DNA of 64,000 nt from Citreicella sp. C3M06 (GTDB lineage Bacteria; Pseudomonadota; Alphaproteobacteria; Rhodobacterales; Rhodobacteraceae): positions 1 through 64,000 of the forward strand of contig NZ_JAHKQA010000005.1 in NCBI RefSeq assembly GCF_018860705.1. The letters run 5' to 3'. The notes under the pieces are model-generated. The model was not told where the DNA came from and searched no databases. It worked only from the letters and a program-made list of their open reading frames with translations. Below are positions 1 through 64,000 of the stretch, piece by piece (position 1 is the first letter of the stretch; each line of letters opens with the position of its first letter). A program made the position numbers and the translations under genes.

Positions 1-20
1 CGGATCTTGGCGGTAATCGA

Positions 21-44
21 TGGACCTGTCGCGCTTTGATGCCG
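21..44 (+). repeat. Left terminal inverted repeat of the IS3 element
   Basis: Starts TGGACCTGTC and pairs with the right repeat at 1270-1293. Nineteen of 24 positions match, and the outermost ten are identical. Confidence 0.8.
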
Positions 45-83
45 CTCCTTTGATAGCATTTATTGCAGCAAAGGAGACGAACT

Positions 84-359
84 ATGGGACTGAAACGGAC
101 GGACGAATTCGGTGCTGATGCGGTGCGGATCGCGCTGACTAGCGGGCTGACCAGAAAGCAGGTGGCATCTGACTTGGGCGTTGGCCTGTCGACGCTGAAC
201 AAATGGGTCACGGGGCATCGCGACATGGATATTGTGTCTGACGAAGATCTGGACCTTGCCCGCGAGAACGAACGGCTTCGTCGTGAGAACCGTATCCTGA
301 AGGCGGAGAGGGATATTCTAAAAAAGGCCACGGCCTTCTTCGCGAGCCAAAAGCCATGA
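84..359 (+). CDS. IS3-family transposase OrfA (DNA-binding part)
   Basis: A 91-residue protein with an N-terminal helix-turn-helix (around residues 15-45) and a C-terminal heptad-like stretch rich in Leu, Glu and Arg, the usual OrfA leucine zipper. The ATG at 84 was chosen because AAGGAG lies eight bases upstream; a longer reading from 63 lacks this. The stop overlaps the orfB start in an ATGA. In this family OrfA alone binds the ends and can act as a repressor, while a -1 frameshift gives the OrfAB transposase. The slippery site is at 320-326. Confidence 0.88.
   Translation: MGLKRTDEFGADAVRIALTSGLTRKQVASDLGVGLSTLNKWVTGHRDMDIVSDEDLDLARENERLRRENRILKAERDILKKATAFFASQKP
320..326 (+). promoter_or_regulatory. 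Programmed -1 ribosomal frameshift site (A AAA AAG)
   Basis: The heptamer A_AAA_AAG is in the correct phase with orfA codons (AAA AAG for the two lysines near the OrfA C-terminus). A one-base backward slip enters the orfB frame, which is open from here to 1255. This is the classic IS3-family signal for making the OrfAB fusion transposase. Confidence 0.8.
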
Positions 360-1255
360 GGTTCCGGTTCATCGAAGAGCATGGCCGCGAATTCCCGACC
401 AACCGCCTTTGCCAGATTTTGGATATCAGCGAACGTGGCCTGCGGGCCTATCGCAGCCGACCAGCCAGCCAAAGACAGCGGGCCGACATGGTTGTCCTGG
501 CCCACATCAAGGAACAATCACGTCTCAGCCTAGGCAGCTATGGCAGGCCGAGAATGACGGAGGAGTTGAAAGAACTTGGTCTGGACGTCGGGCATTGTCG
601 TGTGGGACGTTTGATGCGCGAGAATGGTATCCGTGTCGAACGATCCAAGAAATACAAGGTGACCACCGACAGCAACCACGCCTTTAACATCGCGCCCAAC
701 CTGCTGAACCGAGACTTCCATGCCGATCAATCGAACCAGAAATGGGCCGGCGACATCAGCTATGTCTGGACACGCGAAGGATGGCTTTACCTAGCCGTCA
801 TTCTGGACCTGCATTCAAGGCGCGTGATTGGCTGGGCCCCCTCTCGTGACATTGCTTTGCAATGCACTGCCGGGGAATGGTGCAGCAACCGGATGAAGCG
901 CGACCTAGCGATCCGGGCGTTGAAGATGGCGGTCGCACTGCGCCAACCGCCTCGGGGCTGCATGTTCCACAGCGACCGCGGGTCGCAATACTGCTCACAT
1001 GACTACCAGAAGATACTGCGTCAGCACGGGTTCAAGGTATCGATGAACGGCAAAGGCAATTGTTACGACAACTCCGCTGTCGAGACCTTCTTCAAAACCA
1101 TCAAAGCAGAGCTGATCTGGCGAAGGTCGTGGCAAACGCGCAGAGACGCCGAACTGGCCATCTTCCAATACATCAACGGCTTCTACAATCCACGGCGCCG
1201 ACACTCAGCACTGGGCTGGAAAAGCCCGGTCGCCTTCGAACGGAAAGTGGCATAA
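356..1255 (+). CDS. IS3-family transposase OrfB (DDE integrase core)
   Basis: A 299-residue DDE transposase. The three catalytic acids are seen in context: the Asp of WAGDISYVW (about residue 132), the Asp of FHSDRGSQYC (about 204) and the Glu of NCYDNSAVETFF (about 240). The C-terminus has the usual YNPRRRHSALG motif. The length is full for the family and there are no internal stops. It is probably made mainly as part of the OrfAB fusion through the slippery site at 320-326, but also has its own ATG overlapping the orfA stop. Confidence 0.92.
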   Translation: MRFRFIEEHGREFPTNRLCQILDISERGLRAYRSRPASQRQRADMVVLAHIKEQSRLSLGSYGRPRMTEELKELGLDVGHCRVGRLMRENGIRVERSKKYKVTTDSNHAFNIAPNLLNRDFHADQSNQKWAGDISYVWTREGWLYLAVILDLHSRRVIGWAPSRDIALQCTAGEWCSNRMKRDLAIRALKMAVALRQPPRGCMFHSDRGSQYCSHDYQKILRQHGFKVSMNGKGNCYDNSAVETFFKTIKAELIWRRSWQTRRDAELAIFQYINGFYNPRRRHSALGWKSPVAFERKVA

Positions 1256-1269
1256 ACGAGCACTTGGGG

Positions 1270-1293
1270 CGGCTCTAAAACGGGACAGGTCCA
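1270..1293 (-). repeat. Right terminal inverted repeat of the IS3 element
   Basis: The reverse complement starts TGGACCTGTC and matches the left repeat at 21-44. It ends the element 38 bases after the orfB stop. Confidence 0.8.
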
Positions 1294-1769
1294 CATCCCT
1301 TCTCGAGTTGATGATGGAGATCGGCAAACGGGTGCAAGAGTTCGACCGGCGTATCGACTAGATCTTCCGCGCCAACGAGGCCTTCCAGCGCGCCGGTCGA
1401 ATGCGGGGTGTCGGCCCCAAGACGGCGACTGCCGTCATCGCCGCAGTGGGTGATGGGCACGACTTCGATAACGGGCGCCACATGGCCGCCTAGCTGGGCT
1501 TGGTCCCGCGTCAGCGTTCCAGTGGGGATAGAACGATTCTCATGGGGCTCGGCAAGCGCGGTGACCAGCACCTCCGAACCCTGCTGGTCCATGGCGCTCG
1601 TGCGGTCGTGCGAACCGCGGCCGGAAAAACGGACCGGTTCAGTCGATGGGTGAACGAGCTCCGGGAGCGCCGAGGAACGAACCGGGCCATCGTCGCCGTT
1701 GCCAATAGAAACGCGCGTATCATCTGGGCACTGCTGGCCAAGAATGAGGAATACCGCCCCGCGACCTGA
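1294..1769 (+). pseudogene. IS110/IS116/IS902-type transposase, C-terminal remnant
   Basis: In one frame the segment translates to the transposase_20 (helix-hairpin-helix) end of an IS110-family transposase, with GVGPKTATAVIAAVGDG followed by LGLVPRQRSSGD and GLGKRGDQHLRTLLVHGAR. The reading is interrupted by in-frame TAG codons near 1359 and 1492; the second replaces what is normally Trp. The N-terminal catalytic part is missing because the sequence starts exactly at the right end of the IS3 element. It is non-functional. The frame closes at 1769, and some of the downstream non-coding DNA to about 1900 may be the rest of this element. Confidence 0.8.
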
Positions 1770-1974
1770 TGCGGGACGGTTCGAGGTGCAGGCGAAAGAG
1801 GAAATGAAACGACCGGACGGACCCGGTGCAAGGAAACCCTGGCTTCTATAAAGACCCTTGAGGCCGACCATTTGTTGAGGGCCTTGCTTCGCGGATTACC
1901 CATTTGGGCGCGCCACCATCGACCGGCGACGCCGGATAGATGTCAGCACCCGTCACGCTCGATGACTGCCTCGA

Positions 1975-2122
1975 AACGCTTGCAAAGGGAGAGCCGTACA
2001 TAGATGTAGACAGTTGCATCGCTGACCCCATGCTTGCGGCACAGATCGGCCTCGGAAATCCCGGTCTCGCGCTCCTTCAAAATGCCAATAATCTGGTCTT
2101 CGGTAAATCTGCTGCGCTTCAT
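1975..2122 (-). pseudogene. IS3-family OrfA, N-terminal fragment
   Basis: Read on the minus strand from ATG at 2122, after AAAGGAACAGAG, the sequence gives MKRSRFTEDQIIGILKERE and then ADLCRKHGVSDATVYIYV, the helix-turn-helix start of an IS3-family OrfA. Homology stops after about 45 residues and the rest of OrfA and OrfB is absent on this side. It is a different IS3 subgroup from the intact element at 21-1293. Confidence 0.72.
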
Positions 2123-2198
2123 CTCTGTTCCTTTCAGTTGGGCCAGGGGCTATCCCAAACTGGATTAGCTGCAGGTAGCAACGTCAGCGGCCATCCGG

Positions 2199-2362
2199 AA
2201 ATAGATGATCTGCTACAACCACCAGCGACCTCGCTCAGCCCTCGCCGGCAAGCCATCCACGCTGGTCTATTGGAATAGAGAAGATATCAACCAACCCGAT
2301 CAGCAGGTTGCAACGAGTAGCTCAAATTACGCCAGATCCTGTCCAGCCAATGGGGGTAGCCC
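2199..2362 (+). pseudogene. IS3-family OrfB, C-terminal tail fragment and element end
   Basis: The plus strand encodes ICYNHQRPRSALAGKPS followed by VYWNREDINQPDQQVA, a typical C-terminal tail of IS3-family OrfB transposases. The strand is opposite to the OrfA fragment just upstream, so these pieces are not colinear remains of one copy. The following bases (CCAGCCAATGGGGG near 2343) look like the terminal repeat region of such elements; this is from memory of the family and the exact end is uncertain. Confidence 0.65.
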
Positions 2363-2550
2363 GGTGCATGGCCCGCGACTTCGATCAGCACGTCGCTGAG
2401 CTCCAGATCAGGATCGAGGTGCTCAACCGCTATACCGTTCTTGCTATTCCCGTCACATAACCTGTAGGATAACTCCCCCCGGGGAAGGAGAAGTCCGCCC
2501 TTAAATCCTTTTGTGCAGCAAAGCTCAGAAAAGACGAAATCACGTCGCAT
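2287..2550 (-). CDS. Small hypothetical protein with an IS-derived tail
   Basis: An open frame of 87 residues that starts inside the last codons of the DUF1217 gene (an 11-base overlap, as in a translationally coupled operon). I do not recognise the N-terminal part (about residues 1-62). The last 20 or so residues are read antisense through the IS3 OrfB tail at 2199-2362. The simplest reading is a gene, possibly the next in the flagellar operon, whose 3' end was removed by insertion and replaced by chance coding in IS DNA. It could also be a fortuitous frame. Confidence 0.35.
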   Translation of the reverse strand: MRRDFVFSELCCTKGFKGGLLLPRGELSYRLCDGNSKNGIAVEHLDPDLELSDVLIEVAGHAPGYPHWLDRIWRNLSYSLQPADRVG

Positions 2551-3739
2551 TACTCAGTAGCGTTAGAGCGATTTTCTGGGACCCATAGCTGTTCTCCGGC
2601 GAAAGCTGATCCTGCAAAAGATAGCTGTGGATGATCTTGTTCAAAACGCCTTTATCTTCTAGGTCGCTGAATGACGAAATACCAAAACGAGCCTCAGCTT
2701 TCTCCTGTATCATCTCTAGCTGCTTGTCGATATCAATTTGACTAAAACCATCTGGCAACCCAAGTGCTGTTTCGAATACACTGCGCATAAGTGTACTTCC
2801 AAGAACGCTGTACCATTTTGCATTTTCGCTAATGCTGTTCGACGCAAGGCTAGGGACAGATTTTTGAAATTGCAGAGCTGTGCCGATAGACGAATCGACC
2901 TCACTTACTGAATTCATGAATTGTTGCCACATGAACTCATTCGTGATGTTTTCGGCAAAGTTATCTCGCTGAAGCGATGTTTTATCTTCAGCGTCGTAGA
3001 AGGCAAATGTCTTGGCAATCGACACCATATTCTTGTCCCCGAGAACCGTCGACATTGATCCCGACAGTTCAGGATCTTCGGACAAGATACGTTTCAGTAT
3101 AGTAGTGCTTCCTGCCCGATCCTCCAAGTCGAAGGCCTTTAGTACGATTGAGGTTAGATCGTGGTCATTTAGGAGATCTTCAACGGATTCGATACTCTTG
3201 ATATTATCAAGAAAATATTCTCGCATATCTTCGATGTTTGAGGTTACCTGAGCCTCGAAGACCGCAGCATATAACGGATCGTCTTCATATTGAGGTTGCT
3301 GCAGGGTTGCTTCGAGTTCTGATCTCATTTTTCCTTCATATGTAGAAAAAATGGCTTCCCCAAATCCTTCCTCTTGTGTCCGATGCTTTGTGACTGGCTC
3401 AAAGTCAAACGTCTGAGCGAGGGTGATGTACCGACTATCACCAAGTCTATTGGCTAGCGAGCTGTCGTCGTCGGCGCCTTCCTGGATGATCCGTTGAATA
3501 AGATATTTGCTATCAATTTCCTCGGACATTCCAAAAGCGGAGAGCGCCACGCTGAGCAGCCGTCGGTCATTGACAAGCTCTTCGGCTGACGAGATGCTCC
3601 CGATCTTCTCCTGAAAATAGTTCGTTTCTCGCGTGATCTCAGCACTGTTATTGAAGGCAGCCTGCTGCGAGGACATCGTTGCTTGAAGCATCTGCCAGCC
3701 AACAAGGCCAGAGCCAGCAATTGTGGGTGTGTAACTCAT
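2540..3739 (-). CDS. DUF1217 family flagellar-cluster protein
   Basis: A 399-residue protein, start chosen at 3739 because it overlaps the flbT stop in an ATGA and gives MSYTPTIAGSGLVGW. It has at least two related units, each with an F-(Q/L)-x-KI/NI-x-SIxS-x-E-(E/D)LxND core (EKIGSISSAEELVNDRRL and DNIKSIESVEDLLNDHDL), followed by GD(S/K)xxxxLAQTF/SIAKTF. This repeat design is known for DUF1217 proteins found in alphaproteobacterial flagellar loci; their exact role is not established. No signal peptide is evident. The gene is visibly AT-richer than its neighbours, with many AT-ending codons. It is the last clearly recognisable flagellar gene before the IS debris. Confidence 0.75.
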   Translation of the reverse strand: MSYTPTIAGSGLVGWQMLQATMSSQQAAFNNSAEITRETNYFQEKIGSISSAEELVNDRRLLSVALSAFGMSEEIDSKYLIQRIIQEGADDDSSLANRLGDSRYITLAQTFDFEPVTKHRTQEEGFGEAIFSTYEGKMRSELEATLQQPQYEDDPLYAAVFEAQVTSNIEDMREYFLDNIKSIESVEDLLNDHDLTSIVLKAFDLEDRAGSTTILKRILSEDPELSGSMSTVLGDKNMVSIAKTFAFYDAEDKTSLQRDNFAENITNEFMWQQFMNSVSEVDSSIGTALQFQKSVPSLASNSISENAKWYSVLGSTLMRSVFETALGLPDGFSQIDIDKQLEMIQEKAEARFGISSFSDLEDKGVLNKIIHSYLLQDQLSPENSYGSQKIALTLLSNAT

Positions 3740-4140
3740 TGCCTTGTCGCGGCGAGAAGCCGATCCTCTCGTGGGATGAGGGCACGAAGTGCCTTGAGAC
3801 ACTGATAGAATTGTTCTTCGAGAAGAGCGTCAGTGGCTGTTGTCAACAGCTTGCGGCTGTCCGGGTCCGTGAGAATGCGGCTCAGTTCCTCGATGTTACG
3901 CAGCAACTGAGACTTTGCCACGTCAGCTTCTGCATCCCCCGTGAGAACAAGTTGGGCAGTGTAGCACAGACGGCGAACCGGCGTGCGCGCGTCATCCGGG
4001 TGAATCGCATCACGCAGGCGGAGGATGTTCGCGTTTGGCGTCACAATCGACAAACGGCTGCGCCGATCGCCATTTTCGATTACAGCGCCATTGATTAGAA
4101 CCCGTTCACGCGGGCCCAGCTTGAGAACGAGGCCGCTCAT
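3736..4140 (-). CDS. flbT: Flagellin synthesis regulator FlbT
   Basis: A 134-residue protein beginning MSGLVLKLGPRERVLINGAV, with the family's compact beta-rich N-terminus and helical C-terminus. FlbT binds the 5' region of flagellin mRNA and controls its stability and translation in Caulobacter; in other alphaproteobacteria it can act positively. The gene lies directly after flaF (the stop of flaF overlaps its ATG by four bases) and couples by ATGA to the DUF1217 gene. The order flagellin-flaF-flbT is the usual one and supports a post-transcriptional control role here. Confidence 0.92.
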   Translation of the reverse strand: MSGLVLKLGPRERVLINGAVIENGDRRSRLSIVTPNANILRLRDAIHPDDARTPVRRLCYTAQLVLTGDAEADVAKSQLLRNIEELSRILTDPDSRKLLTTATDALLEEQFYQCLKALRALIPREDRLLAATRQ

Positions 4141-4514
4141 CGCTTCGTTCCTCCGGCGCTGAGGCCGCGCATGATCGCGGCATTCACTTCAAGAAGGGGG
4201 GCGAGGCGTGCCTTGCGCGCCAATACCTTTCCGGTGTGAACCTGTGTAAACTCGGCCAGATAGAAAATCTGCGCACGCAATTCCGGGGAGAGCTTGTTCC
4301 CGGGGTCCGCCACATCGATGGCGAGCGCCGTCCAGAGCTTCTGGTTGTCATAAAGGGCTTGCACCAGTCTCGGGTACGCGGCCTTGCCAGCTTCGGCAGC
4401 GGCTTTGATACGGTGCGTCACGCGTGCGAACAGTTCGTATTCGATGGACCGATCGGTGCGTGTGCTTAGGGCATTTTCTGCGTAGGCGCGTTGCGCCATT
4501 GTTTGGGCGTTCAC
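4137..4514 (-). CDS. flaF: Flagellar biosynthesis regulator FlaF
   Basis: A 125-residue, mainly helical protein starting MNAQTMAQRAYAENALSTRT, which matches the FlaF family (typically 110-130 residues). FlaF is needed for flagellin secretion and synthesis and works against FlbT in Caulobacter. It lies 83 bases downstream of the flagellin gene and its stop overlaps the flbT start. A hairpin in the gap at 4563-4587 could let flagellin be expressed more strongly than flaF-flbT. Confidence 0.92.
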   Translation of the reverse strand: MNAQTMAQRAYAENALSTRTDRSIEYELFARVTHRIKAAAEAGKAAYPRLVQALYDNQKLWTALAIDVADPGNKLSPELRAQIFYLAEFTQVHTGKVLARKARLAPLLEVNAAIMRGLSAGGTKR

Positions 4515-4562
4515 GGCAGAACCTTCTGACTCTGTTTCTATGATTTAACGGATCAGGAGTTT

Positions 4563-4587
4563 CGGAGGCCGGACTGGCCAGCCTCCG
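4563..4587 (-). terminator. Hairpin between flagellin and flaF (possible partial terminator)
   Basis: A seven-base stem CGGAGGC/GCCTCCG with a GC-rich interior lies right after the flagellin stop on the transcribed strand. There is no clear T-run after it, so it may stabilise the flagellin mRNA 3' end or give partial termination rather than a full stop. Confidence 0.4.
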
Positions 4588-4597
4588 ACTGTCTGCG

Positions 4598-5932
4598 TTA
4601 GCGGAACAGAGACAGAAGCTGCTGCGGTGCCTGGTTGGCAATCGACAGCGCCTGAATGCCCAGCTGCTGTTGCACTTGGAGCGCCTGAAGGCGCGCGGAG
4701 GCTTCTTCCATGTCAGCATCGACAAGCGTGCCGATACCGGACTTGAGCGAGTCGGTCAGGCTCGAAATGAACGAGCTTTGCGTCTCGATGCGTCCCTGGA
4801 CGGAACCGAAAGAAGACGCCGAGTCGATCGCGGTCTGCAACAGATCCTCGATATCGTTCAGAGCCGAGTCGACGCCCGCCTGAGTCGTTACGTCGATTTC
4901 GCCCAGCTTTTCGAGGCGCCCGCCAATGGTGGTGTCCGCCGTTGCAGCGGTCTGGAACTGTACGCTGATGGCACCTGTACCTTGCGAATCATCCGGGCCG
5001 GTGATGTCGATCTGGTTCAGGTTGGTCGCATTCACCGACGCCGAGATACCCGCTGCGAGTGCGGTATCGTTCTCGCTGATGTAGCTGTTGAAAGCATCAA
5101 CAAGCCCTTGCGCGACGTCCGCTTCGGTATCGCCATCGCGTGCGACGTACACGATTTCCTGATTGCCCGCGGTTGTGGTGGTGTTCATACCGGTGGCGAA
5201 GATGCCGGAACCGGCCGTGATTGTGGCGGTGAAGCCGGTGCCGGCGGCAACCGAATCAGTGCCCGTGCCCGCGGTCTGGCCAACGACGGCAACGGTCGTC
5301 ACGGGAGTTGCGTTGCTGGCCAAGGCAATGGCACCAGTGTTCGCCGCGCCGCTCATAGCGTCGGATCCAGCAGCGGTGTAGCCTGCTGCTGCGACGTTGA
5401 TCGAACTTGCAGAGGTCCCAAGGTCTTGCTTCGCCACACTGATGTCGCTTGCGGCGACCCCGGAGGAGGAGCGGTCAAGGGACGCCAGCACGTTGATGCT
5501 GCCGCTGCCTGCGGTGGTTTCAGTGTTCGAAAGCAGGTTCAGACCGTTGAACTGGGCTGCGCCCACCACCGCACCGATCTGGTCGCGGAGTGCGTCGATG
5601 TCGGTCTGGATCTTGCCGCGGTCGACATTCTCTTCCTGGGCGGCGACGATCTTGCCCTTGATGTCAGTCAGAAGCTCAGTCACCGTTTCGGCGGCGGAGC
5701 GGGCAACTGACACTGTCGATTGGCCAAGTGCAAGGCTGTCGCTGATGCCTGCAAAGCCTTTGACGTCCGCTTCCATCGTCTTGGCGATGGCCCAGACGGC
5801 GGCGTTGTCTTTGGCGCTCGACACGGACTTGCCGGTCGAGATCTCGCCCTGCGTGGTGGCGAGGTCCGAGTTGATGCTTTTGAGGGTCTGCAGCGCCACC
5901 ATGGCGCCATTGTTCGTCAGGATGCTAGACAT
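4598..5932 (-). CDS. fliC: Flagellin
   Basis: A 444-residue flagellin. The conserved D0/D1 helices are at both ends: MSSILTNNGAMVALQTLKS with LATTQGEISTGKSVSSAKDN at the N-terminus, and ASARLQALQVQQQLGIQALS with a final LLSLFR at the C-terminus. The centre (roughly residues 150-340) is rich in Ala, Gly, Thr and Ser, as expected for the exposed variable domain. The ATG at 5932 was chosen because it starts the conserved helix and has AAGGACG upstream; an in-frame extension to 6073 has no family support. It is the only flagellin here and heads the flaF-flbT group. Confidence 0.95.
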   Translation of the reverse strand: MSSILTNNGAMVALQTLKSINSDLATTQGEISTGKSVSSAKDNAAVWAIAKTMEADVKGFAGISDSLALGQSTVSVARSAAETVTELLTDIKGKIVAAQEENVDRGKIQTDIDALRDQIGAVVGAAQFNGLNLLSNTETTAGSGSINVLASLDRSSSGVAASDISVAKQDLGTSASSINVAAAGYTAAGSDAMSGAANTGAIALASNATPVTTVAVVGQTAGTGTDSVAAGTGFTATITAGSGIFATGMNTTTTAGNQEIVYVARDGDTEADVAQGLVDAFNSYISENDTALAAGISASVNATNLNQIDITGPDDSQGTGAISVQFQTAATADTTIGGRLEKLGEIDVTTQAGVDSALNDIEDLLQTAIDSASSFGSVQGRIETQSSFISSLTDSLKSGIGTLVDADMEEASARLQALQVQQQLGIQALSIANQAPQQLLSLFR

Positions 5933-6140
5933 GGATATTTCGTCCTTACAGTCATGCGATGCTTTGCACCGCTTTGTGATTTTGCCGGAACCGGCTTCCT
6001 GAACGTCTTTCTGACGATGGCAGCCCGGGCGTCTCGCCCGCTGCGTCATCCGCTCTGGATGCAGGCACAACATGCGCCTCGAATCCTAATACCGCCCTAA
6101 GACCCGCTGGTCGGTTGCGCTCGATTTGACTCAAATCCTG
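5933..6140 (-). promoter_or_regulatory. Upstream region of flagellin, no gene
   Basis: About 200 bases between the FlgN-like gene and flagellin, both on the minus strand. It must hold the flagellin leader and probably its promoter, plus the target of FlbT. I looked for a sigma-28-like box and a CtrA-type TTAA pair and could not make a convincing case for either. It contains a short GC-rich inverted repeat around CCCGGGCGTCTCGCCCG (6026-6042). Confidence 0.4.
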
Positions 6141-6506
6141 TCACGCGCGCTTCTCGAAGCTGCCTGTCCCATCACCGCCAATCGACGAGCGATGACCCTT
6201 GGCATCATAGACATCGATCGAGCGGCGGACCTGTCGCATGTCGCCCAGCCGGTTTGCGACATTTCTTATCCCCGCGAGAGCCTGATCAAAGAGATCCTGG
6301 TTGCGACGCAATTTAAGCTGCACCGGGCGGATCGCTTCGGCCTCGTCGGGCGAGGCGTCATCGAGCTCTGAGATGAGGGTGGCCTTATGTTCAAGAAGCA
6401 CCCCGATCATATCAAGATCGCCCTGCAGAAGCGCTTTTCGCTCTTCTTCGAGAAGCGCATCGAGCGCTGTGAGAATCGCCTCGTGTGATTTGGCTGGTTC
6501 AGTCAT
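6141..6506 (-). CDS. FlgN-like flagellar chaperone
   Basis: A 121-residue, mostly helical protein (MTEPAKSHEAILTALDALLE with EERKALLQGDLDMIGVLLEH). The length, the acidic coiled-coil-like character and its position between a FlgJ-type gene and flagellin fit the FlgN family, the cytoplasmic export chaperone for the hook-associated proteins FlgK and FlgL. It overlaps the end of the FlgJ-like gene by eight bases. Sequence conservation in this family is low, so the call rests partly on context. Confidence 0.7.
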   Translation of the reverse strand: MTEPAKSHEAILTALDALLEEERKALLQGDLDMIGVLLEHKATLISELDDASPDEAEAIRPVQLKLRRNQDLFDQALAGIRNVANRLGDMRQVRRSIDVYDAKGHRSSIGGDGTGSFEKRA

Positions 6507-6777
6507 GGATTCTGTCCTTCATTGCTTCGAAGATGGATTCAGCGATGCCAATTCCGCCATTTTCGGCCAGTGCGCGCGCGTGTTCCTGCCTGAGAAAGGA
6601 ACTGAACTGCGCTTCGCCTTCGCCGCCACCAAAGGCGCTTCGCGGCTCACCGAAACGGGCTGCCTTCAGCATTTCGTCAAGGAATGTCGCCTCGAGCGCG
6701 ACGGTCGCAGCGCGCAACGCTTCGGTGCGCGATTTCGCCTCAGGTCGGGGGGGGGCGGGCATGCCGCTGATGTCCAT
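6499..6777 (-). CDS. FlgJ-type rod-binding protein (no muramidase domain)
   Basis: A 92-residue protein with the rod-binding signature: LEATFLDEMLKAARFG, then a short loop and SFLRQEHARALAENGGIGIAE. It corresponds only to the N-terminal half of enterobacterial FlgJ; the peptidoglycan hydrolase domain is absent, which is the normal state in alphaproteobacteria, where a separate lytic enzyme is used. It acts in the periplasm as a cap for rod assembly. It is the first gene of the minus-strand flagellar group and diverges from fliK. Confidence 0.8.
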   Translation of the reverse strand: MDISGMPAPPRPEAKSRTEALRAATVALEATFLDEMLKAARFGEPRSAFGGGEGEAQFSSFLRQEHARALAENGGIGIAESIFEAMKDRIHD

Positions 6778-6888
6778 CTGGTTTCTCCAATTCGACTCAA
6801 CTGACCCAATCTGACTCGGGTGCGGTAAAGAAGCGGTAAGGATGTTCTGTTTAAGCTCTCGGCAGTGGAAGAACTCCCGGAGCGACCA
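6778..6888. promoter_or_regulatory. Divergent flagellar promoter region (flgJ-like / fliK)
   Basis: This 111-base gap must drive both the minus-strand flagellar group and fliK-flgD. It contains a direct repeat, GCGGTAA at about 6821-6827 and 6832-6838, spaced by one helical turn (11 bases start to start), which could be an activator site. No standard promoter boxes could be assigned. Confidence 0.35.
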
Positions 6889-9651
6889 ATGTTGAGTGAA
6901 CTGTCAGGTCTGTTCGGGCTATTGCAGGCCCCGAAAGACAAGCAATCAGGTGCCGAAGGTGCCTTGGACGAGCTAATTTTCGATGACGTCTACAAAGAGG
7001 TCACCCCCGATTCGGAGCTCGAGACAAACGTCGAGAGTGAACCGGCCTCTCCGACAGAAGAACCGGCCGCGACGGCAACGGTCGATTCTGAGGACGCCAA
7101 AGATGCCGGGCAGGACGAAGATGGACAATCAACCGACACTTCGGACGAGCTGATCCCGGAAGGCGTTCAAGTCGTCGAAGGCCAGTCCAACGGGGACGCG
7201 ATTGAAGCCACGCAAGAGCCGCTGGTTGATCACGTCGACGCTATTGAAGTTGAAACGAAGGTCGCAACGAACGGTCCCGTCACTATCAAACCGGACGGCT
7301 CGCCTGCTGAAAGGGGGGCACCCAAGCCAGCGATATTCGCCAAGGATACTGACGTTACCTCTACCTCGTCGCAGTCGAAGATGCTCGATGATATGTCAGA
7401 TCCGGTTGCGACAGTCGTGCAAACAGAACAGTCATCGGCAGAGGTGGCTGAAACACCGACTGCACCCTCGGTCGCGAAGGCCGCTCTCTCCTTGACCGCT
7501 TCATCGCTTACTCCAGATGTGACGCGCCAGCCCGAAATCGTTGCGGACCGGCTTGTGATGCGCCAGGCGGAGCAGAAGGCCGACGCGGTGACTCCGCTGT
7601 CCTCTACGCAGGTACCTGCCGGTAAAGATGCAGTCCGAAGCAGCAACTTGGGCGGGCGTCATTCCGAAAAGGTGACTCCGGAACCCTCCGGTGCGATGCA
7701 GAAAGGCGTCCACGGGCCGGCGAATTCCCTTACGGGCGCCCAAATCCCCGAGCATATTGATGTCGAGGTCTCTGGCGTTGGATCGGCATCGGAAGCATCG
7801 GTCAAGGAAGGCGTGATTGCGCAGCATGTCTTTGTCGCATCGCAAGAGCCCTCCTGGGCAGCGAAGACCCGCGAGCCGATCCTGTCAGGGCAAGCATCGC
7901 CGATCCCTCGGCCACAGGTTGAAGGTTCGAGCCTTGTGGACACCTTGATCAGCGCCCGGGTGCAGGCGCCGTCGCAGGATGTGCCAAAGGCGATCGAACA
8001 GGGCCGTCCGATCTGGCGTAGCGCCTTGGCAATTCAACGCTCTGCTGGTCGCAATCTGGCGTCACCAGCGTATCAGAGCGGCGTATCTGCCCAAGGCGGG
8101 ATGCCGAATAGAGCTGAGAGTTCGGCGAACGGCACCTCGGCCCATCAGGCGACTTCTACGTCAGGTATGGCGATCACGGCGCATCAAGATGCGGTACAGG
8201 GTCGATCTGACGTGAATGCCAAGCCCACAATCGCTGCCAAGGCCGACATTGATGTCAACTCCGGATCATTCGTTGATATCATGTCTTCAGCAGTGACTTC
8301 CAATGTACCAACGAACAGCGCTGGCCCCACACTGCGCAGCGCGCTTTTTCCGGACGGGGAAGCGGTCTCTATTGCCGTGCCGCAGGCCGCGCAACGCTCG
8401 CCTTCCCTGAGACCGGAGTTCCCCGAAATGGCTCCGAACCGGGACGCGACAGAGACCAGATCTGCAGTCATCGCCGACGGCGATGCGGACCCCGACCAGA
8501 TCGTCGGTTCACCCCCGGCGGAGCGTCCTGCGCGCTCGAACCCTGATTTTAAACCTGAACCCTTATTGCGCGATACACAGAATACTTCGACCGCAGGATC
8601 TGATCGGATGATGCCAATTGACCCGATTCAGGTTTCAACCCTCAAGGGCACTGCACCAACGCAAGCGCAGCCCTCCATTACGTCTCACGCTCCGAGCCCG
8701 CGCGCATCAGTCATAGAAGGGCCCGCCGCGACGGGCGCAAACAATATCAGCGAGGTTTTCGAGCCTGGGGCGACTTCCGCAACAGCTTCGAATCAGGCGG
8801 TTTCCGCAGCTGCAACGGCGGCGTCTTCTGTCGCATCCATACCCGACAAAGCGGTCGCGACATTCCGCGAGATCCCGGCCAAGGGTCCGGTATTGACAGG
8901 CGACACGTCGATCCAGCTTACACGCGCCGCCGCATCACCTGACACTTCGCCGATTGACGTACCGTCCGATTCGGATGAAGCGCCCGCTGCCTCCAATGCA
9001 CAGACACCGCCGGTGTTTCGAAGCAGTCGCGCGGGGGCTCACTTTGACACGGTAAGTGTCGCGACGGGGAGCCGAGCGTCGATTGATCTGCCCTCTACCT
9101 CTCCGGCCGGTGATTCCGCCGTCGGCCAAATGGACCGAAGCGAACTCTCTGATGACAAGGTGTTGCCCGGCGACGCCATCGGCGTGACCTCGGGCGATAT
9201 ACGAAGTGCATCGGCCTCGATGCATGCGGCCTCGCCGCCCTCGGCACGGGCGGAACACACGTCGGCCGTGATGCGCCAGATTGCTGACGCCGCAACGACC
9301 GGCACACCAAATAGCGATGGGTCTATCGAACTTCAGCTTCGTCCTGTCGAACTCGGGCACATGCGTTTCAAGATGATGCATGGCGAGCATGGGATGACCA
9401 TGCATATCTCGGCCGAACGCCCCGAGACGCTCGACATGCTTCGCCGGAACATCGACCAGCTCTCTCGCTACCTTGATGAACTTGGTTACGAGTCGACCAG
9501 TTTTACCTTTGGAGACGGTCACACCGGAAGCAATCCTGGCGGAGGCCGCGCGATGCCGGTGACCGCGCAGAATGTGCCGCAACTTACCGACTCACCTGAT
9601 ACTGCCCCCCCGCTCTCGATCGCTTCGGGCGGTCTTGATCTTCGTTTTTAA
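6889..9651 (+). CDS. fliK: Flagellar hook-length control protein FliK
   Basis: A 920-residue protein. The C-terminal hook-length domain is clear at about residues 805-870: IELQLRPVELGHMRFKMMHG with MLRRNIDQLSRYLDELGYES. The preceding 800 residues are low-complexity, rich in Ala, Ser, Thr, Pro, Asp and Glu, without a recognisable fold, as expected of an extended secreted ruler. The start at 6889 has CGGAG at a good distance; an upstream GTG at 6865 lacks this. It is long compared with the roughly 400-residue enterobacterial FliK but similar to other alphaproteobacterial forms. It is followed ten bases later by flgD. Confidence 0.9.
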   Translation: MLSELSGLFGLLQAPKDKQSGAEGALDELIFDDVYKEVTPDSELETNVESEPASPTEEPAATATVDSEDAKDAGQDEDGQSTDTSDELIPEGVQVVEGQSNGDAIEATQEPLVDHVDAIEVETKVATNGPVTIKPDGSPAERGAPKPAIFAKDTDVTSTSSQSKMLDDMSDPVATVVQTEQSSAEVAETPTAPSVAKAALSLTASSLTPDVTRQPEIVADRLVMRQAEQKADAVTPLSSTQVPAGKDAVRSSNLGGRHSEKVTPEPSGAMQKGVHGPANSLTGAQIPEHIDVEVSGVGSASEASVKEGVIAQHVFVASQEPSWAAKTREPILSGQASPIPRPQVEGSSLVDTLISARVQAPSQDVPKAIEQGRPIWRSALAIQRSAGRNLASPAYQSGVSAQGGMPNRAESSANGTSAHQATSTSGMAITAHQDAVQGRSDVNAKPTIAAKADIDVNSGSFVDIMSSAVTSNVPTNSAGPTLRSALFPDGEAVSIAVPQAAQRSPSLRPEFPEMAPNRDATETRSAVIADGDADPDQIVGSPPAERPARSNPDFKPEPLLRDTQNTSTAGSDRMMPIDPIQVSTLKGTAPTQAQPSITSHAPSPRASVIEGPAATGANNISEVFEPGATSATASNQAVSAAATAASSVASIPDKAVATFREIPAKGPVLTGDTSIQLTRAAASPDTSPIDVPSDSDEAPAASNAQTPPVFRSSRAGAHFDTVSVATGSRASIDLPSTSPAGDSAVGQMDRSELSDDKVLPGDAIGVTSGDIRSASASMHAASPPSARAEHTSAVMRQIADAATTGTPNSDGSIELQLRPVELGHMRFKMMHGEHGMTMHISAERPETLDMLRRNIDQLSRYLDELGYESTSFTFGDGHTGSNPGGGRAMPVTAQNVPQLTDSPDTAPPLSIASGGLDLRF

Positions 9652-9661
9652 GGAGTTTCCG

Positions 9662-10324
9662 ATGGATACCGGAACTGTCACATCCGCCACCACTGCCGCG
9701 ACCGCCACGACCAGCACATCGGCAAGCACCAGCACGCCGGTCGTCAGCTCGGATTTCGAAACCTTTCTGAAGATGCTCACCGCTCAGATGCAGAATCAGG
9801 ATCCGCTCGATCCGCTCGATTCTGCCGACTATGCGACGCAGCTCGCGACGTTCTCATCGGTGGAACAGCAGGTTCTGACAAACGATCTGCTCTCGGACCT
9901 GACTGCCGCTCTGACCGGCGGCACGTTCAAGGAGCTTGGCTCGTGGATCAACCGCGAAGTGTTGTCCGAGGCGCCGGTCTATTTCAATGGCGATGCGATC
10001 ATCTTGCGACCCGATTATGCGAGCGGCGCGACCAGTGCCAAACTGGTGGTTCGCGATGAAAGCGGTGCCACGGTCGAGACTCTGGCGCTTGACCAATCGG
10101 ATCCTCTGGTAGGCTGGCAAGGCACCGGCAGCGATGGCAATCAGGTGCCGAGCGGGATCTATTCCTTTGCGATCCAGAGCTATACCGACGGTGTGCTGAA
10201 AAGTGAAAGCCCGGCACAGGTCTATAATCCGGTGATCGAGGTGCGGCAGGTCGGTGCATCGGTGAAGCTCACGCTGTCCGATGGCAGCGAGGTGAACGCC
10301 GACGACATCACCGCAATACGTTGA
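9662..10324 (+). CDS. flgD: Flagellar hook cap protein FlgD
   Basis: A 220-residue protein. The N-terminal secretion region is rich in Thr/Ser, followed by the FlgD signature FETFLKMLTAQMQNQDPLDP and SADYATQLATFSSVEQQ. After that come a beta-sandwich/FlgD_ig part with GTGSDGNQVPSGIYSFAIQS and a C-terminal beta strand segment. FlgD caps the growing hook and is needed for polymerisation of FlgE. The ATG at 9662 has AAGGAG just upstream, overlapping the fliK stop codon, so the two are co-translated. Flagellar genes end here; ubiB follows in the opposite direction. Confidence 0.94.
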   Translation: MDTGTVTSATTAATATTSTSASTSTPVVSSDFETFLKMLTAQMQNQDPLDPLDSADYATQLATFSSVEQQVLTNDLLSDLTAALTGGTFKELGSWINREVLSEAPVYFNGDAIILRPDYASGATSAKLVVRDESGATVETLALDQSDPLVGWQGTGSDGNQVPSGIYSFAIQSYTDGVLKSESPAQVYNPVIEVRQVGASVKLTLSDGSEVNADDITAIR

Positions 10325-10387
10325 TGCCTTTGCCAGTCACCCGCTATTCCGCAGTCGCCCCATAACATGGGTGGTGGTGGGCAAAGA

Positions 10388-11920
10388 TCAGATCAAAGAC
10401 GCCCAGATCAGCACCGGGATCGCGCCAACCGCGACCCCGGCTGCCCCCCAACCAAGACGATGCAGCCACGGGCTGATGGTTTGCGACACCTCATGTTCCG
10501 CTTGCCGGACAAGCGCCGCCTCGACCAGACCGGGCAGGCGGGGTCCGAAACGGGCAAGCACGCGGGCGGTCTCGGCCAGATCTTTCAGCGCGGCTCGGGG
10601 GCCGATGGATTTCTTGATGTAATCCTCGACAACCGGCTGGGCGACGTTCCAGATGTTCATGCGTGGGTTCAGCGATCGCGAGACACCTTCGACCACCACC
10701 ATGGTGCGCTGCAGCAGGATCAGTTCGGTACGGGTTTCCATGCCGAACCGTTCGGTGACGTCGAACAGGTAGGACAGCAGCCGGGCCATGGAAATCCGCG
10801 TCGCATCCATGCCGAAGATCGGCTCGCCGACCGCGCGCAGCGCACGGGCGAACTCGTCGACATCACGGTCGGCTGGCACATAGCCTGCCTCGAAATGCAC
10901 CTCGGCAACACGCTTGTAGTCGCGGCGAATGAATCCGTAGAGAATTTCCGCGTAAACCCGGCGGGTGTATTCGTCGATATGCCCCATGATGCCGAAATCA
11001 TATGCGATGATATCGCCGTTCGGGGCCACCTTCAGGTTGCCTTGGTGCATGTCTGCGTGAAAGAATCCGTCGCGCAGTGCATGATTCAGGAACAACTGCA
11101 GGACCCGTTCCGACAACTCTTCGCGATCATGGCCTGCCGCATCGATCGCGTCATTGTCCCCCAGCGGCACGCCTTCGGCCCAGTTCATTGTCAGCACGCG
11201 CCGGCTCGACAGGCCCCACACCACCTCGGGCAGCTGAAACCCGGCGTCGCCTTGCGTGTTCGCCGCGTATTCGCTGGAATTTGCGCTTTCAAGCCGCAGA
11301 TCCAGCTCGCCCATCACCACGCTTTCGAAATGCCGGATCACCTCGCGCGGCCGCAGCCGGCGGGAGGAGGGCGACAGCGTTTCGATCATGTTGGCGGCAA
11401 AGTAGAATGCGTCGATATCGGTGCGAAACGCGCGCTCGATCCCCGGGCGCAGCACCTTTACCGCGACGACCTGCCCGTTGTCCGCCCGCCGCGCCTTGTG
11501 CACCTGCGCAATCGATGCGGCGGCGACCGGCGGGCTGAATTCCGAGAACAGCTCCTCCACCGGATGGCCGATCTCGGCCGCGATCTGCTCGCGCGCCTCG
11601 TCGAGACCAAAGGGCGGCAGTTTGTCCTGTAGTACCCGCAACTGCTGCGCAAGCTCGTCGCCGACCACGTCGGGCCGCGTCGACAGAATCTGCCCGAATT
11701 TGATGTAGGCCGGCCCAAGCGCCGTCAGGGCGCGGGTGGCTGGAGGCATCGACACATCGCCCTCGATTCCCAGCCAGCGGAACGGCCAGACCAGCGTCCG
11801 GAACGCCACCCGGATCGACGACGGCGCATCGAAGGCATCGAGCACGACGCTCATCGCGCCGGTGCGTTCCAGCGTGGCCCCGGTCCGGATCAGGCGAAGG
11901 ATGTTGTGCGGGCCGCGCAT
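10388..11920 (-). CDS. ubiB: UbiB family protein of ubiquinone synthesis (ABC1/ADCK kinase-like)
   Basis: A 510-residue member of the UbiB atypical kinase family. Seen: LGPAYIKFGQILSTRPD (the KxGQ motif, about residue 75), AAASIAQVHKA (Ala-rich nucleotide loop), HADMHQGNLKV and YDFGIMG (catalytic and metal-binding loops). A C-terminal hydrophobic stretch, GAAGVAVGAIPVLIWASLI, is the membrane anchor. UbiB supports coenzyme Q synthesis at the membrane, probably as an ATPase that helps extract lipid intermediates. The start at 11920 begins MRGPHNILRL and lies one base from the ubiE stop, so ubiE-ubiB form an operon. Confidence 0.93.
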   Translation of the reverse strand: MRGPHNILRLIRTGATLERTGAMSVVLDAFDAPSSIRVAFRTLVWPFRWLGIEGDVSMPPATRALTALGPAYIKFGQILSTRPDVVGDELAQQLRVLQDKLPPFGLDEAREQIAAEIGHPVEELFSEFSPPVAAASIAQVHKARRADNGQVVAVKVLRPGIERAFRTDIDAFYFAANMIETLSPSSRRLRPREVIRHFESVVMGELDLRLESANSSEYAANTQGDAGFQLPEVVWGLSSRRVLTMNWAEGVPLGDNDAIDAAGHDREELSERVLQLFLNHALRDGFFHADMHQGNLKVAPNGDIIAYDFGIMGHIDEYTRRVYAEILYGFIRRDYKRVAEVHFEAGYVPADRDVDEFARALRAVGEPIFGMDATRISMARLLSYLFDVTERFGMETRTELILLQRTMVVVEGVSRSLNPRMNIWNVAQPVVEDYIKKSIGPRAALKDLAETARVLARFGPRLPGLVEAALVRQAEHEVSQTISPWLHRLGWGAAGVAVGAIPVLIWASLI

Positions 11921-11921
11921 C

Positions 11922-12674
11922 TCAGATCTTCCAGCCCGAATGCAGACAGGCGATGCCCATGGAAAGATTGCGATACTTTGCGTTCTCGAAGCCCGCCGCG
12001 CGCACCATCGACAGGAAGGTGTCCTGATCCGGGAATTTGCGGATCGATTCCACCAGATATTGATAGCTGTCCGCATCGTTGGCGATCAACTTACCCATCT
12101 TCGGGATGATGTTGAACGAATACAGATCGTAGACCTTTTGCATCATGTCATTGGGAATCTGTGAAAATTCCAGAACCATCAGCCGTCCACCGGGCCGCAG
12201 CACGCGGTAGGCCTCGTTCAGGGCCTCTTGCGGGCGGGTGACGTTCCGGATGCCGAAAGAGATGGTGTAGACGTCAAAGCTGTTGTCCTTGAACGGCAGC
12301 GCCATGGCGTCGCCGACCACCCAGTCGAGCTGATCGGCCATGGCGTCGGCTTCGGCGCGCTGGCGCCCTGCGATCAGCATCGGTTCGGTCAGGTCAAGCA
12401 CGGTGGCGTGCCCCGACCCGGCCCGCTTGAGAAAGCGGAACGACACATCGCCGGTGCCACCGGCCACATCCAGCAGCTTTGATCCGGGGCGCGGCGCCAG
12501 CCAATCCATCATTGCATCCTTCCAGATGCGGTGAATGCCGAACGACATCGCGTCGTTCATCACGTCATATTTCGACGCGACCGAGCCGAACACGCCACGG
12601 ACGCGACCGGCCTTCTCGGACTCGGGAATATCGGTGAAGCCGAAATGCGTGGTTTTTGGGCTCTGGTCGCTCAT
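11922..12674 (-). CDS. ubiE: Ubiquinone/menaquinone C-methyltransferase UbiE
   Basis: A 250-residue class I SAM-dependent methyltransferase. Motif I is [16 protein letters not shown] (about residues 68-83). The family signature [13 protein letters not shown] is followed by [18 protein letters not shown] and [16 protein letters not shown]. It methylates the demethoxyquinol ring in coenzyme Q synthesis. The start [13 protein letters not shown] at 12674 is supported by family alignment and is divergent from mutM, 81 bases away. ubiB follows directly in the same operon. Confidence 0.96.
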
Positions 12675-12755
12675 GGGTCTTGTCGTCCTTATGCTCTGTC
12701 TCCTTATAGAGCGCAGGAAAGCCGCTGCAATGCGGCCCATGGTCAAGGAGACGTC

Positions 12756-13607
12756 ATGCCGGAGCTGCCAGAGGTCGAAACCGTCCGCCGAGGGCTTGCG
12801 CCGGTGATGGAAGGGGCGCGGATCGCCAGCGCGCAGGTGAACCGGCCGGACCTGCGCTGGCCCTTCCCCGACCGCATGGCCGACAGGCTGACCGGCGCGC
12901 GGATCGAGCGGTTGCGGCGGCGGTCGAAATACATTCTTGCCGATCTCGATACCGGAGAGACTTTGCTGGTGCATCTGGGCATGACCGGGCGGATGCTGGT
13001 GTCGGGCGATGCGCTGGGGCGCTTCGTGCACGACCATCCGGTGGCGCAAAAGCATGACCACGTCGTGTTCGACCTGGAGGGCGGCGCGCGCGTCACTTTC
13101 AATGACCCGCGCCGCTTTGGGGCGATGGACCTGATGCAGACCGCCAGCGCCGACAGTCACCCCCTGCTGGGCGCGCTGGGGCCCGAGCCGCTGGGCAATG
13201 CCTTCAACGAGTCGCATCTGGCCAAGGCGCTTGCGGGGCGTTCGATGCCGGTGAAATCGGCGCTGCTCGACCAGAAAATCGTCGCGGGACTGGGCAATAT
13301 CTACGTCTGCGAGGCGCTTTACCGGGCAGGCATCGACCCGAGACGTCGCGTCAACGCGATTGCCGCCGCGCGCATCGCCTCGCTGGTGCCGATCATCCGG
13401 CAGGTTCTGGAAGAGGCGATCACTGCGGGCGGGTCAAGCCTGCGGGATTTTCGCCAAGCCGATGGCGAACTTGGATATTTTCAGCACAGCTTTGATGTTT
13501 ACGGGCGCGAGGGCCAACCTTGCCGAACCCCCGGATGCGGCCGCCAGGTGCAGCGCGTGGTGCAATCTGGCCGCTCGTCCTTCTACTGTGGGGCGTGTCA
13601 AAGATAA
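12756..13607 (+). CDS. mutM: Formamidopyrimidine-DNA glycosylase (MutM/Fpg)
   Basis: A 283-residue base-excision repair enzyme that removes 8-oxoguanine and formamidopyrimidines. The N-terminus [14 protein letters not shown] gives the catalytic Pro after Met removal and the active-site Glu. The H2TH region includes [20 protein letters not shown], with the conserved lysine. The C-terminal zinc finger is CRTPGC with [14 protein letters not shown] lies just upstream of the ATG at 12756. It is divergent from ubiE, the usual arrangement in Rhodobacterales. Confidence 0.97.
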
Positions 13608-13671
13608 CTTGATCAAGAGGCCCAAGCTGGTAAGGCTGCGTTTTGACGCTAACGGACGGGAGCCCGCAGTC

Positions 13672-14448
13672 ATGGCCTACGAGACGATCATCGTCGAAGT
13701 CGAGGACCACGTTGCCACGATCACCCTCAATCGACCCGACGCTCTGAACGCTCTGAACAGCCACCTTCTCGCGGAACTTGCGCAGGCGCTGACCGAAGCG
13801 GATGCGAACGAGAAAGTGCGCTGCATCATCCTGACCGGCTCGGCCAAGGCCTTTGCCGCCGGGGCGGACATCAAGGAGATGTCGGAAAAGAGCTTTGTCG
13901 AGATGTTCCTCGGCGATTTCTTCGAGCCGACGGTGGATGCTGCGGCGAAGGTGCGCAAGCCGATCATTGCCGCGGTTTCGGGCTACGCGCTCGGCGGCGG
14001 TTGTGAGCTGGCAATGATGTGCGATTTCATCATCGCGAGCGAAACAGCCAAGTTCGGCCAGCCCGAGATCAACCTTGGGGTCATTGCCGGAATCGGCGGC
14101 ACGCAGCGCCTGACGCGCTATGTCGGTAAATCCAAATCGATGGATATGCACCTGACGGGGCGCTTCATGGATGCCGAAGAGGCAGAGCGCTCGGGCCTCG
14201 TGTCCCGCGTGGTGCCGGTAAAGCAGCTGATGGAAGAGACCCGCAAGGCCGCCGACAAGATCGCCGAGAAATCGCTGATCGCCACGATCGCGGCCAAGCA
14301 GGCGGTGAACCGCGCCTATGAGACCACGCTGGCCGAAGGTCTGCTGTTCGAGCGTCGCCTGTTCCACTCGCTGTTCAACACCGAGGATCAGAAGGAAGGC
14401 ATGGCGGCCTTTCAGGAAAAGCGCACCGCGCAGTTCCGCGACCGCTGA
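13672..14448 (+). CDS. Enoyl-CoA hydratase (crotonase family)
   Basis: A 258-residue crotonase-fold enzyme. Oxyanion-hole segments are visible: [10 protein letters not shown] (about residue 63) and [20 protein letters not shown] (about residue 103), which carries a conserved catalytic Glu; the second catalytic Glu is expected in the following [15 protein letters not shown] stretch. It hydrates trans-2-enoyl-CoA in beta-oxidation or amino-acid breakdown. The start at 13672 gives [20 protein letters not shown]; a longer reading back into mutM has no support. It ends at a perfect hairpin at 14454-14477. Confidence 0.93.
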
Positions 14449-14453
14449 TCCGA

Positions 14454-14477
14454 TCGGCCCGCCTCTTGGCGGGCCGA
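14454..14477. terminator. Hairpin between convergent genes
   Basis: A perfect ten-base stem TCGGCCCGCC/GGCGGGCCGA with a TCTT loop lies between the enoyl-CoA hydratase gene and the convergent 60-residue gene. T-runs are poor on both sides (TGTCTTTC on the plus side), but position and symmetry fit a bidirectional terminator. Confidence 0.6.
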
Positions 14478-14483
14478 TGTCTT

Positions 14484-14666
14484 TCACGATTGCAGTGCCC
14501 CGCGCTTGGCCCGGATCGCGGCTTGTATAGCGCTCCAATCCTCCTGTTCGGCGGTCTTGCCGGCGGCCTCGCATTCGCGCGCACGCCGTGCGGCCTCCAC
14601 TTCGGCCTGGGCGCCATGGGCGTTGTAAAGCGCAGTCGCGTATTCCGAGATCTTGATTGCGTCCAT
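14484..14666 (-). CDS. Small conserved-looking protein of unknown function
   Basis: A 60-residue protein, MDAIKISEYATALYNAHGAQ then AEVEAARRARECEAAGKTAEQ, predicted to be helical, without signal peptide or membrane segment. An excellent ribosome site (AGGAGGAA) precedes the ATG at 14666 and codon use matches the neighbours. I recall similar small genes beside the enoyl-CoA hydratase gene in other Rhodobacteraceae, but the function is unknown. Confidence 0.7.
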   Translation of the reverse strand: MDAIKISEYATALYNAHGAQAEVEAARRARECEAAGKTAEQEDWSAIQAAIRAKRGALQS

Positions 14667-14945
14667 CTCTGATTCCTCCTCTCAGTGAGAACTGCTCCTG
14701 CCGAGGCAGGACCCCGACCATAAATCATATGAGCCGATTCTACGAGCCTTGCAGGTTTCCCCTTTGCATGGCGCGGAGAATGATGTATTGGCGGCGGCTA
14801 CATGCGCGTGATGCCCGCTCAGGCAAGAATCGGTCCGGCGACAGATGTTCGGGTCTGAGTGCTATTGCGCGACCCCGAATCCATGACGCCCTGGCGGAAC
14901 AAACCGCCGAGTTGTCGTAACTTACGAAAATAAGGACTGATCATC

Positions 14946-15209
14946 ATGGCAAATACGCCCCAGGCAAAAAAGCGCGCCCGTCAGAACGAAAAGCGTTTCG
15001 CCGTCAACAAGGCACGCCGTTCGCGGATCCGCACTTTCCTGCGCAAGGTCGAAGAGGCCATCGCATCGGGTGACAAGGAAGCCGCAACTGCAGCACTGCG
15101 CGCCGCCCAGCCCGAGCTGATGCGCGGTGTGACCAAGGGCGTGTTCCACAAGAACACCGCGTCGCGCAAAGTTTCGCGCCTGTCCTCGCGCGTTAAAGCG
15201 TTGGGCTGA
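14946..15209 (+). CDS. rpsT: Small ribosomal subunit protein bS20
   Basis: An 87-residue basic protein, [20 protein letters not shown] through [16 protein letters not shown], matching bS20 in full. It binds 16S rRNA in the 30S body. AAGGA lies ahead of the ATG. It stands alone, about 280 bases after the preceding small minus-strand gene and ahead of a strong terminator at 15282-15313, and precedes dnaA as in related genomes. Confidence 0.97.
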
Positions 15210-15281
15210 CGCCTTTTCAGGCACCTCCTGAAGGGGGGAAGGCTGGGCTGAAAAGCCACAGCTGCCGAGATTTGATGACCG

Positions 15282-15313
15282 AAAAGGCGCCACAACATGT
15301 GGTGCCTTTTTCG
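15282..15313 (+). terminator. Rho-independent terminator after rpsT
   Basis: The stem AAAAGGC-CCAC pairs with GTGG-GCCTTTT around a short loop (one unpaired or mismatched base on each side) and is followed by a T-run ending TTTTTCG. It lies about 70 bases after rpsT. Confidence 0.8.
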
Positions 15314-15741
15314 TTTCCGGGCACAATATATTCCTCTTAGAGATTCTTTTGCTGTGGAGTCCGGAGTCAAGATTGAAGATCGGTTGCCGCCGATGAGGCA
15401 GGCTTGCTAATTTCACCCAGCGAGTCACATTGCTTGGGGGGACAGGCAAACGGGGCGGCCATTCAAACTGCTTGAGGTCGTTCTGTTAATGTCGGTGGTC
15501 TGCTGTAAACCTGCCGAACTGGGCGCAAGCCCTGCCAGTCCGTAATATCATACGCTCGGAGAGCGACCGGATCCGCCCCCACTTGGGATGAGGGGGCTGG
15601 CGCGGCTACTTATCCGTTTCAGGATGCGTGTTCATCTTCGCTTGGGCCATCTGGCCCGGGATCGGAGGTGTTTCCCTATTCAAGTGTCTCGTGCGGGTGC
15701 CGCGGCTGGAACGCTGCGGATGAAAGAAACGAGATGGGCAA
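15314..15741. other. dnaA upstream region, no gene
   Basis: 428 bases with no convincing coding frame. It should contain the dnaA promoter and long leader. I searched both strands for DnaA boxes of the TTATCCACA type and found only a weak match, TTATCCGTT at about 15609 (six of nine). I therefore do not call a replication origin here. An AT-rich patch is present at about 15325-15355. Confidence 0.5.
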
Positions 15742-17142
15742 ATGGCAGAAAAAGTTTCGGAGCTGGGCAAGATGACGAAAGAGCATTGGGGGGCAATGCA
15801 GGACCAGCTGAGCAGCTCGGTCGGAGAGAATAACTACAAGACCTGGATCGCACCGATCGATTTCGAGCGCATCGAGGCGGGTGGCGTTGCGGTGTTTACC
15901 GTCCCGACGAATTTCTTCGGGACCTACGTATCGCAGCATTACGGCGATCTGCTTCTGGCGAAGCTGAGCCTGATCGATTCCGAGGTGAGCCGCCTGAAGT
16001 TTCAGGTTGCCAATGTCGACGCCCGCCCGCGCCCTGCGGCGCAGGCCGCGCCGGCGCAGGCCCCGGCGCAGGCACAGGTAGCGACGCCTCAGGCCGAATT
16101 GCTGCCGAGCGCGCCGCTTGATACCCGCTTTACCTTTGACCGCTTCGTGGTCGGCAAGCCGAACGAGCTGGCCCATGCCGCTGCCAAGCGCGTTGCGGAA
16201 GGTGGGCAGGTGACCTTCAACCCGCTGTTCCTGTATGGTGGTGTCGGCCTCGGCAAGACCCACCTGATGCACGCCATCGCCCATGATCTGAAGAACAACC
16301 GCCCGGATCTGAACGTGCTGTACCTGTCGGCCGAACAGTTCATGTACCGTTTCGTTCAGGCCCTGCGCGAACGCCGCATGATGGATTTCAAGGAGCTGTT
16401 CCGTTCGGTCGACGTTCTGATGGTCGACGATGTGCAGTTCATTGCGGGCAAGGATTCCACTCAGGAGGAATTCTTTCATACCTTCAACGCGCTGGTGGAT
16501 CAGAACAAGCAGATCATCATCTCGGCCGACCGCGCGCCGGACGAGATCAAGGATCTGGAAAACCGCATCCGCTCGCGGCTTCAGTCCGGCCTTGTGGTCG
16601 ACCTGCACCCGACCGACTACGAGCTGCGCCTTGGCATTCTGCAATCCAAGGTTATGACCTATCGCGAACAATACCCGTCGCTGCAGATCGACGATGGCAT
16701 TCTCGAATTTCTCGCGCACCGGATCTCGACCAACGTTCGTGTACTCGAAGGTGCGCTGACCCGTCTGTTCGCCTTTGCCTCGCTGGTCGGCCAGCCGATC
16801 ACCATGGAGCTGACGCAGGATTGCCTTGCCGACGTGCTGCGCGCCTCGGATCGCAAGATCTCGATCGAGGAAATCCAGCGCAAGGTGGCCGAGCATTACC
16901 ACATCCGCCTGTCGGATCTGATCGGCCCCAAGCGGGTGCGCAACTTTGCCCGTCCGCGTCAGGTGGCGATGTACCTGTGCAAGCAACTGACCGCCCGCTC
17001 GCTGCCTGAAATCGGCCGCCGGTTCGGCGGGCGCGATCACACCACGGTCATGCATGGCGTCAAGCGCATCGAAGAGCTGCGCATCAAGGACAGCCAGATT
17101 GCCGACGATATCGAGCTGCTGCGCCGGGCGCTTGAAGCCTGA
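15742..17142 (+). CDS. dnaA: Chromosomal replication initiator DnaA
   Basis: A 466-residue initiator with the full domain order. Domain I is at about residues 10-90, with a Pro/Ala/Gln-rich linker at about 95-120. The AAA+ domain has Walker A GGVGLGKTHL (about 166) and Walker B VLMVDDVQF (about 227), and the sensor and lid region follow. The C-terminal DNA-binding domain carries the DnaA signature GGRDHTTVMHGVKRIEEL (about 430). It opens the origin as an ATP-bound filament. It is followed after 165 bases by dnaN. Confidence 0.98.
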   Translation: MAEKVSELGKMTKEHWGAMQDQLSSSVGENNYKTWIAPIDFERIEAGGVAVFTVPTNFFGTYVSQHYGDLLLAKLSLIDSEVSRLKFQVANVDARPRPAAQAAPAQAPAQAQVATPQAELLPSAPLDTRFTFDRFVVGKPNELAHAAAKRVAEGGQVTFNPLFLYGGVGLGKTHLMHAIAHDLKNNRPDLNVLYLSAEQFMYRFVQALRERRMMDFKELFRSVDVLMVDDVQFIAGKDSTQEEFFHTFNALVDQNKQIIISADRAPDEIKDLENRIRSRLQSGLVVDLHPTDYELRLGILQSKVMTYREQYPSLQIDDGILEFLAHRISTNVRVLEGALTRLFAFASLVGQPITMELTQDCLADVLRASDRKISIEEIQRKVAEHYHIRLSDLIGPKRVRNFARPRQVAMYLCKQLTARSLPEIGRRFGGRDHTTVMHGVKRIEELRIKDSQIADDIELLRRALEA

Positions 17143-17174
17143 CGCGTGAGTTTTCCTGACAACACAAACGGCTT

Positions 17175-17196
17175 GGGGCTGCCTTTGGGCAGCCCC
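17175..17196 (+). terminator. Hairpin downstream of dnaA
   Basis: A nine-base perfect stem GGGGCTGCC/GGCAGCCCC with a small loop, 33 bases after the dnaA stop. There is no T-run, so it may be a factor-dependent terminator or an mRNA-stabilising structure. A TTGACG at 17203-17208 just after it could be the -35 of a dnaN promoter, with only a weak -10. Confidence 0.45.
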
Positions 17197-17307
17197 GCGC
17201 ACTTGACGTCCCTGTGAAACAGTCGGATCAATTGCGGAACATTTGCATTGGAGCGACCGTGCGATGGCGCTAACCTGCGCTTCCGGTCAGCTGAAGAGGG
17301 TGAGGGC

Positions 17308-18426
17308 ATGAAGGTCAGTATCGAGCGGGCAACGCTGCTAAAGGCGGTGAGCCAGGCGCAATCGGTGGTGGAGCGGCGCAATACGATTCCGATTCTTGCC
17401 AATGTGCTGATCGAAGCCGAGGGGAATACCGTGACGTTCCGCGCCACGGATCTGGACATCGAGGTGCTCGACAAGGCGCCCGGCATGGTCGAGCGGGCAG
17501 GGGCAACCACGGTGTCGGCGGTGACCCTGCACGAGATCGTGCGCAAACTGCCCGACGGCGCGATGGTCCAGCTGGCCGACGATGGCGCGGCGGGGCGGCT
17601 GACGGTGACGGCGGGGAAGTCGAACTTCAACCTTGCGACCCTGCCAAAAGAAGATTTCCCGGTCATGGCCTCGTCGGAATACGCGACGAATTTCAGCGCC
17701 AAGGCCGAGGTGCTGCGCCGCCTGTTCGACAAGTCGAAATTCGCCATCTCGACCGAGGAAACCCGCTATTACCTCAACGGCGTCTACATGCATGTGGCCG
17801 ACGGTGAAGACGGGCAGGTGCTGCGCTGCGTGGCGACCGATGGGCACCGCCTTGCCCGCATCGATGCACCGCTGCCCGGCAATGCCGAGGCGATGCCCGG
17901 GGTGATCGTGCCGCGTAAGACGGTGAACGAGATGCGCAAGCTGCTCGACGAAGACGATATGGATATCGCGGTGTCGGTTTCGGAAACCAAGGTGCGTTTC
18001 GCGACGCCGAACATCACGCTGACCTCCAAGGTCATCGACGGCACCTTCCCCGACTATTCGCGGGTTATTCCGTCGGGCAACACCCGCCGGCTCGAGGTCG
18101 ATGCGACCGATTTCGCCAAGGCGGTCGACCGGGTGGCAACGGTGTCGTCGGAACGCTCGCGTGCGGTGAAGCTACAACTGGACGAGGATCGCCTGATCCT
18201 GTCGGTCAACGCGCCTGACAGCGGCGCCGCCGAGGAAGAACTGGCCGTCGCCTATGCGGACGAGCCGCTCGAGATCGGTTTCAACGCGAAATACCTGCTC
18301 GAGATTGCCAGTCAGGTCGATCGTGAGAACGCAGTGTTCATGTTCAATTCGTCCGGCGATCCGACCCTGATGCGCGAAGGCTCCGATACCAGCGCCGTCT
18401 ATGTCGTCATGCCGATGCGAGTTTGA
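17308..18426 (+). CDS. dnaN: DNA polymerase III beta sliding clamp
   Basis: A 372-residue clamp protein beginning MKVSIERATLLKAVSQAQSV, including VVERRNTIPILANVLIEAEG, and ending in the conserved MPMRV. It has the three repeated clamp domains. As a dimeric ring it tethers polymerase and repair proteins to DNA. The ATG at 17308 was chosen from the conserved N-terminus and GAGGG upstream; a longer reading to 17248 is unlikely. Confidence 0.97.
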   Translation: MKVSIERATLLKAVSQAQSVVERRNTIPILANVLIEAEGNTVTFRATDLDIEVLDKAPGMVERAGATTVSAVTLHEIVRKLPDGAMVQLADDGAAGRLTVTAGKSNFNLATLPKEDFPVMASSEYATNFSAKAEVLRRLFDKSKFAISTEETRYYLNGVYMHVADGEDGQVLRCVATDGHRLARIDAPLPGNAEAMPGVIVPRKTVNEMRKLLDEDDMDIAVSVSETKVRFATPNITLTSKVIDGTFPDYSRVIPSGNTRRLEVDATDFAKAVDRVATVSSERSRAVKLQLDEDRLILSVNAPDSGAAEEELAVAYADEPLEIGFNAKYLLEIASQVDRENAVFMFNSSGDPTLMREGSDTSAVYVVMPMRV

Positions 18427-18547
18427 GCCGGACCCGCTTGTTCTGCCAGTTCAGCACGACCTGCAAGGCCGCGTTTGCCGACCCATGCGCCCCTGACGGC
18501 GCGGCGTCTTGCCCCGCCGTCATGCGCTGTCTGCGCCAGATACGGGC

Positions 18548-19651
18548 ATGAGCCTGCATCTTACCACGCTCGCCCTGTCGCATTTCCGCTCGTATCAGCG
18601 GGCAGAGCTGCGCGTCGATGCGCGCCCGGTGGCGATCTGGGGGCCGAACGGTGCAGGAAAGACCAATCTGATCGAGGCGATTTCGCTGCTGTCTCCGGGG
18701 CGCGGCATGCGGCGAGCCTCGGCGCAGGACATGACGCGCCGACCCGAGGCGCTGGGGTGGAAGGTGTCCGCCTTGCTGCAGGGGCAGGCTGGTCCGCGCG
18801 AAGTGATGATCCGCTCCGAAGCGGGCGCCGCGCGGGTGACAGAGATCGACGGCAAGCCCGCGCCGCAAGTGGCGCTGGGGCGGGTGGCGCGGATGTTGTG
18901 GCTGATCCCCTCGATGGACCGGCTGTGGATCGAGGCCCCCGAGGGGCGGCGACGGTTTCTCGACAGGATGACGCTGTCGTTCTTTCCCGACCATGCCGAG
19001 GCCAGCCTGACCTATGAAAAGGCCATGCGCGAACGCAACCGCTTGCTCAAGGAACAGGTGCGCGACGCCCATTGGTACGCGGCGCTGGAACGACAGATGG
19101 CGCAAAGCGGCGCCGCAATTCAGGACGCGCGTCAGGCGTCTCTCGACCGTCTGGCGCAGGCGCAACAGGGGGCCGAAACGCAGTTTCCTGCCGCCGATCT
19201 GGAGCTGATATCGACCGAGGCCGACATTCCCGGCTCGCAGCAGGATCTGCGCGAGGCGCTGGCCGAGGGGCGCTTTCGCGACATGGCGGCGGGTCGCACG
19301 CTGGTTGGGCCGCATCGCGCCGACCTCTACGGTGTGTTCGCCGCCAAGGGCGTGCCCGCGTCGGACTGTTCGACCGGCGAGCAGAAGGCCCTACTGATCT
19401 CGCTGATCCTTGCCAATGCCCGCGCGCTGGCGGCGGAGGGTGAGCCGCCAATCCTGCTGCTGGACGAGGTGGCGGCGCATCTTGATGCGCAGCGGCGTGC
19501 GGCGCTGTACGATGAGATCTGCGCCCTTGGCGCGCAGGCTTGGATGACCGGAACGGGGCCGGAACTTTTCACCGAACTCGGGCCACGGGCGCAACAGCTG
19601 AAGGTTCGCGACGAGCAGGGACAATCCTTCGTTGAAAAGACGGCGGACTGA
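18548..19651 (+). CDS. recF: DNA replication/repair protein RecF
   Basis: A 367-residue SMC/ABC-type ATPase. Walker A is GPNGAGKTN (about residue 32), the ABC signature STGEQKALLISL is near 275 and Walker B ILLLDEVAAHLD near 301. RecF helps load RecA at gaps through RecFOR. The start MSLHLTTLALSHFRSYQRAE at 18548 is the conserved one. It sits in the classic dnaA-dnaN-recF-gyrB block. Confidence 0.96.
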   Translation: MSLHLTTLALSHFRSYQRAELRVDARPVAIWGPNGAGKTNLIEAISLLSPGRGMRRASAQDMTRRPEALGWKVSALLQGQAGPREVMIRSEAGAARVTEIDGKPAPQVALGRVARMLWLIPSMDRLWIEAPEGRRRFLDRMTLSFFPDHAEASLTYEKAMRERNRLLKEQVRDAHWYAALERQMAQSGAAIQDARQASLDRLAQAQQGAETQFPAADLELISTEADIPGSQQDLREALAEGRFRDMAAGRTLVGPHRADLYGVFAAKGVPASDCSTGEQKALLISLILANARALAAEGEPPILLLDEVAAHLDAQRRAALYDEICALGAQAWMTGTGPELFTELGPRAQQLKVRDEQGQSFVEKTAD

Positions 19652-19700
19652 CCCAAATCTGGTGTCATACGCGTGACAAACACGCGTCTTCCCCCTATAA

Positions 19701-22148
<2,448 letters not shown>

Positions 22149-22176
22149 TTGTTTTCAAAGAAGCCAAAATTCTTGA

Positions 22177-22200
22177 CGGCGCGCAGGATCCTGTGCGCCG
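22177..22200. terminator. Palindromic hairpin after gyrB
   Basis: A 24-base near-perfect palindrome, CGGCGCGCAGGA followed by TCCTGTGCGCCG, 28 bases after gyrB. It can form a long stem with a small loop and G-T pairs, but has no T-run. It is probably a transcription end or mRNA 3' structure; it could also be a protein-binding palindrome. Confidence 0.45.
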
Positions 22201-22494
22201 CGAGGCTGCAAGAATAGATATTTTTGTATATTTGCTAGATGGCTAGATTAAGCTGTGCGGTGGTCCGTTACGATCCCTGTAGCCATCATATCTACGCCCA
22301 AACTTTCACACTCAACTCTTGGCGCGGTGGTATCTGCCCTTGCAACAACTGGCGCGGAGGCGCAGCCTGTTGTTTCTAACCAGGCCATCCGTGGCGCGCA
22401 TTCTACGCATTGGTAAAATGCCGCGCTGGCGGGAACTGTCCTGCCATTCGGAGCGTTGGACACATGACAACCGAATTTTCCGGAGGACTTCGAA
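22201..22494. other. Intergenic region between gyrB and a DUF883 gene, no gene
   Basis: About 300 bases without a credible frame. It contains an AT-rich block at about 22211-22255 (ATAGATATTTTTGTATATTT and following), unusual for this chromosome, likely carrying the promoter of the DUF883 gene. The leader before that gene includes TTCCGGAGGACTT, a good ribosome site. Confidence 0.45.
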
Positions 22495-22836
22495 ATGGCG
22501 AATGCACAAACCACCCCGGTGACCGAGACCGCTCCCGGCAAGCAAAGCGACATTGATGCGCTCAAGGATCAGATCTCGACCTTGCGCGGAGATCTCAAGG
22601 CGCTGACCGAACTGATGGGTGATGTTGGCAAGTCGCGCGGCACCGATGCCAAACTGAAAGCCGAAGCGAAAGTGCACGAGCTGCGCGGTCGCGGCGAAGA
22701 CGCGCTGCATGAGGCAGGTCGCAAGCTTAGCGAGCTTGAGGCCGAGACCGCTGGTCACATCCGCACCTCGCCGTTTCAGGCTGTCGGTATCGCGGCGGCG
22801 GTCGGCTTCCTGATCGGCTACATCGGCCGGAAGTAA
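22495..22836 (+). CDS. DUF883 (ElaB/YqjD-like) membrane-anchored protein
   Basis: A 113-residue protein with a long helical/coiled-coil middle (IDALKDQISTLRGDLKALTE) and a C-terminal glycine-rich transmembrane helix, VGIAAAVGFLIGYIGRK, characteristic of the DUF883 family. E. coli YqjD and ElaB bind ribosomes at the inner membrane in stationary phase; whether this holds here is inference. The stop is followed by eight bases and then the small membrane protein gene, suggesting a two-gene operon like yqjD-yqjE. Confidence 0.85.
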   Translation: MANAQTTPVTETAPGKQSDIDALKDQISTLRGDLKALTELMGDVGKSRGTDAKLKAEAKVHELRGRGEDALHEAGRKLSELEAETAGHIRTSPFQAVGIAAAVGFLIGYIGRK

Positions 22837-22844
22837 CAGGCGCA

Positions 22845-23171
22845 ATGATCTACGCGATACAGGCGCGCCTGAATTATACCGTCCGGCGCGTCATAGGCAG
22901 CGTTCTGGGCGGGTTTCTTATGGCCATCGGCGCAGGTTTCCTGACTGTTGCCGGGTGGATTTATCTCGTCGATGCCTATGGCGCATTGACCGCCGCTTTG
23001 GGTCTTGGCGGCGGCTTCATCCTTCTCGGTCTGATCGTCATGCTGTATTTCCGCCGCAGACGCGCCTATGTGCCACCTCCAACCGCCGGCCTTGGTGCGC
23101 TTATCGAGGCGTTTATTGCCGGTCGGGCTGCTGGCGCGTCGATGCGCCCGCGCAGCGACGACGAGGATTGA
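22845..23171 (+). CDS. Small membrane protein, YqjE/holin-X-like
   Basis: A 108-residue protein with two hydrophobic helices (about residues 21-45, GGFLMAIGAGFLTVAGWIYL, and about 50-70, LTAALGLGGGFILLGLIVML), then a basic RRRR turn and an acidic C-terminal tail. It resembles the phage holin superfamily III / YqjE group often paired with DUF883 proteins. No lysis gene is near, so a phage role is unlikely. Confidence 0.7.
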   Translation: MIYAIQARLNYTVRRVIGSVLGGFLMAIGAGFLTVAGWIYLVDAYGALTAALGLGGGFILLGLIVMLYFRRRRAYVPPPTAGLGALIEAFIAGRAAGASMRPRSDDED

Positions 23172-23295
23172 GGCGGAGATTTTTCCGTAACCGGAATGCA
23201 TCGCCGCTAGGCGCATTCCAACCAACGCGATTGCGAGGCCGCGTCATCTGTGGCACAACCGTCTTCAGCGAATACTGAACGGAAGAGTTTAGCGG

Positions 23296-23946
23296 ATGAC
23301 CGACTTCGCAACGCGCCGCCGAGTGATGGTGGATACGCAGGTCCGACCCTCGGACGTTACAAAGTTCCCGATCATTGATGCGATGTTGCGCATCCCGCGC
23401 GAGGCGTTCGTGCCCGCGTCAGAGGCCGAGGCAGCTTATGCCGGCCGCAATCTTCACCTGTCGAAGGATCGTGTCGTGCTGGAAGCGCGCACTCTGGCCA
23501 AGATGCTGGATGCGCTGAACCTCGACGATGATGATCTGGTGCTCGATATCGGCACGGGCTTTGGTTATTCCTCTGCGGTCATCGCGCGCATCGCCGAAGC
23601 GGTGGTTGCGGTCGAGGATGACGAGAGCTTTGCCGCCGAGGCGCAGGCCCTGCTGGGCGAACATGCCGACAATGTCCTGCTGCACACCGGCCCTCTGGCC
23701 GAAGGCGCGGCGGCGCATGGCCCCTATGATGCGATCATCGTTCAAGGCGGTGTCGCCGTTCTTCCCGATACATTGCTGGCGCAGCTCAAGGATGGCGGGC
23801 GGATCGCCTGCATCTTTATGGATGGCGCGCTTGGCACGGTTCGGATCGGCTGGAAAATAGACGGTGCGATCAGCTGGCGCTTTGCGTTCAACGCTGCGGC
23901 GCCGGTGCTGAAAGGTTTTGAAAAGAAGGCGGAATTCGCGCTTTGA
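23296..23946 (+). CDS. Protein-L-isoaspartate O-methyltransferase family protein
   Basis: A 216-residue SAM-dependent methyltransferase of the PCMT type. It has REAFVPASEAEAAYAGRNLH, the SAM motif VLDIGTGFGYSSAVIARIAE (about residues 81-100) and GPYDAIIVQGGVAVLP. The usual PCMT motif around the substrate site is altered, as in the alphaproteobacterial paralogue that precedes tolC. Its true substrate is therefore uncertain. The order pcm-tolC-popZ seen here is conserved in alphaproteobacteria. Confidence 0.85.
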   Translation: MTDFATRRRVMVDTQVRPSDVTKFPIIDAMLRIPREAFVPASEAEAAYAGRNLHLSKDRVVLEARTLAKMLDALNLDDDDLVLDIGTGFGYSSAVIARIAEAVVAVEDDESFAAEAQALLGEHADNVLLHTGPLAEGAAAHGPYDAIIVQGGVAVLPDTLLAQLKDGGRIACIFMDGALGTVRIGWKIDGAISWRFAFNAAAPVLKGFEKKAEFAL

Positions 23947-24028
23947 CTCATGCGGGCCGCCGATACTGACTGATTAGTCGCGGCAACAGCGGCAAAAGGC
24001 AAGCAATACAGGGGCAAGGGATCGGACC

Positions 24029-25441
24029 ATGGCACGCAAGATCATCGGAATCATGGCGGGGGTCTGCCTTGCGGCGCTGGTGCCTGTGCAGGCCGGCGCC
24101 GAGACGCTCGCAAGCGCCCTGTCCAGCGCCTATATCACCAGCGGATTGCTCGACCAGAATCGCGCCGTTCTGCGCGCGGCTGACGAAGACGTGGCGCAGG
24201 CGTTGGCGGCGCTGCGTCCGGTGTTGAGCTGGCAGGGCGAATTCCAGCGCAGCTATGGCGACACCAACAGCGAAAGCTCCACCACTGGCAAGTATGTCTG
24301 GAGTGATCTCGCATCGACCAGCGCCAGCCTGAGCCTTGTGGCGACTCAGGTGCTTTATCAAGGCGGTGCGTTGAATCTGCGGCGGGCTGCCGCCAGGGAA
24401 TCGGTGCTGGCGACACGGGCGGGGCTGATCAGCGTTGAGCAGCAGGTCCTGCTGAACGGCGTTTCCGCTTTCATGGAAGTCCGACGCGCCGAGGAAACGG
24501 TCGAACTCAGTCGCAACAACGTCCGGGTGCTGGGCGAAGAGGTGCGCGCTGCCAATGACCGCTTCGAGGTTGGTGAGGTGACACGTACCGATGTCGCCGC
24601 CGCCGAGGCACAGCTGGCCGCGGCGCGCAGCAACCTGACCGCTGCCGAGGGGCAGCTGGCCGTGAACCGCGAGGTCTATAAGTCCGTGGTCGGTCATTAT
24701 CCGGACCGGCTGGAGCAGCCCAAGGGGCTGCCGCGCCTTCCCGGTTCGGTCGACACCGCCAAGACGATGGCGCTGCGCAACCATCCCGATATCGTTCAAC
24801 TGCGCCACACTGTGGCGACCAGCGATCTGTCCGTGCAAATCGCCGAGGCATCCAAATCGCCCAAGTTCACGCTGCAGGGCAGCTACGGGCGGACCGAGAC
24901 TTGGGAAAGTCCCGCAGCGACCTACGGCGGCTCAGTGACGCTTGGCATGTCCGGGCCGATCTACCAAGGGGGGGCAATCGCGTCGCAGGTCCGTCAGGCC
25001 ATGGCGAATCGCGATGCGTCGCGTGCGCAGCTCTACACTGCCGGGCGCAATGTCGAGCAAAGCGTCGGCAGCGCCTATGCGCAATTGCGCATCGCGCAGG
25101 CGTCGCAGATTTCTGCCCGTGAACAGGTGCGCGCCGCTCAGGTCGCCTTTGATGGCATCCGCGAAGAGGCGACGCTGGGCGCCCGCACCACGCTCGACGT
25201 GCTCGACGCCGAGCAGACCTTGCTAGATGCGCGGGCGTCGCTGATCTCGTCTCAGGTGGATGAAACCATCGCCGCCTATGCGGTGCTCTCGTCGATCGGG
25301 CAGCTGACATCGGATGCGTTGGGGCTGGCTGTGCCGAAATATGACCCCGAAGCCTATTACAAGGCGGTCAAATCGGCTCCGATCAGCTCGAAGCAGGGCA
25401 GTGACCTTGATCGCGTCCTGCGTGCACTGGGAAAAAACTAG
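24029..25441 (+). CDS. TolC-family outer membrane efflux protein
   Basis: A 470-residue protein with an N-terminal signal peptide (MARKIIGIMAGVCLAALVPV, cleavage after QAGA) and two repeats of the outer membrane efflux domain. Typical motifs are LSLVATQVLYQGGALNLRRA, GEVTRTDVAAAEAQLAAARS and GARTTLDVLDAEQTLLDARA. It forms a trimeric tunnel for type I secretion or drug export. No ABC exporter or adaptor gene adjoins it, so it probably serves several systems. Confidence 0.92.
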   Translation: MARKIIGIMAGVCLAALVPVQAGAETLASALSSAYITSGLLDQNRAVLRAADEDVAQALAALRPVLSWQGEFQRSYGDTNSESSTTGKYVWSDLASTSASLSLVATQVLYQGGALNLRRAAARESVLATRAGLISVEQQVLLNGVSAFMEVRRAEETVELSRNNVRVLGEEVRAANDRFEVGEVTRTDVAAAEAQLAAARSNLTAAEGQLAVNREVYKSVVGHYPDRLEQPKGLPRLPGSVDTAKTMALRNHPDIVQLRHTVATSDLSVQIAEASKSPKFTLQGSYGRTETWESPAATYGGSVTLGMSGPIYQGGAIASQVRQAMANRDASRAQLYTAGRNVEQSVGSAYAQLRIAQASQISAREQVRAAQVAFDGIREEATLGARTTLDVLDAEQTLLDARASLISSQVDETIAAYAVLSSIGQLTSDALGLAVPKYDPEAYYKAVKSAPISSKQGSDLDRVLRALGKN

Positions 25442-25511
25442 CTTTCTCTGCATCTGTTGTCTGATCCCCCGGCTCGGGGTACGCTGTTCGTGTGGCAAAT
25501 GTGGTACTTGA

Positions 25512-26420
25512 ATGTCAGACCCCGTGACGAATCTGGAAATCGAGGATGTCCTGTCCTCCATCCGCCGCCTCGTGTCCGAGGATGCTCGCCCTCGAAGCGA
25601 GCCGCCGACCGAGGCGCCTGAGCGGCCTGATCGTCTTGTTCTGACCCCGGCGCAGCGTGTGAATGACGTCGCAAAGGGTGGGCAAGACCCCGAAATGCCT
25701 GTCGCTGATGCCGCCACGCCTCAAGCCAGCGAAGACACCCGGGATGCCAAGTTTTTCAAACCGGAGCCAGAGCTGACCACAGCTGCCGTCGACGAGCGAT
25801 CGGGCTTCATTACGCGTCTGGTGTCCGACGAGGTCGAGCGGATGCTTGCAGCGCAAGAGGATTCGGCGCCCGAGTCTGACGTGGATGTTGCGCCGGACCC
25901 CGCCGAAGACAGCCTGTCCGCCAAGATCGCAAGGCTTGAAGCGTTGATTGCGCGGGGCGCGGCCCCCGAAGCTCAAGCGGAACAGGGCGAAAACCCGGCC
26001 TCGGCAACCTTTGTGCACCGCGCCAGAGACTCGCTCGATTGGGAAGATCACGTCGCGCACGAAGACGCCGATACCTTTGTGATCGAAAGTCCGGGTGCAG
26101 ATAAAGCCGACCCTGCAACCGACGTCGCAGAGTCGACGCAGGAGCGTGTTGAAACTGTCACGCCGCCGGCGCTGGTTCTTGGCGGGCCGCCGTGGCGGGG
26201 CTCTCAGGTTGAGGGCGGCGCCAAGGATCTGCCTGTCGACGCGCGCAAAGAGCCCGGCACCGCCGTCGCCACCATCGACGAAGAGATGCTGCGCGATATG
26301 GTTGGCAGCATCGTCCGTCAGGAGCTGCAAGGCGCGCTTGGCGAGCGCATCACCCGCAATGTCCGCAAGCTGGTCCGCCGCGAGATCCATCGCATGCTGG
26401 TCAGCCACGAACTGGACTGA
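25512..26420 (+). CDS. PopZ-like (DUF2497-type) polar organising protein
   Basis: A 302-residue protein. The N-terminus VTNLEIEDVLSSIRRLVSED resembles the conserved PopZ helix (ILASIRRIISDD type). A long acidic, Pro/Glu/Asp-rich middle (about residues 30-255) follows. The C-terminus DMVGSIVRQELQGALGERIT then NVRKLVRREIHRMLVSHELD matches the helical oligomerisation region. In Caulobacter PopZ forms a pole-localised matrix that anchors ParB-parS. As I recall, Caulobacter popZ also follows a pcm and a tolC-type gene, which is the order here. valS, which follows popZ elsewhere, is not next. Identity is inferred from domain plan and order. Confidence 0.65.
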   Translation: MSDPVTNLEIEDVLSSIRRLVSEDARPRSEPPTEAPERPDRLVLTPAQRVNDVAKGGQDPEMPVADAATPQASEDTRDAKFFKPEPELTTAAVDERSGFITRLVSDEVERMLAAQEDSAPESDVDVAPDPAEDSLSAKIARLEALIARGAAPEAQAEQGENPASATFVHRARDSLDWEDHVAHEDADTFVIESPGADKADPATDVAESTQERVETVTPPALVLGGPPWRGSQVEGGAKDLPVDARKEPGTAVATIDEEMLRDMVGSIVRQELQGALGERITRNVRKLVRREIHRMLVSHELD

Positions 26421-26449
26421 GCCTGGCGCGAAAACTGTGACTGCAAAAG

Positions 26450-26480
26450 GAAAGGGGTGCCCCATCGGGACACCCCTTTC
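26450..26480. terminator. Bidirectional terminator between convergent genes
   Basis: The stem GAAAGGGGTG pairs with CACCCCTTTC around an inner CCC/GGG pair and a small loop. The A-rich left side and TTTC right side make it usable in both directions, ending the PopZ-like gene and the convergent gene at 26505-26834. Confidence 0.75.
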
Positions 26481-26504
26481 TTCACTTCAGACGCTGCATC
26501 CCGA

Positions 26505-26834
26505 TCAGGCGGCTTCGGCCTGCTCGGCAGCAGCGGCAGCATGGCGACGCTCGCTCTCTTCACGCGACAGCGCAACAGAGGTCCGCACGCCCTTGCCGAC
26601 AAATTCCATCAGGCCGGCGACAACCCGCTCGTTTGGGTCGATACCGGCACAGCTCAGAACCTCACGGCCGTCGCGTGAGCGCGCCCAGCGGGCGATCTGC
26701 TCGGGACCGTTGCCGTACTTCTTGTCATCGGCGATCGCGTCGTCGAGCGCAGCCAGTACCACGGCGGCAAAAAGCTTGCGCGCGCGGTTGCCCTGTTCGG
26801 CGTTGTAGGCTGTGCTATCCACGAAATCTTTCAT
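26505..26834 (-). CDS. Conserved hypothetical protein, Rhodobacteraceae type (perhaps DUF6280)
   Basis: A 109-residue protein beginning MKDFVDSTAYNAEQGNRARK, including FAAVVLAALDDAIADDKKYG and ending in an Ala/Glu-rich helical tail (RRHAAAAAEQAEAA). No signal peptide or membrane segment. I recognise it as a well-conserved single-copy family in this group, but no function is known; the DUF number is from memory. The start at 26834 is preferred to an upstream ATG because conservation begins there. It converges with the PopZ-like gene at a shared terminator. Confidence 0.75.
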   Translation of the reverse strand: MKDFVDSTAYNAEQGNRARKLFAAVVLAALDDAIADDKKYGNGPEQIARWARSRDGREVLSCAGIDPNERVVAGLMEFVGKGVRTSVALSREESERRHAAAAAEQAEAA

Positions 26835-27049
26835 GATTCGACCTTTGATTATTGCTCTTGTCTTTTGCGGCGTGTGTGGCGTTATGGACCATTCCGATTG
26901 ATTCGGATACACCGCGATTGCATGCCTGCCATGCGACTTTTGCATATCTCTAATCGCTGCCGCTCAAGATCTCGTTGTCTTGCACGATGGCAACAGGCCA
27001 GATATAGGAGCTGCCAGAGACTCATCAACCTTTTGCCAAAGTTTTGCCC

Positions 27050-27613
27050 ATGCCCAAGATCAACGGAAACGAGATCCGCCCCGGTAACGTGCTGGAGCAT
27101 AACGGAGGCCTGTGGGCTGCCGTTAAGGTCGACCATGTGAAGCCCGGCAAGGGTGGGGCCTTCGCACAGGTTGAAATGAAGAACCTGCGCAACGGCTCCA
27201 AGCTGAACGAGCGGTTCCGCTCGGCGGACAAGGTCGAGCGTGTGCGTCTGGAACAGAAGGACATGCAGTTCCTCTACGAAGATGCCGGCCAGCTGATCTT
27301 CATGGATACGGAAACCTACGATCAGGTGCAGATCGACGCCGAGCTGCTGGGCGAGCGTCGCCCCTTTCTTCAGGACGGCATGACCATTCTGGTGGAATTC
27401 CACGAGTCCGAGGCGCTCAATGCCAGCCTGCCGCAAAAGGTGACCTGCAAGATCGTCGAGACCGAGCCGGTGGTCAAAGGTCAGACTGCCGCCAACAGCT
27501 TCAAGCCCGCCGTGCTCGACAATGGCGTGCGGGTTCTCGTGCCGCCCTTCGTCGGGCAGGATGAAGACATCATCGTGAACACCGAAACCATGGAGTATTC
27601 GGAACGCGCATAA
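27050..27613 (+). CDS. efp: Translation elongation factor P
   Basis: A 187-residue EF-P with the three beta-barrel domains. It starts [20 protein letters not shown]; the acceptor loop for modification is [20 protein letters not shown], with the lysine at the KPGKGG tip (about residue 33). The C-terminal signature is [20 protein letters not shown]. It relieves ribosome stalling at polyproline. The ATG at 27050 is preferred to a TTG six bases earlier. A strong terminator follows at 27667. Confidence 0.96.
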
Positions 27614-27666
27614 CCCGCGCGCCGACTGCTTTGTCCCCGTGCGATCCGGGGGCGCATATCAGATCC

Positions 27667-27704
27667 AAAAGGGCCTCCGGCGCATAGCCACCGGAGGCCC
27701 TTTT
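27667..27704 (+). terminator. Rho-independent terminator after efp
   Basis: An AAAAGGGCCTCCGG arm pairs perfectly with CCGGAGGCCCTTTT around a ten-base loop and is symmetric enough to act on both strands. The next gene starts three bases later, so that gene must be transcribed from within or through this structure. Confidence 0.85.
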
Positions 27705-27706
27705 CA

Positions 27707-28201
27707 ATGATCGATCCCCTTTCCAAACACGACCTGCCGCAGGTTGCGCCGCTGCTGCGAGGGCTCAACGCGCTGCACGTGTCGCGGGTGCCGCATCGCT
27801 TTCACGGCGCATCGGATGATGCGGCGCTTGGCGGGTTTCTGGCGCAACAGCTTGATGATGGCGCGTTCGGGCTGGTGTACCGCGCCGAGGGTGTCGTGCG
27901 CGGCTACCTGCTCTGGCGTGTGCGCGACATCCCTGCCAGCGCGGTCGAGCAGGGCAGGCGGGTGGCGCTGCTCGATCACATCGCAGTTGCGCCGTCGTGG
28001 CGGCGGCGCGGGATAGCGCGGCGGCTGGCACGACGGTTCGAATCCGAGGCGCGCGCCGCTGGCTGTGACGGCTGGGTGGTTTCTGTGCACAGCTTCAACG
28101 CGGCGTCGTGGGCATTGATGCGCGGGCTTGGCGCGCGGGATGCGGTGCAGATCCTTGAAAAACTGCTGGTCTCAGACCCCGGCCGCACCGATCAGGCGTG
28201 A
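27707..28201 (+). CDS. GNAT-family N-acetyltransferase
   Basis: A 164-residue acetyltransferase. The acetyl-CoA binding motif is seen in LDHIAVAPSWRRRGIARRLA (about residues 86-105; the R-R-R-G-I-A loop), followed by AAGCDGWVVSVHSFNAASWA. The substrate is unknown. It starts directly after the efp terminator with little room for a promoter. Its last 30 bases overlap the convergent kinase gene on the other strand. Confidence 0.88.
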   Translation: MIDPLSKHDLPQVAPLLRGLNALHVSRVPHRFHGASDDAALGGFLAQQLDDGAFGLVYRAEGVVRGYLLWRVRDIPASAVEQGRRVALLDHIAVAPSWRRRGIARRLARRFESEARAAGCDGWVVSVHSFNAASWALMRGLGARDAVQILEKLLVSDPGRTDQA

Positions 28202-28969
28202 GACCAACCCTTGATAGGCGGCGCCGAACAGCCGGTAATGCACCAGCGCCGGAAACAGCTGATAGATCGGGCGGCGCGCGGCGCGGCCCGGCGTTTCCGG
28301 CCCGTAGCCTGCGTGGAAATCCGGCGCGGGCGCGCCGAACAGGTCGAGCATGGCAAGGTCGACCTCGGCGTGGCCATAATAGCAGGCCGGGTCGATCAGA
28401 TAGGCACCGTGGGCGCTGAACAGCGCGTTGCCTGTCCACAGATCGCCATGCAGCAGCGCGGGTGGTGGCGACGCAGGCAGCCGTTCGGGCAAGGCACGGG
28501 CGACGGATTCCAGCCGCCTTGCCATCGCCGGGGGCAGGGCGCTCAGAAACGGCAGCAGGCGGCGTTCGGCCCAGAAACGCGGCCAATCCGCGGCTGGTGC
28601 GTTGTCGATGACAACCTTGCCAAAGGCGTAATCCTCGGGCCAGCCATACCCTGACCCGCGCGCCGCGTGCAGCTTTGCCAGCCCGCTGCCCAGTGCCCGC
28701 CAGCCAGAGGCGGACGCGGTCGTCTCCTCTAGCCATTCGAGGCATAGAAGGTCGCCTTGCAGGTGCAGCACCTTTGGCACGGGTGCACCGGTGGCGGCCA
28801 TGGCGCGCAGCATGGCCGCCTCTGTCGCCACCCTTGGCCCACGCTTGACCGCAACGGCGGTGCCATCCGACAGATCCATCCGTACCACTTCAGACAGATC
28901 GCCCCCGTGCAACGCGCGCGTCGCAACCACATCCTTCCCAAAGATCCGCGACGGTCCCTGCACGGTCAT
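28172..28969 (-). CDS. Fructosamine kinase family protein (aminoglycoside phosphotransferase fold)
   Basis: A 265-residue kinase-like protein. Seen: VAVKRGPRVATEAAMLRAMA (ATP-lysine and helix C), LHGDLWTGNALF (about residue 170, catalytic loop) and LIDPACYYGHAEVDLAMLDL (metal-binding Asp region), the typical pattern of fructosamine/ketosamine-3-kinases. It would deglycate proteins or small molecules by phosphorylating ketoamines. The start at 28969 overlaps the ygfZ stop in ATGA, so the two are coupled. Its 3' end runs 30 bases into the convergent GNAT gene. Confidence 0.88.
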   Translation of the reverse strand: MTVQGPSRIFGKDVVATRALHGGDLSEVVRMDLSDGTAVAVKRGPRVATEAAMLRAMAATGAPVPKVLHLQGDLLCLEWLEETTASASGWRALGSGLAKLHAARGSGYGWPEDYAFGKVVIDNAPAADWPRFWAERRLLPFLSALPPAMARRLESVARALPERLPASPPPALLHGDLWTGNALFSAHGAYLIDPACYYGHAEVDLAMLDLFGAPAPDFHAGYGPETPGRAARRPIYQLFPALVHYRLFGAAYQGLVSRLIGAAGV

Positions 28970-29697
28970 GGCTCGTACCGCAGCCGCGCGTCTGCGGCGG
29001 TAAGCGTGCCGACGGCGCGATCGAACCGCAGATAGGCGATGCCGCGCCCGCCCGACTGGGTATACAGCACGCCTGCAGGCTTTTCGCCCGACAGGATCTC
29101 GGTGCCGACCGGGGCCGTGCCATCGACGACAACCGGCGCGAGGCCTTTGCGCAGCTCGGCCTTGTGCTTCATCCGGGCGGTCACTTCTTGCCCGACATAG
29201 CAACCCTTGCGGAAATCCACCCCGTGCAGGCGTTCGAAGCCGGCCTCGAGGATAAAGGTGTCCGGCGTCAGCTCGATGCCGCTTTCCGGCACCAGCGCCT
29301 CGACTCGCAGCGCATCCCAGTCGGCGGTTTCCGAGGGCCGCCCATCATAGGCGCGCCAGCCAAGACGCGGGTCACGCGGATCGGCGAAGGCCCCGTCGGG
29401 GGCCGCACCGGGGCCGCGCGCAACCGCAAGGTCGGTCGGTTCGACCGTCACCTTGGCCCGCAGCTTGTACATGCTCAGCGCGCGCAGCAGGTCGCCGGCC
29501 AGCGGTTCGGCCACATCGACAAGGATGTCATCGCCATCCGGCACAAGGAAAAAGTCGGCCCGGTATTTGCCTTGCGGCGTCAGCAGCGCGGTGTAGACGA
29601 TGCCGTCCTTCAACCGCGTCACATCGTTGGTGACCAGCCCCTGAAGGAAATGTTCAGCCTCCGGGCCGCTGATCCGCAGAATTTTGCGTTCGCTCAT
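28966..29697 (-). CDS. ygfZ: Folate-binding YgfZ-family protein (Fe-S cluster maintenance)
   Basis: A 243-residue protein of the GCV_T/YgfZ family. The diagnostic KGCYVGQEVTARMKHK motif lies near residues 162-177, containing the conserved Cys. The N-terminus RISGPEAEHFLQGLVTNDVT is characteristic. YgfZ supports assembly or repair of certain Fe-S enzymes in a folate-dependent way. It is 66 bases downstream of the ABC exporter gene and coupled to the kinase gene. Confidence 0.92.
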   Translation of the reverse strand: MSERKILRISGPEAEHFLQGLVTNDVTRLKDGIVYTALLTPQGKYRADFFLVPDGDDILVDVAEPLAGDLLRALSMYKLRAKVTVEPTDLAVARGPGAAPDGAFADPRDPRLGWRAYDGRPSETADWDALRVEALVPESGIELTPDTFILEAGFERLHGVDFRKGCYVGQEVTARMKHKAELRKGLAPVVVDGTAPVGTEILSGEKPAGVLYTQSGGRGIAYLRFDRAVGTLTAADARLRYEP

Positions 29698-29763
29698 GGT
29701 CGCCCCCTTCTGATTTGGGGGGCACTCTACCGCCGCGTCGCAGCGCTGGCGAGAGCAGGGCGA

Positions 29764-31524
29764 TCAGCTTTCCGCGAATTGCAGTGCATGAAGCCGCGCA
29801 TAGGCGCCTTGTTGCGCAAGTAGGTCATCATGCGTGCCTTGTTCGACGACCTTGCCCTGATCCATCACCACGATCTTGTCGGCGTGCCGCACCGTCGATA
29901 GCCGATGCGCGATGACCAGAGTCGTGCGCCCCTGCGCCAGCTTGTCCAGCGCTGCCTGCACCACGGCCTCGGATTGCACATCAAGCGCGCTTGTCGCCTC
30001 GTCCAGCAGCAGGATCGGCGTGTCGCGCAGCAGTGCGCGCGCGATAGAAACCCGCTGGCGCTGGCCGCCTGACAACGACGAGCCGCGCGGCCCGACGCGG
30101 GCGTCGAGCCCGCCTTCGATCCGGGGTAGGAAATCGGCGACATGCGCCGCCTCCAGCACCTTGTTCATCTGCTCGTCAGACACGCCCTTGCGCCCAAGCA
30201 GGATATTGTCGCGCAGGGATTCATCGAACAGCAGCGATTCTTGGCTGACAACGGAAAACAGGCCACGCAGATCCGCCAGCGTCATATCCGACACCGCTAC
30301 GCCGCCGATCTCGATCAGCCCGCTTTCGGGGTCGACCAGCCGCGTCAACAAGTTGAACACCGTCGACTTTCCCGCGCCCGAAGCACCGACCAGCGCCGTG
30401 GTCTGCCCGGCCTCGGCGACAAAGCTCGCGCCGCGCAGCACCGGCGAGTCTCCATAGGACAGCCGCACGTCGCGCAGTTCGATTCGCGGTGTGCCAGTCG
30501 GTGGCGGCAGCGGATGCTCCGGGTCGCGTAGCTCGGGGATCATATCGAGCAACTCTTTCAGACGCTCGATCGAGGCCGCCGCGATCTGCCAGCTGCCGCT
30601 GACCGATCCCAGCCGGCGCAGCGGTTCGAAGGCCAGCGCGATGGCGGTGAAGAACGCCATGAAATCACCGACAGTCTTGGTGCCGGACAGGATCTCCCCA
30701 CCACCGTAGAACAGCACACCGACAAAGCCGATGCCGGCCATCAAATCGATCATCCCCGGAATCGCCGCCTGCCCCATCGAGGCGCGGGTCTCGGTGCGGA
30801 TGCGCTGATCGGTCAGATCGCGGTATCGCTTGGCCTGATAGCTCTCAAGCCGGTTGAGCTTGACCGGGACGATGCCGTGAAACACCTCGTTCAGGCGCAT
30901 CGACAGCGACGCACCGACATCGCGTGCCTGCCGCGCGAATTTGCGCACATAGCGCTGAAGGCCAATCGACGGCAGCACCAGCAGCGGCGCGCCGACCAGC
31001 GCCACCAGCGTCCAGCGCCAGTCGATGGTCATCGCCACCCCGAATAGCGAGAACAGCGCGATCACGTCGCGCCCCGCCCCGGTGATGATGATCCGCCAGA
31101 CTTTGCTGATGCCACCGACGTCGCCTTCGATGCGCTGCATGACATAGCCGGGGCCAAAGTTCTGGTGAAAGGCGCTGTCGAGCGTCATCAGGTGGCGCAT
31201 CAGATCGTTGCGGATATCACCGACCGAGCGTTCCGAAACCTGCGTCATCACCACCTTCTGCACGACGCTGGCCAGCGCCCGCAGCAGGAAAGAGCCAAAG
31301 ATCACCGCGCCGACCCAGACCAGCGCCGAGCCGTCCCCGCCGATGAACACCGTATCGAACATCGGCTTCATCATGTAGCTGAGCAGTCCGAACATCGAAC
31401 CTTCGATGAACATGAACAGCATGGCGACGACCAGCAGCACCCGGTAGCGCCACAGATAGGTCCACCAAAGCCAGAGAAAGAGGTTTTTGCGTTCGCGCGG
31501 TGCAGGCGGGGTGCCGTCGCTCAT
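29764..31524 (-). CDS. ABC exporter, fused permease and ATPase (MsbA-like)
   Basis: A 586-residue half-transporter. The N-terminal membrane domain has about six helices over residues 20-320 (for example LLVVAMLFMFIEGSMFGLLS). The ATPase domain shows Walker A LVGASGAGKSTVF, signature LSGGQRQRVSIARALL and Walker B ILLLDEATSALD. It is close to the lipid A/lipid flippase group by layout, but the substrate is not determinable. Its ATG overlaps the stop of the upstream phosphatase gene. Confidence 0.9.
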   Translation of the reverse strand: MSDGTPPAPRERKNLFLWLWWTYLWRYRVLLVVAMLFMFIEGSMFGLLSYMMKPMFDTVFIGGDGSALVWVGAVIFGSFLLRALASVVQKVVMTQVSERSVGDIRNDLMRHLMTLDSAFHQNFGPGYVMQRIEGDVGGISKVWRIIITGAGRDVIALFSLFGVAMTIDWRWTLVALVGAPLLVLPSIGLQRYVRKFARQARDVGASLSMRLNEVFHGIVPVKLNRLESYQAKRYRDLTDQRIRTETRASMGQAAIPGMIDLMAGIGFVGVLFYGGGEILSGTKTVGDFMAFFTAIALAFEPLRRLGSVSGSWQIAAASIERLKELLDMIPELRDPEHPLPPPTGTPRIELRDVRLSYGDSPVLRGASFVAEAGQTTALVGASGAGKSTVFNLLTRLVDPESGLIEIGGVAVSDMTLADLRGLFSVVSQESLLFDESLRDNILLGRKGVSDEQMNKVLEAAHVADFLPRIEGGLDARVGPRGSSLSGGQRQRVSIARALLRDTPILLLDEATSALDVQSEAVVQAALDKLAQGRTTLVIAHRLSTVRHADKIVVMDQGKVVEQGTHDDLLAQQGAYARLHALQFAES

Positions 31525-32228
31525 TCCAGCTCTTTCGCGATGTCGGCGGGCGGGCGGCGGGCGTCGAACCCGGCCTGCGCGGCCTTCTCGTCATATTCTG
31601 TGGCGACCCAGTCTTCGAAGCTGATCGGCGAGCGGGCGTTGCGGGCTGCGTACATGTCCAGAACATAACCCTGAATGCCGGTGCGTGTGAATTCCAGATG
31701 GATGTATTTCAGGCCAAGCTGCTTGCGGGCGATCTCGACCGGGGTGTTCTCGAACACCATCAGGTAGACCGCCGAGGCAAACCCGGCCCGGTCCGCCCCT
31801 GATTTGCAGTGGAACATGAACGGCCTTTGCGCCTGCCGCATGGTCGCCAGCAGATGCTGGATGCGCACCCGGCTTGGCGCAGTGCGCGCCCAGAGCTTGG
31901 CGTGCAGCAGCGTCAGACCAAGCGCCTCGCAGCTTTCCTTTTCAAACAGGTAATGCGAATATTTCTCTTCGCCCCGCAGGGTGATGACGGTCTTGATACC
32001 CATCGCGGCGTATTTCTCGAACCGCCGGTGGGTCGGATGGTTCGACCGCCACACGCCGGGCGCGATCTGCCAGAAATTGGTCCAGACCGAGCGCAGCCAT
32101 GCATGGTCGAACAGGTTGTAATGCAGCTGCGACAAGGCACGCGAACCGGGGCTCGAAATGTCCTTGCCGAAGGATCTGCGAACCCTGCGTTCGGTGGTTT
32201 CGATCTTTTCCCAGAGGGTCTTGAGCAT
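31521..32228 (-). CDS. Dual-specificity/tyrosine phosphatase family protein
   Basis: A 235-residue protein with the PTP loop HCKSGADRAG (HCx5R, about residues 139-146) and an upstream GVWRSNHPTHRRFEKYAAMG and GIKTVITLRGEE segment, as in bacterial tyrosine phosphatase-like proteins. The N-terminal 40 residues are basic and helical. Translationally coupled (ATGA) to the ABC exporter, suggesting a role connected with envelope lipid or polysaccharide traffic; this is inference. Confidence 0.87.
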   Translation of the reverse strand: MLKTLWEKIETTERRVRRSFGKDISSPGSRALSQLHYNLFDHAWLRSVWTNFWQIAPGVWRSNHPTHRRFEKYAAMGIKTVITLRGEEKYSHYLFEKESCEALGLTLLHAKLWARTAPSRVRIQHLLATMRQAQRPFMFHCKSGADRAGFASAVYLMVFENTPVEIARKQLGLKYIHLEFTRTGIQGYVLDMYAARNARSPISFEDWVATEYDEKAAQAGFDARRPPADIAKELE

Positions 32229-32385
32229 CGTTACGGTCCCGGTCCCTTTGCGGGCGGTTTAAGGGGGCGGGCCCTGCGTGGCAAGCATGAGGGCATGCGC
32301 AACGGGCGATTGACGCGACCGTCTCGACGGATAGGTTGGCGCTGGCCCCGCAATTTCAAGGGGCAGTTCTGCGGAGTCTCCCCCT

Positions 32386-33582
32386 ATGTCCCTAGCCTAC
32401 GGCCGCCCTTACCTGGCCATTCCCGGCCCGTCCGTCATGCCCGATGCCGTGTTGCGCGCGATGCACCGCGCCTCTCCGAACATCTACGAGGGCGAGCTGA
32501 TCGACATGGTGCGCGGCATCATCCCCGATCTGCGCCACGTCGCGCAGACCGACGGCAACGCCTGCATCTATATCTCGAACGGTCACGGCGCATGGGAGGC
32601 GGCGCTGTCGAACGTGGTTGCCGAGGGTGAAACGGTGCTGGTGGCCGCGACCGGGCGCTTTGGTTTTGGCTGGGCCGACATGGCCACCGGGCTGGGGATC
32701 GAGACGCAGATCATCGACTTTGGCCGGCAGACGCCGGTCGACCCGGCCCGCGTCTTCGAGGCGCTGAAGGCCGATTCCGGCCATGCCATCCGTGCGGTAC
32801 TGATGAGCCATGTCGACACCGCAAGCGCCATTCGCAACGATGTCGCCGCGGTGCGCCGCGCCATCGACGAGGCCGGGCATCCGGCGCTGTTGATGGTGGA
32901 TTGCATCGCCTCGCTGGCCTGCGATGTGTTCCGCATGGATGAGTGGGGCGCGGATATCATGGTGGCAGGCTCGCAAAAGGGGCTGATGGTGCCGCCGGGC
33001 ATGTCCTTTGTGTTCTTCAACGACAAGGCCGCTGCGCAGCGCGAGTCGATGAAGCGGGTCAGTCGCTATTGGGACTGGAAGCCGCGCGCCGACCCTGAAT
33101 TCTTCTACCAGTATTTCGGTGGCACAGCCCCGGCGCATCATCTTTACGGGCTGCGCGTGGCGCTGGACATGATCAAGGACGAAGGGCTCGACGCGGTCTG
33201 GGCTCGCCACGCGACACTGGCGCGGGCGGTCTGGGCGGCGGTCGAGGCGTGGGGCAAGGACGGGCCGCTGGCGCTGAATATCGCTGATCCCGCGCATCGC
33301 AGTCACGCGGTTTCGGCGCTGCGAATCGGTGCTCCCTACGGCGCGCAGCTGCGCGAATGGACGGACAAGAAGGCCGGCGTGACGCTGGGCATTGGCCTTG
33401 GCATGTCGGAACCCGGCGATCCCCAAGGCACCGGCTTCTTTCGCATCGGCCATATGGGACACGTCAACGCCCATATGGTGCTGGGCGCACTTGGCGTGAT
33501 CGAAGCGGGGATGCAGGCGCTTGGCGTGCCGCATGGTCGGGGCGGAATCGCCGCCGCCGCCGAGGTCATCGGCAAGGCCTGA
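32386..33582 (+). CDS. Class V aminotransferase, serine/alanine-glyoxylate type
   Basis: A 398-residue PLP enzyme. The N-terminus has the family pattern FAIPGPS-like YLAIPGPSVMPDAVLRAMHR, with IYISNGHGAWEAALSN, the Asp region LMVDCIASLACD and the PLP lysine in AGSQKGLMVPPG (about residue 197). This layout is that of serine-glyoxylate and aspartate-glyoxylate aminotransferases. No other serine-cycle or beta-hydroxyaspartate genes are next to it, so the donor amino acid remains open. Confidence 0.9.
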   Translation: MSLAYGRPYLAIPGPSVMPDAVLRAMHRASPNIYEGELIDMVRGIIPDLRHVAQTDGNACIYISNGHGAWEAALSNVVAEGETVLVAATGRFGFGWADMATGLGIETQIIDFGRQTPVDPARVFEALKADSGHAIRAVLMSHVDTASAIRNDVAAVRRAIDEAGHPALLMVDCIASLACDVFRMDEWGADIMVAGSQKGLMVPPGMSFVFFNDKAAAQRESMKRVSRYWDWKPRADPEFFYQYFGGTAPAHHLYGLRVALDMIKDEGLDAVWARHATLARAVWAAVEAWGKDGPLALNIADPAHRSHAVSALRIGAPYGAQLREWTDKKAGVTLGIGLGMSEPGDPQGTGFFRIGHMGHVNAHMVLGALGVIEAGMQALGVPHGRGGIAAAAEVIGKA

Positions 33583-33608
33583 CGGCCAAAGGATCTGCGG
33601 GAAGGGCG

Positions 33609-33800
33609 TCAGCCCTTCTCGCCATTGATGCGGTTGTCGAGCAGCGTGATCAGGTGGTTGACGACCACCCCGGCAATGGCCACGGCCTCAAGCCCCCAGT
33701 TCACCCAGACCACCCCAAAGATCCACAGCATGTTAATGAAGATGAAAAACAGGGCAGAGGTCGTGTATTCGGGGGTCGTCTGTCGTGTGCGCTCGTCCAT
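33609..33800 (-). CDS. Small two-helix membrane protein of unknown function
   Basis: A 63-residue protein. Two hydrophobic helices are seen: SALFFIFINMLWIFGVVWV (about 16-34) and LEAVAIAGVVVNHLITLL (about 37-54), with a charged N-terminus and DNRINGEKG tail. Codon use matches neighbours. It converges with the aminotransferase gene. Not recognised beyond that. Confidence 0.65.
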   Translation of the reverse strand: MDERTRQTTPEYTTSALFFIFINMLWIFGVVWVNWGLEAVAIAGVVVNHLITLLDNRINGEKG

Positions 33801-33915
33801 GACATGAATCCTCGCTCAGAGCTGATCATGAGTCCTTCCGGTCTGCGCCGACATCCGGCGACGCAACCGATCATGCAGGATCAACCCTTGCGAAATCCTT
33901 ATGGTTCCGCGCCGA

Positions 33916-35037
33916 TCAGCCCACAGGCACGGTTTCGCGGGCCTGCGCCAGTGCTATTGGCAGTTCCGCCGCCAGAATATCCAGATCTTCAGGGGTTCCG
34001 GCACTGATCCGGATACAACGATCCTGCGGCGCCACGAAGGGCATCCGCACGAATACGCCCCGCGCCGCAAGCGCCTGCAGCACGGCTTTCGCCAATCGCC
34101 CGTCGCCGCCGCAATCCACCGCGACGAAATTGGTTGCCGAAGGCAGCACGCTCAACCCGTTTTGCTGCGCGACCTCACCGATCCGAAGACGCGCCTTGGC
34201 AACCTTGTCGCGCACTTGCCCCAGCCAGTCGTCGTCTCGCAGCGCCGCCAGCGCGCCAGCCTGTGCGGCTCGGTTCATCGCGAAATGATTGCGAATCTTG
34301 TCGAAAGCACGGATCAGCGGCTCGGCGCCAAAGGCATATCCGACCCGCGCCCCCGCCATGCCATAGGCCTTGGAAAAGGTCCGGAACCGGATCACCCGGG
34401 GATCGTCGATCGCGATGCGCGGCGCCGTCCCCTCGGGCGCGAATTCGATATAGGCCTCGTCCAGTGCCAGCACACAGCCCGCTGGCAACTGCGCAAGCGC
34501 AGCCTCGATTTCGGCGCCGCTGTGCCAGCTGCCCATCGGATTGTCGGGGTTGGCAAGATAGACGATCTTGGCGTCGACCTCTGCCGCGCGGGCGAACAGC
34601 GCCGCCATATCTTCGGAATCGCCCGCATAGGGCACCTTGTGCAGCGCCCCGCCATAGGCGTTCACGTGAAAGTTGAACGTGGGATATGCCCCGTCCGAGG
34701 TCACCACCGCATCGCCCGGCGCCACCAGCAGCCGGACCAGATAGCCCAGTAGCCCGTCGATGCCCTCGCCAAAGACAATGTTTTCGGGGCCGCATCCCAG
34801 CCGCGCCGACAGCTCGGCCTTCAGGTCGCAATGGCTTGGGTCGGCATATTTCCAGATTTCAGAGTCCGCCGCGCGCAGCGCCGCAATGGCCTTCGGTGAC
34901 GGGCCGAACACATTTTCATTCGCGCCAAGCCGGGCACGAAACTCATGCCCCTGCGCGCGCTCAAGCTGTTCGGGGCCGACAAACGGCACCGTGGCTGGAA
35001 GGTCGGCGATGAGGCGGGGAAATCTGGGTCCGGTCAT
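33916..35037 (-). CDS. Histidinol-phosphate aminotransferase-like PLP enzyme
   Basis: A 373-residue class I/II aminotransferase. Seen: FRARLGANENVFGPSPKAIA, FGEGIDGLLGYLVRLLVAPG, YLANPDNPMGSWHSGAEIEA, LALDEAYIEF and the PLP-lysine region RTFSKAYGMAGARVGYAFGA (about residue 217). This is the HisC family. It is not in a histidine operon, so it may be a paralogue used for aromatic amino acids. Its start MTGPRFPRLIADLPATVPFV is at 35037. Confidence 0.85.
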   Translation of the reverse strand: MTGPRFPRLIADLPATVPFVGPEQLERAQGHEFRARLGANENVFGPSPKAIAALRAADSEIWKYADPSHCDLKAELSARLGCGPENIVFGEGIDGLLGYLVRLLVAPGDAVVTSDGAYPTFNFHVNAYGGALHKVPYAGDSEDMAALFARAAEVDAKIVYLANPDNPMGSWHSGAEIEAALAQLPAGCVLALDEAYIEFAPEGTAPRIAIDDPRVIRFRTFSKAYGMAGARVGYAFGAEPLIRAFDKIRNHFAMNRAAQAGALAALRDDDWLGQVRDKVAKARLRIGEVAQQNGLSVLPSATNFVAVDCGGDGRLAKAVLQALAARGVFVRMPFVAPQDRCIRISAGTPEDLDILAAELPIALAQARETVPVG

Positions 35038-35099
35038 GGCGCGGGACTATGCCTGCCCGGCGCGCGCGGTCAAGAAAAATGCCATGCCGGGCGAAATCC

Positions 35100-35170
35100 C
35101 GGCCCCAGTCTTCATCTTGCCAGATAAACTCCGGGGGGCCCGAAGGGCGGGGGCAGCGCCCCCTCCACGC
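35100..35170. repeat. Candidate dispersed GC-rich repeat (hairpin)
   Basis: In the 276-base gap between hisC-like and lolC lies CCAGATAAACTCCGGGGG, followed by GGGGGCAGCGCCCCC. The second part folds as a hairpin. I recall very similar blocks scattered in intergenic DNA of Rhodobacteraceae, where their spurious translation ends in a PPG-(F/V)-(I/Y) string. Only one copy is seen here, so the repeat status is from memory. No gene is called in this gap. Confidence 0.4.
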
Positions 35171-35313
35171 CGGAATGCCCCGCGCAACTCCATGGTCTTG
35201 CGCATAGCGAAACAAGCCAATCTCCGGCATTGCACGGCGCTGTGCCTTGACCGCAGAAGGCGGGCAGGCCAGTTGTTGCCCCAACAGCCGCATCTAGGAA
35301 AGGCCGCGCCTGA

Positions 35314-36720
35314 ATGGCTAGCACACCGCCCCCCTTTGCCCCGTTCGAATGGATGATCGCATGGCGCTACCTGCGTGCCCGCCGTGCCGAAGGCGGGGTC
35401 AGCGTGATGACCTGGATCAGTCTCGTCGGCATTACCCTTGCGGTGTTCGCCCTGATCGCGACGCTGGCGGTGCGCTCGGGCTTCCGGGCGGAATTCGTCG
35501 ACACCATCCTTGGCGCCAACGCGCATGTCACCGTCTACGCTCAACAGCGGCAAGACGACGACGGTCGCATCCTGCGCACCTTTCCCGACTATACCGAGCG
35601 TGCCGAGCGGGTGGCCGAGGTGCCCGGCGTCACGCGGGTTGCCCCGCTGGTCAAGGGGCAGGTCATGGCCACCGCCAACAGCCGCAACGCCGGTGTCGAG
35701 GTGTTCGGCATCGCCGCCGATGATCTCCGGGCCATCCCGCGCATCGCCGATCCCGAAACGGGGCGCGGCACGCTGGACGATTTCGGCGTTACGCCCGAAG
35801 CGCCGCCACTTTCGATGCCCGAGATCGTCGAGGGCGATGACGTGATCGAAGACGACATCGACGGCGGCGAAGAGGCAGAGACCATTCCCTTCACCGTGCC
35901 CGCCGCCACAGGCATCGCCATCGGCTCGGGCGTCGCCCGCGAACTGGGCGTCGGCGTCGGCGATGAGATCAAGCTGATCTCGCCCGACGGTGTGCGCACC
36001 GCCTTTGGCGTCAGCCCGCGCGTCAAGACCTATCCGGTCAGCTATATCTTCACCGCCGGTCGCTATGACATCGACCGCACCCGCGTCTATATGCCCTTCG
36101 ACGAGGCGCAGCTGTATTTTAACCGCGAAGGCGTCGCCGACGAGCTTGAGGTGATGACATCCGACCCCGAAAGGGTCGAGGATCTCGCGCTCGATATCCA
36201 GCAGGCCGCCGGGACGGGGGCGATCATATGGACATGGCAGGATGCCTCCGGCGCCTTCCTGCGGGCGCTCGAGGTTGAGGATAACGTGATGTTCGTCATC
36301 CTGTCGGTGCTGGTGCTGATCGCCACCATGAACATCGTTTCAGGGCTGATCATGCTGGTAAAGAACAAGGGCCGCGACATCGGCATTTTGCGCACCATGG
36401 GCCTGACCGAAGGCTCGGTGCTGCGGGTGTTCTTCATCTGCGGGGCCTTCACCGGGGTGATCGGCACGGTGATGGGCGTGGCGCTGGGGTGCCTGTTCGC
36501 CATCTACATCGACCCGATCTTTTCCTTCGTGAACTATGTCTCGGGGGGCGGGGTCTGGGACCCGGCGGTGCGCGGGATCTATTCGCTCCCCGCCAAGCTT
36601 CAGCTGCAGGACGTGGCAAGCGCTATGGCGCTGTCGCTTGGCCTGTCCTTCGTCGTCACGATCTTTCCCGCCCGCCGCGCGGCGCGGATGAACCCGGTAG
36701 AGGCACTGCGCTATGAATGA
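35314..36720 (+). CDS. lolC: Lipoprotein-releasing system permease (LolC/LolE family)
   Basis: A 468-residue FtsX-like permease. It has an N-terminal helix ([20 protein letters not shown]), a large periplasmic region and three C-terminal helices ([40 protein letters not shown]; and near the end [20 protein letters not shown]). It is longer than the roughly 400-residue enterobacterial proteins because of an acidic stretch at about residues 168-190 ([20 protein letters not shown]). Together with LolD it moves lipoproteins toward the outer membrane. Overlaps lolD by eight bases. Confidence 0.93.
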
Positions 36721-37396
36721 TCCCGTGCTGAGCCTGTCGGGCATCACCAAGACCTACAACACCGGCCAGCCCAACGAGATCGCCGTGCTGCGCGGCGCCT
36801 CGCTGGATCTGGCCCGGGGAGAGGTGGTCGGGCTTGTCGCGCCCTCGGGGGCGGGCAAATCGACGCTGCTGCATATCGCCGGGCTGCTCGACACCGCCGA
36901 CGCGGGCGAGGTGTCCATCGCGGGCGAGGCGCTTGGCGGTAAATCAGATCGTCGCCGCACCATCCTGCGGCGGCAGGAGATCGGGTTCGTCTACCAGTTC
37001 CACCACCTGCTGCCGGAATTCACCGCGCTCGAGAATATCTCGCTGCCGATGCTTGCCAACGGTACCGCGAAGGATGCCGCCGAAACGCGCGCCTTGCAGC
37101 TGCTTGCCAGCGTCGGGGTCGAAAGCCGCGCTCATCACCGCCCCGCCGCCCTGTCAGGGGGCGAGCAGCAGCGCGTCGCCTTCTGCCGCGCCATGGCCAA
37201 CGGGCCAAAGCTGCTGCTGGCCGACGAGCCGACGGGCAACCTCGATCCCGGCACATCCGACACGGTGTTCGGCGCGTTGATGACGCTGGTGCGCGAAACT
37301 GGCCTGTCGGCGCTGATCGCCACCCATAATCTGGAACTGGCCGCGCGCATGGATCGCCGGGTGCGGCTTGACGGCGGCGCGCTGGTTCCGCTCTAG
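36713..37396 (+). CDS. lolD: Lipoprotein-releasing system ATP-binding protein LolD
   Basis: A 227-residue ABC ATPase of the MacB/LolD type. Walker A is [15 protein letters not shown] (about residue 41), the Q-loop [17 protein letters not shown] is a LolD hallmark, the signature is [14 protein letters not shown] and Walker [15 protein letters not shown]. Starts within the last codons of lolC. Its TAG stop shares a CTAG with the stop of the convergent transporter gene. Confidence 0.95.
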
Positions 37397-37824
37397 CGCA
37401 TCGCCATCCAGACCCCTGCGGCCATCAGACCGATCCCGGCTGCCCGCGACAACGTCAGCGGCGCCGGGATCGCGCCCATCAGGCCGAAGTGATCAATGAT
37501 CGCGGCGCTGATCAGCTGGCCGATCAGCACGAAAAACACCGAGCGACCAATGCCGAAATGCGGCGCCACAAAGGTGATGCTGAGCACATAGAACGCCACG
37601 AACAGCCCGGCGAGAAACAGATGCTTGGGCGCGCCCCACGCCCGCACGATCGGCCTTGGGTCCAATGTGAGCAGCACCAGAATCGTCGCCGACAGCGCCA
37701 CGCAGAACAGGATCACCGCCGCCGCCGGGGGCGAGCCGATGTAAGCGCCCAGCCGGGCATTCAGCGCGGCAAGGATCGGAATGCCGATCCCGGCGGCAAG
37801 CATGGTCAGGGCATAGGCAGGCAT
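37393..37824 (-). CDS. DMT-type transporter, YdcZ/DUF606 family
   Basis: A 143-residue protein with about five hydrophobic helices ([60 protein letters not shown]; and two more). The GxxxNxxLGxxxGSPxxAA pattern, here [20 protein letters not shown], fits the DUF606/YdcZ group. The substrate is unknown. The ATG at 37824 was preferred over upstream starts that would overlap the cytochrome gene region. Four-base convergent overlap with lolD. Confidence 0.83.
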
Positions 37825-37903
37825 GTACAGTCCTTGTGATGAAGGCTTGATCCGGCTCGCCTCGCAGGCGAAACAGAAGGCCGGGAAACGACGGAGCGAA
37901 GTC

Positions 37904-38320
37904 ATGAAATACGTGATGGTGGGCGCATGGCTCATTGCTGGGGCCGGGCTTGTGGCCTGCGTTCCCAAAGAAATGCCGCAGGCGCGTGACGGGCGGGCGC
38001 TTTACATGGAGTACTGTTCGGTCTGCCACGGCGAGACGGCCAAGGGCGACGGCGAGATGGCCCGCGCCATGAGCAAGCCGCCCAAGGATCTGACGCTGAT
38101 CTCGCTGCGCCACGGCGATACCTTTCCGCGCGCCAAGGTGCTGTCGTATATCGACGGTTACGCCCGCTCGGACCTTGACGGCCCGCAAATGCCGGAATTC
38201 GGCGAGCTGCTCGAAGGCGATTTGATCCCGCTCGACACCGGCGACGGCAAGATGACCCCGACGCCGCGCAAGCTGGTGGCGTTGCTCGAGTATCTCGAAT
38301 CGGTTCAGGTCACGCGCTGA
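37904..38320 (+). CDS. Cytochrome c lipoprotein
   Basis: A 138-residue protein with a lipoprotein signal (MKYVMVGAWLIAGAGLVAC; lipobox LVAC, lipidated Cys19) and a single haem motif CSVCH at residues 38-42. A probable distal Met ligand is in DGPQMPEFGE. It would be membrane-tethered facing the periplasm and shuttle electrons. It stands alone between divergent or convergent genes, so the partner oxidase is not evident. Confidence 0.88.
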   Translation: MKYVMVGAWLIAGAGLVACVPKEMPQARDGRALYMEYCSVCHGETAKGDGEMARAMSKPPKDLTLISLRHGDTFPRAKVLSYIDGYARSDLDGPQMPEFGELLEGDLIPLDTGDGKMTPTPRKLVALLEYLESVQVTR

Positions 38321-38322
38321 GC

Positions 38323-38913
38323 TCATGGCGCGCCGACCGAGCGGCGCACCATCTGCCAGTAGATGCCGCTGATCTCGTCGATGCTTAGCCGTCCCTGCGC
38401 GCGGTACCACGTGTTGACCCCGGTCAGCATGGCGATCAGCGCGCGGGTGGCGATGGCCGGATCGGCGACGGTAAAGGTGCCCGCCGCCTCGCCGTCGCGC
38501 AGAATGCCTTCAAGCACCGCCTCGTAGCGTTTGCGCAACCCCTCGATGACGGCGAAATTCTCCGGCTCGAGGTTGCGCAGCTCCATGTAGGAAATAAAGA
38601 TCGCCTCGGGCCGCTGCAGGTTGAACCGGATGTGGAAACGCACGAAACATTCGAGCCGCGCCATCGGGTCATCGCCCTGCGGTTCGCCCTTCCACGCGTC
38701 CAGCAATTCGTCCATATGGCCCTGTAGCAGCGAAAACAGCAGCGCCTGCTTGTCGGGGGTGTAATTGTACAGCGCCCCGGCCTGCACGCCGACCTCGGCC
38801 GCGATCTGGCGCATCGACACGGCGGCATAGCCGTGCTTGGCAAAAAGCCTGAGCGCCGCCTCGCGGATGCGGGGGCCGGTGAGTGCGGAATGGGAACCTT
38901 GGGTGCGCGCCAT
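38323..38913 (-). CDS. TetR/AcrR-family transcriptional regulator
   Basis: A 196-residue regulator. The N-terminal helix-turn-helix is REAALRLFAKHGYAAVSMRQ and IAAEVGVQAGALYNYTPDKQ, the standard TetR pattern. The C-terminal helical ligand domain includes FNLQRPEAIFISYMELRN. The start at 38913 gives MARTQGSHSALTG; a longer reading is unlikely. An inverted repeat right upstream (38920-38942) is a plausible self-operator. Target genes are not obvious, though it is divergent from a small lipoprotein gene. Confidence 0.9.
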   Translation of the reverse strand: MARTQGSHSALTGPRIREAALRLFAKHGYAAVSMRQIAAEVGVQAGALYNYTPDKQALLFSLLQGHMDELLDAWKGEPQGDDPMARLECFVRFHIRFNLQRPEAIFISYMELRNLEPENFAVIEGLRKRYEAVLEGILRDGEAAGTFTVADPAIATRALIAMLTGVNTWYRAQGRLSIDEISGIYWQMVRRSVGAP

Positions 38914-38919
38914 GCCACA

Positions 38920-38942
38920 TGAATGAACTGAACATTCGTTCA
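38920..38942. promoter_or_regulatory. Candidate TetR operator (inverted repeat)
   Basis: TGAATGAA and TTCGTTCA form an inverted repeat (TGAA-Y-GAA arms) separated by seven bases, seven bases upstream of the tetR-type ATG. The arms differ at one position. TetR-family regulators usually bind such sites in their own promoter. Confidence 0.55.
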
Positions 38943-39013
38943 GATCAAGCGGCGCGCTTGCTCCGAAGCCCAGCCTGCGGCAAGAGGGGGACGGACCCGA
39001 TGGAAAAACGCCC

Positions 39014-39304
39014 ATGCGCCTGCTGCCCTTGCTGATCCCTGTCGCCCTTGCGGGCTGCACCGCCTTCCCCGACCTTGATCGGGCGCGCACGGCTGAAACA
39101 CGTTGGGCCCCCTATCCCGATCTTTTGCCACTGGAGCAGCTGACCGACGGGCCGAGCCCAATGGTCGATGCGCAGATGCGCGTCGGGCTCGAAAGCCGCG
39201 CCGAGGCGCTACGTGCCCGCGCCGCCGGGCTTTCGGGCCCGGTTGTGCCCGCGCCGGTGCGCTCGCGCATGGCGCAAGGGGTGGCCTGGCCTTACCCTGA
39301 ATAG
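39014..39304 (+). CDS. Small lipoprotein of unknown function
   Basis: A 96-residue protein with a lipoprotein signal, MRLLPLLIPVALAGC (lipobox LAGC, Cys15), followed by a Pro/Arg/Ala-rich tail with no recognised domain. It diverges from the TetR regulator with 100 bases between starts and precedes the homoserine dehydrogenase gene. It is most likely an inner- or outer-membrane-anchored protein. Confidence 0.75.
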   Translation: MRLLPLLIPVALAGCTAFPDLDRARTAETRWAPYPDLLPLEQLTDGPSPMVDAQMRVGLESRAEALRARAAGLSGPVVPAPVRSRMAQGVAWPYPE

Positions 39305-39405
39305 CCCTTGCGGCGTTGCACCTTCCCGCTTGGGCGGCTAATCCCTGCGCCACTCAACACGTATTCGCGCGGCTTTGCCGCGCCCAAGGCATGAAGGAAC
39401 GCCCG

Positions 39406-40704
39406 ATGTCCGGCACCACCTCTGAACCGCTTCGCATCGGGATTGCCGGCCTTGGCACCGTTGGCTCGGGCGTCGTCAAGATCATTCGCCAGAAGGCGGC
39501 ACTTCTGGCCGACCGCTCTGGCCGCCGGATCGAAATCGCCGGCATCTCGGCGCGCAACCGCGACAAGGATCGTGGTGTGTCGTTGACCTCGTACGACTGG
39601 GAAGACGATCCGGTCACGCTGGCGACCCGCCCTGATGTCGATGTCTTCGTCGAACTGGTCGGCGGCTCTGACGGCCCGGCCAAGGCCGCTGTCGAGGCGG
39701 CGCTGAAGGCGGGCAAGGATGTGGTGACCGCGAACAAGGCGCTGCTGGCCCATCACGGGCAGGCGCTGGCCGAGCTGGCCGAGGCCAATGGCTGCGTGCT
39801 GCGCTTCGAAGCGGCGGTGGCGGGTGGTATTCCCGTCATCAAGGCGCTGACCGAAAGCCTTGCGGGCAATGACATCACCCGCGTCATGGGGGTGATGAAC
39901 GGCACCTGCAACTATATCCTGACGCGGATGGAATCGGGCGGGCTGACCTATGCTGCCGCCTTTGCCGAGGCCGACGCGCTGGGGTATCTCGAAGCCGATC
40001 CGCAGCTTGACGTCGGCGGCATCGACGCCGGGCACAAGCTGGCGCTGCTGGCGTCGATCGCGTTCGGCACGCAGGTGGCGTTCAGTTCTGTCGAACTCGA
40101 AGGCATCGGCCGCGTCAGTATCGACGACATCCGGCAGGCCTCGGATATGGGCTACAAGATCAAGCTGCTGGGCGTGTGTCGCCTGACCGGGCGCGGGCTC
40201 GAACAGTCGATGTCGCCCTGCCTCGTGCCCGCGACCTCGCCGCTGGGACAGCTGGATGGCGGCACCAACATGGTGGTGATCGATGGCGATCAGGTGGGCC
40301 AGATCGTCATGCGCGGCGCGGGCGCGGGCGAAGGCCCCACCGCCAGCGCGGTGATGGGCGATATCATGGACATCGCGCGCGGCACGCGGGTGACGACCTT
40401 TGGCGTGCCCGCCTCGACGCTGATCGCGGCGACGCCCGCGCAGGCGGCGACCCCGGCCCCGTATTATCTGCGCATGGATCTGGCCGACAAGCCGGGCGCT
40501 CTGGCCAAGGTGGCGGCGGCGCTCGGCGACGCCGGCGTGTCGATCCATCGGATGCGCCAGTATGACCATGTCGACAACGCCGCTCCGGTGCTGATCGTCA
40601 CCCACAAGACCACCCGCGCCGCGCTCGATCAGGCGCTCGAGGCGATTCCGGCGACCGGTGTGGTGCGCGACGCCCCGGTGGCGCTGCGCATCGAGGCGGT
40701 CTGA
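39406..40704 (+). CDS. hom: Homoserine dehydrogenase
   Basis: A 432-residue enzyme reducing aspartate semialdehyde to homoserine for Thr and Met synthesis. The NAD(P) motif is IGIAGLGTVGSGVVKIIRQK. The substrate domain has VMGVMNGTCNYILTRMESGG and ALGYLEADPQLDVGGIDAGH, with conserved Lys and Asp residues. A C-terminal ACT domain (YYLRMDLADKPGALAKVAAA) at about 355-430 points to feedback control by an amino acid. The ATG at 39406 has AAGGAA at the right distance. Confidence 0.96.
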   Translation: MSGTTSEPLRIGIAGLGTVGSGVVKIIRQKAALLADRSGRRIEIAGISARNRDKDRGVSLTSYDWEDDPVTLATRPDVDVFVELVGGSDGPAKAAVEAALKAGKDVVTANKALLAHHGQALAELAEANGCVLRFEAAVAGGIPVIKALTESLAGNDITRVMGVMNGTCNYILTRMESGGLTYAAAFAEADALGYLEADPQLDVGGIDAGHKLALLASIAFGTQVAFSSVELEGIGRVSIDDIRQASDMGYKIKLLGVCRLTGRGLEQSMSPCLVPATSPLGQLDGGTNMVVIDGDQVGQIVMRGAGAGEGPTASAVMGDIMDIARGTRVTTFGVPASTLIAATPAQAATPAPYYLRMDLADKPGALAKVAAALGDAGVSIHRMRQYDHVDNAAPVLIVTHKTTRAALDQALEAIPATGVVRDAPVALRIEAV

Positions 40705-40848
40705 ACCGGCACCCTGCCGCCGTTTTTACCCCGATGCTTCTCAAGGCGCATGTCGCCGTTCCGGGGCCGGTCGTTAGCGCGACCGGCCTTGTGCTTTCGC
40801 GCGGCCACGCGCTACACCCCTTGCGACAGTGTTTCAGAGGAAGACCCC

Positions 40849-41814
40849 ATGTCGATCCCCAAGGATTTCAATGACCGTATGCTTTCACTCGGCCTTGCGC
40901 GGGTGGCCGAACAGGCCGCCATCGCCTCGGCGAAACTGATCGGCCACGGCGACGAGAAGGCCGCCGATCAGGCGGCCGTGAACGCCATGCGCGAGCAGCT
41001 CAACAAGCTGGACATCAAGGGCGTGGTGGTGATCGGCGAGGGCGAGCGCGACGAAGCCCCGATGCTGTACATCGGCGAAGAGGTCGGCACCGGCACCGGC
41101 CCGGGCGTGGATATCGCGCTGGACCCGCTCGAAGGCACGACGCTGACCGCCAAGGACATGCCCAACGCGCTGACCGTGATCGCCATGGGGCCGCGCGGCT
41201 CGATGCTGCACGCGCCGGATGTGTATATGGACAAGCTCGCCGTCGGGCCGGGCCTGCCGACCGACGTCGTCACGCTGGACATGAGCCCGTCCGAGCGCGT
41301 CGCGGCGCTGGCCAAGGCCAAGGGCGTCAAGAACACCGACATCACCGTGTGCATCCTTGAGCGCGAGCGCCACGACGAGATGATCGCCGAAGTGCGCAGC
41401 ACCGGCGCCGCGATCCGTCTGATCACCGATGGCGATGTTGCCGGTGTGATGCATTGCGCCGAGGCCGAGATCACCGGCATCGACATGTACATGGGATCGG
41501 GCGGCGCGCCCGAGGGTGTGCTTGCGGCCGCCGCCCTGAAATGCATGGGCGGGCAGATGTACGGCAAGCTGCTGTTCCGCAACGATGACGAGCGTGGCCG
41601 TGCCGCCAAGGCCGGGATCACCGATCTCGACAAGATCTATACCCGGGACGAGCTGGTCACCGCGGATGTGATCTTTGCCGCGACCGGCGTGACCGACGGC
41701 TCGATCCTGTCGGGGATCAAGCGCACGCCGGGCTGGATCACCACCGAAACCATCCTGATGCGGTCCAAGACCGGCTCGGTGCGCCGGGTGATCTACCGCA
41801 ACCCGTTCGAATAA
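40849..41814 (+). CDS. glpX: Fructose-1,6-bisphosphatase class II (GlpX)
   Basis: A 321-residue phosphatase of gluconeogenesis and the pentose/Calvin cycle. It starts MSIPKDFNDRMLSLGLARVA. The metal and substrate motifs are GEGERDEAPMLYIGEEVGTG and VDIALDPLEGTTLTAKDMPN, with GVTDGSILSGIKR near the end. It follows hom and ends at a clear terminator (41840-41875), as hom-glpX-recJ often occurs in this order in Rhodobacterales. Confidence 0.96.
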   Translation: MSIPKDFNDRMLSLGLARVAEQAAIASAKLIGHGDEKAADQAAVNAMREQLNKLDIKGVVVIGEGERDEAPMLYIGEEVGTGTGPGVDIALDPLEGTTLTAKDMPNALTVIAMGPRGSMLHAPDVYMDKLAVGPGLPTDVVTLDMSPSERVAALAKAKGVKNTDITVCILERERHDEMIAEVRSTGAAIRLITDGDVAGVMHCAEAEITGIDMYMGSGGAPEGVLAAAALKCMGGQMYGKLLFRNDDERGRAAKAGITDLDKIYTRDELVTADVIFAATGVTDGSILSGIKRTPGWITTETILMRSKTGSVRRVIYRNPFE

Positions 41815-41839
41815 GCGGGCCGGGATCGCGACAAGATCA

Positions 41840-41875
41840 AAGGCGGGGGCGGCGTTCCGTTCCCCGCCTTTTTGC
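41840..41875 (+). terminator. Rho-independent terminator after glpX
   Basis: An AAAGGCGGGG arm pairs with CCCCGCCTTT around a 13-base loop and is followed by TTTTTG. It lies 25 bases after the glpX stop. Confidence 0.85.
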
Positions 41876-41910
41876 GTTATCGCGCAGGCTCTGACTGGTA
41901 GGAGACGGAT

Positions 41911-43650
41911 ATGGCGTATCTCGGGGTTGATTGCTCGCTGACCGGGCGGCGCTGGGTTGGGCCGGGCGTCGAACACGAACGCCTCGCCGAGGCGATGGTG
42001 CAGCAGACCGGCCAGCCGCGCGCGCTGTGCGGGGTGCTGGCGCGGCTGGGCGTGCCACTCGAAGAGGTGGCTGGCTACCTTGACCCCAAGCTACGCGACC
42101 TGCTGCCTGATCCGCGCACGCTGCGCGACATGGAGGCCGCCTCGAGCCGGCTGGTGGCGGCGGTGACGCGGCGCGAGCGTGTGGCGATCTTTGCCGATTA
42201 CGATGTCGATGGCGGCACCTCGGCGGCGCTGCTGATCGACTGGTTCGGCCAGATGGGGCTGGAGCCGACGCTCTATGTCCCGGACCGCATCGACGAAGGT
42301 TACGGGCCGAACGAACCCGCCATGGCGCAGCTGGCAGCGGCGCATGATCTGATCGTTTGCGTCGATTGCGGTACGCTGTCACATGGGCCGATCGCAGCGG
42401 CGGCTGCGGCGGATGTCATCGTGCTGGATCACCACCTTGCGGGCGAAACCCTGCCCGAGTGCGTCGCCGTGGTGAACCCCAACCGGCAGGACGAAGACGG
42501 GGCGCTGGCGCATCTGTGCGCTGCTGCCGTGGTGTTTCTGGCACTGGTCGACGCAGGCCGTCAGATGCGTGCGGCGGGCAAGCGGGGGCCGGACCTGATG
42601 GCGATGCTCGACCTTGTGGCGCTGGCGACGGTGGCGGATGTTGCGCCGCTCAGGGGTGTGAACCGGGCGCTGGTGCGGCAGGGGCTGAATGTCATGGCCG
42701 GGCGTTCGCGCCCCGGCCTTGTGGCGCTGTCCGATGTGGCACGGGTCGATACTGCGCCGACCTCCTATCATCTTGGCTTTGTGCTGGGGCCGCGCATCAA
42801 CGCGGGTGGGCGCATCGGGCGCGCCGATCTTGGCGCGCGGCTGCTGGCCTGCCGCGATCCGCACGAGGCGAAATCTCTGGCAGACAAGCTTGACCAGCTC
42901 AACGGCGAGCGGCGCGAGGTCGAAGAGGCGGTGCGCGCTGCCGCGCTGGCGCAGGCCGAAGAGCGCGGCTTTGACGCGCCGCTGGTCTGGGCGGCGGGCG
43001 AAGGCTGGCACCCCGGCGTGGTCGGCATCGTGGCATCGCGGCTCAAAGAGCGCACCAACCGGCCCGCCATCGTCATCGGCATGGATGGTGACGAGGGCAA
43101 GGGGTCGGGGCGCTCTGTGTCTGGCGTCGATCTTGGCGCCTCAATCCAGAAGCTGGCCGCCGAGGGGCTGCTGATCAAAGGGGGCGGCCACAAGATGGCG
43201 GCGGGCCTGACCGTGGCGCGGGACAAGCTGGAGGCGGCGATGGAGCGGCTGACAGAGCTGCTGGCAAAGCAGGGCGCGGGGCTTGGCGGCGCGGCGGATC
43301 TGTCGCTTGACGGTACGTTGATGCCCGGCGCGGCCAGCGTCGATCTGTGTGAGGGCATCGAAAAGGCCGGCCCCTTTGGTGCAGGCGCGCCCGCGCCGCG
43401 CTTTGCCTTTCCCGAAATGCGGGTCGGTTTTGCAAAGCAGGTCGGCGCGGGGCATCTCAAGGTCAGCTTCGATGACGGGCTTGGCGTGCGGATCGACGCC
43501 ATCGCCTTTGGCGCCTTCGACGGCCCGCTGGGCGCGGCTCTGAGCGATCACAAGGGCAAGCGATTCCACGTTGCGGGCCGGATCGAGATCAATGAATGGA
43601 ACGGTCGGCGCAGCGTGCAGTTGCGGCTTGAGGACGCCGCCGAGGCGTGA
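41911..43650 (+). CDS. recJ: Single-stranded-DNA-specific exonuclease RecJ
   Basis: A 579-residue DHH-family 5'-3' exonuclease. Motifs: IFADYDVDGGTSAALLIDWF (about residue 94), LIVCVDCGTLSHG (about 147), VIVLDHHLAGETLPECVAVV (DHH, about 170) and HLCAAAVVFLAL. The DHHA1 domain has GGHKMAAGLTV. RecJ acts in recombinational and mismatch repair. The gene is the last before the tRNA-Glu pair and accessory patch. Confidence 0.96.
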   Translation: MAYLGVDCSLTGRRWVGPGVEHERLAEAMVQQTGQPRALCGVLARLGVPLEEVAGYLDPKLRDLLPDPRTLRDMEAASSRLVAAVTRRERVAIFADYDVDGGTSAALLIDWFGQMGLEPTLYVPDRIDEGYGPNEPAMAQLAAAHDLIVCVDCGTLSHGPIAAAAAADVIVLDHHLAGETLPECVAVVNPNRQDEDGALAHLCAAAVVFLALVDAGRQMRAAGKRGPDLMAMLDLVALATVADVAPLRGVNRALVRQGLNVMAGRSRPGLVALSDVARVDTAPTSYHLGFVLGPRINAGGRIGRADLGARLLACRDPHEAKSLADKLDQLNGERREVEEAVRAAALAQAEERGFDAPLVWAAGEGWHPGVVGIVASRLKERTNRPAIVIGMDGDEGKGSGRSVSGVDLGASIQKLAAEGLLIKGGGHKMAAGLTVARDKLEAAMERLTELLAKQGAGLGGAADLSLDGTLMPGAASVDLCEGIEKAGPFGAGAPAPRFAFPEMRVGFAKQVGAGHLKVSFDDGLGVRIDAIAFGAFDGPLGAALSDHKGKRFHVAGRIEINEWNGRRSVQLRLEDAAEA

Positions 43651-43790
43651 GTTCACAAAGCCCTGTTTTCCATGAAACAATCGCGCTCGCTTGCTGAGCT
43701 TTGGAAAAGGCAACAAGGCGCAAGCTTTGTTGATTTAGGGCTTGCAAGCAAGAGAGGCTTTGCTTAGAAGCCCTTTCACCAAGAAGGTAC

Positions 43791-43865
43791 GGCCCGTTCG
43801 TCTATCGGTTAGGACGCCAGGTTTTCAACCTGGAAAGAGGGGTTCGATTCCCCTACGGGCTGCCA
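43791..43865 (+). tRNA. tRNA-Glu (anticodon TTC), copy 1
   Basis: A 75-base cloverleaf: acceptor GGCCCGT/ACGGGCT (with a terminal G-U pair), D-arm GTCTATCGGTTAGGAC, anticodon arm CCAGG-TTTTCAA-CCTGG with anticodon TTC, T-arm GGGG-TTCGATT-CCCC and encoded CCA. It is identical to copy 2 downstream. Confidence 0.96.
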
Positions 43866-43901
43866 TTCCTTCTTTGTACCGGGCCTTCGGGCCTATGTGA
43901 T

Positions 43902-43976
43902 GGCCCGTTCGTCTATCGGTTAGGACGCCAGGTTTTCAACCTGGAAAGAGGGGTTCGATTCCCCTACGGGCTGCCA
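43902..43976 (+). tRNA. tRNA-Glu (anticodon TTC), copy 2
   Basis: Base-for-base the same as the tRNA-Glu at 43791-43865, 36 bases downstream, so the two are probably one transcript. The accessory region with IS remains begins right after its CCA end. Confidence 0.96.
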
Positions 43977-44513
43977 CACGTTTCTCCTTTCTGATCAGAT
44001 GCCATGCGCAGGCTGCGCCGCAGCGTGGACCAGCATGGCCATTTCACCGCATCAGATCCTGTAACCGCGCCTTGTTCGATTCGGGCGAAGCCCCGGTTCT
44101 TGCCGCGCCTCGGCATGAGGGGATGCTCGCGTGTGGGGGTACCCATCGCCGAGCTCAACGCCTTCTGTCGTGCCCGGCTGGGCGTGGGTCTGACCCGGCT
44201 GGCGGGCTGGATCGCCGGTCAGTTTCAGCCGCCCGCCTGCGGTGTGCTTTGCCGCCGGCTAGGGAATCGCCACTGCTTCCGGGAAATCGGCCTCGGCGTC
44301 GGTGATCCGCTCCCGCATCTGCCGTTCTGGCTGGCCGATGCGGACCTCAGGTTCTTCGCCGACGGCCAGCACGTCAAGCGCAAGCATCGGCATGTCGGCT
44401 GGCACGGCGCCCTTGACCCTGACTTTCGGGGTAGAAAAGTCCTGCCACCGCTGCGACTGAGGTGGACCCAATTTCCCAGACAGGTTTGCGGCGCTGCTAA
44501 GCTTGCCTGATGA
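43977..44513. other. Non-coding or decayed region after the tRNA-Glu pair
   Basis: No frame here has a recognisable protein. Several overlapping frames are open simply because of high G+C. A minus-strand frame (about 44259-44471) encodes VKGAVPADMPMLALDVLAVG and similar, which may be a fragment of a transposon passenger or phage gene, but I cannot place it. I regard the stretch as debris next to the IS3 remnant. Confidence 0.4.
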
Positions 44514-45199
44514 TCATGCTGCCGGTTTGAGGCCGGGGCCCTGATGGGCCTCGATCGGTGGTCTGCCTTCAAGTCCGAATGCGGGCGCTCGGTGTTGTAG
44601 AAGACCCTCCCCTTGCCGATGCCTGCCCGGGCCGCAGATCCGGTTTCGAAGGCGTGGAGGTAGAAGCACGCATATTCCAGCGACCGCCATAGCCGTTCGA
44701 TCCTGACGTTGCTCCGCTGCTCGGCAGGGCCTTGCGAAGCAGGGTCCCGAGAGGGGAATGTAGGTGATGTCCGCGCACCGGTTGCCCGGAAGGGCCATGC
44801 GGAGCATAATCCCCAGAGGAGGACCTGGTTAGGGCGCTCGATCACCATATCCCTGATGAGATACGGATACTTGCGGTACTCCGGGTGGGGCGCGGTCGTG
44901 CGCGGCCGCTGGTGGACAGCGCGCAGGCCCATCCTCGCCATCAGCCGCCGGATGCGCTTGCGCCAGACGCAGTAGCCTTGGTTGCGCAGGTGCTTCGCCA
45001 TTTGACGGCTACCGTAGAGCGGGATCTCCGTGAACGGCGCATCGATCAGCTTCATCAGCGCCAGGTTCAGCGGGCTCTTGGACTTGCCCGGGCCGCACCA
45101 TGCCAACAGGCTGACCCCGACCTGCACGCATTGCCGGGTGATCGACAGCACCGGGTGTCTGGGCTCGATCATCTCTCGCCTCCGGGACGGGCTCACCAT
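44514..45199 (-). pseudogene. IS3-family transposase OrfB, degenerate
   Basis: The minus strand starts MVSPSRRREMIEPRHPVLSI and continues as a normal OrfB (EIPLYGSRQMAKHLRNQGYC then RIRRLMARMGLRAVHQRPRT). At about 44800 the frame shifts: CADITYIPLS, carrying the first catalytic Asp, is only readable in another frame. Most of the DDE core is then deleted, and the tail NVRIERLWRSLEYACFYLHA with YNTERPHSDL resumes. It cannot encode an active enzyme. Confidence 0.85.
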
Positions 45200-45402
45200 C
45201 CGGAGGCTTTGACTAAAATATCCCGCTCCAACACCAGTTGGCCGATCTTGGCGGGCAGCTTTTCGATTTCGCCTTCCCTTTCGGCTGCCTTCGCCTCGGC
45301 CTTGCCGGAGAAGTGTCCAGACATGCCCTCGAGCGCCGCCTTCGCCTTGAACTCGGCGCCCTAATTCTTTCGTGTACCAGTCACGCCGTTCTTCCTCGTC
45401 AT
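45193..45402 (-). pseudogene. IS3-family OrfA, inactivated (stop codon and internal deletion)
   Basis: From ATG at 45402 the frame reads MTRKNGVTGTRKN, then a TAG at 45361-45363 where family members have Tyr, then GAEFKAKAALE. It jumps directly to GMSGHFSGKAEA and ends IEKLPAKIGQLVLERDILVK. Relative to the family about 27 residues holding the helix-turn-helix are missing. The stop overlaps the OrfB start (ATGGTGA), the normal arrangement. This is a doubly disabled copy. Confidence 0.8.
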
Positions 45403-45728
45403 TCTTGGTGGCAAGCTTCGCAGGAGGGTCGGTTTTCTGGGAAATCCTCAGCGGCGGTTCGGCCCGTTCTTCGGGCGCACCTGGGTTGCGGGGGCCTGTG
45501 GGCGTTCGGTGCTTCTCGGGGCAGTCGGGTGGCAGGATGAGGACAGATCCTTGCGCCGGTTGAGATGGCGTTTGCCGGACAAGGGAGCAAGCAGGGGCAG
45601 GAATTGTGCGTGAACTGCCTTATGCATGTGCTATGTGATGAAACTATAGGCGACATGCGGTGATCACAGGTCGGCTTTGCGCCACTATGTGTTGCTCCGG
45701 CCGAAAAGCCTGTCTAAATGGTTTTAAC
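45403..45728. other. Intergenic region upstream of hairpin RNA 1, no gene
   Basis: No convincing coding frame. The first part may be the outer end of the wrecked IS3 element. The region approaches the hairpin array; a short hairpin GACGCG/CGCGTC lies just after it at 45729-45745. A promoter for the hairpin RNA is expected here but no clear boxes were found. Confidence 0.4.
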
Positions 45729-45754
45729 GACGCGGACATCGCGTCAGACAGTTT

Positions 45755-45829
45755 CCTGGGGTTCTCTCCTCCTCCCTGAACCCCGGAAATCAGCGGCGAC
45801 CCTCTCTCCTCCTCCCTGAGGGTCGCCGC
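45755..45829 (+). ncRNA. Cuckoo/CcsR-type small RNA candidate 1 (anti-Shine-Dalgarno loops)
   Basis: Two strong hairpins in tandem with the same 13-base loop, TCTCCTCCTCCCT. The first has stem GGGGTTC/GAACCCC (45758-45764 with 45778-45784). The second has the 12-base perfect stem GCGGCGACCCTC/GAGGGTCGCCGC (45793-45804 with 45818-45829). Loop-exposed CCTCCTCCC, repeated in two hairpins, is the defining feature of the alphaproteobacterial cuckoo RNA family, which includes the stress-induced CcsR RNAs of Rhodobacter sphaeroides. A further CTTCCTCC follows at about 45834. Transcription ends are not defined, so the coordinates cover the structured core only. No DUF1127 (CcaF) gene is next to it. 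Confidence 0.68.
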
Positions 45830-46020
45830 GACCCTTCCTCCTATTTGGATGAATGCCCGCCGGGTCTGATGTTCGTCAGAGTTTTGACATAGGCAAATCT
45901 GGCTGTCCGCCAGCCTGTCTGAAAGACATGGCCCGCGCCGGGCAGCCGATCTGTCGAATGGCTGGGTGAGCGATTTCAGGTTATTGCGGAAATGGACAAC
46001 TGCCAGCATCACAAGCGATG

Positions 46021-46092
46021 CCCCGGTCGCCTCGCCTCCTCAAACGAGGCGACCGGATCGCGACAGAATGACCTCCTCCCCAGGTGTCATCC
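46021..46092 (+). ncRNA. Cuckoo/CcsR-type small RNA candidate 2
   Basis: About 190 bases after candidate 1, the same plan recurs with different stems. Hairpin A has a perfect 12-base stem CCGGTCGCCTCG/CGAGGCGACCGG (46023-46034 with 46045-46056) and loop CCTCCTCAAA. Hairpin B has stem ATGAC/GTCAT (46068-46072 with 46086-46090) and loop CTCCTCCCCAGGT. Both loops expose CCTCC. A possible end structure GGGTA/TACCC lies at about 46113-46129. Tandem copies are typical for CcsR loci. Hairpin B is weaker, so the call is less sure than candidate 1. Confidence 0.58.
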
Positions 46093-46223
46093 GTCTCAGG
46101 TCGACGCGTTGCGGGTAGCTATCGTACCCCGTGTGGCGGACCATTCGTGATCTTGTAAGCCAGAGATCACACCGGCTGCGTCAAAATGTCCAGAACATTT
46201 TTCGCTGCACTGCGGCGTTGATG

Positions 46224-47543
46224 TCACAGGTCAAGCAGGCTGGCTGCCAGATACGCTGGCATCAACAGGCTTCGACGGTATTTCCCAAGCGGAAACTTTC
46301 CGGGAATCAATGACATGGCAGACGGAAGCCGCGCCCGTGGGCGATGGCCCAGCACCATGTCGGCCAGCAAGAGCCCGGTATGGCTGCCCATCGCGACCCC
46401 GTTCCCGTGAAAGCCAATCCCGGCATACAGGCCGGGATGATCGGGAATCTCTCCGACAAAAGGGGTGAGATTCGCCATCAGGCAGACCAGCCCCGACCAT
46501 TCATGGCTGATCGCGACATCGCGCCATTGCGGGAACATCGCGGCGAAATCGCTTCGGATACGTTGAGATATGCGCCCGGATGCGCGCGGCGTTGCGGTCA
46601 GCCCGCCCCGCATGCCGAACAGGAATCGCCCATCCGGCATCAGACGGAAGTAATGCAGCAACACACGGCTGTCATAGGCCATTTGCGCCGAGGTCCAGCC
46701 CTGCGCCGCTTGCAGCCTGTCGGAAATCGGTTCGGTGACGATGACGCTAGATTGCACCGGAAGGTAGCGGGCGCGCAGCCAGTCCGGCAGATCTTCGGAA
46801 GAATAGCCGTTGGTAGCAAGAATCACCCGGTCGGCGGTTAGCGTGCCCTGCGGTGTGGTCAGCTGCCATTTGCCGTTTCGGCGCAGCGCCGTAACCGGGC
46901 TATGCCCATGCAACGTCGCGCCGGCGGCCTGCGCGGCGCGGGCCAGCCCGGCGTGATATTTGCGCGGGTTCAGCGCAAAGCCCAGCGGCGTGTGCAGGGC
47001 ACCAAAGAACGGCCCGCCCATGCCTTCGGCGGCCATGTCCTCCATCTCGATCAGGCGGGGGCGCACGCCGTAATCCTGCTCGATCTGGGGAGCTTCGGCG
47101 CGCAGCTTGGCAAAGGCGCGCGGGCTATGGGCGATCAGGGTTTCGCCTTGGGAATGGCGGTCTACGTCGATGTGGTTTTCCGCAATGAGCCGGGCGGCGG
47201 TGTCGATGGCGGCCTTTTCCGTGTGGCGCCAGTCGCGCAGCCCTTCGGCCCCGACCTGCCCGCGCAACTGCCGCGCCGACGCCTTGGCGCCGCCGAGGCA
47301 GCAAAAGCCGCCGTTGCGCCCCGACGCGCCATAGCCGGGGTGCTCGGCCTCGAGCAGGGTGACCTCCGCGCCGTCCTGCGCAAGGTGCAGCGCCGCCGAC
47401 AGCCCGGTAAAGCCGCCGCCGATGATGGCGATGCCGGTCGTGGCGTCGCCTTGCAGCGCAGACCAGTCCATCGGCGGTACGGTGTCGGCCCACCAGCACG
47501 CGCCTTGCGGCCCATAGGCGGGGGCCTCGTAGATGCGTTTCAT
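46224..47543 (-). CDS. FAD-dependent amine oxidase, gamma-glutamylputrescine oxidase-like
   Basis: A 439-residue DAO-superfamily flavoenzyme. The FAD motif GIAIIGGGFTGLSAALHLAQ is near residue 38, followed by HPGYGASGRNGGFCCLGGAK, a typical PuuB/OrdL segment. GIGFHGNGVAMGSHTGLLLA at the C-terminus completes FAD binding. The last gene of the polyamine transport operon (ATG overlaps the permease stop), so it probably oxidises imported putrescine or its glutamyl derivative. A matching glutamyl-putrescine synthetase is not in the window. Confidence 0.85.
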   Translation of the reverse strand: MKRIYEAPAYGPQGACWWADTVPPMDWSALQGDATTGIAIIGGGFTGLSAALHLAQDGAEVTLLEAEHPGYGASGRNGGFCCLGGAKASARQLRGQVGAEGLRDWRHTEKAAIDTAARLIAENHIDVDRHSQGETLIAHSPRAFAKLRAEAPQIEQDYGVRPRLIEMEDMAAEGMGGPFFGALHTPLGFALNPRKYHAGLARAAQAAGATLHGHSPVTALRRNGKWQLTTPQGTLTADRVILATNGYSSEDLPDWLRARYLPVQSSVIVTEPISDRLQAAQGWTSAQMAYDSRVLLHYFRLMPDGRFLFGMRGGLTATPRASGRISQRIRSDFAAMFPQWRDVAISHEWSGLVCLMANLTPFVGEIPDHPGLYAGIGFHGNGVAMGSHTGLLLADMVLGHRPRARLPSAMSLIPGKFPLGKYRRSLLMPAYLAASLLDL

Positions 47544-48358
47544 GCCGTGCGGGCGGCTTGCTGTTCGTCGCGGGCCTGCGCCACGGCGGCGCGCTTGGTG
47601 ACGATCGACGCGGTGATGACGCCTATGGCGACGATGCCGATCAGCAGGGTCGACAGCGCATTGATCTGCGGGCTGACGCCAAGGCGCACCGCCGAGAAGA
47701 TCTTGATCGGCAAGGTGGTGGCCGAGGGCCCCGTGGTAAAGCTGGCGATGACCAGATCGTCGAGCGACAGGGTGAAGGCCAGCAACCAGCCCGAGATCAC
47801 CGCCGGCGCGATGATCGGCAGGGTGACAAGGCGGAACGCCGAAAACGCCGAGCAGCCAAGGTCGAGTGCCGCTTCTTCAAGCGCCCGGTCGAAAGTGGCG
47901 AGGCGCGACGACACCACCACGCTGACGTAGCACATGCTGAAGGTGGTGTGCGCCAGCACGATGGTGAACACGCCCCGGTCAAGCCCGATGCCGATGAACA
48001 GCAGCAGCAGCGACAGGCCGGTGATGACTTCGGGCATCACCAGCGGCGCATAGATCATGCCCGAAAACAACGTGCGCCCGTGAAAGCGCCCGGCGCGCAC
48101 CAGCACATAGGCCGCCATGGTGCCCAGTATCGTTGCCAGCGTCGAGGAGAACACCCCGACCTTGAGCGTCACCCATGCCGCATCAAGGAATTCCTGATCG
48201 CGGAACAGTTCGGCATACCATTTGGTCGAGAACCCCGCCCAGACGGTCACGAGGCGGCTTTCGTTGAAACTGTAGATGACCAGCAGGATCATCGGCAGGT
48301 ACAGAAACGCAAAGCCAAGGCTGAGCGATGTGGCGTTGAACCAGCTGAAGCGTCTCAT
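47540..48358 (-). CDS. potI: Polyamine-type ABC transporter permease (PotI/PotC-like)
   Basis: A 272-residue membrane protein with about six helices (SLGFAFLYLPMILLVIYSFN; SSTLATILGTMAAYVLVRAG; YAPLVMPEVITGLSLLLLFI and others). The EAA loop is EEAALDLGCSAFSAFRLVTL with PIIAPAVISGWLLAFTLSLD, diagnostic for the inner-membrane permeases of spermidine/putrescine importers. The start at 48358 overlaps the stop of the companion permease gene. Shares the operon with the amine oxidase. Confidence 0.9.
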   Translation of the reverse strand: MRRFSWFNATSLSLGFAFLYLPMILLVIYSFNESRLVTVWAGFSTKWYAELFRDQEFLDAAWVTLKVGVFSSTLATILGTMAAYVLVRAGRFHGRTLFSGMIYAPLVMPEVITGLSLLLLFIGIGLDRGVFTIVLAHTTFSMCYVSVVVSSRLATFDRALEEAALDLGCSAFSAFRLVTLPIIAPAVISGWLLAFTLSLDDLVIASFTTGPSATTLPIKIFSAVRLGVSPQINALSTLLIGIVAIGVITASIVTKRAAVAQARDEQQAARTA

Positions 48359-49245
48359 CCTTCGGCCTCCCGTGCCTTTTGTTCGTTGCGCTGGAACAGC
48401 ACGATGGGGATGATCAGGATCAGCAGCAGGATCACCGCCACCGCCGAGGCCACCGGCCAGTCGCGGTTGTTGAAGAATTCCTCCCACAGCACCTTGCCGA
48501 TCATCAGCGTATCCGAGCCGCCAAGCAGCGACGGGATGACGAATTCGCCAAGCGCCGGGATGAAGACAAGGAAACAGCCCGCGATGATGCCGCTGCGCGA
48601 CAGCGGCCATGTCACCAGCCAGAATGCCGAAAGCTGCGAGCAGCCAAGGTCTTCGGCGGCCTCGAGCAGCGAGTCATCCAGCTTTTCCAGCGCCGAATAG
48701 ATCGGCAGCACCATGAAGGGCAGGTAGGTGTAGACGATGCCGATATAGACCGCCGTCGGCGTGTTCATGATCTGAAGCGGCGTGTCGATGACGCCAAGCC
48801 ACAGCAGCACGGTGTTCAGCGTGCCTTCGTTCGACAGGATGCCCATCCACGAATAGACCCGGATCAGGAACGACGTCCAGAACGGCAGGATCACCAGCAT
48901 CAGCAGCGTCGGGCGCCATGCCTGATCGGCGCGCGCCATGGCATAGGCGATCGGATAGCCGACGCCCAAGGTGATCAGCGTCGACAGCCCGGCGATCTGC
49001 AGCGAGCTAAGGTAGCTTTTCCAGTACAGATCATCGGTGGCAAGAAAGGCGAAATTCTCGAAATCGAGCTCCGAGAGGAAGGTCAGGAACCCCTGCCACC
49101 CCGCCGCCGGATCGAACTGCGGCATATACGGCGGGCGGGCCAGCGCGATATCCGACAGCGAGATCTTGAGCACGATCAGGAACGGCACAAGAAACAGCGC
49201 GGTGAGCCACAGGTAGGGAAGCGCGATCAGGACAGCCTTGCGCAT
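48355..49245 (-). CDS. potH: Polyamine-type ABC transporter permease (PotH/PotB-like)
   Basis: A 296-residue permease starting MRKAVLIALPYLWLTALFLV with about six helices. The EAA loop is LEAAEDLGCSQLSAFWLVTW followed by PLSRSGIIAGCFLVFIPALG, the PotB/PotH pattern with the conserved GEFVIPSLLGG after it. Three bases downstream of the ATPase gene and ATGA-coupled to the second permease gene. Confidence 0.92.
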   Translation of the reverse strand: MRKAVLIALPYLWLTALFLVPFLIVLKISLSDIALARPPYMPQFDPAAGWQGFLTFLSELDFENFAFLATDDLYWKSYLSSLQIAGLSTLITLGVGYPIAYAMARADQAWRPTLLMLVILPFWTSFLIRVYSWMGILSNEGTLNTVLLWLGVIDTPLQIMNTPTAVYIGIVYTYLPFMVLPIYSALEKLDDSLLEAAEDLGCSQLSAFWLVTWPLSRSGIIAGCFLVFIPALGEFVIPSLLGGSDTLMIGKVLWEEFFNNRDWPVASAVAVILLLILIIPIVLFQRNEQKAREAEG

Positions 49246-49248
49246 CGC

Positions 49249-50661
49249 TCAGCCCTTCAGCACGACGCCGGCGGTCTCGGTGAACCCGATCCAGACCTCG
49301 TCGTTCCAGGTGATATGGCGGTTGGCAAGGCGGCGGGCGTTGACCATCTGGGCCTTGACCATGGTGCCGTTGGCCAGTTCGACATGGAAGGTCGAGATGT
49401 TGCCAAGATAGGCGATGTCGATGACCTTGCCCTTGTAGATATTGGGGCGGTCCGGTTTTTCGGCGTCGATGGTGACCTTTTCGGGCCGGATCGAAAAGGT
49501 GACGCCGGTGCCGGCCATGGCGGTGTCGCCATTGGCGGCAATGATCGGCGGCTGGCCTTCGGCCCAGTCGATCAGGATGCCGCCGGGCCTGATCGGCTCG
49601 GCCACGGGGGCGGGCGCCGGCGCAGGTGCGACAGGTGCGCGGGCGGCGGCGATTTCGGCGGGGCTGGGCGGGGGCAGGCGGCGCGGGGCGGTCTCACGGT
49701 AGCCCATAAAGCGGCGGAAGATTTTTTCGTACAGCCACTCGCCCTTGCGATCCGGCGCGGGCAGGCGGCGCTGCGTGGCGGTGTTGGCCTCGGCGGAATC
49801 ATGCAGGGCAGCGTCGGCGATGGGCGCAGTTTCCTCGACCTCAGGCGCGACGGCGGGGGCGGGGGGCGGCGCCACGGGGCGCTCTGTCGCCGTGCCGGGA
49901 AACAGGTTCACGTCACCGATGAAATCCGCGACATAGACCGAATTGGGCGCTTCGTAGATCTGATCGGGGGTGTCGACCTGCACAAGGCGGCCCTCGTCCA
50001 TCACGGCGATGCGCGAGGCGACGGTCATTGCCTCTTCCTGATCATGGGTCACGATCACGAAGGTGGTGCCGGTCTTTTCCTGAATATCCATCAATTCGAA
50101 CTGCGTCTCTTCGCGCAGCTTGCGGTCAAGCGCGCCGAGCGGTTCGTCGAGCAGCAGCAGCTTGGGCGCCTTGGCGAGCGAGCGCGCCAGCGCCACCCGT
50201 TGGCGCTGTCCGCCGGAAATCTGGTGAGGTTTGCGCTTGGCAAAGCGTTCCAACCGGGTGAGGCGCAGCATCTCGTCGACCCGTGCGTCGATGAACGCCT
50301 TGTCGCGGCCCTCGCGTTTCAGGCCAAAGGCGATGTTCTCCCAGATCGACAGGTGGGGAAACAGCGCATAGCTCTGGAACATCATGTTCACGGGGCGCTT
50401 GTTGGGCGGCACGGCGCTGATGTCGTGCCCGCCCAGCAGGATGCTGCCCTCGGTCACCGAATCGAACCCGCCAAGCATCCGCATCATCGTGGTCTTGCCG
50501 CAGCCAGACGGCCCGAGAAGCGCAAAGAATTCCTTTTCGTAGATCTTCAGCGACAAATCATGGATCGCGGTGAAGTCTCCGAAGCGTTTGGTCACGTTGC
50601 AGAATTCGATCAGCGGCTTCTGCGCTGGATCCGCCCAAGGGGCGAAGACGGTCTCGGCCAT
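49249..50661 (-). CDS. potG: Polyamine-type ABC transporter ATP-binding protein with large insertion
   Basis: A 470-residue ATPase of the PotA/PotG family (usually about 370). The nucleotide-binding domain is complete: Walker A GPSGCGKTT (50-58), signature SGGQRQRVALARS (149-161), Walker B LLLLDEPLGALD (168-179). The C-terminal TOBE-type regulatory domain resumes at about 375 (TGVTFSIRPEKVTI). Between them lie about 95 extra residues (260-355), Pro/Ala-rich with a short basic helix-like segment KGEWLYEKIFRRFMGYRE. No frameshift is needed, so the insertion is in-frame and probably translated. Confidence 0.92.
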   Translation of the reverse strand: MAETVFAPWADPAQKPLIEFCNVTKRFGDFTAIHDLSLKIYEKEFFALLGPSGCGKTTMMRMLGGFDSVTEGSILLGGHDISAVPPNKRPVNMMFQSYALFPHLSIWENIAFGLKREGRDKAFIDARVDEMLRLTRLERFAKRKPHQISGGQRQRVALARSLAKAPKLLLLDEPLGALDRKLREETQFELMDIQEKTGTTFVIVTHDQEEAMTVASRIAVMDEGRLVQVDTPDQIYEAPNSVYVADFIGDVNLFPGTATERPVAPPPAPAVAPEVEETAPIADAALHDSAEANTATQRRLPAPDRKGEWLYEKIFRRFMGYRETAPRRLPPPSPAEIAAARAPVAPAPAPAPVAEPIRPGGILIDWAEGQPPIIAANGDTAMAGTGVTFSIRPEKVTIDAEKPDRPNIYKGKVIDIAYLGNISTFHVELANGTMVKAQMVNARRLANRHITWNDEVWIGFTETAGVVLKG

Positions 50662-50724
50662 GCGTGGGGTCTTCCTGTCAGTCAGGGAAAAGCCCGCGCC
50701 GGTCGGGCGCGGGCCATATGGGTC

Positions 50725-51810
50725 TCAGGTGCCGGACTTGATCTTGGTCCACAGCCGGGTGACGGTGCGCTGCACCTTGGGCTCGTAGGGCGTGGTGGTG
50801 TAGGTGTTGTCCATCGCCTCGGGCGTCGGGTAGATCGCCGGATCGCCGATCACATCCTCGGCCAGGAACTCCTGGCTCGCGAGGTTGCCGTTGGCGTAAT
50901 AGACGTAGTTCGACGCCGCCGCCATATTTTGCGCATCCATGATGAAGTTCAGGAACACATGCGCCGCATCCGGGTTCGGCGCATCGACCGGAATCGCCAT
51001 TTCATCGAACCACATCTGCGCACCCTCGTCGGGGGCGAAATAGGCGATCTCGACGCCGTTGTCGGCCTCGGCGGCACGGTCGCGGGCCTGAAGGATGTCG
51101 CCCGACCAGCCCACCGCGACGCAGATTTCGCCGTTCGCCAGCGCGTTGATGTATTCCGAGCTGTTGAATTTCTGGATGTAGGGGCGGATCGGCATGAACA
51201 CGTCTTCGGCCTTGGCGATCACGTCGGGATCGTGGCTGTCGGGGTCTTCGCCGATATAGTTCAGCGCGGCCGGGATCATTTCCGACGGCGCATCAAGGAA
51301 CATCACGCCGCAGGCGGCGAGCTTTTCCATGTTCTCGGGCTTGAACACCAGATCCCACGAGGTGACAGGCGCGTCATCGCCAAGGATCTCCTTGACCTTG
51401 GGGATATTCACGCCCAGCCCGGTGGTGCCCCACATGTAGTTGATGGCGTATTCGTTGCCGGGGTCGTATTTCGACGTCCGCTCGGAAATCACGTCCCACA
51501 TGTTGTCGATGTTCGGCAGCTTGCTCTTGTCGAGCTTCTGGAACGATCCCGCCGTGATCTGGCGCTGAAGGAAGGTGCCGGTCGGGACCACCACGTCATA
51601 GCCGGACCCGCCTGCAAGCATCTTTGTCTCGAGCACCTCGTTGCTGTCGAACACGTCGTAGATCAGCTCGATGCCGGTTTCTTCGGTGAACTTGGCCAGC
51701 AGCGATTCGTCGATATAATCGGACCAGTTGTACACGCGTACCTCGTCGGCCTGCGCCATACCGGCGATCAGGGCGAGGCTTGCGGTGAAACTCAGAAGGG
51801 GGTTCGTCAT
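50725..51810 (-). CDS. potF: Polyamine-type ABC transporter substrate-binding protein (PotF/PotD-like)
   Basis: A 361-residue periplasmic protein. The signal peptide is MTNPLLSFTASLALIAGMAQ, cleaved after MAQA. The mature start EVRVYNWSDYIDESLLAKFT is the PotD/PotF signature. KMLAGGSGYDVVVPTGTFLQ and VGWSGDILQARDRA carry pocket residues. First gene of the minus-strand operon; its promoter region holds the ATTTGATCAAAT palindrome at 51877-51888. Confidence 0.93.
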   Translation of the reverse strand: MTNPLLSFTASLALIAGMAQADEVRVYNWSDYIDESLLAKFTEETGIELIYDVFDSNEVLETKMLAGGSGYDVVVPTGTFLQRQITAGSFQKLDKSKLPNIDNMWDVISERTSKYDPGNEYAINYMWGTTGLGVNIPKVKEILGDDAPVTSWDLVFKPENMEKLAACGVMFLDAPSEMIPAALNYIGEDPDSHDPDVIAKAEDVFMPIRPYIQKFNSSEYINALANGEICVAVGWSGDILQARDRAAEADNGVEIAYFAPDEGAQMWFDEMAIPVDAPNPDAAHVFLNFIMDAQNMAAASNYVYYANGNLASQEFLAEDVIGDPAIYPTPEAMDNTYTTTPYEPKVQRTVTRLWTKIKSGT

Positions 51811-51876
51811 GATGTGCTCCCGTTGGACGTAGCGTCCGTGTCAGACTTTGGGGTCTTGGCGCCCCGCGCCCTTTGG

Positions 51877-51888
51877 ATTTGATCAAAT
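51877..51888. promoter_or_regulatory. Candidate GntR operator 1 (ATTTGATCAAAT)
   Basis: A perfect 12-base palindrome between the divergent potF and GntR genes, 67 bases upstream of the potF ATG and 94 bases upstream of the regulator's ATG. An 11 of 12 match recurs in the promoter of the downstream aminotransferase gene (52665-52676), so it is likely the shared binding site of the adjacent GntR regulator. Confidence 0.7.
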
Positions 51889-51981
51889 GTTGCGCCCTGT
51901 GGCAACATGAGAGATGTTTCCACGGTGCGGAATGACGCGCAAGATGGCGCGATGGGCAATTGGTTAATCAGGAGGCAGGAG

Positions 51982-52635
51982 ATGAATTTGCAGGCAGATA
52001 CATCCGGGCTTCCAGCGCATGAACTGGTCTATCGGCGATTGCGCGACATGATCCTGTTCGGAGAGCTGGAGCCGGGGCAGCCGGTGACCATTCAGGGGCT
52101 GGTCGAACATATGCAGGTTGGCATGACCCCGGTGCGCGAGGCTTTGCGGCGGCTGACGGCGGCGGGCGCGCTGGAGTTTCAGGGCAACCGGCGGATCATC
52201 GTTCCGGTGCTTGATGCCAGCGCCATCGAAGAGCTGACCCTTGCAAGGATCGCGCTGGAACCGCAACTTGCCCGCCGCGCTGCGCAGCGTTGCGATGCCG
52301 ACGGGGTGGCGCGGCTGGGCGCGACCGATGCCCGGCTTGATGCTGCGATCGCGCGCGGCGACGTGCGCGGCTATCTTGTCGAGAATCATCAGTTCCACGC
52401 CGAGATGAACGCCATCGCCAGCGCCCCGATCCTGACCGATCTTGTCGAAGGGCTGTGGCTGCGCTTTGGCCCGTCGCTGCGCGTGGTCTGCGGCCAGTTC
52501 GGCACGCGCAATCTGCCGGATCAGCACAAGGCCATCCTTGCGGCGCTTGCTGCGCGCGATCCCGAGGCGGCGGCGCGGGCGATGCGCGCGGATGTTCAGC
52601 AGGGTATGACCCAGATCACCGAAGGGCTGGCCTGA
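51982..52635 (+). CDS. GntR-family regulator, FCD subgroup
   Basis: A 217-residue regulator. The winged helix-turn-helix is at about residues 10-70 (ELVYRRLRDMILFGELEPGQ; GMTPVREALRRLTAAGALEF). The C-terminal FCD ligand domain spans about 85-210, with the metal/ligand residues in NHQFHAEMNAIASAP. The start at 51982 follows AGGAGGCAGGAG. It divides the polyamine importer operon from the aminotransferase and probably controls both through the paired palindromes. The ligand is likely a polyamine or breakdown product, by inference. Confidence 0.9.
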   Translation: MNLQADTSGLPAHELVYRRLRDMILFGELEPGQPVTIQGLVEHMQVGMTPVREALRRLTAAGALEFQGNRRIIVPVLDASAIEELTLARIALEPQLARRAAQRCDADGVARLGATDARLDAAIARGDVRGYLVENHQFHAEMNAIASAPILTDLVEGLWLRFGPSLRVVCGQFGTRNLPDQHKAILAALAARDPEAAARAMRADVQQGMTQITEGLA

Positions 52636-52651
52636 TTCGACGCGCGCCGGA

Positions 52652-52679
52652 TTGACAGTGCTAAATTTGATCATATTCT
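52652..52679 (+). promoter_or_regulatory. Promoter with embedded GntR operator 2, before the aminotransferase gene
   Basis: TTGACA at 52652-52657 and TATTCT at 52674-52679, 16 bases apart, make a good sigma-70-type promoter. The ATTTGATCATAT sequence at 52665-52676 (11 of 12 to the palindrome at 51877) lies between and over the -10 box, so a bound regulator would block RNA polymerase. Confidence 0.68.
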
Positions 52680-52716
52680 TGGTGCCAACTCCCCGACATC
52701 CACAGGAGACGCGGCC

Positions 52717-54117
52717 ATGAGCCTGATTTCGACCAATACCCCCACCGCCGAGCTTCAGGCGCTGGACGCGGCCCACCACATGCACCCGTTCACCACTGGC
52801 GCCGACCTTGCGAAAAAGGGCGCGCGGGTGATCACCCGTGCCTCGGGCGCATGGCTGACCGACAGCGAGGGCGAGCGCGTTCTGGATGCCATGGCCGGGC
52901 TGTGGTGCGTGAACATCGGCTACGGGCGCAAGGAACTGGCCGACGCCGCCGCGCGCCAGATGCAGGAACTGCCCTATTACAACACCTTCTTCCAGACGAC
53001 CCACGTGCCCGCCATCCAGCTGAGCGCGCGACTGGCCGAATTGGCGCCCGGTGATCTGAACCATGTGTTCTATGCCTCCTCCGGGTCCGAGGCCAATGAT
53101 ACCAATATCCGCCTCGTGCGCACCTACTGGGCCGAAAAGGGCCAGCCGGAACGCCAGACCATCATCTCGCGCTGGAACGGCTATCATGGGTCTTCGCTGG
53201 GCTCGATGTCGCTGGGCGGCATGAAGGGGATGCACGCGCAGGGCGGTGTCGTGCCCGGCATCCATCACATCGACCAGCCCAACTGGTGGGCCGAGGGCGG
53301 CGACATGTCCCCTGAAGAGTTTGGTCTGGAGCGCGCCCGCCAGCTTGAGAAAGCCATCGAGGACATCGGCCCCGACAAGGTTGCCGCCTTCATCGCCGAG
53401 CCGATTCAGGGCGCTGGCGGCGTGATCATCCCGCCCGAGACCTACTGGCCGGAAATCCAGCGCATCGTGAAGAAATACGGCATCCTGCTGATCGCCGATG
53501 AGGTCATCTGCGGCTTTGGCCGCACCGGCGCATGGTTCGGCTCGCAGACCATGGGCATCACGCCGGACATCATGACCATCGCCAAGGGCCTGTCGTCGGG
53601 CTACCAGCCCATTGGCGGCTCGCTGCTGTCGGACGAGGTGGCCGAGGTGATCTCGAACACCGAATTCAACCATGGCTACACCTATTCCGGTCACCCGGTG
53701 GCCTGCGCCGTGGCGCTGGAAAACCTGCGCATCCTCGACGAGGAAGGCATCGTCGAGCGGGTCGCCACCGAGACCGGCCCCTATCTCAAGCAGAAATGGG
53801 AGGCGCTGGCCGATCACCCGCTGGTGGGCGAGGCGAAGATCGAGGGCTTCATGGGCTCGATCGCGCTGACACCCGATGCCGCTGCTCGCGCCGCCTTTGC
53901 CTCTGAGGCCGGAACCGTCGGCTACATCTGCCGCGAACGCTGCTTTGCCAACAATCTGGTGATGCGCCACGTGGGCGATCGCATGATCATCTCGCCGCCG
54001 CTGATCCTGTCGAAAGACGAGATCGACACGCTGATCGAACGTGCATGGACATCGCTCGATGAATGCCACGCGCGGCTGAAGGCCGAAGGCCTGATGGTCG
54101 CCGCACCGGGCAACTGA
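52717..54117 (+). CDS. Class III omega-aminotransferase, putrescine/polyamine-type
   Basis: A 466-residue PLP aminotransferase. Seen: NTFFQTTHVPAIQLSARLAE, HVFYASSGSEANDTNIRLVR, WNGYHGSSLGSMSLGGMKGM, DEVICGFGRTGAWFGSQTMG and the PLP lysine in TIAKGLSSGYQPIGGSLLSD (about residue 290). This matches the putrescine/spermidine-pyruvate group (SpuC-like). It works with the neighbouring importer and amine oxidase in polyamine use; the exact amine is not proven. AGGAGA precedes the ATG. Confidence 0.9.
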   Translation: MSLISTNTPTAELQALDAAHHMHPFTTGADLAKKGARVITRASGAWLTDSEGERVLDAMAGLWCVNIGYGRKELADAAARQMQELPYYNTFFQTTHVPAIQLSARLAELAPGDLNHVFYASSGSEANDTNIRLVRTYWAEKGQPERQTIISRWNGYHGSSLGSMSLGGMKGMHAQGGVVPGIHHIDQPNWWAEGGDMSPEEFGLERARQLEKAIEDIGPDKVAAFIAEPIQGAGGVIIPPETYWPEIQRIVKKYGILLIADEVICGFGRTGAWFGSQTMGITPDIMTIAKGLSSGYQPIGGSLLSDEVAEVISNTEFNHGYTYSGHPVACAVALENLRILDEEGIVERVATETGPYLKQKWEALADHPLVGEAKIEGFMGSIALTPDAAARAAFASEAGTVGYICRERCFANNLVMRHVGDRMIISPPLILSKDEIDTLIERAWTSLDECHARLKAEGLMVAAPGN

Positions 54118-54125
54118 AACAGCAG

Positions 54126-54148
54126 GGGGCGCCCGGTCGGGGCGCCCC
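54126..54148. terminator. Hairpin after the aminotransferase gene
   Basis: A perfect GGGGCGCC/GGCGCCCC stem eight bases after the stop, shared with the convergent rhodanese gene region. There is no T-run on the plus strand, so it is a weak or factor-dependent end. Confidence 0.45.
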
Positions 54149-54194
54149 GTGTCTGATGCGTCAAGGCCGGTCTGACAGGCGGCGCAAGCCGCGA

Positions 54195-54569
54195 TCAGCT
54201 GACCGGTTGAGGCGCGCCGGTCGCCATATTGGTGCCGATATAGGGCTTCTTTGCGCCTTTCCATGCGCCGAAACCGCCCTCCATATGCGACACGCGGGCA
54301 ATCCCCGCATCGATGCAGGCCCGCGCGACCTTTTCCGAGCGTGCGCCAGAGCCGCAGTGAAACACGATGCGCTTTTCCGACTGGCCCGGCAGTTTCTCCG
54401 CGTTGAAGAATGCCAGCGGCATCAGCAGCGCGCCCTCGATATGCTCGAACATGTATTCCTGCGGGGTGCGCACGTCGATCAGCACGATTTCATTCTTCGA
54501 GAATGCCTCGGCCACCTCATCCACGGTCCAGGTCTCAAGGATGCTCTGGCCAATCTCTTCGGTCTTCAT
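54195..54569 (-). CDS. Rhodanese-like sulfurtransferase
   Basis: A 124-residue single-domain rhodanese. The catalytic loop is FHCGSGARSEKVARACIDAG (Cys near residue 72, CxxxxR type), with the upstream VLIDVRTPQEYMFEHIEGAL motif. It would carry persulfide for sulfur transfer or detoxification. It converges with the aminotransferase gene and stands alone on this strand. Confidence 0.93.
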   Translation of the reverse strand: MKTEEIGQSILETWTVDEVAEAFSKNEIVLIDVRTPQEYMFEHIEGALLMPLAFFNAEKLPGQSEKRIVFHCGSGARSEKVARACIDAGIARVSHMEGGFGAWKGAKKPYIGTNMATGAPQPVS

Positions 54570-54803
54570 CTCGCGTCTCCTCGCTGCAATGCTGTTGTCC
54601 GAGATGTGAGTTGTCTTCGCGCCCGGTCAAGACCTGACCTCCGGCTCATCGTTGCATTGGGTCGATGGTTATCCCGGCGGCGATTGCCCGGAAAATTGGC
54701 GTCTTCAGGCTACCCGGGCGCAGTTTGAGGATGCAGCCGCCGACAACTTCGGCTTTGGTATCCACAAGAGCCCGGAACGGGCCAGCAAAGCGGAGTCGGG
54801 ACA

Positions 54804-56027
54804 TTGATCAATTTCATCGCCATGGAAGCATGGGTCGAATTTGCGGTCAGGTGGGTGCATGTCATCACCGGGATCGCGTGGATCGGTTCGTCGTTCTATT
54901 TCATCGCGCTCGATCTGGGGCTGCACCGTGACCGCAACCTTGCCTCGGGGGCCGATGGCGAGGAATGGCAGGTCCATGGCGGCGGCTTCTATCACATCCA
55001 GAAATACCTGATCGCGCCGTCGCAAATGCCGGGCGATCTGGTCTGGTTCAAATGGGAAAGCTACGCCACATGGTTGTCGGGCTTCGCGATGCTGGTGCTG
55101 GTCTATTACCTCGGGGCCGAGTTCTATCTCGTTGATCCAGAGGTGCTGGATATCCCGATCTGGGGCGCGATCCTGATCTCCTTGCTGTCGCTCAGCATTG
55201 GCTGGCTCAGCTATGACTGGCTCTGCAAATCGAAGTTCGGCGACGACAACACCCGCCTGATGCTGTTCCTGTTCGGGGTGCTTGTGGTCATGGCATGGGG
55301 CTATACGCAGGTGTTCAGCGGACGGGCGGCGCTGCTGCATCTTGGCGCCTTCACCGCCAGCATCATGACCGCCAACGTGTTTTTCATCATCATGCCGAAC
55401 CAGCGCATCGTGGTGGCCGATCTCAAGGCAGGGCGCATCCCGGATGCCAAATACGGCAAGATCGCCAAGCAGCGCAGCACCCATAACAACTACCTGACGC
55501 TGCCGGTGCTGTTCCTGATGCTGTCGAACCATTATCCGCTGGCCTTTGCCAGCGAGTATAATTGGATCATCGCCAGCCTCGTCTTCCTGATGGGGGTCAG
55601 CATTCGCCACTATTTCAACAGCGTTCACGCCCGCAAAGGCTCGCCGCACTGGACATGGCTGGTGACCGCGCTGCTGTTCCTTGCAATCATGTGGCTGTCG
55701 ACCGCGAACCTGCCGGGCGAGGCCGACATGGACGCCGAGGCCACCGGCCCGAGCGCGAAATACGCTCAGGCCGAGGGGTTCGCCGAAGTTCAGGACATTG
55801 TGCTGGGCCGCTGTTCGATGTGTCACAGCGCCGAGCCGGGCTATGAGGGGCTCCACTGGGCCCCCAAGGGCGTGCATCTCGATTCTGCCAGAGGCATCGC
55901 GCAGAATGCCAAGGCAATCTATCTTCAGGCCGGGCTAAGCCGCGCCATGCCACCGGCCAATCTGTCGTTTATGGAAGACGGCGAGCGCGAAGCGATCCGC
56001 CGCTGGTTTGAAGCGGCGGGCAGTTGA
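54804..56027 (+). CDS. puuD: Urate hydroxylase/oxidase PuuD with C-terminal cytochrome c
   Basis: A 407-residue membrane protein. The N-terminal DUF989-type domain has about eight helices, beginning WVHVITGIAWIGSSFYFIAL, with FGDDNTRLMLFLFGVLVVMA and RHYFNSVHARKGSPHWTW. A C-terminal cytochrome c domain has CSMCH at about residues 336-340. This layout is the PuuD type that oxidises urate to 5-hydroxyisourate and passes electrons to cytochrome c. A TTG start at 54804 with CGGAG eight bases upstream gives the better N-terminus; the first ATG is at 54822. The promoter gap upstream has no other gene. Confidence 0.92.
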   Translation: MINFIAMEAWVEFAVRWVHVITGIAWIGSSFYFIALDLGLHRDRNLASGADGEEWQVHGGGFYHIQKYLIAPSQMPGDLVWFKWESYATWLSGFAMLVLVYYLGAEFYLVDPEVLDIPIWGAILISLLSLSIGWLSYDWLCKSKFGDDNTRLMLFLFGVLVVMAWGYTQVFSGRAALLHLGAFTASIMTANVFFIIMPNQRIVVADLKAGRIPDAKYGKIAKQRSTHNNYLTLPVLFLMLSNHYPLAFASEYNWIIASLVFLMGVSIRHYFNSVHARKGSPHWTWLVTALLFLAIMWLSTANLPGEADMDAEATGPSAKYAQAEGFAEVQDIVLGRCSMCHSAEPGYEGLHWAPKGVHLDSARGIAQNAKAIYLQAGLSRAMPPANLSFMEDGEREAIRRWFEAAGS

Positions 56028-56129
56028 TCAGGCCTTGAACACAGCCGATACCGGGCGGAACCAGAGCTTGGCAAAAGCTTCGCCATAAAGCGAGACGATG
56101 GTTTCATAGGCGATACGGGTGACGGGCAT
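56028..56129 (-). CDS. Probable small protein, 33 residues
   Basis: On the minus strand, ATG at 56129 starts MPVTRIAYETIVSLYGEAFA, then KLWFRPVSAVFKA, ending at 56028, directly abutting the convergent puuD stop. A strong ribosome site, GGAGGACC, lies seven bases upstream. The codons are GC-ending and match neighbouring genes. The sequence is amphipathic (aromatic and hydrophobic residues spaced 3-4 apart). No family is recognised. It is too short for routine gene callers. Confidence 0.6.
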   Translation of the reverse strand: MPVTRIAYETIVSLYGEAFAKLWFRPVSAVFKA

Positions 56130-56228
56130 TTGATGGTCCTCCATGCGCCACGATGCGGCGCGAAACGATGTTGCTGACGATATGTCTTAGCTTTGCGATT
56201 GTTTTCATAACGTCGCAATCTAGACTTT

Positions 56229-56244
56229 GGTTCCACGTGGAACA
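56229..56244. promoter_or_regulatory. parS-like palindrome (candidate ParB centromere site)
   Basis: GGTTCCACGTGGAACA contains a perfect 14-base palindrome, GTTCCACGTGGAAC. It differs by one base from the 16-base parS form TGTTCCACGTGGAACA known from Pseudomonas and keeps the invariant CACGTG core of chromosomal parS (TGTTTCACGTGAAACA). It lies in the intergenic space before mutL, about 40 kb from dnaA. Confidence 0.6.
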
Positions 56245-56306
56245 GTTCAACAAACCTTGTTCGCGCCCCGTTTCAGAATCGCCGATAGCCTGCTAGGTGT
56301 TGTGGG

Positions 56307-58142
56307 ATGAACACTCATGCCCCCAATATCCGGCCAACCATCCGACAGCTTGACGAGGCCGCGATCAACCGAATCGCGGCTGGCGAGGTGGTTGAAAGGC
56401 CTGCGTCTGCGGTCAAGGAGTTGGTCGAAAACGCTGTCGACGCCGGGGCACGGCGCGTCGCGATTGAGATCGCCGATGGCGGCAAGACCCTGATTCGCGT
56501 CAGCGATGACGGCTGCGGCATGACCGCTGACGACCTGCCGCTGGCCTTGTCGCGCCATGCCACGTCGAAGATCGACGGCAGCGACCTGCTCGACATTCAC
56601 AGCTTTGGTTTCCGGGGCGAGGCGCTGCCCTCGCTCGGCGCTGTCGGGCGGTTGACCATCCAGAGCCGCGCCCAAGGCTCCGAGGGGGCCGAGATTGCCA
56701 TCGCCGGCGGTAAGCCGGGGGGCATCCGGCCCTGCGCGCTGAATGGCGGCACCGTGGTGACGCTGCGCGATCTGTTCTACGCCACCCCGGCGCGGCTGAA
56801 GTTCCTGCGCAGCGACCGGGCCGAGATGCAGGCAATTTCCGAAGTCATCCGCCGGCTTGCCATGGCTGAACCGTCGGTTGGCTTCACCCTGCGCGATGTG
56901 TCTGAAGGCAAGGACCGGGTGACGTTCCGCGCCGATCCCTGTTCGGGCGATCTGTTCGACGCGCTGCGCGCCCGGATGACGCAGGTCATGGGGGCCGAAT
57001 TCACCGACAACGCGCTGAGCATCGACGCCGAGCGCGACGGCTTTCACCTGACCGGTCTTGCGGCGCTGCCGACCTATTCGCGCGGCTCTTCGGTGGCGCA
57101 GCATCTGTTCGTCAATGGTCGGCCCGTGCAGGACAAGCTGCTCTACGGTGCGTTGCGCGGGGCTTATGCGGATTTTCTCAGCCGTGAGCGGCATCCCGCG
57201 GTGGCGCTGTTTGTCGATTGCGACCCGCATCTGGTCGACGTCAACGTCCACCCCGCCAAATCCGAGGTGCGCTTTCGCGAGCCGGGCGTGGTGCGCGGGC
57301 TGATCGTTTCGGGCCTGCGCCATGCGCTGGCCGAGGCCGGGCACCGCGCCTCGACCACCGTCGCGGGCGCAACGCTGGGCGCGATGCGGCCCGAACCACA
57401 AGCGCCGCGCGTCTATCAGATGGACCGCCCTTCGCAGGGCGCGCTGAGCAGCGCCTACCGCGCGCAGGCGCCGATGCCCGATGCGGGCTTTGCCGAGTTC
57501 TCGCATGATTACTCGGGCCGCGTCGAAGAAGCCCAGCCGCAGCCGGATCAGACCCCCGAGGCGCTGCCGCTTGGCGCCGCCCGCGGGCAGGTGCATGAGA
57601 ATTACATCATCGCACAGACCGAAGACGGTATCGTCATCGTCGATCAGCATGCCGCGCATGAACGTCTGGTCTACGAGAAACTGAAAACGCAGATGGCCGA
57701 ACGCGGTGTTCCGGCACAGGCGCTGTTGATTCCCGATATCGTCGAATTTTCCGCCGATGATCTGGATCGCCTGATGGCGGTGGCCGAGGATCTGGCGCGT
57801 ATGGGACTAAGCATCGAGCCCTTTGGCGGCACCGCGATCTGCGTGCGCGAAACCCCGGCGATCCTTGGCGAGGTCAATTCCAAGGCGTTGCTGGGCGATA
57901 TCCTCGACGAGCTGTCCGATTATGGCACCTCGCAGCTGGTTCAGGAAAAGATCGAGGCGATCCTGTCGCGGGTGGCCTGCCATGGCTCGATCCGCTCGGG
58001 CCGCCGGATGCGCGGCGAGGAAATGAACGCCCTGCTGCGCGAGATGGAGGCAACGCCCCATTCCGGCCAGTGCAACCACGGGCGGCCGACTTATGTCGAA
58101 CTCAAGCTTTCCGATATCGAGCGGTTGTTCGGGCGCACATGA
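56307..58142 (+). CDS. mutL: DNA mismatch repair protein MutL
   Basis: A 611-residue GHKL ATPase. Seen: IAAGEVVERPASAVKELVEN, DDGCGMTADD, ATSKI followed by FGFRGEALPSLGAVGRLTIQ. The C-terminal endonuclease motif DQHAAHERLVYE (about residue 446) is complete, along with ACHGSIRSG and CNHGRPTYVEL. It therefore nicks DNA in MutH-less mismatch repair, as expected in alphaproteobacteria. Its stop overlaps the rmuC start. Confidence 0.96.
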   Translation: MNTHAPNIRPTIRQLDEAAINRIAAGEVVERPASAVKELVENAVDAGARRVAIEIADGGKTLIRVSDDGCGMTADDLPLALSRHATSKIDGSDLLDIHSFGFRGEALPSLGAVGRLTIQSRAQGSEGAEIAIAGGKPGGIRPCALNGGTVVTLRDLFYATPARLKFLRSDRAEMQAISEVIRRLAMAEPSVGFTLRDVSEGKDRVTFRADPCSGDLFDALRARMTQVMGAEFTDNALSIDAERDGFHLTGLAALPTYSRGSSVAQHLFVNGRPVQDKLLYGALRGAYADFLSRERHPAVALFVDCDPHLVDVNVHPAKSEVRFREPGVVRGLIVSGLRHALAEAGHRASTTVAGATLGAMRPEPQAPRVYQMDRPSQGALSSAYRAQAPMPDAGFAEFSHDYSGRVEEAQPQPDQTPEALPLGAARGQVHENYIIAQTEDGIVIVDQHAAHERLVYEKLKTQMAERGVPAQALLIPDIVEFSADDLDRLMAVAEDLARMGLSIEPFGGTAICVRETPAILGEVNSKALLGDILDELSDYGTSQLVQEKIEAILSRVACHGSIRSGRRMRGEEMNALLREMEATPHSGQCNHGRPTYVELKLSDIERLFGRT

Positions 58143-59260
58143 TGGGCGATGCGTCCACCTTGCTAAACGATCCGCGCCTGTTGGTGGGCGCGGTGCTGGC
58201 GGTGATCCTGCTGGCGATGGTGCTGTCGATCCGCGCCGCCAACCGCGCCGCGCGGCTGTCTGGCCCGCTGATGCAGCTGGCTCGCCGGGTCGAGGCGCTT
58301 GGCGAGGGGCAGGAACGCCTTGCCGGTGGGCTTCATCACGTCACCGAGGCGCAGTTGCAGTCGCAGGGCGCGATGATGGAACTGATGGAAAAGCGGCTGG
58401 CCGAGGTGCAGGGCCGCATGTCCGAAAGCCTGCATGGCAGTGCCCGGCGCACCGCGCATTCGCTGGGCGAATTGCAGGAACGGCTCAAGATCATCGACAA
58501 GGCGCAGGACAAGATCTCGCGGCTGTCGGGCGACGTTTTGTCCCTTCAGGACATCCTGTCGAACAAGCAGACGCGCGGCGCCTTCGGGGAAATCCAGCTT
58601 AACGATATCGTTGGCAAGGCGCTGCCGCCCGATGCCTTCACGCTTCAGGCGACGCTTTCGAACGGGCGCCGGGCCGATTGCCTGATCCATATGCCGCAGC
58701 CTCCGGGGCCGATCGTCATCGACGCGAAATTCCCGCTCGAGGCTTACGAGGCGCTGATGCGCGCCGATATGGGCGAGCAAAAGACCCGCGCCGCGCAGGC
58801 GTTCCGCCTGTCGGTGCGCAAGCATCTGCGCGACATCGCGTCCCGCTATATCGTCGAAGGCGAAACTGCCGATAGCGCCCTGATGTTCCTGCCCTCCGAA
58901 GCGGTCTACGCCGAGTTGCACGCCAACCACCCCGAGGTGGTGCGCGAAGGCTTTGCCCTGCGGGTCTGGATCGTTTCGCCGACGACCTGCATGGCGGTGC
59001 TCAACACCCTGCGCGGGGTGCTCAAGGATGCCCGGATGCGCGAACAGGCCGGTGCGATTCGCCGCGAACTGGCGCTGCTGGCCAGCGACGTCGACCGGCT
59101 TGGCACGCGGGTCGGCAACCTTGACCGGCATTTCGGGCAGGCGGCGCGGGATGTGGCGGAAATTCGAATATCTGCGGAAAAGGCGGGGAACCGGGCGCGG
59201 CGGCTCGATGCGTTCGATTTTTCCGAAGGCGAAGAGCCAACGCGCGTCTTGCACCGCTGA
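58139..59260 (+). CDS. rmuC: DNA recombination protein RmuC
   Basis: A 373-residue protein. An N-terminal transmembrane helix (LLVGAVLAVILLAMVLSIRA) and a coiled coil of about 100 residues are followed by the RmuC nuclease-like domain: GAFGEIQLNDIVGKALP, VIDAKFPLEAYEALM and LPSEAVYAELHANH. RmuC limits DNA inversions at short repeats. Starts at 58139 (ATGATG, overlapping the mutL stop); the second ATG at 58142 is equally possible. Confidence 0.93.
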   Translation: MMGDASTLLNDPRLLVGAVLAVILLAMVLSIRAANRAARLSGPLMQLARRVEALGEGQERLAGGLHHVTEAQLQSQGAMMELMEKRLAEVQGRMSESLHGSARRTAHSLGELQERLKIIDKAQDKISRLSGDVLSLQDILSNKQTRGAFGEIQLNDIVGKALPPDAFTLQATLSNGRRADCLIHMPQPPGPIVIDAKFPLEAYEALMRADMGEQKTRAAQAFRLSVRKHLRDIASRYIVEGETADSALMFLPSEAVYAELHANHPEVVREGFALRVWIVSPTTCMAVLNTLRGVLKDARMREQAGAIRRELALLASDVDRLGTRVGNLDRHFGQAARDVAEIRISAEKAGNRARRLDAFDFSEGEEPTRVLHR

Positions 59261-59417
59261 TCGCGATCACAGGCTTGTTCCCGTCACGCGATCTTTCATA
59301 CCCGGCGATCAAGTTGTTTTGCCAGATGCGCCGCCGTGTCGTAACCTTGCGCAGGATCAAGGACGCTGGGCGCAACATCGGCTCAACCTGCTTGACCGGA
59401 CTAAGGAGACGGGCACC

Positions 59418-59747
59418 ATGGAACAGATCAGCGTCAGGAAGGTCGCCCATGTGATCCTACTCGCCCGCGAGTTGGAGCGCGGCGAAGGAGAACTGCGCGG
59501 CGTCATCGAAAACATGACCGAAGAAGAGCAGGCCGCTCTGGTCGCCATCATGTGGATCGGGCGCGACGCCTTCGATGCCGCAGAATGGGACGAAGCCTAC
59601 GAGACCGCCGTGTCCGAAGCCTCGACCCCGACAGCCAACTACCTGATCGGCACGCCGCACATGGCCGATCACCTAGAAGCAGGGCTAGAGGCGCTCGGCT
59701 ACGATGCGCAGGACGAAGAAGACGAATTGCTGCGCAGAGGCGCCTGA
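59418..59747 (+). CDS. DUF3775 family protein
   Basis: A 109-residue acidic protein beginning MEQISVRKVAHVILLARELE, including TEEEQAALVAIMWIGRDAFD and TPTANYLIGTPHMADHLEAG, which matches DUF3775 throughout. The function is unknown. AAGGAG lies 11 bases before the ATG. It converges with dinB. Confidence 0.85.
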   Translation: MEQISVRKVAHVILLARELERGEGELRGVIENMTEEEQAALVAIMWIGRDAFDAAEWDEAYETAVSEASTPTANYLIGTPHMADHLEAGLEALGYDAQDEEDELLRRGA

Positions 59748-59783
59748 GCCTGACGGTGACAGGCTGAAACCGTTCATGCCGGG

Positions 59784-61037
59784 CTATCTCAGCGCGCGGC
59801 CCTTGATGATGGCGTCCTCGCCAAAGCGGGCGCGAATGGCATCCGTTGCGCGCTCTGCTTCGGCGCGGCGCGCCGCGTTCGGGTCAAGCAGATCGCCGAC
59901 CCGATCCGATTGATCCGCCGGAACCAGCTCGGAGATCCCGGCGCCGATCAGCCGGTAAGGGCCGCGTGGGCCGACCTGATCCAGCATGGCGCGCGCGGTG
60001 CGATAAATCCTGTCCGCCATCTGCGTGGCGTCGCCCAGCCCATGCCGCCGCGAGATCAGTTTGAAATCCGCCCGCTTCACCTTCAGCGTCACCACCCGGC
60101 CAGCCAGGCGCTTCGCCTTGGCGCGGTCAGAGACCTTTTCGCACATGCGCCACAGGTGGCCATCAAGGATATCCGCATCGGCGGTATCTTCGTGAAAGGT
60201 GGTTTCGTTCGAGATCGACTTGATCGCCGCGTCGCGGGTCACGCGCCGCCGGTCGTCGCCGCGCGCAAGGTGCCAGAGCCGGTCGCCCATGCTGCCGAAG
60301 CGCGCCGACAGATCCTGCCTGTCCCAGCGCAACAGGTCTTCGAAACTGCGGATGCCAGCGCGGTCGAGCGCCTCTTGCGTGGCCTGCCCGACACCCCAGA
60401 TCATCCGCACCGGCCTTGGCCGCAAAAACGCCTGCGTTTCGGCCTTGCCGATCACCGAGAACCCGTGCGGCTTGTCGAGATCCGAAGCGATCTTGGCGAG
60501 GAACTTGTTATGCGACAGCCCGATGGAGCCGGTGATGCCCAGTTCGGCCTTCATCCGCCGCACCAGCCTTGCCAGCACCACCGCGGGCGGCGCGCCATGC
60601 AGACGGGCGGTGCCGCTCAGGTCAAGAAATGCCTCGTCCAGCGACAGCGGCTCGATGGCGGGGGTCAGCTCTTCCATGAAGGCGCGGATCTGGCGCGAGA
60701 CCTCGGCGTATAGCTGCATCCGCGGCTTCACGATCACCGCGTCGGGGCAAAGTTGCAGCGCTTTGAACATCGGCATCGCCGAGCGCACGCCCCGGATCCG
60801 CGCCACGTAGCAGGCGGTCGAGACCACGCCGCGCCGCCCGCCGCCGATGATCACCGGCTTGTCGGCCAGATCCGGGTTGTCGCGTTTTTCGATGCTGGCA
60901 TAAAAGGCGTCGCAATCCATATGCGCAATCGACAGATCCCACAGCTCGTCATGGCTCACGAGTCGCGGGCGCCCGCAGGCGGGGCAGCGGGTGCCATGAT
61001 CGAAACAGGTCAGGCAGTCTCGGCAGAGCGTTGGCAT
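59784..61037 (-). CDS. dinB: DNA polymerase IV (Y-family, DinB)
   Basis: A 417-residue translesion polymerase. Catalytic residues are in AHMDCDAFYASIEKR (Asp near 41) and SLDEAFLDLSG. PHGFSVIGKAETQAFLRPRP and GVGQATQEALDRAGI carry the palm/HhH part, and the little-finger domain follows. It bears an N-terminal extension of about 38 residues with five Cys (5, 8, 11, 18, 21) in a CxxC...CxxC pattern that looks like a small zinc-binding knuckle and is absent from E. coli DinB. Mutagenic lesion bypass is the expected role. Confidence 0.94.
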   Translation of the reverse strand: MPTLCRDCLTCFDHGTRCPACGRPRLVSHDELWDLSIAHMDCDAFYASIEKRDNPDLADKPVIIGGGRRGVVSTACYVARIRGVRSAMPMFKALQLCPDAVIVKPRMQLYAEVSRQIRAFMEELTPAIEPLSLDEAFLDLSGTARLHGAPPAVVLARLVRRMKAELGITGSIGLSHNKFLAKIASDLDKPHGFSVIGKAETQAFLRPRPVRMIWGVGQATQEALDRAGIRSFEDLLRWDRQDLSARFGSMGDRLWHLARGDDRRRVTRDAAIKSISNETTFHEDTADADILDGHLWRMCEKVSDRAKAKRLAGRVVTLKVKRADFKLISRRHGLGDATQMADRIYRTARAMLDQVGPRGPYRLIGAGISELVPADQSDRVGDLLDPNAARRAEAERATDAIRARFGEDAIIKGRALR

Positions 61038-61104
61038 GGGTGGAAATTCCGGATGGAATGCTTACCTTCCGAATATAGCGGATCAACGGAGGTTTCGCCA
61101 CGAC

Positions 61105-61494
61105 ATGAGCTATGCCGGTGCCAAACTGATGCTGTTTCTTGGCGATGATCTGCTGGTTATCCGCCGCGACGACAAAGCGGGGATTCCCTGGCCGAACTGT
61201 CTCGATTTTCCCGGTGGTGGGCGCGAAGGGGCAGAACGCCCCGAGGAATGCGCGCTGCGCGAAACTTTCGAGGAAACCGGCCTGACCTTGCCGGAAAGCG
61301 CGCTGGCATGGCGCCAGCAGCACGGTCCAAGCTGGTTTTTTGCGGCGCATCTGCCCCGTGATGCCGCGAGCCGTGTCGTGTTCGGCAATGAGGGGCGCGG
61401 CTGGGAGCTTATGGCCCCCGCGACCTACCTGTCGCGACAAGACGCCATCCCGCATTTCCGCCAGATGCTGGAAAGCTATCTGGCGTCGCGTTAA
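61105..61494 (+). CDS. NUDIX hydrolase
   Basis: A 129-residue NUDIX protein. The box GGGREGAERPEECALRETFE-ETGL is complete (G-x5-E-x7-RE-x2-EE-x-G). It would cleave a nucleoside diphosphate derivative; the substrate is unknown. The ATG at 61105 follows GGAGG; a longer in-frame reading is less likely. It is divergent from dinB, a plausible damage-related pairing, and overlaps the convergent gene at 61491 by four bases. Confidence 0.9.
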   Translation: MSYAGAKLMLFLGDDLLVIRRDDKAGIPWPNCLDFPGGGREGAERPEECALRETFEETGLTLPESALAWRQQHGPSWFFAAHLPRDAASRVVFGNEGRGWELMAPATYLSRQDAIPHFRQMLESYLASR

Positions 61495-61802
61495 GCGGCG
61501 TTCAGTCTGCGCAGCCACTCGATTGCGCCTGCCAGTGGAGTGCGGCCACGACTGTTGCGCAACGATGGTTCGGGCGCGCGTGGCATCATGCGCGAGCGCA
61601 CCCGGTCCGGATCGGACCGCCCGATCAGCGCGTCAGATATGAGCTGCTTGCGCACATGCTCGGGCGATGCGTCGAGCGGGGCATCGCTGCTTGACGGAAT
61701 GCGAATGCGGCCTTCGTCGGTGTGAAAGGTCACCAAGGCCTCGAACCGGGCCTCTGCCGCATTGTAAACCAGATTGCCGATGTGAGGATGACTGCTTGCC
61801 AT
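61491..61802 (-). CDS. Conserved hypothetical protein
   Basis: A 103-residue protein, MASSHPHIGNLVYNAAEARF then EALVTFHTDEGRIRIPSSSD, with a C-terminal basic helical part (LAGAIEWLRRLNAA). No signal peptide or membrane segment. I recall it as an orthodox gene in related genomes, but without function. Its 3' end overlaps the NUDIX gene by four bases. Confidence 0.72.
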   Translation of the reverse strand: MASSHPHIGNLVYNAAEARFEALVTFHTDEGRIRIPSSSDAPLDASPEHVRKQLISDALIGRSDPDRVRSRMMPRAPEPSLRNSRGRTPLAGAIEWLRRLNAA

Positions 61803-61922
61803 CGTCCTGTCTCCTGCCTGTTACGTGACCAAAACACCGCGTCGGTGGAAAGGTTCCTGCGCGGCCTATCCGGGGCCTTGACATCCGGGCATACTGTGAT
61901 CGGTCCGTGAAGGAAGGTGATC

Positions 61923-62819
61923 ATGAACACGAACGATATTCTGCTGGAGCTTTTGTCAGGTGGCACCATCGTGACGCTGCTGCTGGCCGGGCTGCTGATC
62001 CTGTGCGTCTTCCTTGGGGTTCGCATCGTTTCCCAGTCGGAAAAACATGTGGTCGAACGGTTTGGACGGCTGCGCGCGGTGCTGGGGCCGGGCATCAATT
62101 TCATCGTGCCGTTTCTCGACCGGGTGGCGCACAAGGTGTCGATCCTTGAACGGCAACTGCCCACTGCAAGCCAGGATGCGATCACCGCGGATAACGTGCT
62201 TGTGCAGGTCGAGACCTCGGTCTTCTACCGCATTCTCGAGCCGGAAAAGACGGTTTACCGGATCCGCGATGTCGACGCGGCCATCGCCACAACGGTTGCG
62301 GGGATCGTGCGCGCCGAGATCGGCAAGATGGAGCTGGACGAGGTGCAATCGAACCGCGCCGCGCTGATTTCGACCATCAAGACCAGTGTCGAAGATCAGG
62401 TCGATGACTGGGGCATCGAAGTCACCCGGGCCGAGATTCTTGACGTAAACCTCGATCAGGCGACGCGGGACGCGATGTTGCAGCAGCTCAACGCCGAACG
62501 TGCCCGCCGGGCGCAGGTGACCGAGGCCGAAGGCCAGAAACGCGCCGTCGAACTGTCGGCCGATGCAGAGCTATACGCTGCCGAACAGGTCGCCAAGGCG
62601 CGGCGCATTTCGGCGGAGGCCGAAGCCTATGCAACGCAGGTCGTGGCCGAGGCGATCTCGCGCAACGGGCTGGAAGCGGCGCAATATCAGGTTGCGCTCA
62701 AACAGGTCGAGGCGCTGGCGACGCTGGCCAAGGGCGAGGGGCGGCAGACCATCCTTGTGCCTGCGGATGCGCTGGAGGCGTTTCGCAACGCCTTCACCAT
62801 GCTGAAGGGCCGCCCATGA
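61923..62819 (+). CDS. SPFH/stomatin-like membrane protease scaffold (QmcA type)
   Basis: A 298-residue protein with one N-terminal helix (GGTIVTLLLAGLLILCVFLG), then the SPFH domain (SEKHVVERFGRLRAVLGPGI; RIRDVDAAIATTVAGIVRAE; LDEVQSNRAALISTIKTSVE) and a C-terminal coiled coil (EAEGQKRAVELSADAELYAA). It forms membrane microdomain assemblies. The ATG at 61923 after AAGGAAGG is preferred to a GTG at 61917. It is coupled to the NfeD-like gene (overlap of four bases), the standard pair. Confidence 0.93.
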   Translation: MNTNDILLELLSGGTIVTLLLAGLLILCVFLGVRIVSQSEKHVVERFGRLRAVLGPGINFIVPFLDRVAHKVSILERQLPTASQDAITADNVLVQVETSVFYRILEPEKTVYRIRDVDAAIATTVAGIVRAEIGKMELDEVQSNRAALISTIKTSVEDQVDDWGIEVTRAEILDVNLDQATRDAMLQQLNAERARRAQVTEAEGQKRAVELSADAELYAAEQVAKARRISAEAEAYATQVVAEAISRNGLEAAQYQVALKQVEALATLAKGEGRQTILVPADALEAFRNAFTMLKGRP

Positions 62820-63079
62820 CGCTGTGGTGGGTCTGGATGGCCGCCGGGGCGGTGTTGCTGCTGCTTGAAATGGTGGTGCCGGGGTTCATCTTTCTCGGCT
62901 TTGCCATCGGTGCGGCGGCGGTCGGGCTGTGGTTGCTGATCGGCTACGCGGTGGGCTGGCCTTGGCTGGTGCTGCTGTTCGCGGTGGTCTCGCTGCTCGC
63001 CTGGGTGGCCCTGCGCCAGCTGCTGGGCGTGCGCAAGGGCCAGGTCAAGCTGTGGGATCGCGACATCAACGAGGACTGA
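62816..63079 (+). CDS. NfeD-like short membrane protein
   Basis: An 87-residue protein with two or three hydrophobic helices (MTLWWVWMAAGAVLLLLEMV; FIFLGFAIGAAAVGLWLLIG; LVLLFAVVSLLAWVALRQLL), lacking the ClpP-like and the full OB domain of long NfeD proteins. Its coding start overlaps the SPFH gene. Such short NfeD partners (YbbK/YbbL-like) help the SPFH protein at the membrane. Confidence 0.88.
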   Translation: MTLWWVWMAAGAVLLLLEMVVPGFIFLGFAIGAAAVGLWLLIGYAVGWPWLVLLFAVVSLLAWVALRQLLGVRKGQVKLWDRDINED

Positions 63080-63808
63080 TCAGCCCCGGTTCGGACGCTG
63101 TGCCTGCGGCGATTGCAGCTCTGCCTGAATCGCCAGCGCGGCGTCGCGCGGCGAGGACGCGCGCCAGACCGGGCGGCCGACGACGATATGATCCGCCCCG
63201 GCGGCAATCGCGCTGGCCGGGGTCGCGATCCGCTTCTGGTCATCGCCGGCGCTGCCTGCGGGGCGCACGCCGGGGGTGACGATCAGGCGACCTTCGGCTT
63301 GCGGCAAGGCCCGGATCAGCGCGGCTTCGTTCGGAGAGGCGATGACCCCGTCGGCCCCGGCCTCGAACGCCTTGGCGGCGCGTTCGACCACCAGATCCTT
63401 CACATCGCCCGCGCGGATCAGGCTGTCGTCAAGATCGGCGCGGTCGAGCGAGGTCAGGATGGTCACGGCGAGGATCTTCAGATCCTTGCCGGCGGCGCCT
63501 TCCTTGGCGGCGCGCACCACATGCGGATCGCCATGCACGGTCAGGAAATCGAGATCGAACTGGGCAAGCCCGCGCACAGCGTTTTCGACGGTCTGCGCGA
63601 TGTCGAACAGCTTCATATCCAGAAAGATGCGCTTGCCGTGTTCCTGCTTGAGCTCATTCGCAACCGCCAAGCCGCCGCCGGTCAGCATCCCGAGACCGAT
63701 CTTGTAAAACGACACGGCGTCGCCGATGCCGTCGGCCAGTTGCATCGCCTCAAGCGCGTTCGCGACGTCAAGCGCAACGATCAGGCGGTCTTCGGGGGCA
63801 TTGGTCAT
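63080..63808 (-). CDS. pyrF: Orotidine 5'-phosphate decarboxylase
   Basis: A 242-residue TIM-barrel enzyme converting OMP to UMP. Starts MTNAPEDRLIVALDVANALE; catalytic motif FLDMKLFDIAQTVENAVRGL with the DxKxxDI pattern, and the C-terminal phosphate loop TPASAIAAGADHIVVGRPVW. The start at 63808 has a shorter N-terminus consistent with the family; a longer reading to 63955 is not supported. Converges directly with the NfeD-like gene. Confidence 0.96.
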   Translation of the reverse strand: MTNAPEDRLIVALDVANALEAMQLADGIGDAVSFYKIGLGMLTGGGLAVANELKQEHGKRIFLDMKLFDIAQTVENAVRGLAQFDLDFLTVHGDPHVVRAAKEGAAGKDLKILAVTILTSLDRADLDDSLIRAGDVKDLVVERAAKAFEAGADGVIASPNEAALIRALPQAEGRLIVTPGVRPAGSAGDDQKRIATPASAIAAGADHIVVGRPVWRASSPRDAALAIQAELQSPQAQRPNRG

Positions 63809-63920
63809 CGGGCGCTCCTGTCTGGGATGGGATGCGCTTCCTTTGCGGCGATGACCCTTGGAGGTCAAGCGTTGTGCGGGGAATGCCGGAAGTTCGTGGC
63901 ATGGAAAATCCGCCGTTGGC

Positions 63921-64000
63921 TCAAGGTTCGGACCGGATGGTCGACAAAAGCCCATCGTCGAAAGACAGCTCTTCGTCTCCGGCGCGGTATTCCGGCATGC
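63921..64000 (-). CDS. Possible 3' end of a gene entering from the right, unidentified
   Basis: The minus strand is open to the window edge and ends in PEYRAGDEELSFDDGLLSTI-RSEP with plausible codon use and a stop at 63921-63923. It may be the C-terminus of a larger gene cut by the window edge. A plus-strand frame from about 63902 is also open, so the direction is not certain. Confidence 0.3.
   Translation of the reverse strand, partial: MPEYRAGDEELSFDDGLLSTIRSEP

Follow-up and report, generated by a model that had tools for sequence, protein, structure and literature searches.

A putative stand-alone cuckoo-type small RNA of Citreicella sp. C3M06 and its relatives in the genus

Two neighbouring hairpins with unlike stems and an identical 13-nt loop, TCTCCTCCTCCCT, stand between a transposase remnant and an oxidoreductase gene in Citreicella sp. 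C3M06 (45752–45829, + strand). Are they a small RNA, of which family, and is this copy a working gene or a stranded one? These questions were addressed with the window (the whole stretch of 64,000 nucleotides that was analysed), the remainder of its genome, and genomes of the genus and beyond.

The hairpins and their copies in the genus

The two loops are the same in every position and sit on different stems, as a sequence-only reading of this DNA had claimed (Table 1). Hairpin 1 is formed by the arms TTTCC(T)GGGGTTC and GAACCCCGGAAA, with 12 pairs and one bulged T; the computed fold extends it by a basal G-U pair. In hairpin 2, described in the same reading as a stem of 12 perfect pairs, the arms GCGGCGACCCTC and GAGGGTCGCCGC do pair in 12 of 12 positions. 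The start that it gave, 45755, is too late: hairpin 1 begins at 45752, and three of its pairs would be lost. The fold of 45740–45860 has an energy of −51.6 kcal/mol (z −5.66), and none of 200 shuffles was equally stable. Allowing up to one mismatch, the 12-mer CTCCTCCTCCCT has two sites in the 64 kb window, both of them these loops, for an expected 0.12.

Table 1. Features around the two hairpins; positions are those of the window.
Feature	Position	Strand	Sequence or detail	Basis
Promoter-like region	45692–45719	+	TTGCTC (45692–45697), 16 nt, CTAAAT (45714–45719)	By eye, alignment with orphan loci of relatives
5' hairpin, without anti-Shine-Dalgarno motif	45729–45745	+	GACGCG-GACAT-CGCGTC	Covariation, 55 orphan loci
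Cuckoo hairpin 1	45752–45789	+	Loop TCTCCTCCTCCCT at 45765–45777	Fold, covariation
Cuckoo hairpin 2	45793–45829	+	Loop TCTCCTCCTCCCT at 45805–45817	Fold, covariation
Pyrimidine-rich tail	45830–45846	+	GACCCTTCCTCCTATTT	Sequence
Second conserved element	46023–46140		Three hairpins	Covariance model, relatives
Stem of second element	46023–46056		CCGGTCGCCTCG/CGAGGCGACCGG	
Stem of second element	46066–46092		GAATGAC/GTCATCC around CTCCTCCCC, then a weak third hairpin	
Conserved block beside second element	46183–46217		AAAATGTCCAGAACATTTTTCGCTGCACTGCGGCG	Alignments, by eye

Strong, GC-rich, intergenic hairpins could also be a pair of terminators serving a neighbouring gene. I consider this highly improbable, as the neighbouring FAD oxidoreductase gene (46224–47543, − strand) is convergent and about 400 bp away, and I rejected it on the identical pyrimidine loops and the lack of any T run immediately 3' of hairpin 2 in the window sequence. 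Two terminator-like sites were found in 801 bp, against 0.8 in shuffles; the site at 45818–45836 (+) would be a fold competing with hairpin 2, whose 3' arm it uses. At the position of the tail, many orphan copies of relatives (defined below) carry CCTCCC or CTCCC, as judged by eye.

The double motif CCTCCTCCC-N24-44-CCTCCTCCC gave 155 matches (table sum) in 20 of 20 genomes of the genus, and the backward pattern gave two. A match judged by inspection to stand outside any array is called an orphan; among the matches listed there are at least 58 orphan loci (57 and the window copy), from 18 of the 20 genomes, with none among these from G003 and G004. Array stretches were also sampled, 21 from the 20 genomes. 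With tblastn, a DUF1127 gene was found in 20 of the 21 array stretches, the exception (L163) ending at a contig end, and in 0 of the 58 stretches around orphans, which were mostly 8 kb long and in some cases less, where a contig ended. This shows that the cuckoo copies of the genus form two classes, a DUF1127-led array and scattered stand-alone genes that have a 5' hairpin and an upstream block of their own. The genome of the window has both: it holds 8 CcsR1 matches and 14 ar14 matches at E ≤1, eight of the latter with E <0.001. Six of these eight belong to an array that follows a DUF1127 gene on contig 51; a run of N makes the copy number of this array uncertain. The remaining two are the window copy and another orphan on contig 90.

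For covariation, 55 of the 58 orphans were aligned to the structure taken from the window copy, leaving out the divergent loci L118, L137 and L158. (In L118 and L137, unlike in the window copy, hairpin 2 is immediately followed by a T run.) Across the 55 loci, 95.1% of 1563 cells are paired. Two-sided changes were seen in 20 of 30 pairs (shuffles: 10.8) and in 138 cells (shuffles: 39.3). With the 3' partner slid they were confined to 2–8 pairs, a comparison in which a structure derived from one alignment row is favoured, chiefly on cells paired, and in which the loci are related. Of the five measures of covariation, one fails to exceed shuffles, namely the count of further pair types (37 vs 35.9, with 168 of 500 shuffles as high). 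By helix, two-sided changes affect 5 of 6 pairs in the 5' hairpin, 9 of 12 in hairpin 1 and 6 of 12 in hairpin 2. The 5' hairpin, with 96.1% of its cells paired, keeps its pairing through changes on both sides (GACGCG/CGCGTC vs GATGC/GCATC). A conserved loop with compensatory changes in the stems, the pattern by which the sequence-only reading proposed that relatives be judged, is thus present in these loci. Its statement that the loop and not the stem is under selection goes too far, as two-sided changes maintain the stem pairing and, in hairpin 2, four pairs rarely or never vary.

The strand was assessed from counts of G-T against A-C. Over the 58 loci hairpin 2 gives 29 to 1, which supports the + strand, and the same count gives 49 to 32 in hairpin 1 and 17 to 19 in the 5' hairpin; since the controls gave figures as far apart as these, the test is a weak one.

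Family assignment

At the Rfam gathering threshold the window yields two tRNAs, and nothing at the cuckoo hairpins. (Two tandem tRNA-Glu (TTC) genes with equal scores, 43791–43862 and 43902–43973, follow recJ.) Below the threshold, on the correct strand, the hairpins match the covariance models of ar14 (RF02344; 55.1 bits, E 2.5e-9, gathering score 58.8) and of CcsR1 (RF02791; 49.0 bits, E 5e-11, gathering score 65.3). The covariance-model search that the sequence-only reading had suggested thus gave matches on the right strand, and both gathering scores were missed; the window RNA is not assigned to either Rfam family because it is below both thresholds. Both matches run from end to end of the model (the third hairpin of ar14 being deleted), and they begin at 45748 (ar14) and 45751 (CcsR1), with the 5' hairpin outside both. 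Weak matches to ar7 (21.1 bits) and 6C (25.3 bits) were also seen at the hairpins. Among the 41 genomes searched, none has a CcsR1 match above the cut-off, and 25, from 6 of 22 genera, have one below it, although such weak scores are unspecific: CcsR1 also matches below the cut-off in Thermus composti, and ar14 at E ≤1 in Thermus composti, Deinobacterium chartae and Thermotoga maritima.

Cuckoo RNAs are present in many copies per genome, and Reinkensmeier and Giegerich are said to have defined the family in 2015 by two to four hairpins. The window RNA has two adjacent ones. It resembles the family in its neighbouring hairpins, the same CCUCCUCCC loop and the variable stems, the 55 loci having been chosen by the motif, so that its constancy among them is built in. 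I found no defining difference, the 5' hairpin being an addition. Members with three and four hairpins and the two-hairpin RS0680a have been described, and a covariance model was judged inadequate for such a family (PMC3927594, in excerpt).

Two known groups are the nearest relatives. CcsR1-4 of Rhodobacter sphaeroides (RF02791) likewise have two adjoining hairpins with CCUCCUCCC in both loops (RS0680a; PMC3927594, in excerpt); they share a transcript with the DUF1127 gene ccaF1, made from an RpoHI/RpoHII promoter, and RNase E processes them (PMC10253847, in excerpt). The position downstream of a DUF1127 gene holds for the contig 51 array and not for the window copy, which has in addition a 5' hairpin and its own upstream block. 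That no DUF1127 gene accompanies the RNA had been observed in the sequence-only reading, and the four DUF1127 matches of the genome are indeed all on other contigs. The rhizobial ar14/NfeR1 RNAs (RF02344) are, in the excerpts of two reports, stand-alone genes with CCUCCUCCC loops and several copies per genome (PMC10746234; PMC7143759). They have three hairpins each with the motif, whereas the window RNA has two and a 5' hairpin without it. They also have their own promoter and a conserved upstream stretch; an upstream block is kept in the orphans described here, and a sigma-70 promoter scan of 45400–46200 of the window found no site.

The proposal of a cuckoo-type RNA is accordingly backed by the E-values for ar14 and CcsR1, by the behaviour of loop and stems in relatives, and by the DUF1127-headed array in the same genome. 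The evidence supports an orphan cuckoo-type sRNA in a Salipiger-like genome: a known kind of RNA, here standing alone and equipped with a covarying 5' hairpin. By analogy, it should work like the CcsR and NfeR1 RNAs.

Upstream region, neighbourhood and predicted targets

Alignments, judged by eye, show a conserved block upstream of the orphans. In the 58 orphans, the region from −130 to −40 relative to the first motif adds up to 5,220 bp and contains the palindrome CTGCN3GCAG 30 times; 447,382 bp of sequence from these loci contain it 21 times. At its proximal place, 69–79 nt before the motif, all 8 letters are present in 26 of 58 orphans (including the divergent L118, L137 and L158), 7 letters in 9 and at most 6 in 23, compared to 0.06% (8 letters) and 1.7% (7 letters) of random windows; because the loci are related, these occurrences are not independent events. 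PhaR of R. sphaeroides reportedly binds 5'-CTGCNNNGCAG-3' (PMC12542648, in excerpt). As far as its letters go, the palindrome upstream of many orphans is this published PhaR operator, set between −35- and −10-like elements. The array promoters have a related TTGTGCA-NN-YGCAGCA, identified by eye.

The genome of the window has one PhaR-type gene (PF07879), with no CTGCN3GC[AG]G in the 6 kb stretch around it. Its PhaC-like/phasin locus has three palindromes: a pair ahead of the first phasin-like gene, which was identified by Pfam, and a single one ahead of the second, which, like PhaC, was named from its sequence. A PhaR-type site in a similar place has been reported for another alphaproteobacterial sRNA, MmgR (alpha-r8), which is regulated by AniA (PhaR) and NtrC and has a dyad between −35 and −10 (PMC8401924, in excerpt) and a putative PhaR site (PMC12542648, in excerpt). 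MmgR belongs to a different RNA family, and the window copy lacks the palindrome that many orphan promoters have there. Among the matches listed in the PMC open literature, I found no report that links PhaR to cuckoo or CcsR RNAs. For the window copy itself, PhaR control is unsupported, as its best proximal and distal places reach 5 of 8 letters, a value attained by 58% of random windows of equal size. The Salipiger aestuarii copy is likewise without the palindrome (4 letters proximal, 6 distal).

This bears on whether the window copy is still a gene. Upstream of it, the ORF 44225–45199 (−) matches HTH_21 and rve_3, which bears out the transposon debris noted in the sequence-only reading; I take this transposase remnant to be IS3-type. 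It is conceivable that the RNA is a decayed cuckoo copy, stranded by this debris and no longer expressed, all the more so as it has no PhaR-type palindrome, no sigma-70 site and no T run. Its position is also shared by few relatives. Among 71 loci with relatives of the FAD oxidoreductase gene, the closest is that of S. aestuarii (81%), with other Salipiger and Alloyangia species at 70–73%, and a close pair of exact motifs is present only in the S. aestuarii locus (L034). Synteny of the window copy is found in S. aestuarii only, 1 of the 57 other orphan loci, with the FAD gene at 81% and two transporter genes at about 91%. Against decay, both loops are intact and all stems pair, and the 5' hairpin is maintained by the both-sided changes described above. 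The S. aestuarii copy, adjoining the same FAD gene, is 89.7% identical over 107 bp (45726–45832), while BLAST leaves the sequence upstream of it and the 190 bp up to the second element unmatched. I therefore regard decay as unlikely.

The reading that I consider probable is that of an orphan trans-acting cuckoo-type sRNA on the + strand, whose loops block GGGAGGAG-type ribosome-binding sites, mainly of solute-uptake genes. It builds on the observed structure with its conservation and covariation, the orphan context, the strand signal of hairpin 2, and the enrichment among predicted targets given below. From these I infer transcription of the window RNA, its promoter class, 3' end and length, Hfq binding and repression. 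Transcription on the + strand would begin just upstream of 45729 and give an sRNA of about 100–120 nt, consisting of the 5' hairpin, the two hairpins exposing CCUCCUCCC in their loops, and the pyrimidine-rich tail. The loops would then pair with GGGAGGAG-type ribosome-binding sites and block translation, with solute-uptake genes, such as those for TRAP transporter binding proteins, as the main targets.

The cuckoo loop is complementary to GGGAGGAG, and GGGAGGAG-N3-9-ATG has 38 exact sites in the genome, against 3 for the backward pattern. The Pfam scan covered 36 of these 38 frames, leaving out L243 (contig end, 5 residues) and L240 (26 residues), and the enrichment set consists of the 34 frames of at least 68 aa, excluding the short L230 and L234 (45 and 66 aa, no match). 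Seven of the 34 are DctP proteins of TRAP transporters (L224, L237, L239, L244, L246, L248 and L250), in a genome with 30 DctP matches in total, two of them neighbouring fragments, perhaps of a single gene. The hypergeometric P for DctP is 5e-10 to 3e-9, for an assumed gene number of 4,500–5,200 and with Shine-Dalgarno strength uncontrolled; the enrichment may instead reflect a strong Shine-Dalgarno sequence common to highly expressed periplasmic proteins. Transport families account for 16 of the 34 frames, the others being two TctC, two other periplasmic binding proteins, three ABC ATPases, one short-chain fatty acid transporter and one FadL-like outer membrane protein. Outside transport, the predicted targets include ScfR (a fatty acyl-CoA regulator), an acyl-CoA dehydrogenase, a Glu/Leu/Phe/Val dehydrogenase and a homogentisate dioxygenase. 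The predicted targets of NfeR1 are also mostly transporters (PMC10746234; PMC7143759, both in excerpt).

A second conserved element

A further conserved element lies between the cuckoo hairpins and the FAD oxidoreductase gene (Table 1). BLAST of 46011–46100 against the collected loci found relatives solely in loci that also hold an orphan cuckoo gene. A covariance model, R1 (77 positions, 46023–46098 in the window, with only 9 base pairs), was trained on nine sequences including the window, and gave 27 matches at E ≤0.1 in the 20 genomes of the genus, namely 19 with E <1e-8 in 16 genomes and the remaining 8 at E 0.008 to 0.09. Of the 19 strong matches, 17 are within 0.8 kb of an orphan cuckoo locus, although nine of the 17 are the training sequences, themselves found near orphans. 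Outside the training set, 8 of 10 are linked to an orphan locus, and the two unlinked ones are on contig 3 of G014 (7 kb away) and on contig 2 of G008 (57 kb).

The element has a purine and a pyrimidine strand. On the purine strand, GGGAGG is found in the hairpin region of 17 of 18 sequences (L211 was left out of this set, its stem anchor not being found), for a background of 0.08 per 155 nt; equivalently, CCTCCC is found on the other strand. These GGGAGG loops are complementary to the cuckoo loop. The strand evidence conflicts. In 9 of 9 cases the purine-loop strand has the lower fold energy, and the alignment of 18 sequences gives G-T 22 and A-C 5 for the purine-strand structure, vs 12 and 9 for that of the other strand. 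Taken per stem, the same 18 sequences favour the purine strand in stem c (19 to 1) and stem b (8 to 5), and the pyrimidine strand in stem a (6 to 21), in counts where some automatic stem picks are plainly wrong (L199, L210) and where sites are shared by descent. Inspection by eye identified blocks upstream of the hairpins on both strands, CTGGAC-N15-ATGTGT-like in most copies on the purine strand and GTAAGnAAAG-like on the pyrimidine strand. The block at 46183–46217 would be on the promoter side of the element if the − strand is read.

If the pyrimidine strand is the transcribed one, the cuckoo hairpins and this element could be parts of a single + strand RNA of greater length, in which as many as five hairpins would have pyrimidine loops, similar to the members with three and four hairpins. 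In 8 of the 17 linked cases the element is indeed downstream with its pyrimidine strand on that of the cuckoo gene, and in three of five loci submitted to Rfam (L191, L192 and L201) the pyrimidine strand matches ar14 at 34–40 bits, with weaker matches to CcsR1 (21.0 bits, L192) and sX13 (23.4 bits, L191). However, the strand opposite a cuckoo sponge would give an equal ar14 score, and the element of the window scores ar14 at just 19.9 bits (E 0.15). Its distance from the cuckoo gene is 0.16–0.7 kb, and because the orientation is opposite in the other 9 of the 17, co-transcription is not the rule. A single longer RNA thus seems very unlikely.

The second element may be a sponge or a further cuckoo-type RNA. 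In computed duplexes, one loop (L191 c) pairs better with a 16S 3' end (−14.1) than with the cuckoo loop (−12.6), and the other four loops pair better with the cuckoo loop. A reading of the GGA loops as those of a CsrB/RsmZ-type RNA was rejected, as the genome has no CsrA (PF02599) match. Among the matches listed in the PMC open literature, I found no report of a sponge of CcsR. The closest published parallel found to a cuckoo RNA and its sponge is in Caulobacter, where four sibling sRNAs, SisA-D, carry an anti-Shine-Dalgarno 10-mer and are antagonised by the sponge RNA CrfA in carbon starvation (PMC12559287, in excerpt). SisA-D belong to the alpha-r8 family.

These observations can be joined in a wider proposal for Salipiger, which I consider doubtful as a whole. 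The orphan cuckoo RNA would form a two-RNA module with an opposite-strand, three-hairpin RNA 0.2 kb away, the loops of which (GGGAGG, GGGAGGAG) would act as a decoy ribosome-binding site that titrates the cuckoo loops; many orphans would be tied to PhaR, linking PHB reserves to TRAP uptake, and the window copy would have escaped PhaR. Were the module real, PHB reserves would be coupled to the uptake of organic acids by TRAP transporters, and a sponge role of the second element, if true, would provide a counterpart, from a different RNA family, to CrfA and SisA-D of Caulobacter. The putative PhaR operator at many orphans would make the carbon-storage state directly testable, as one cause for cuckoo copies.
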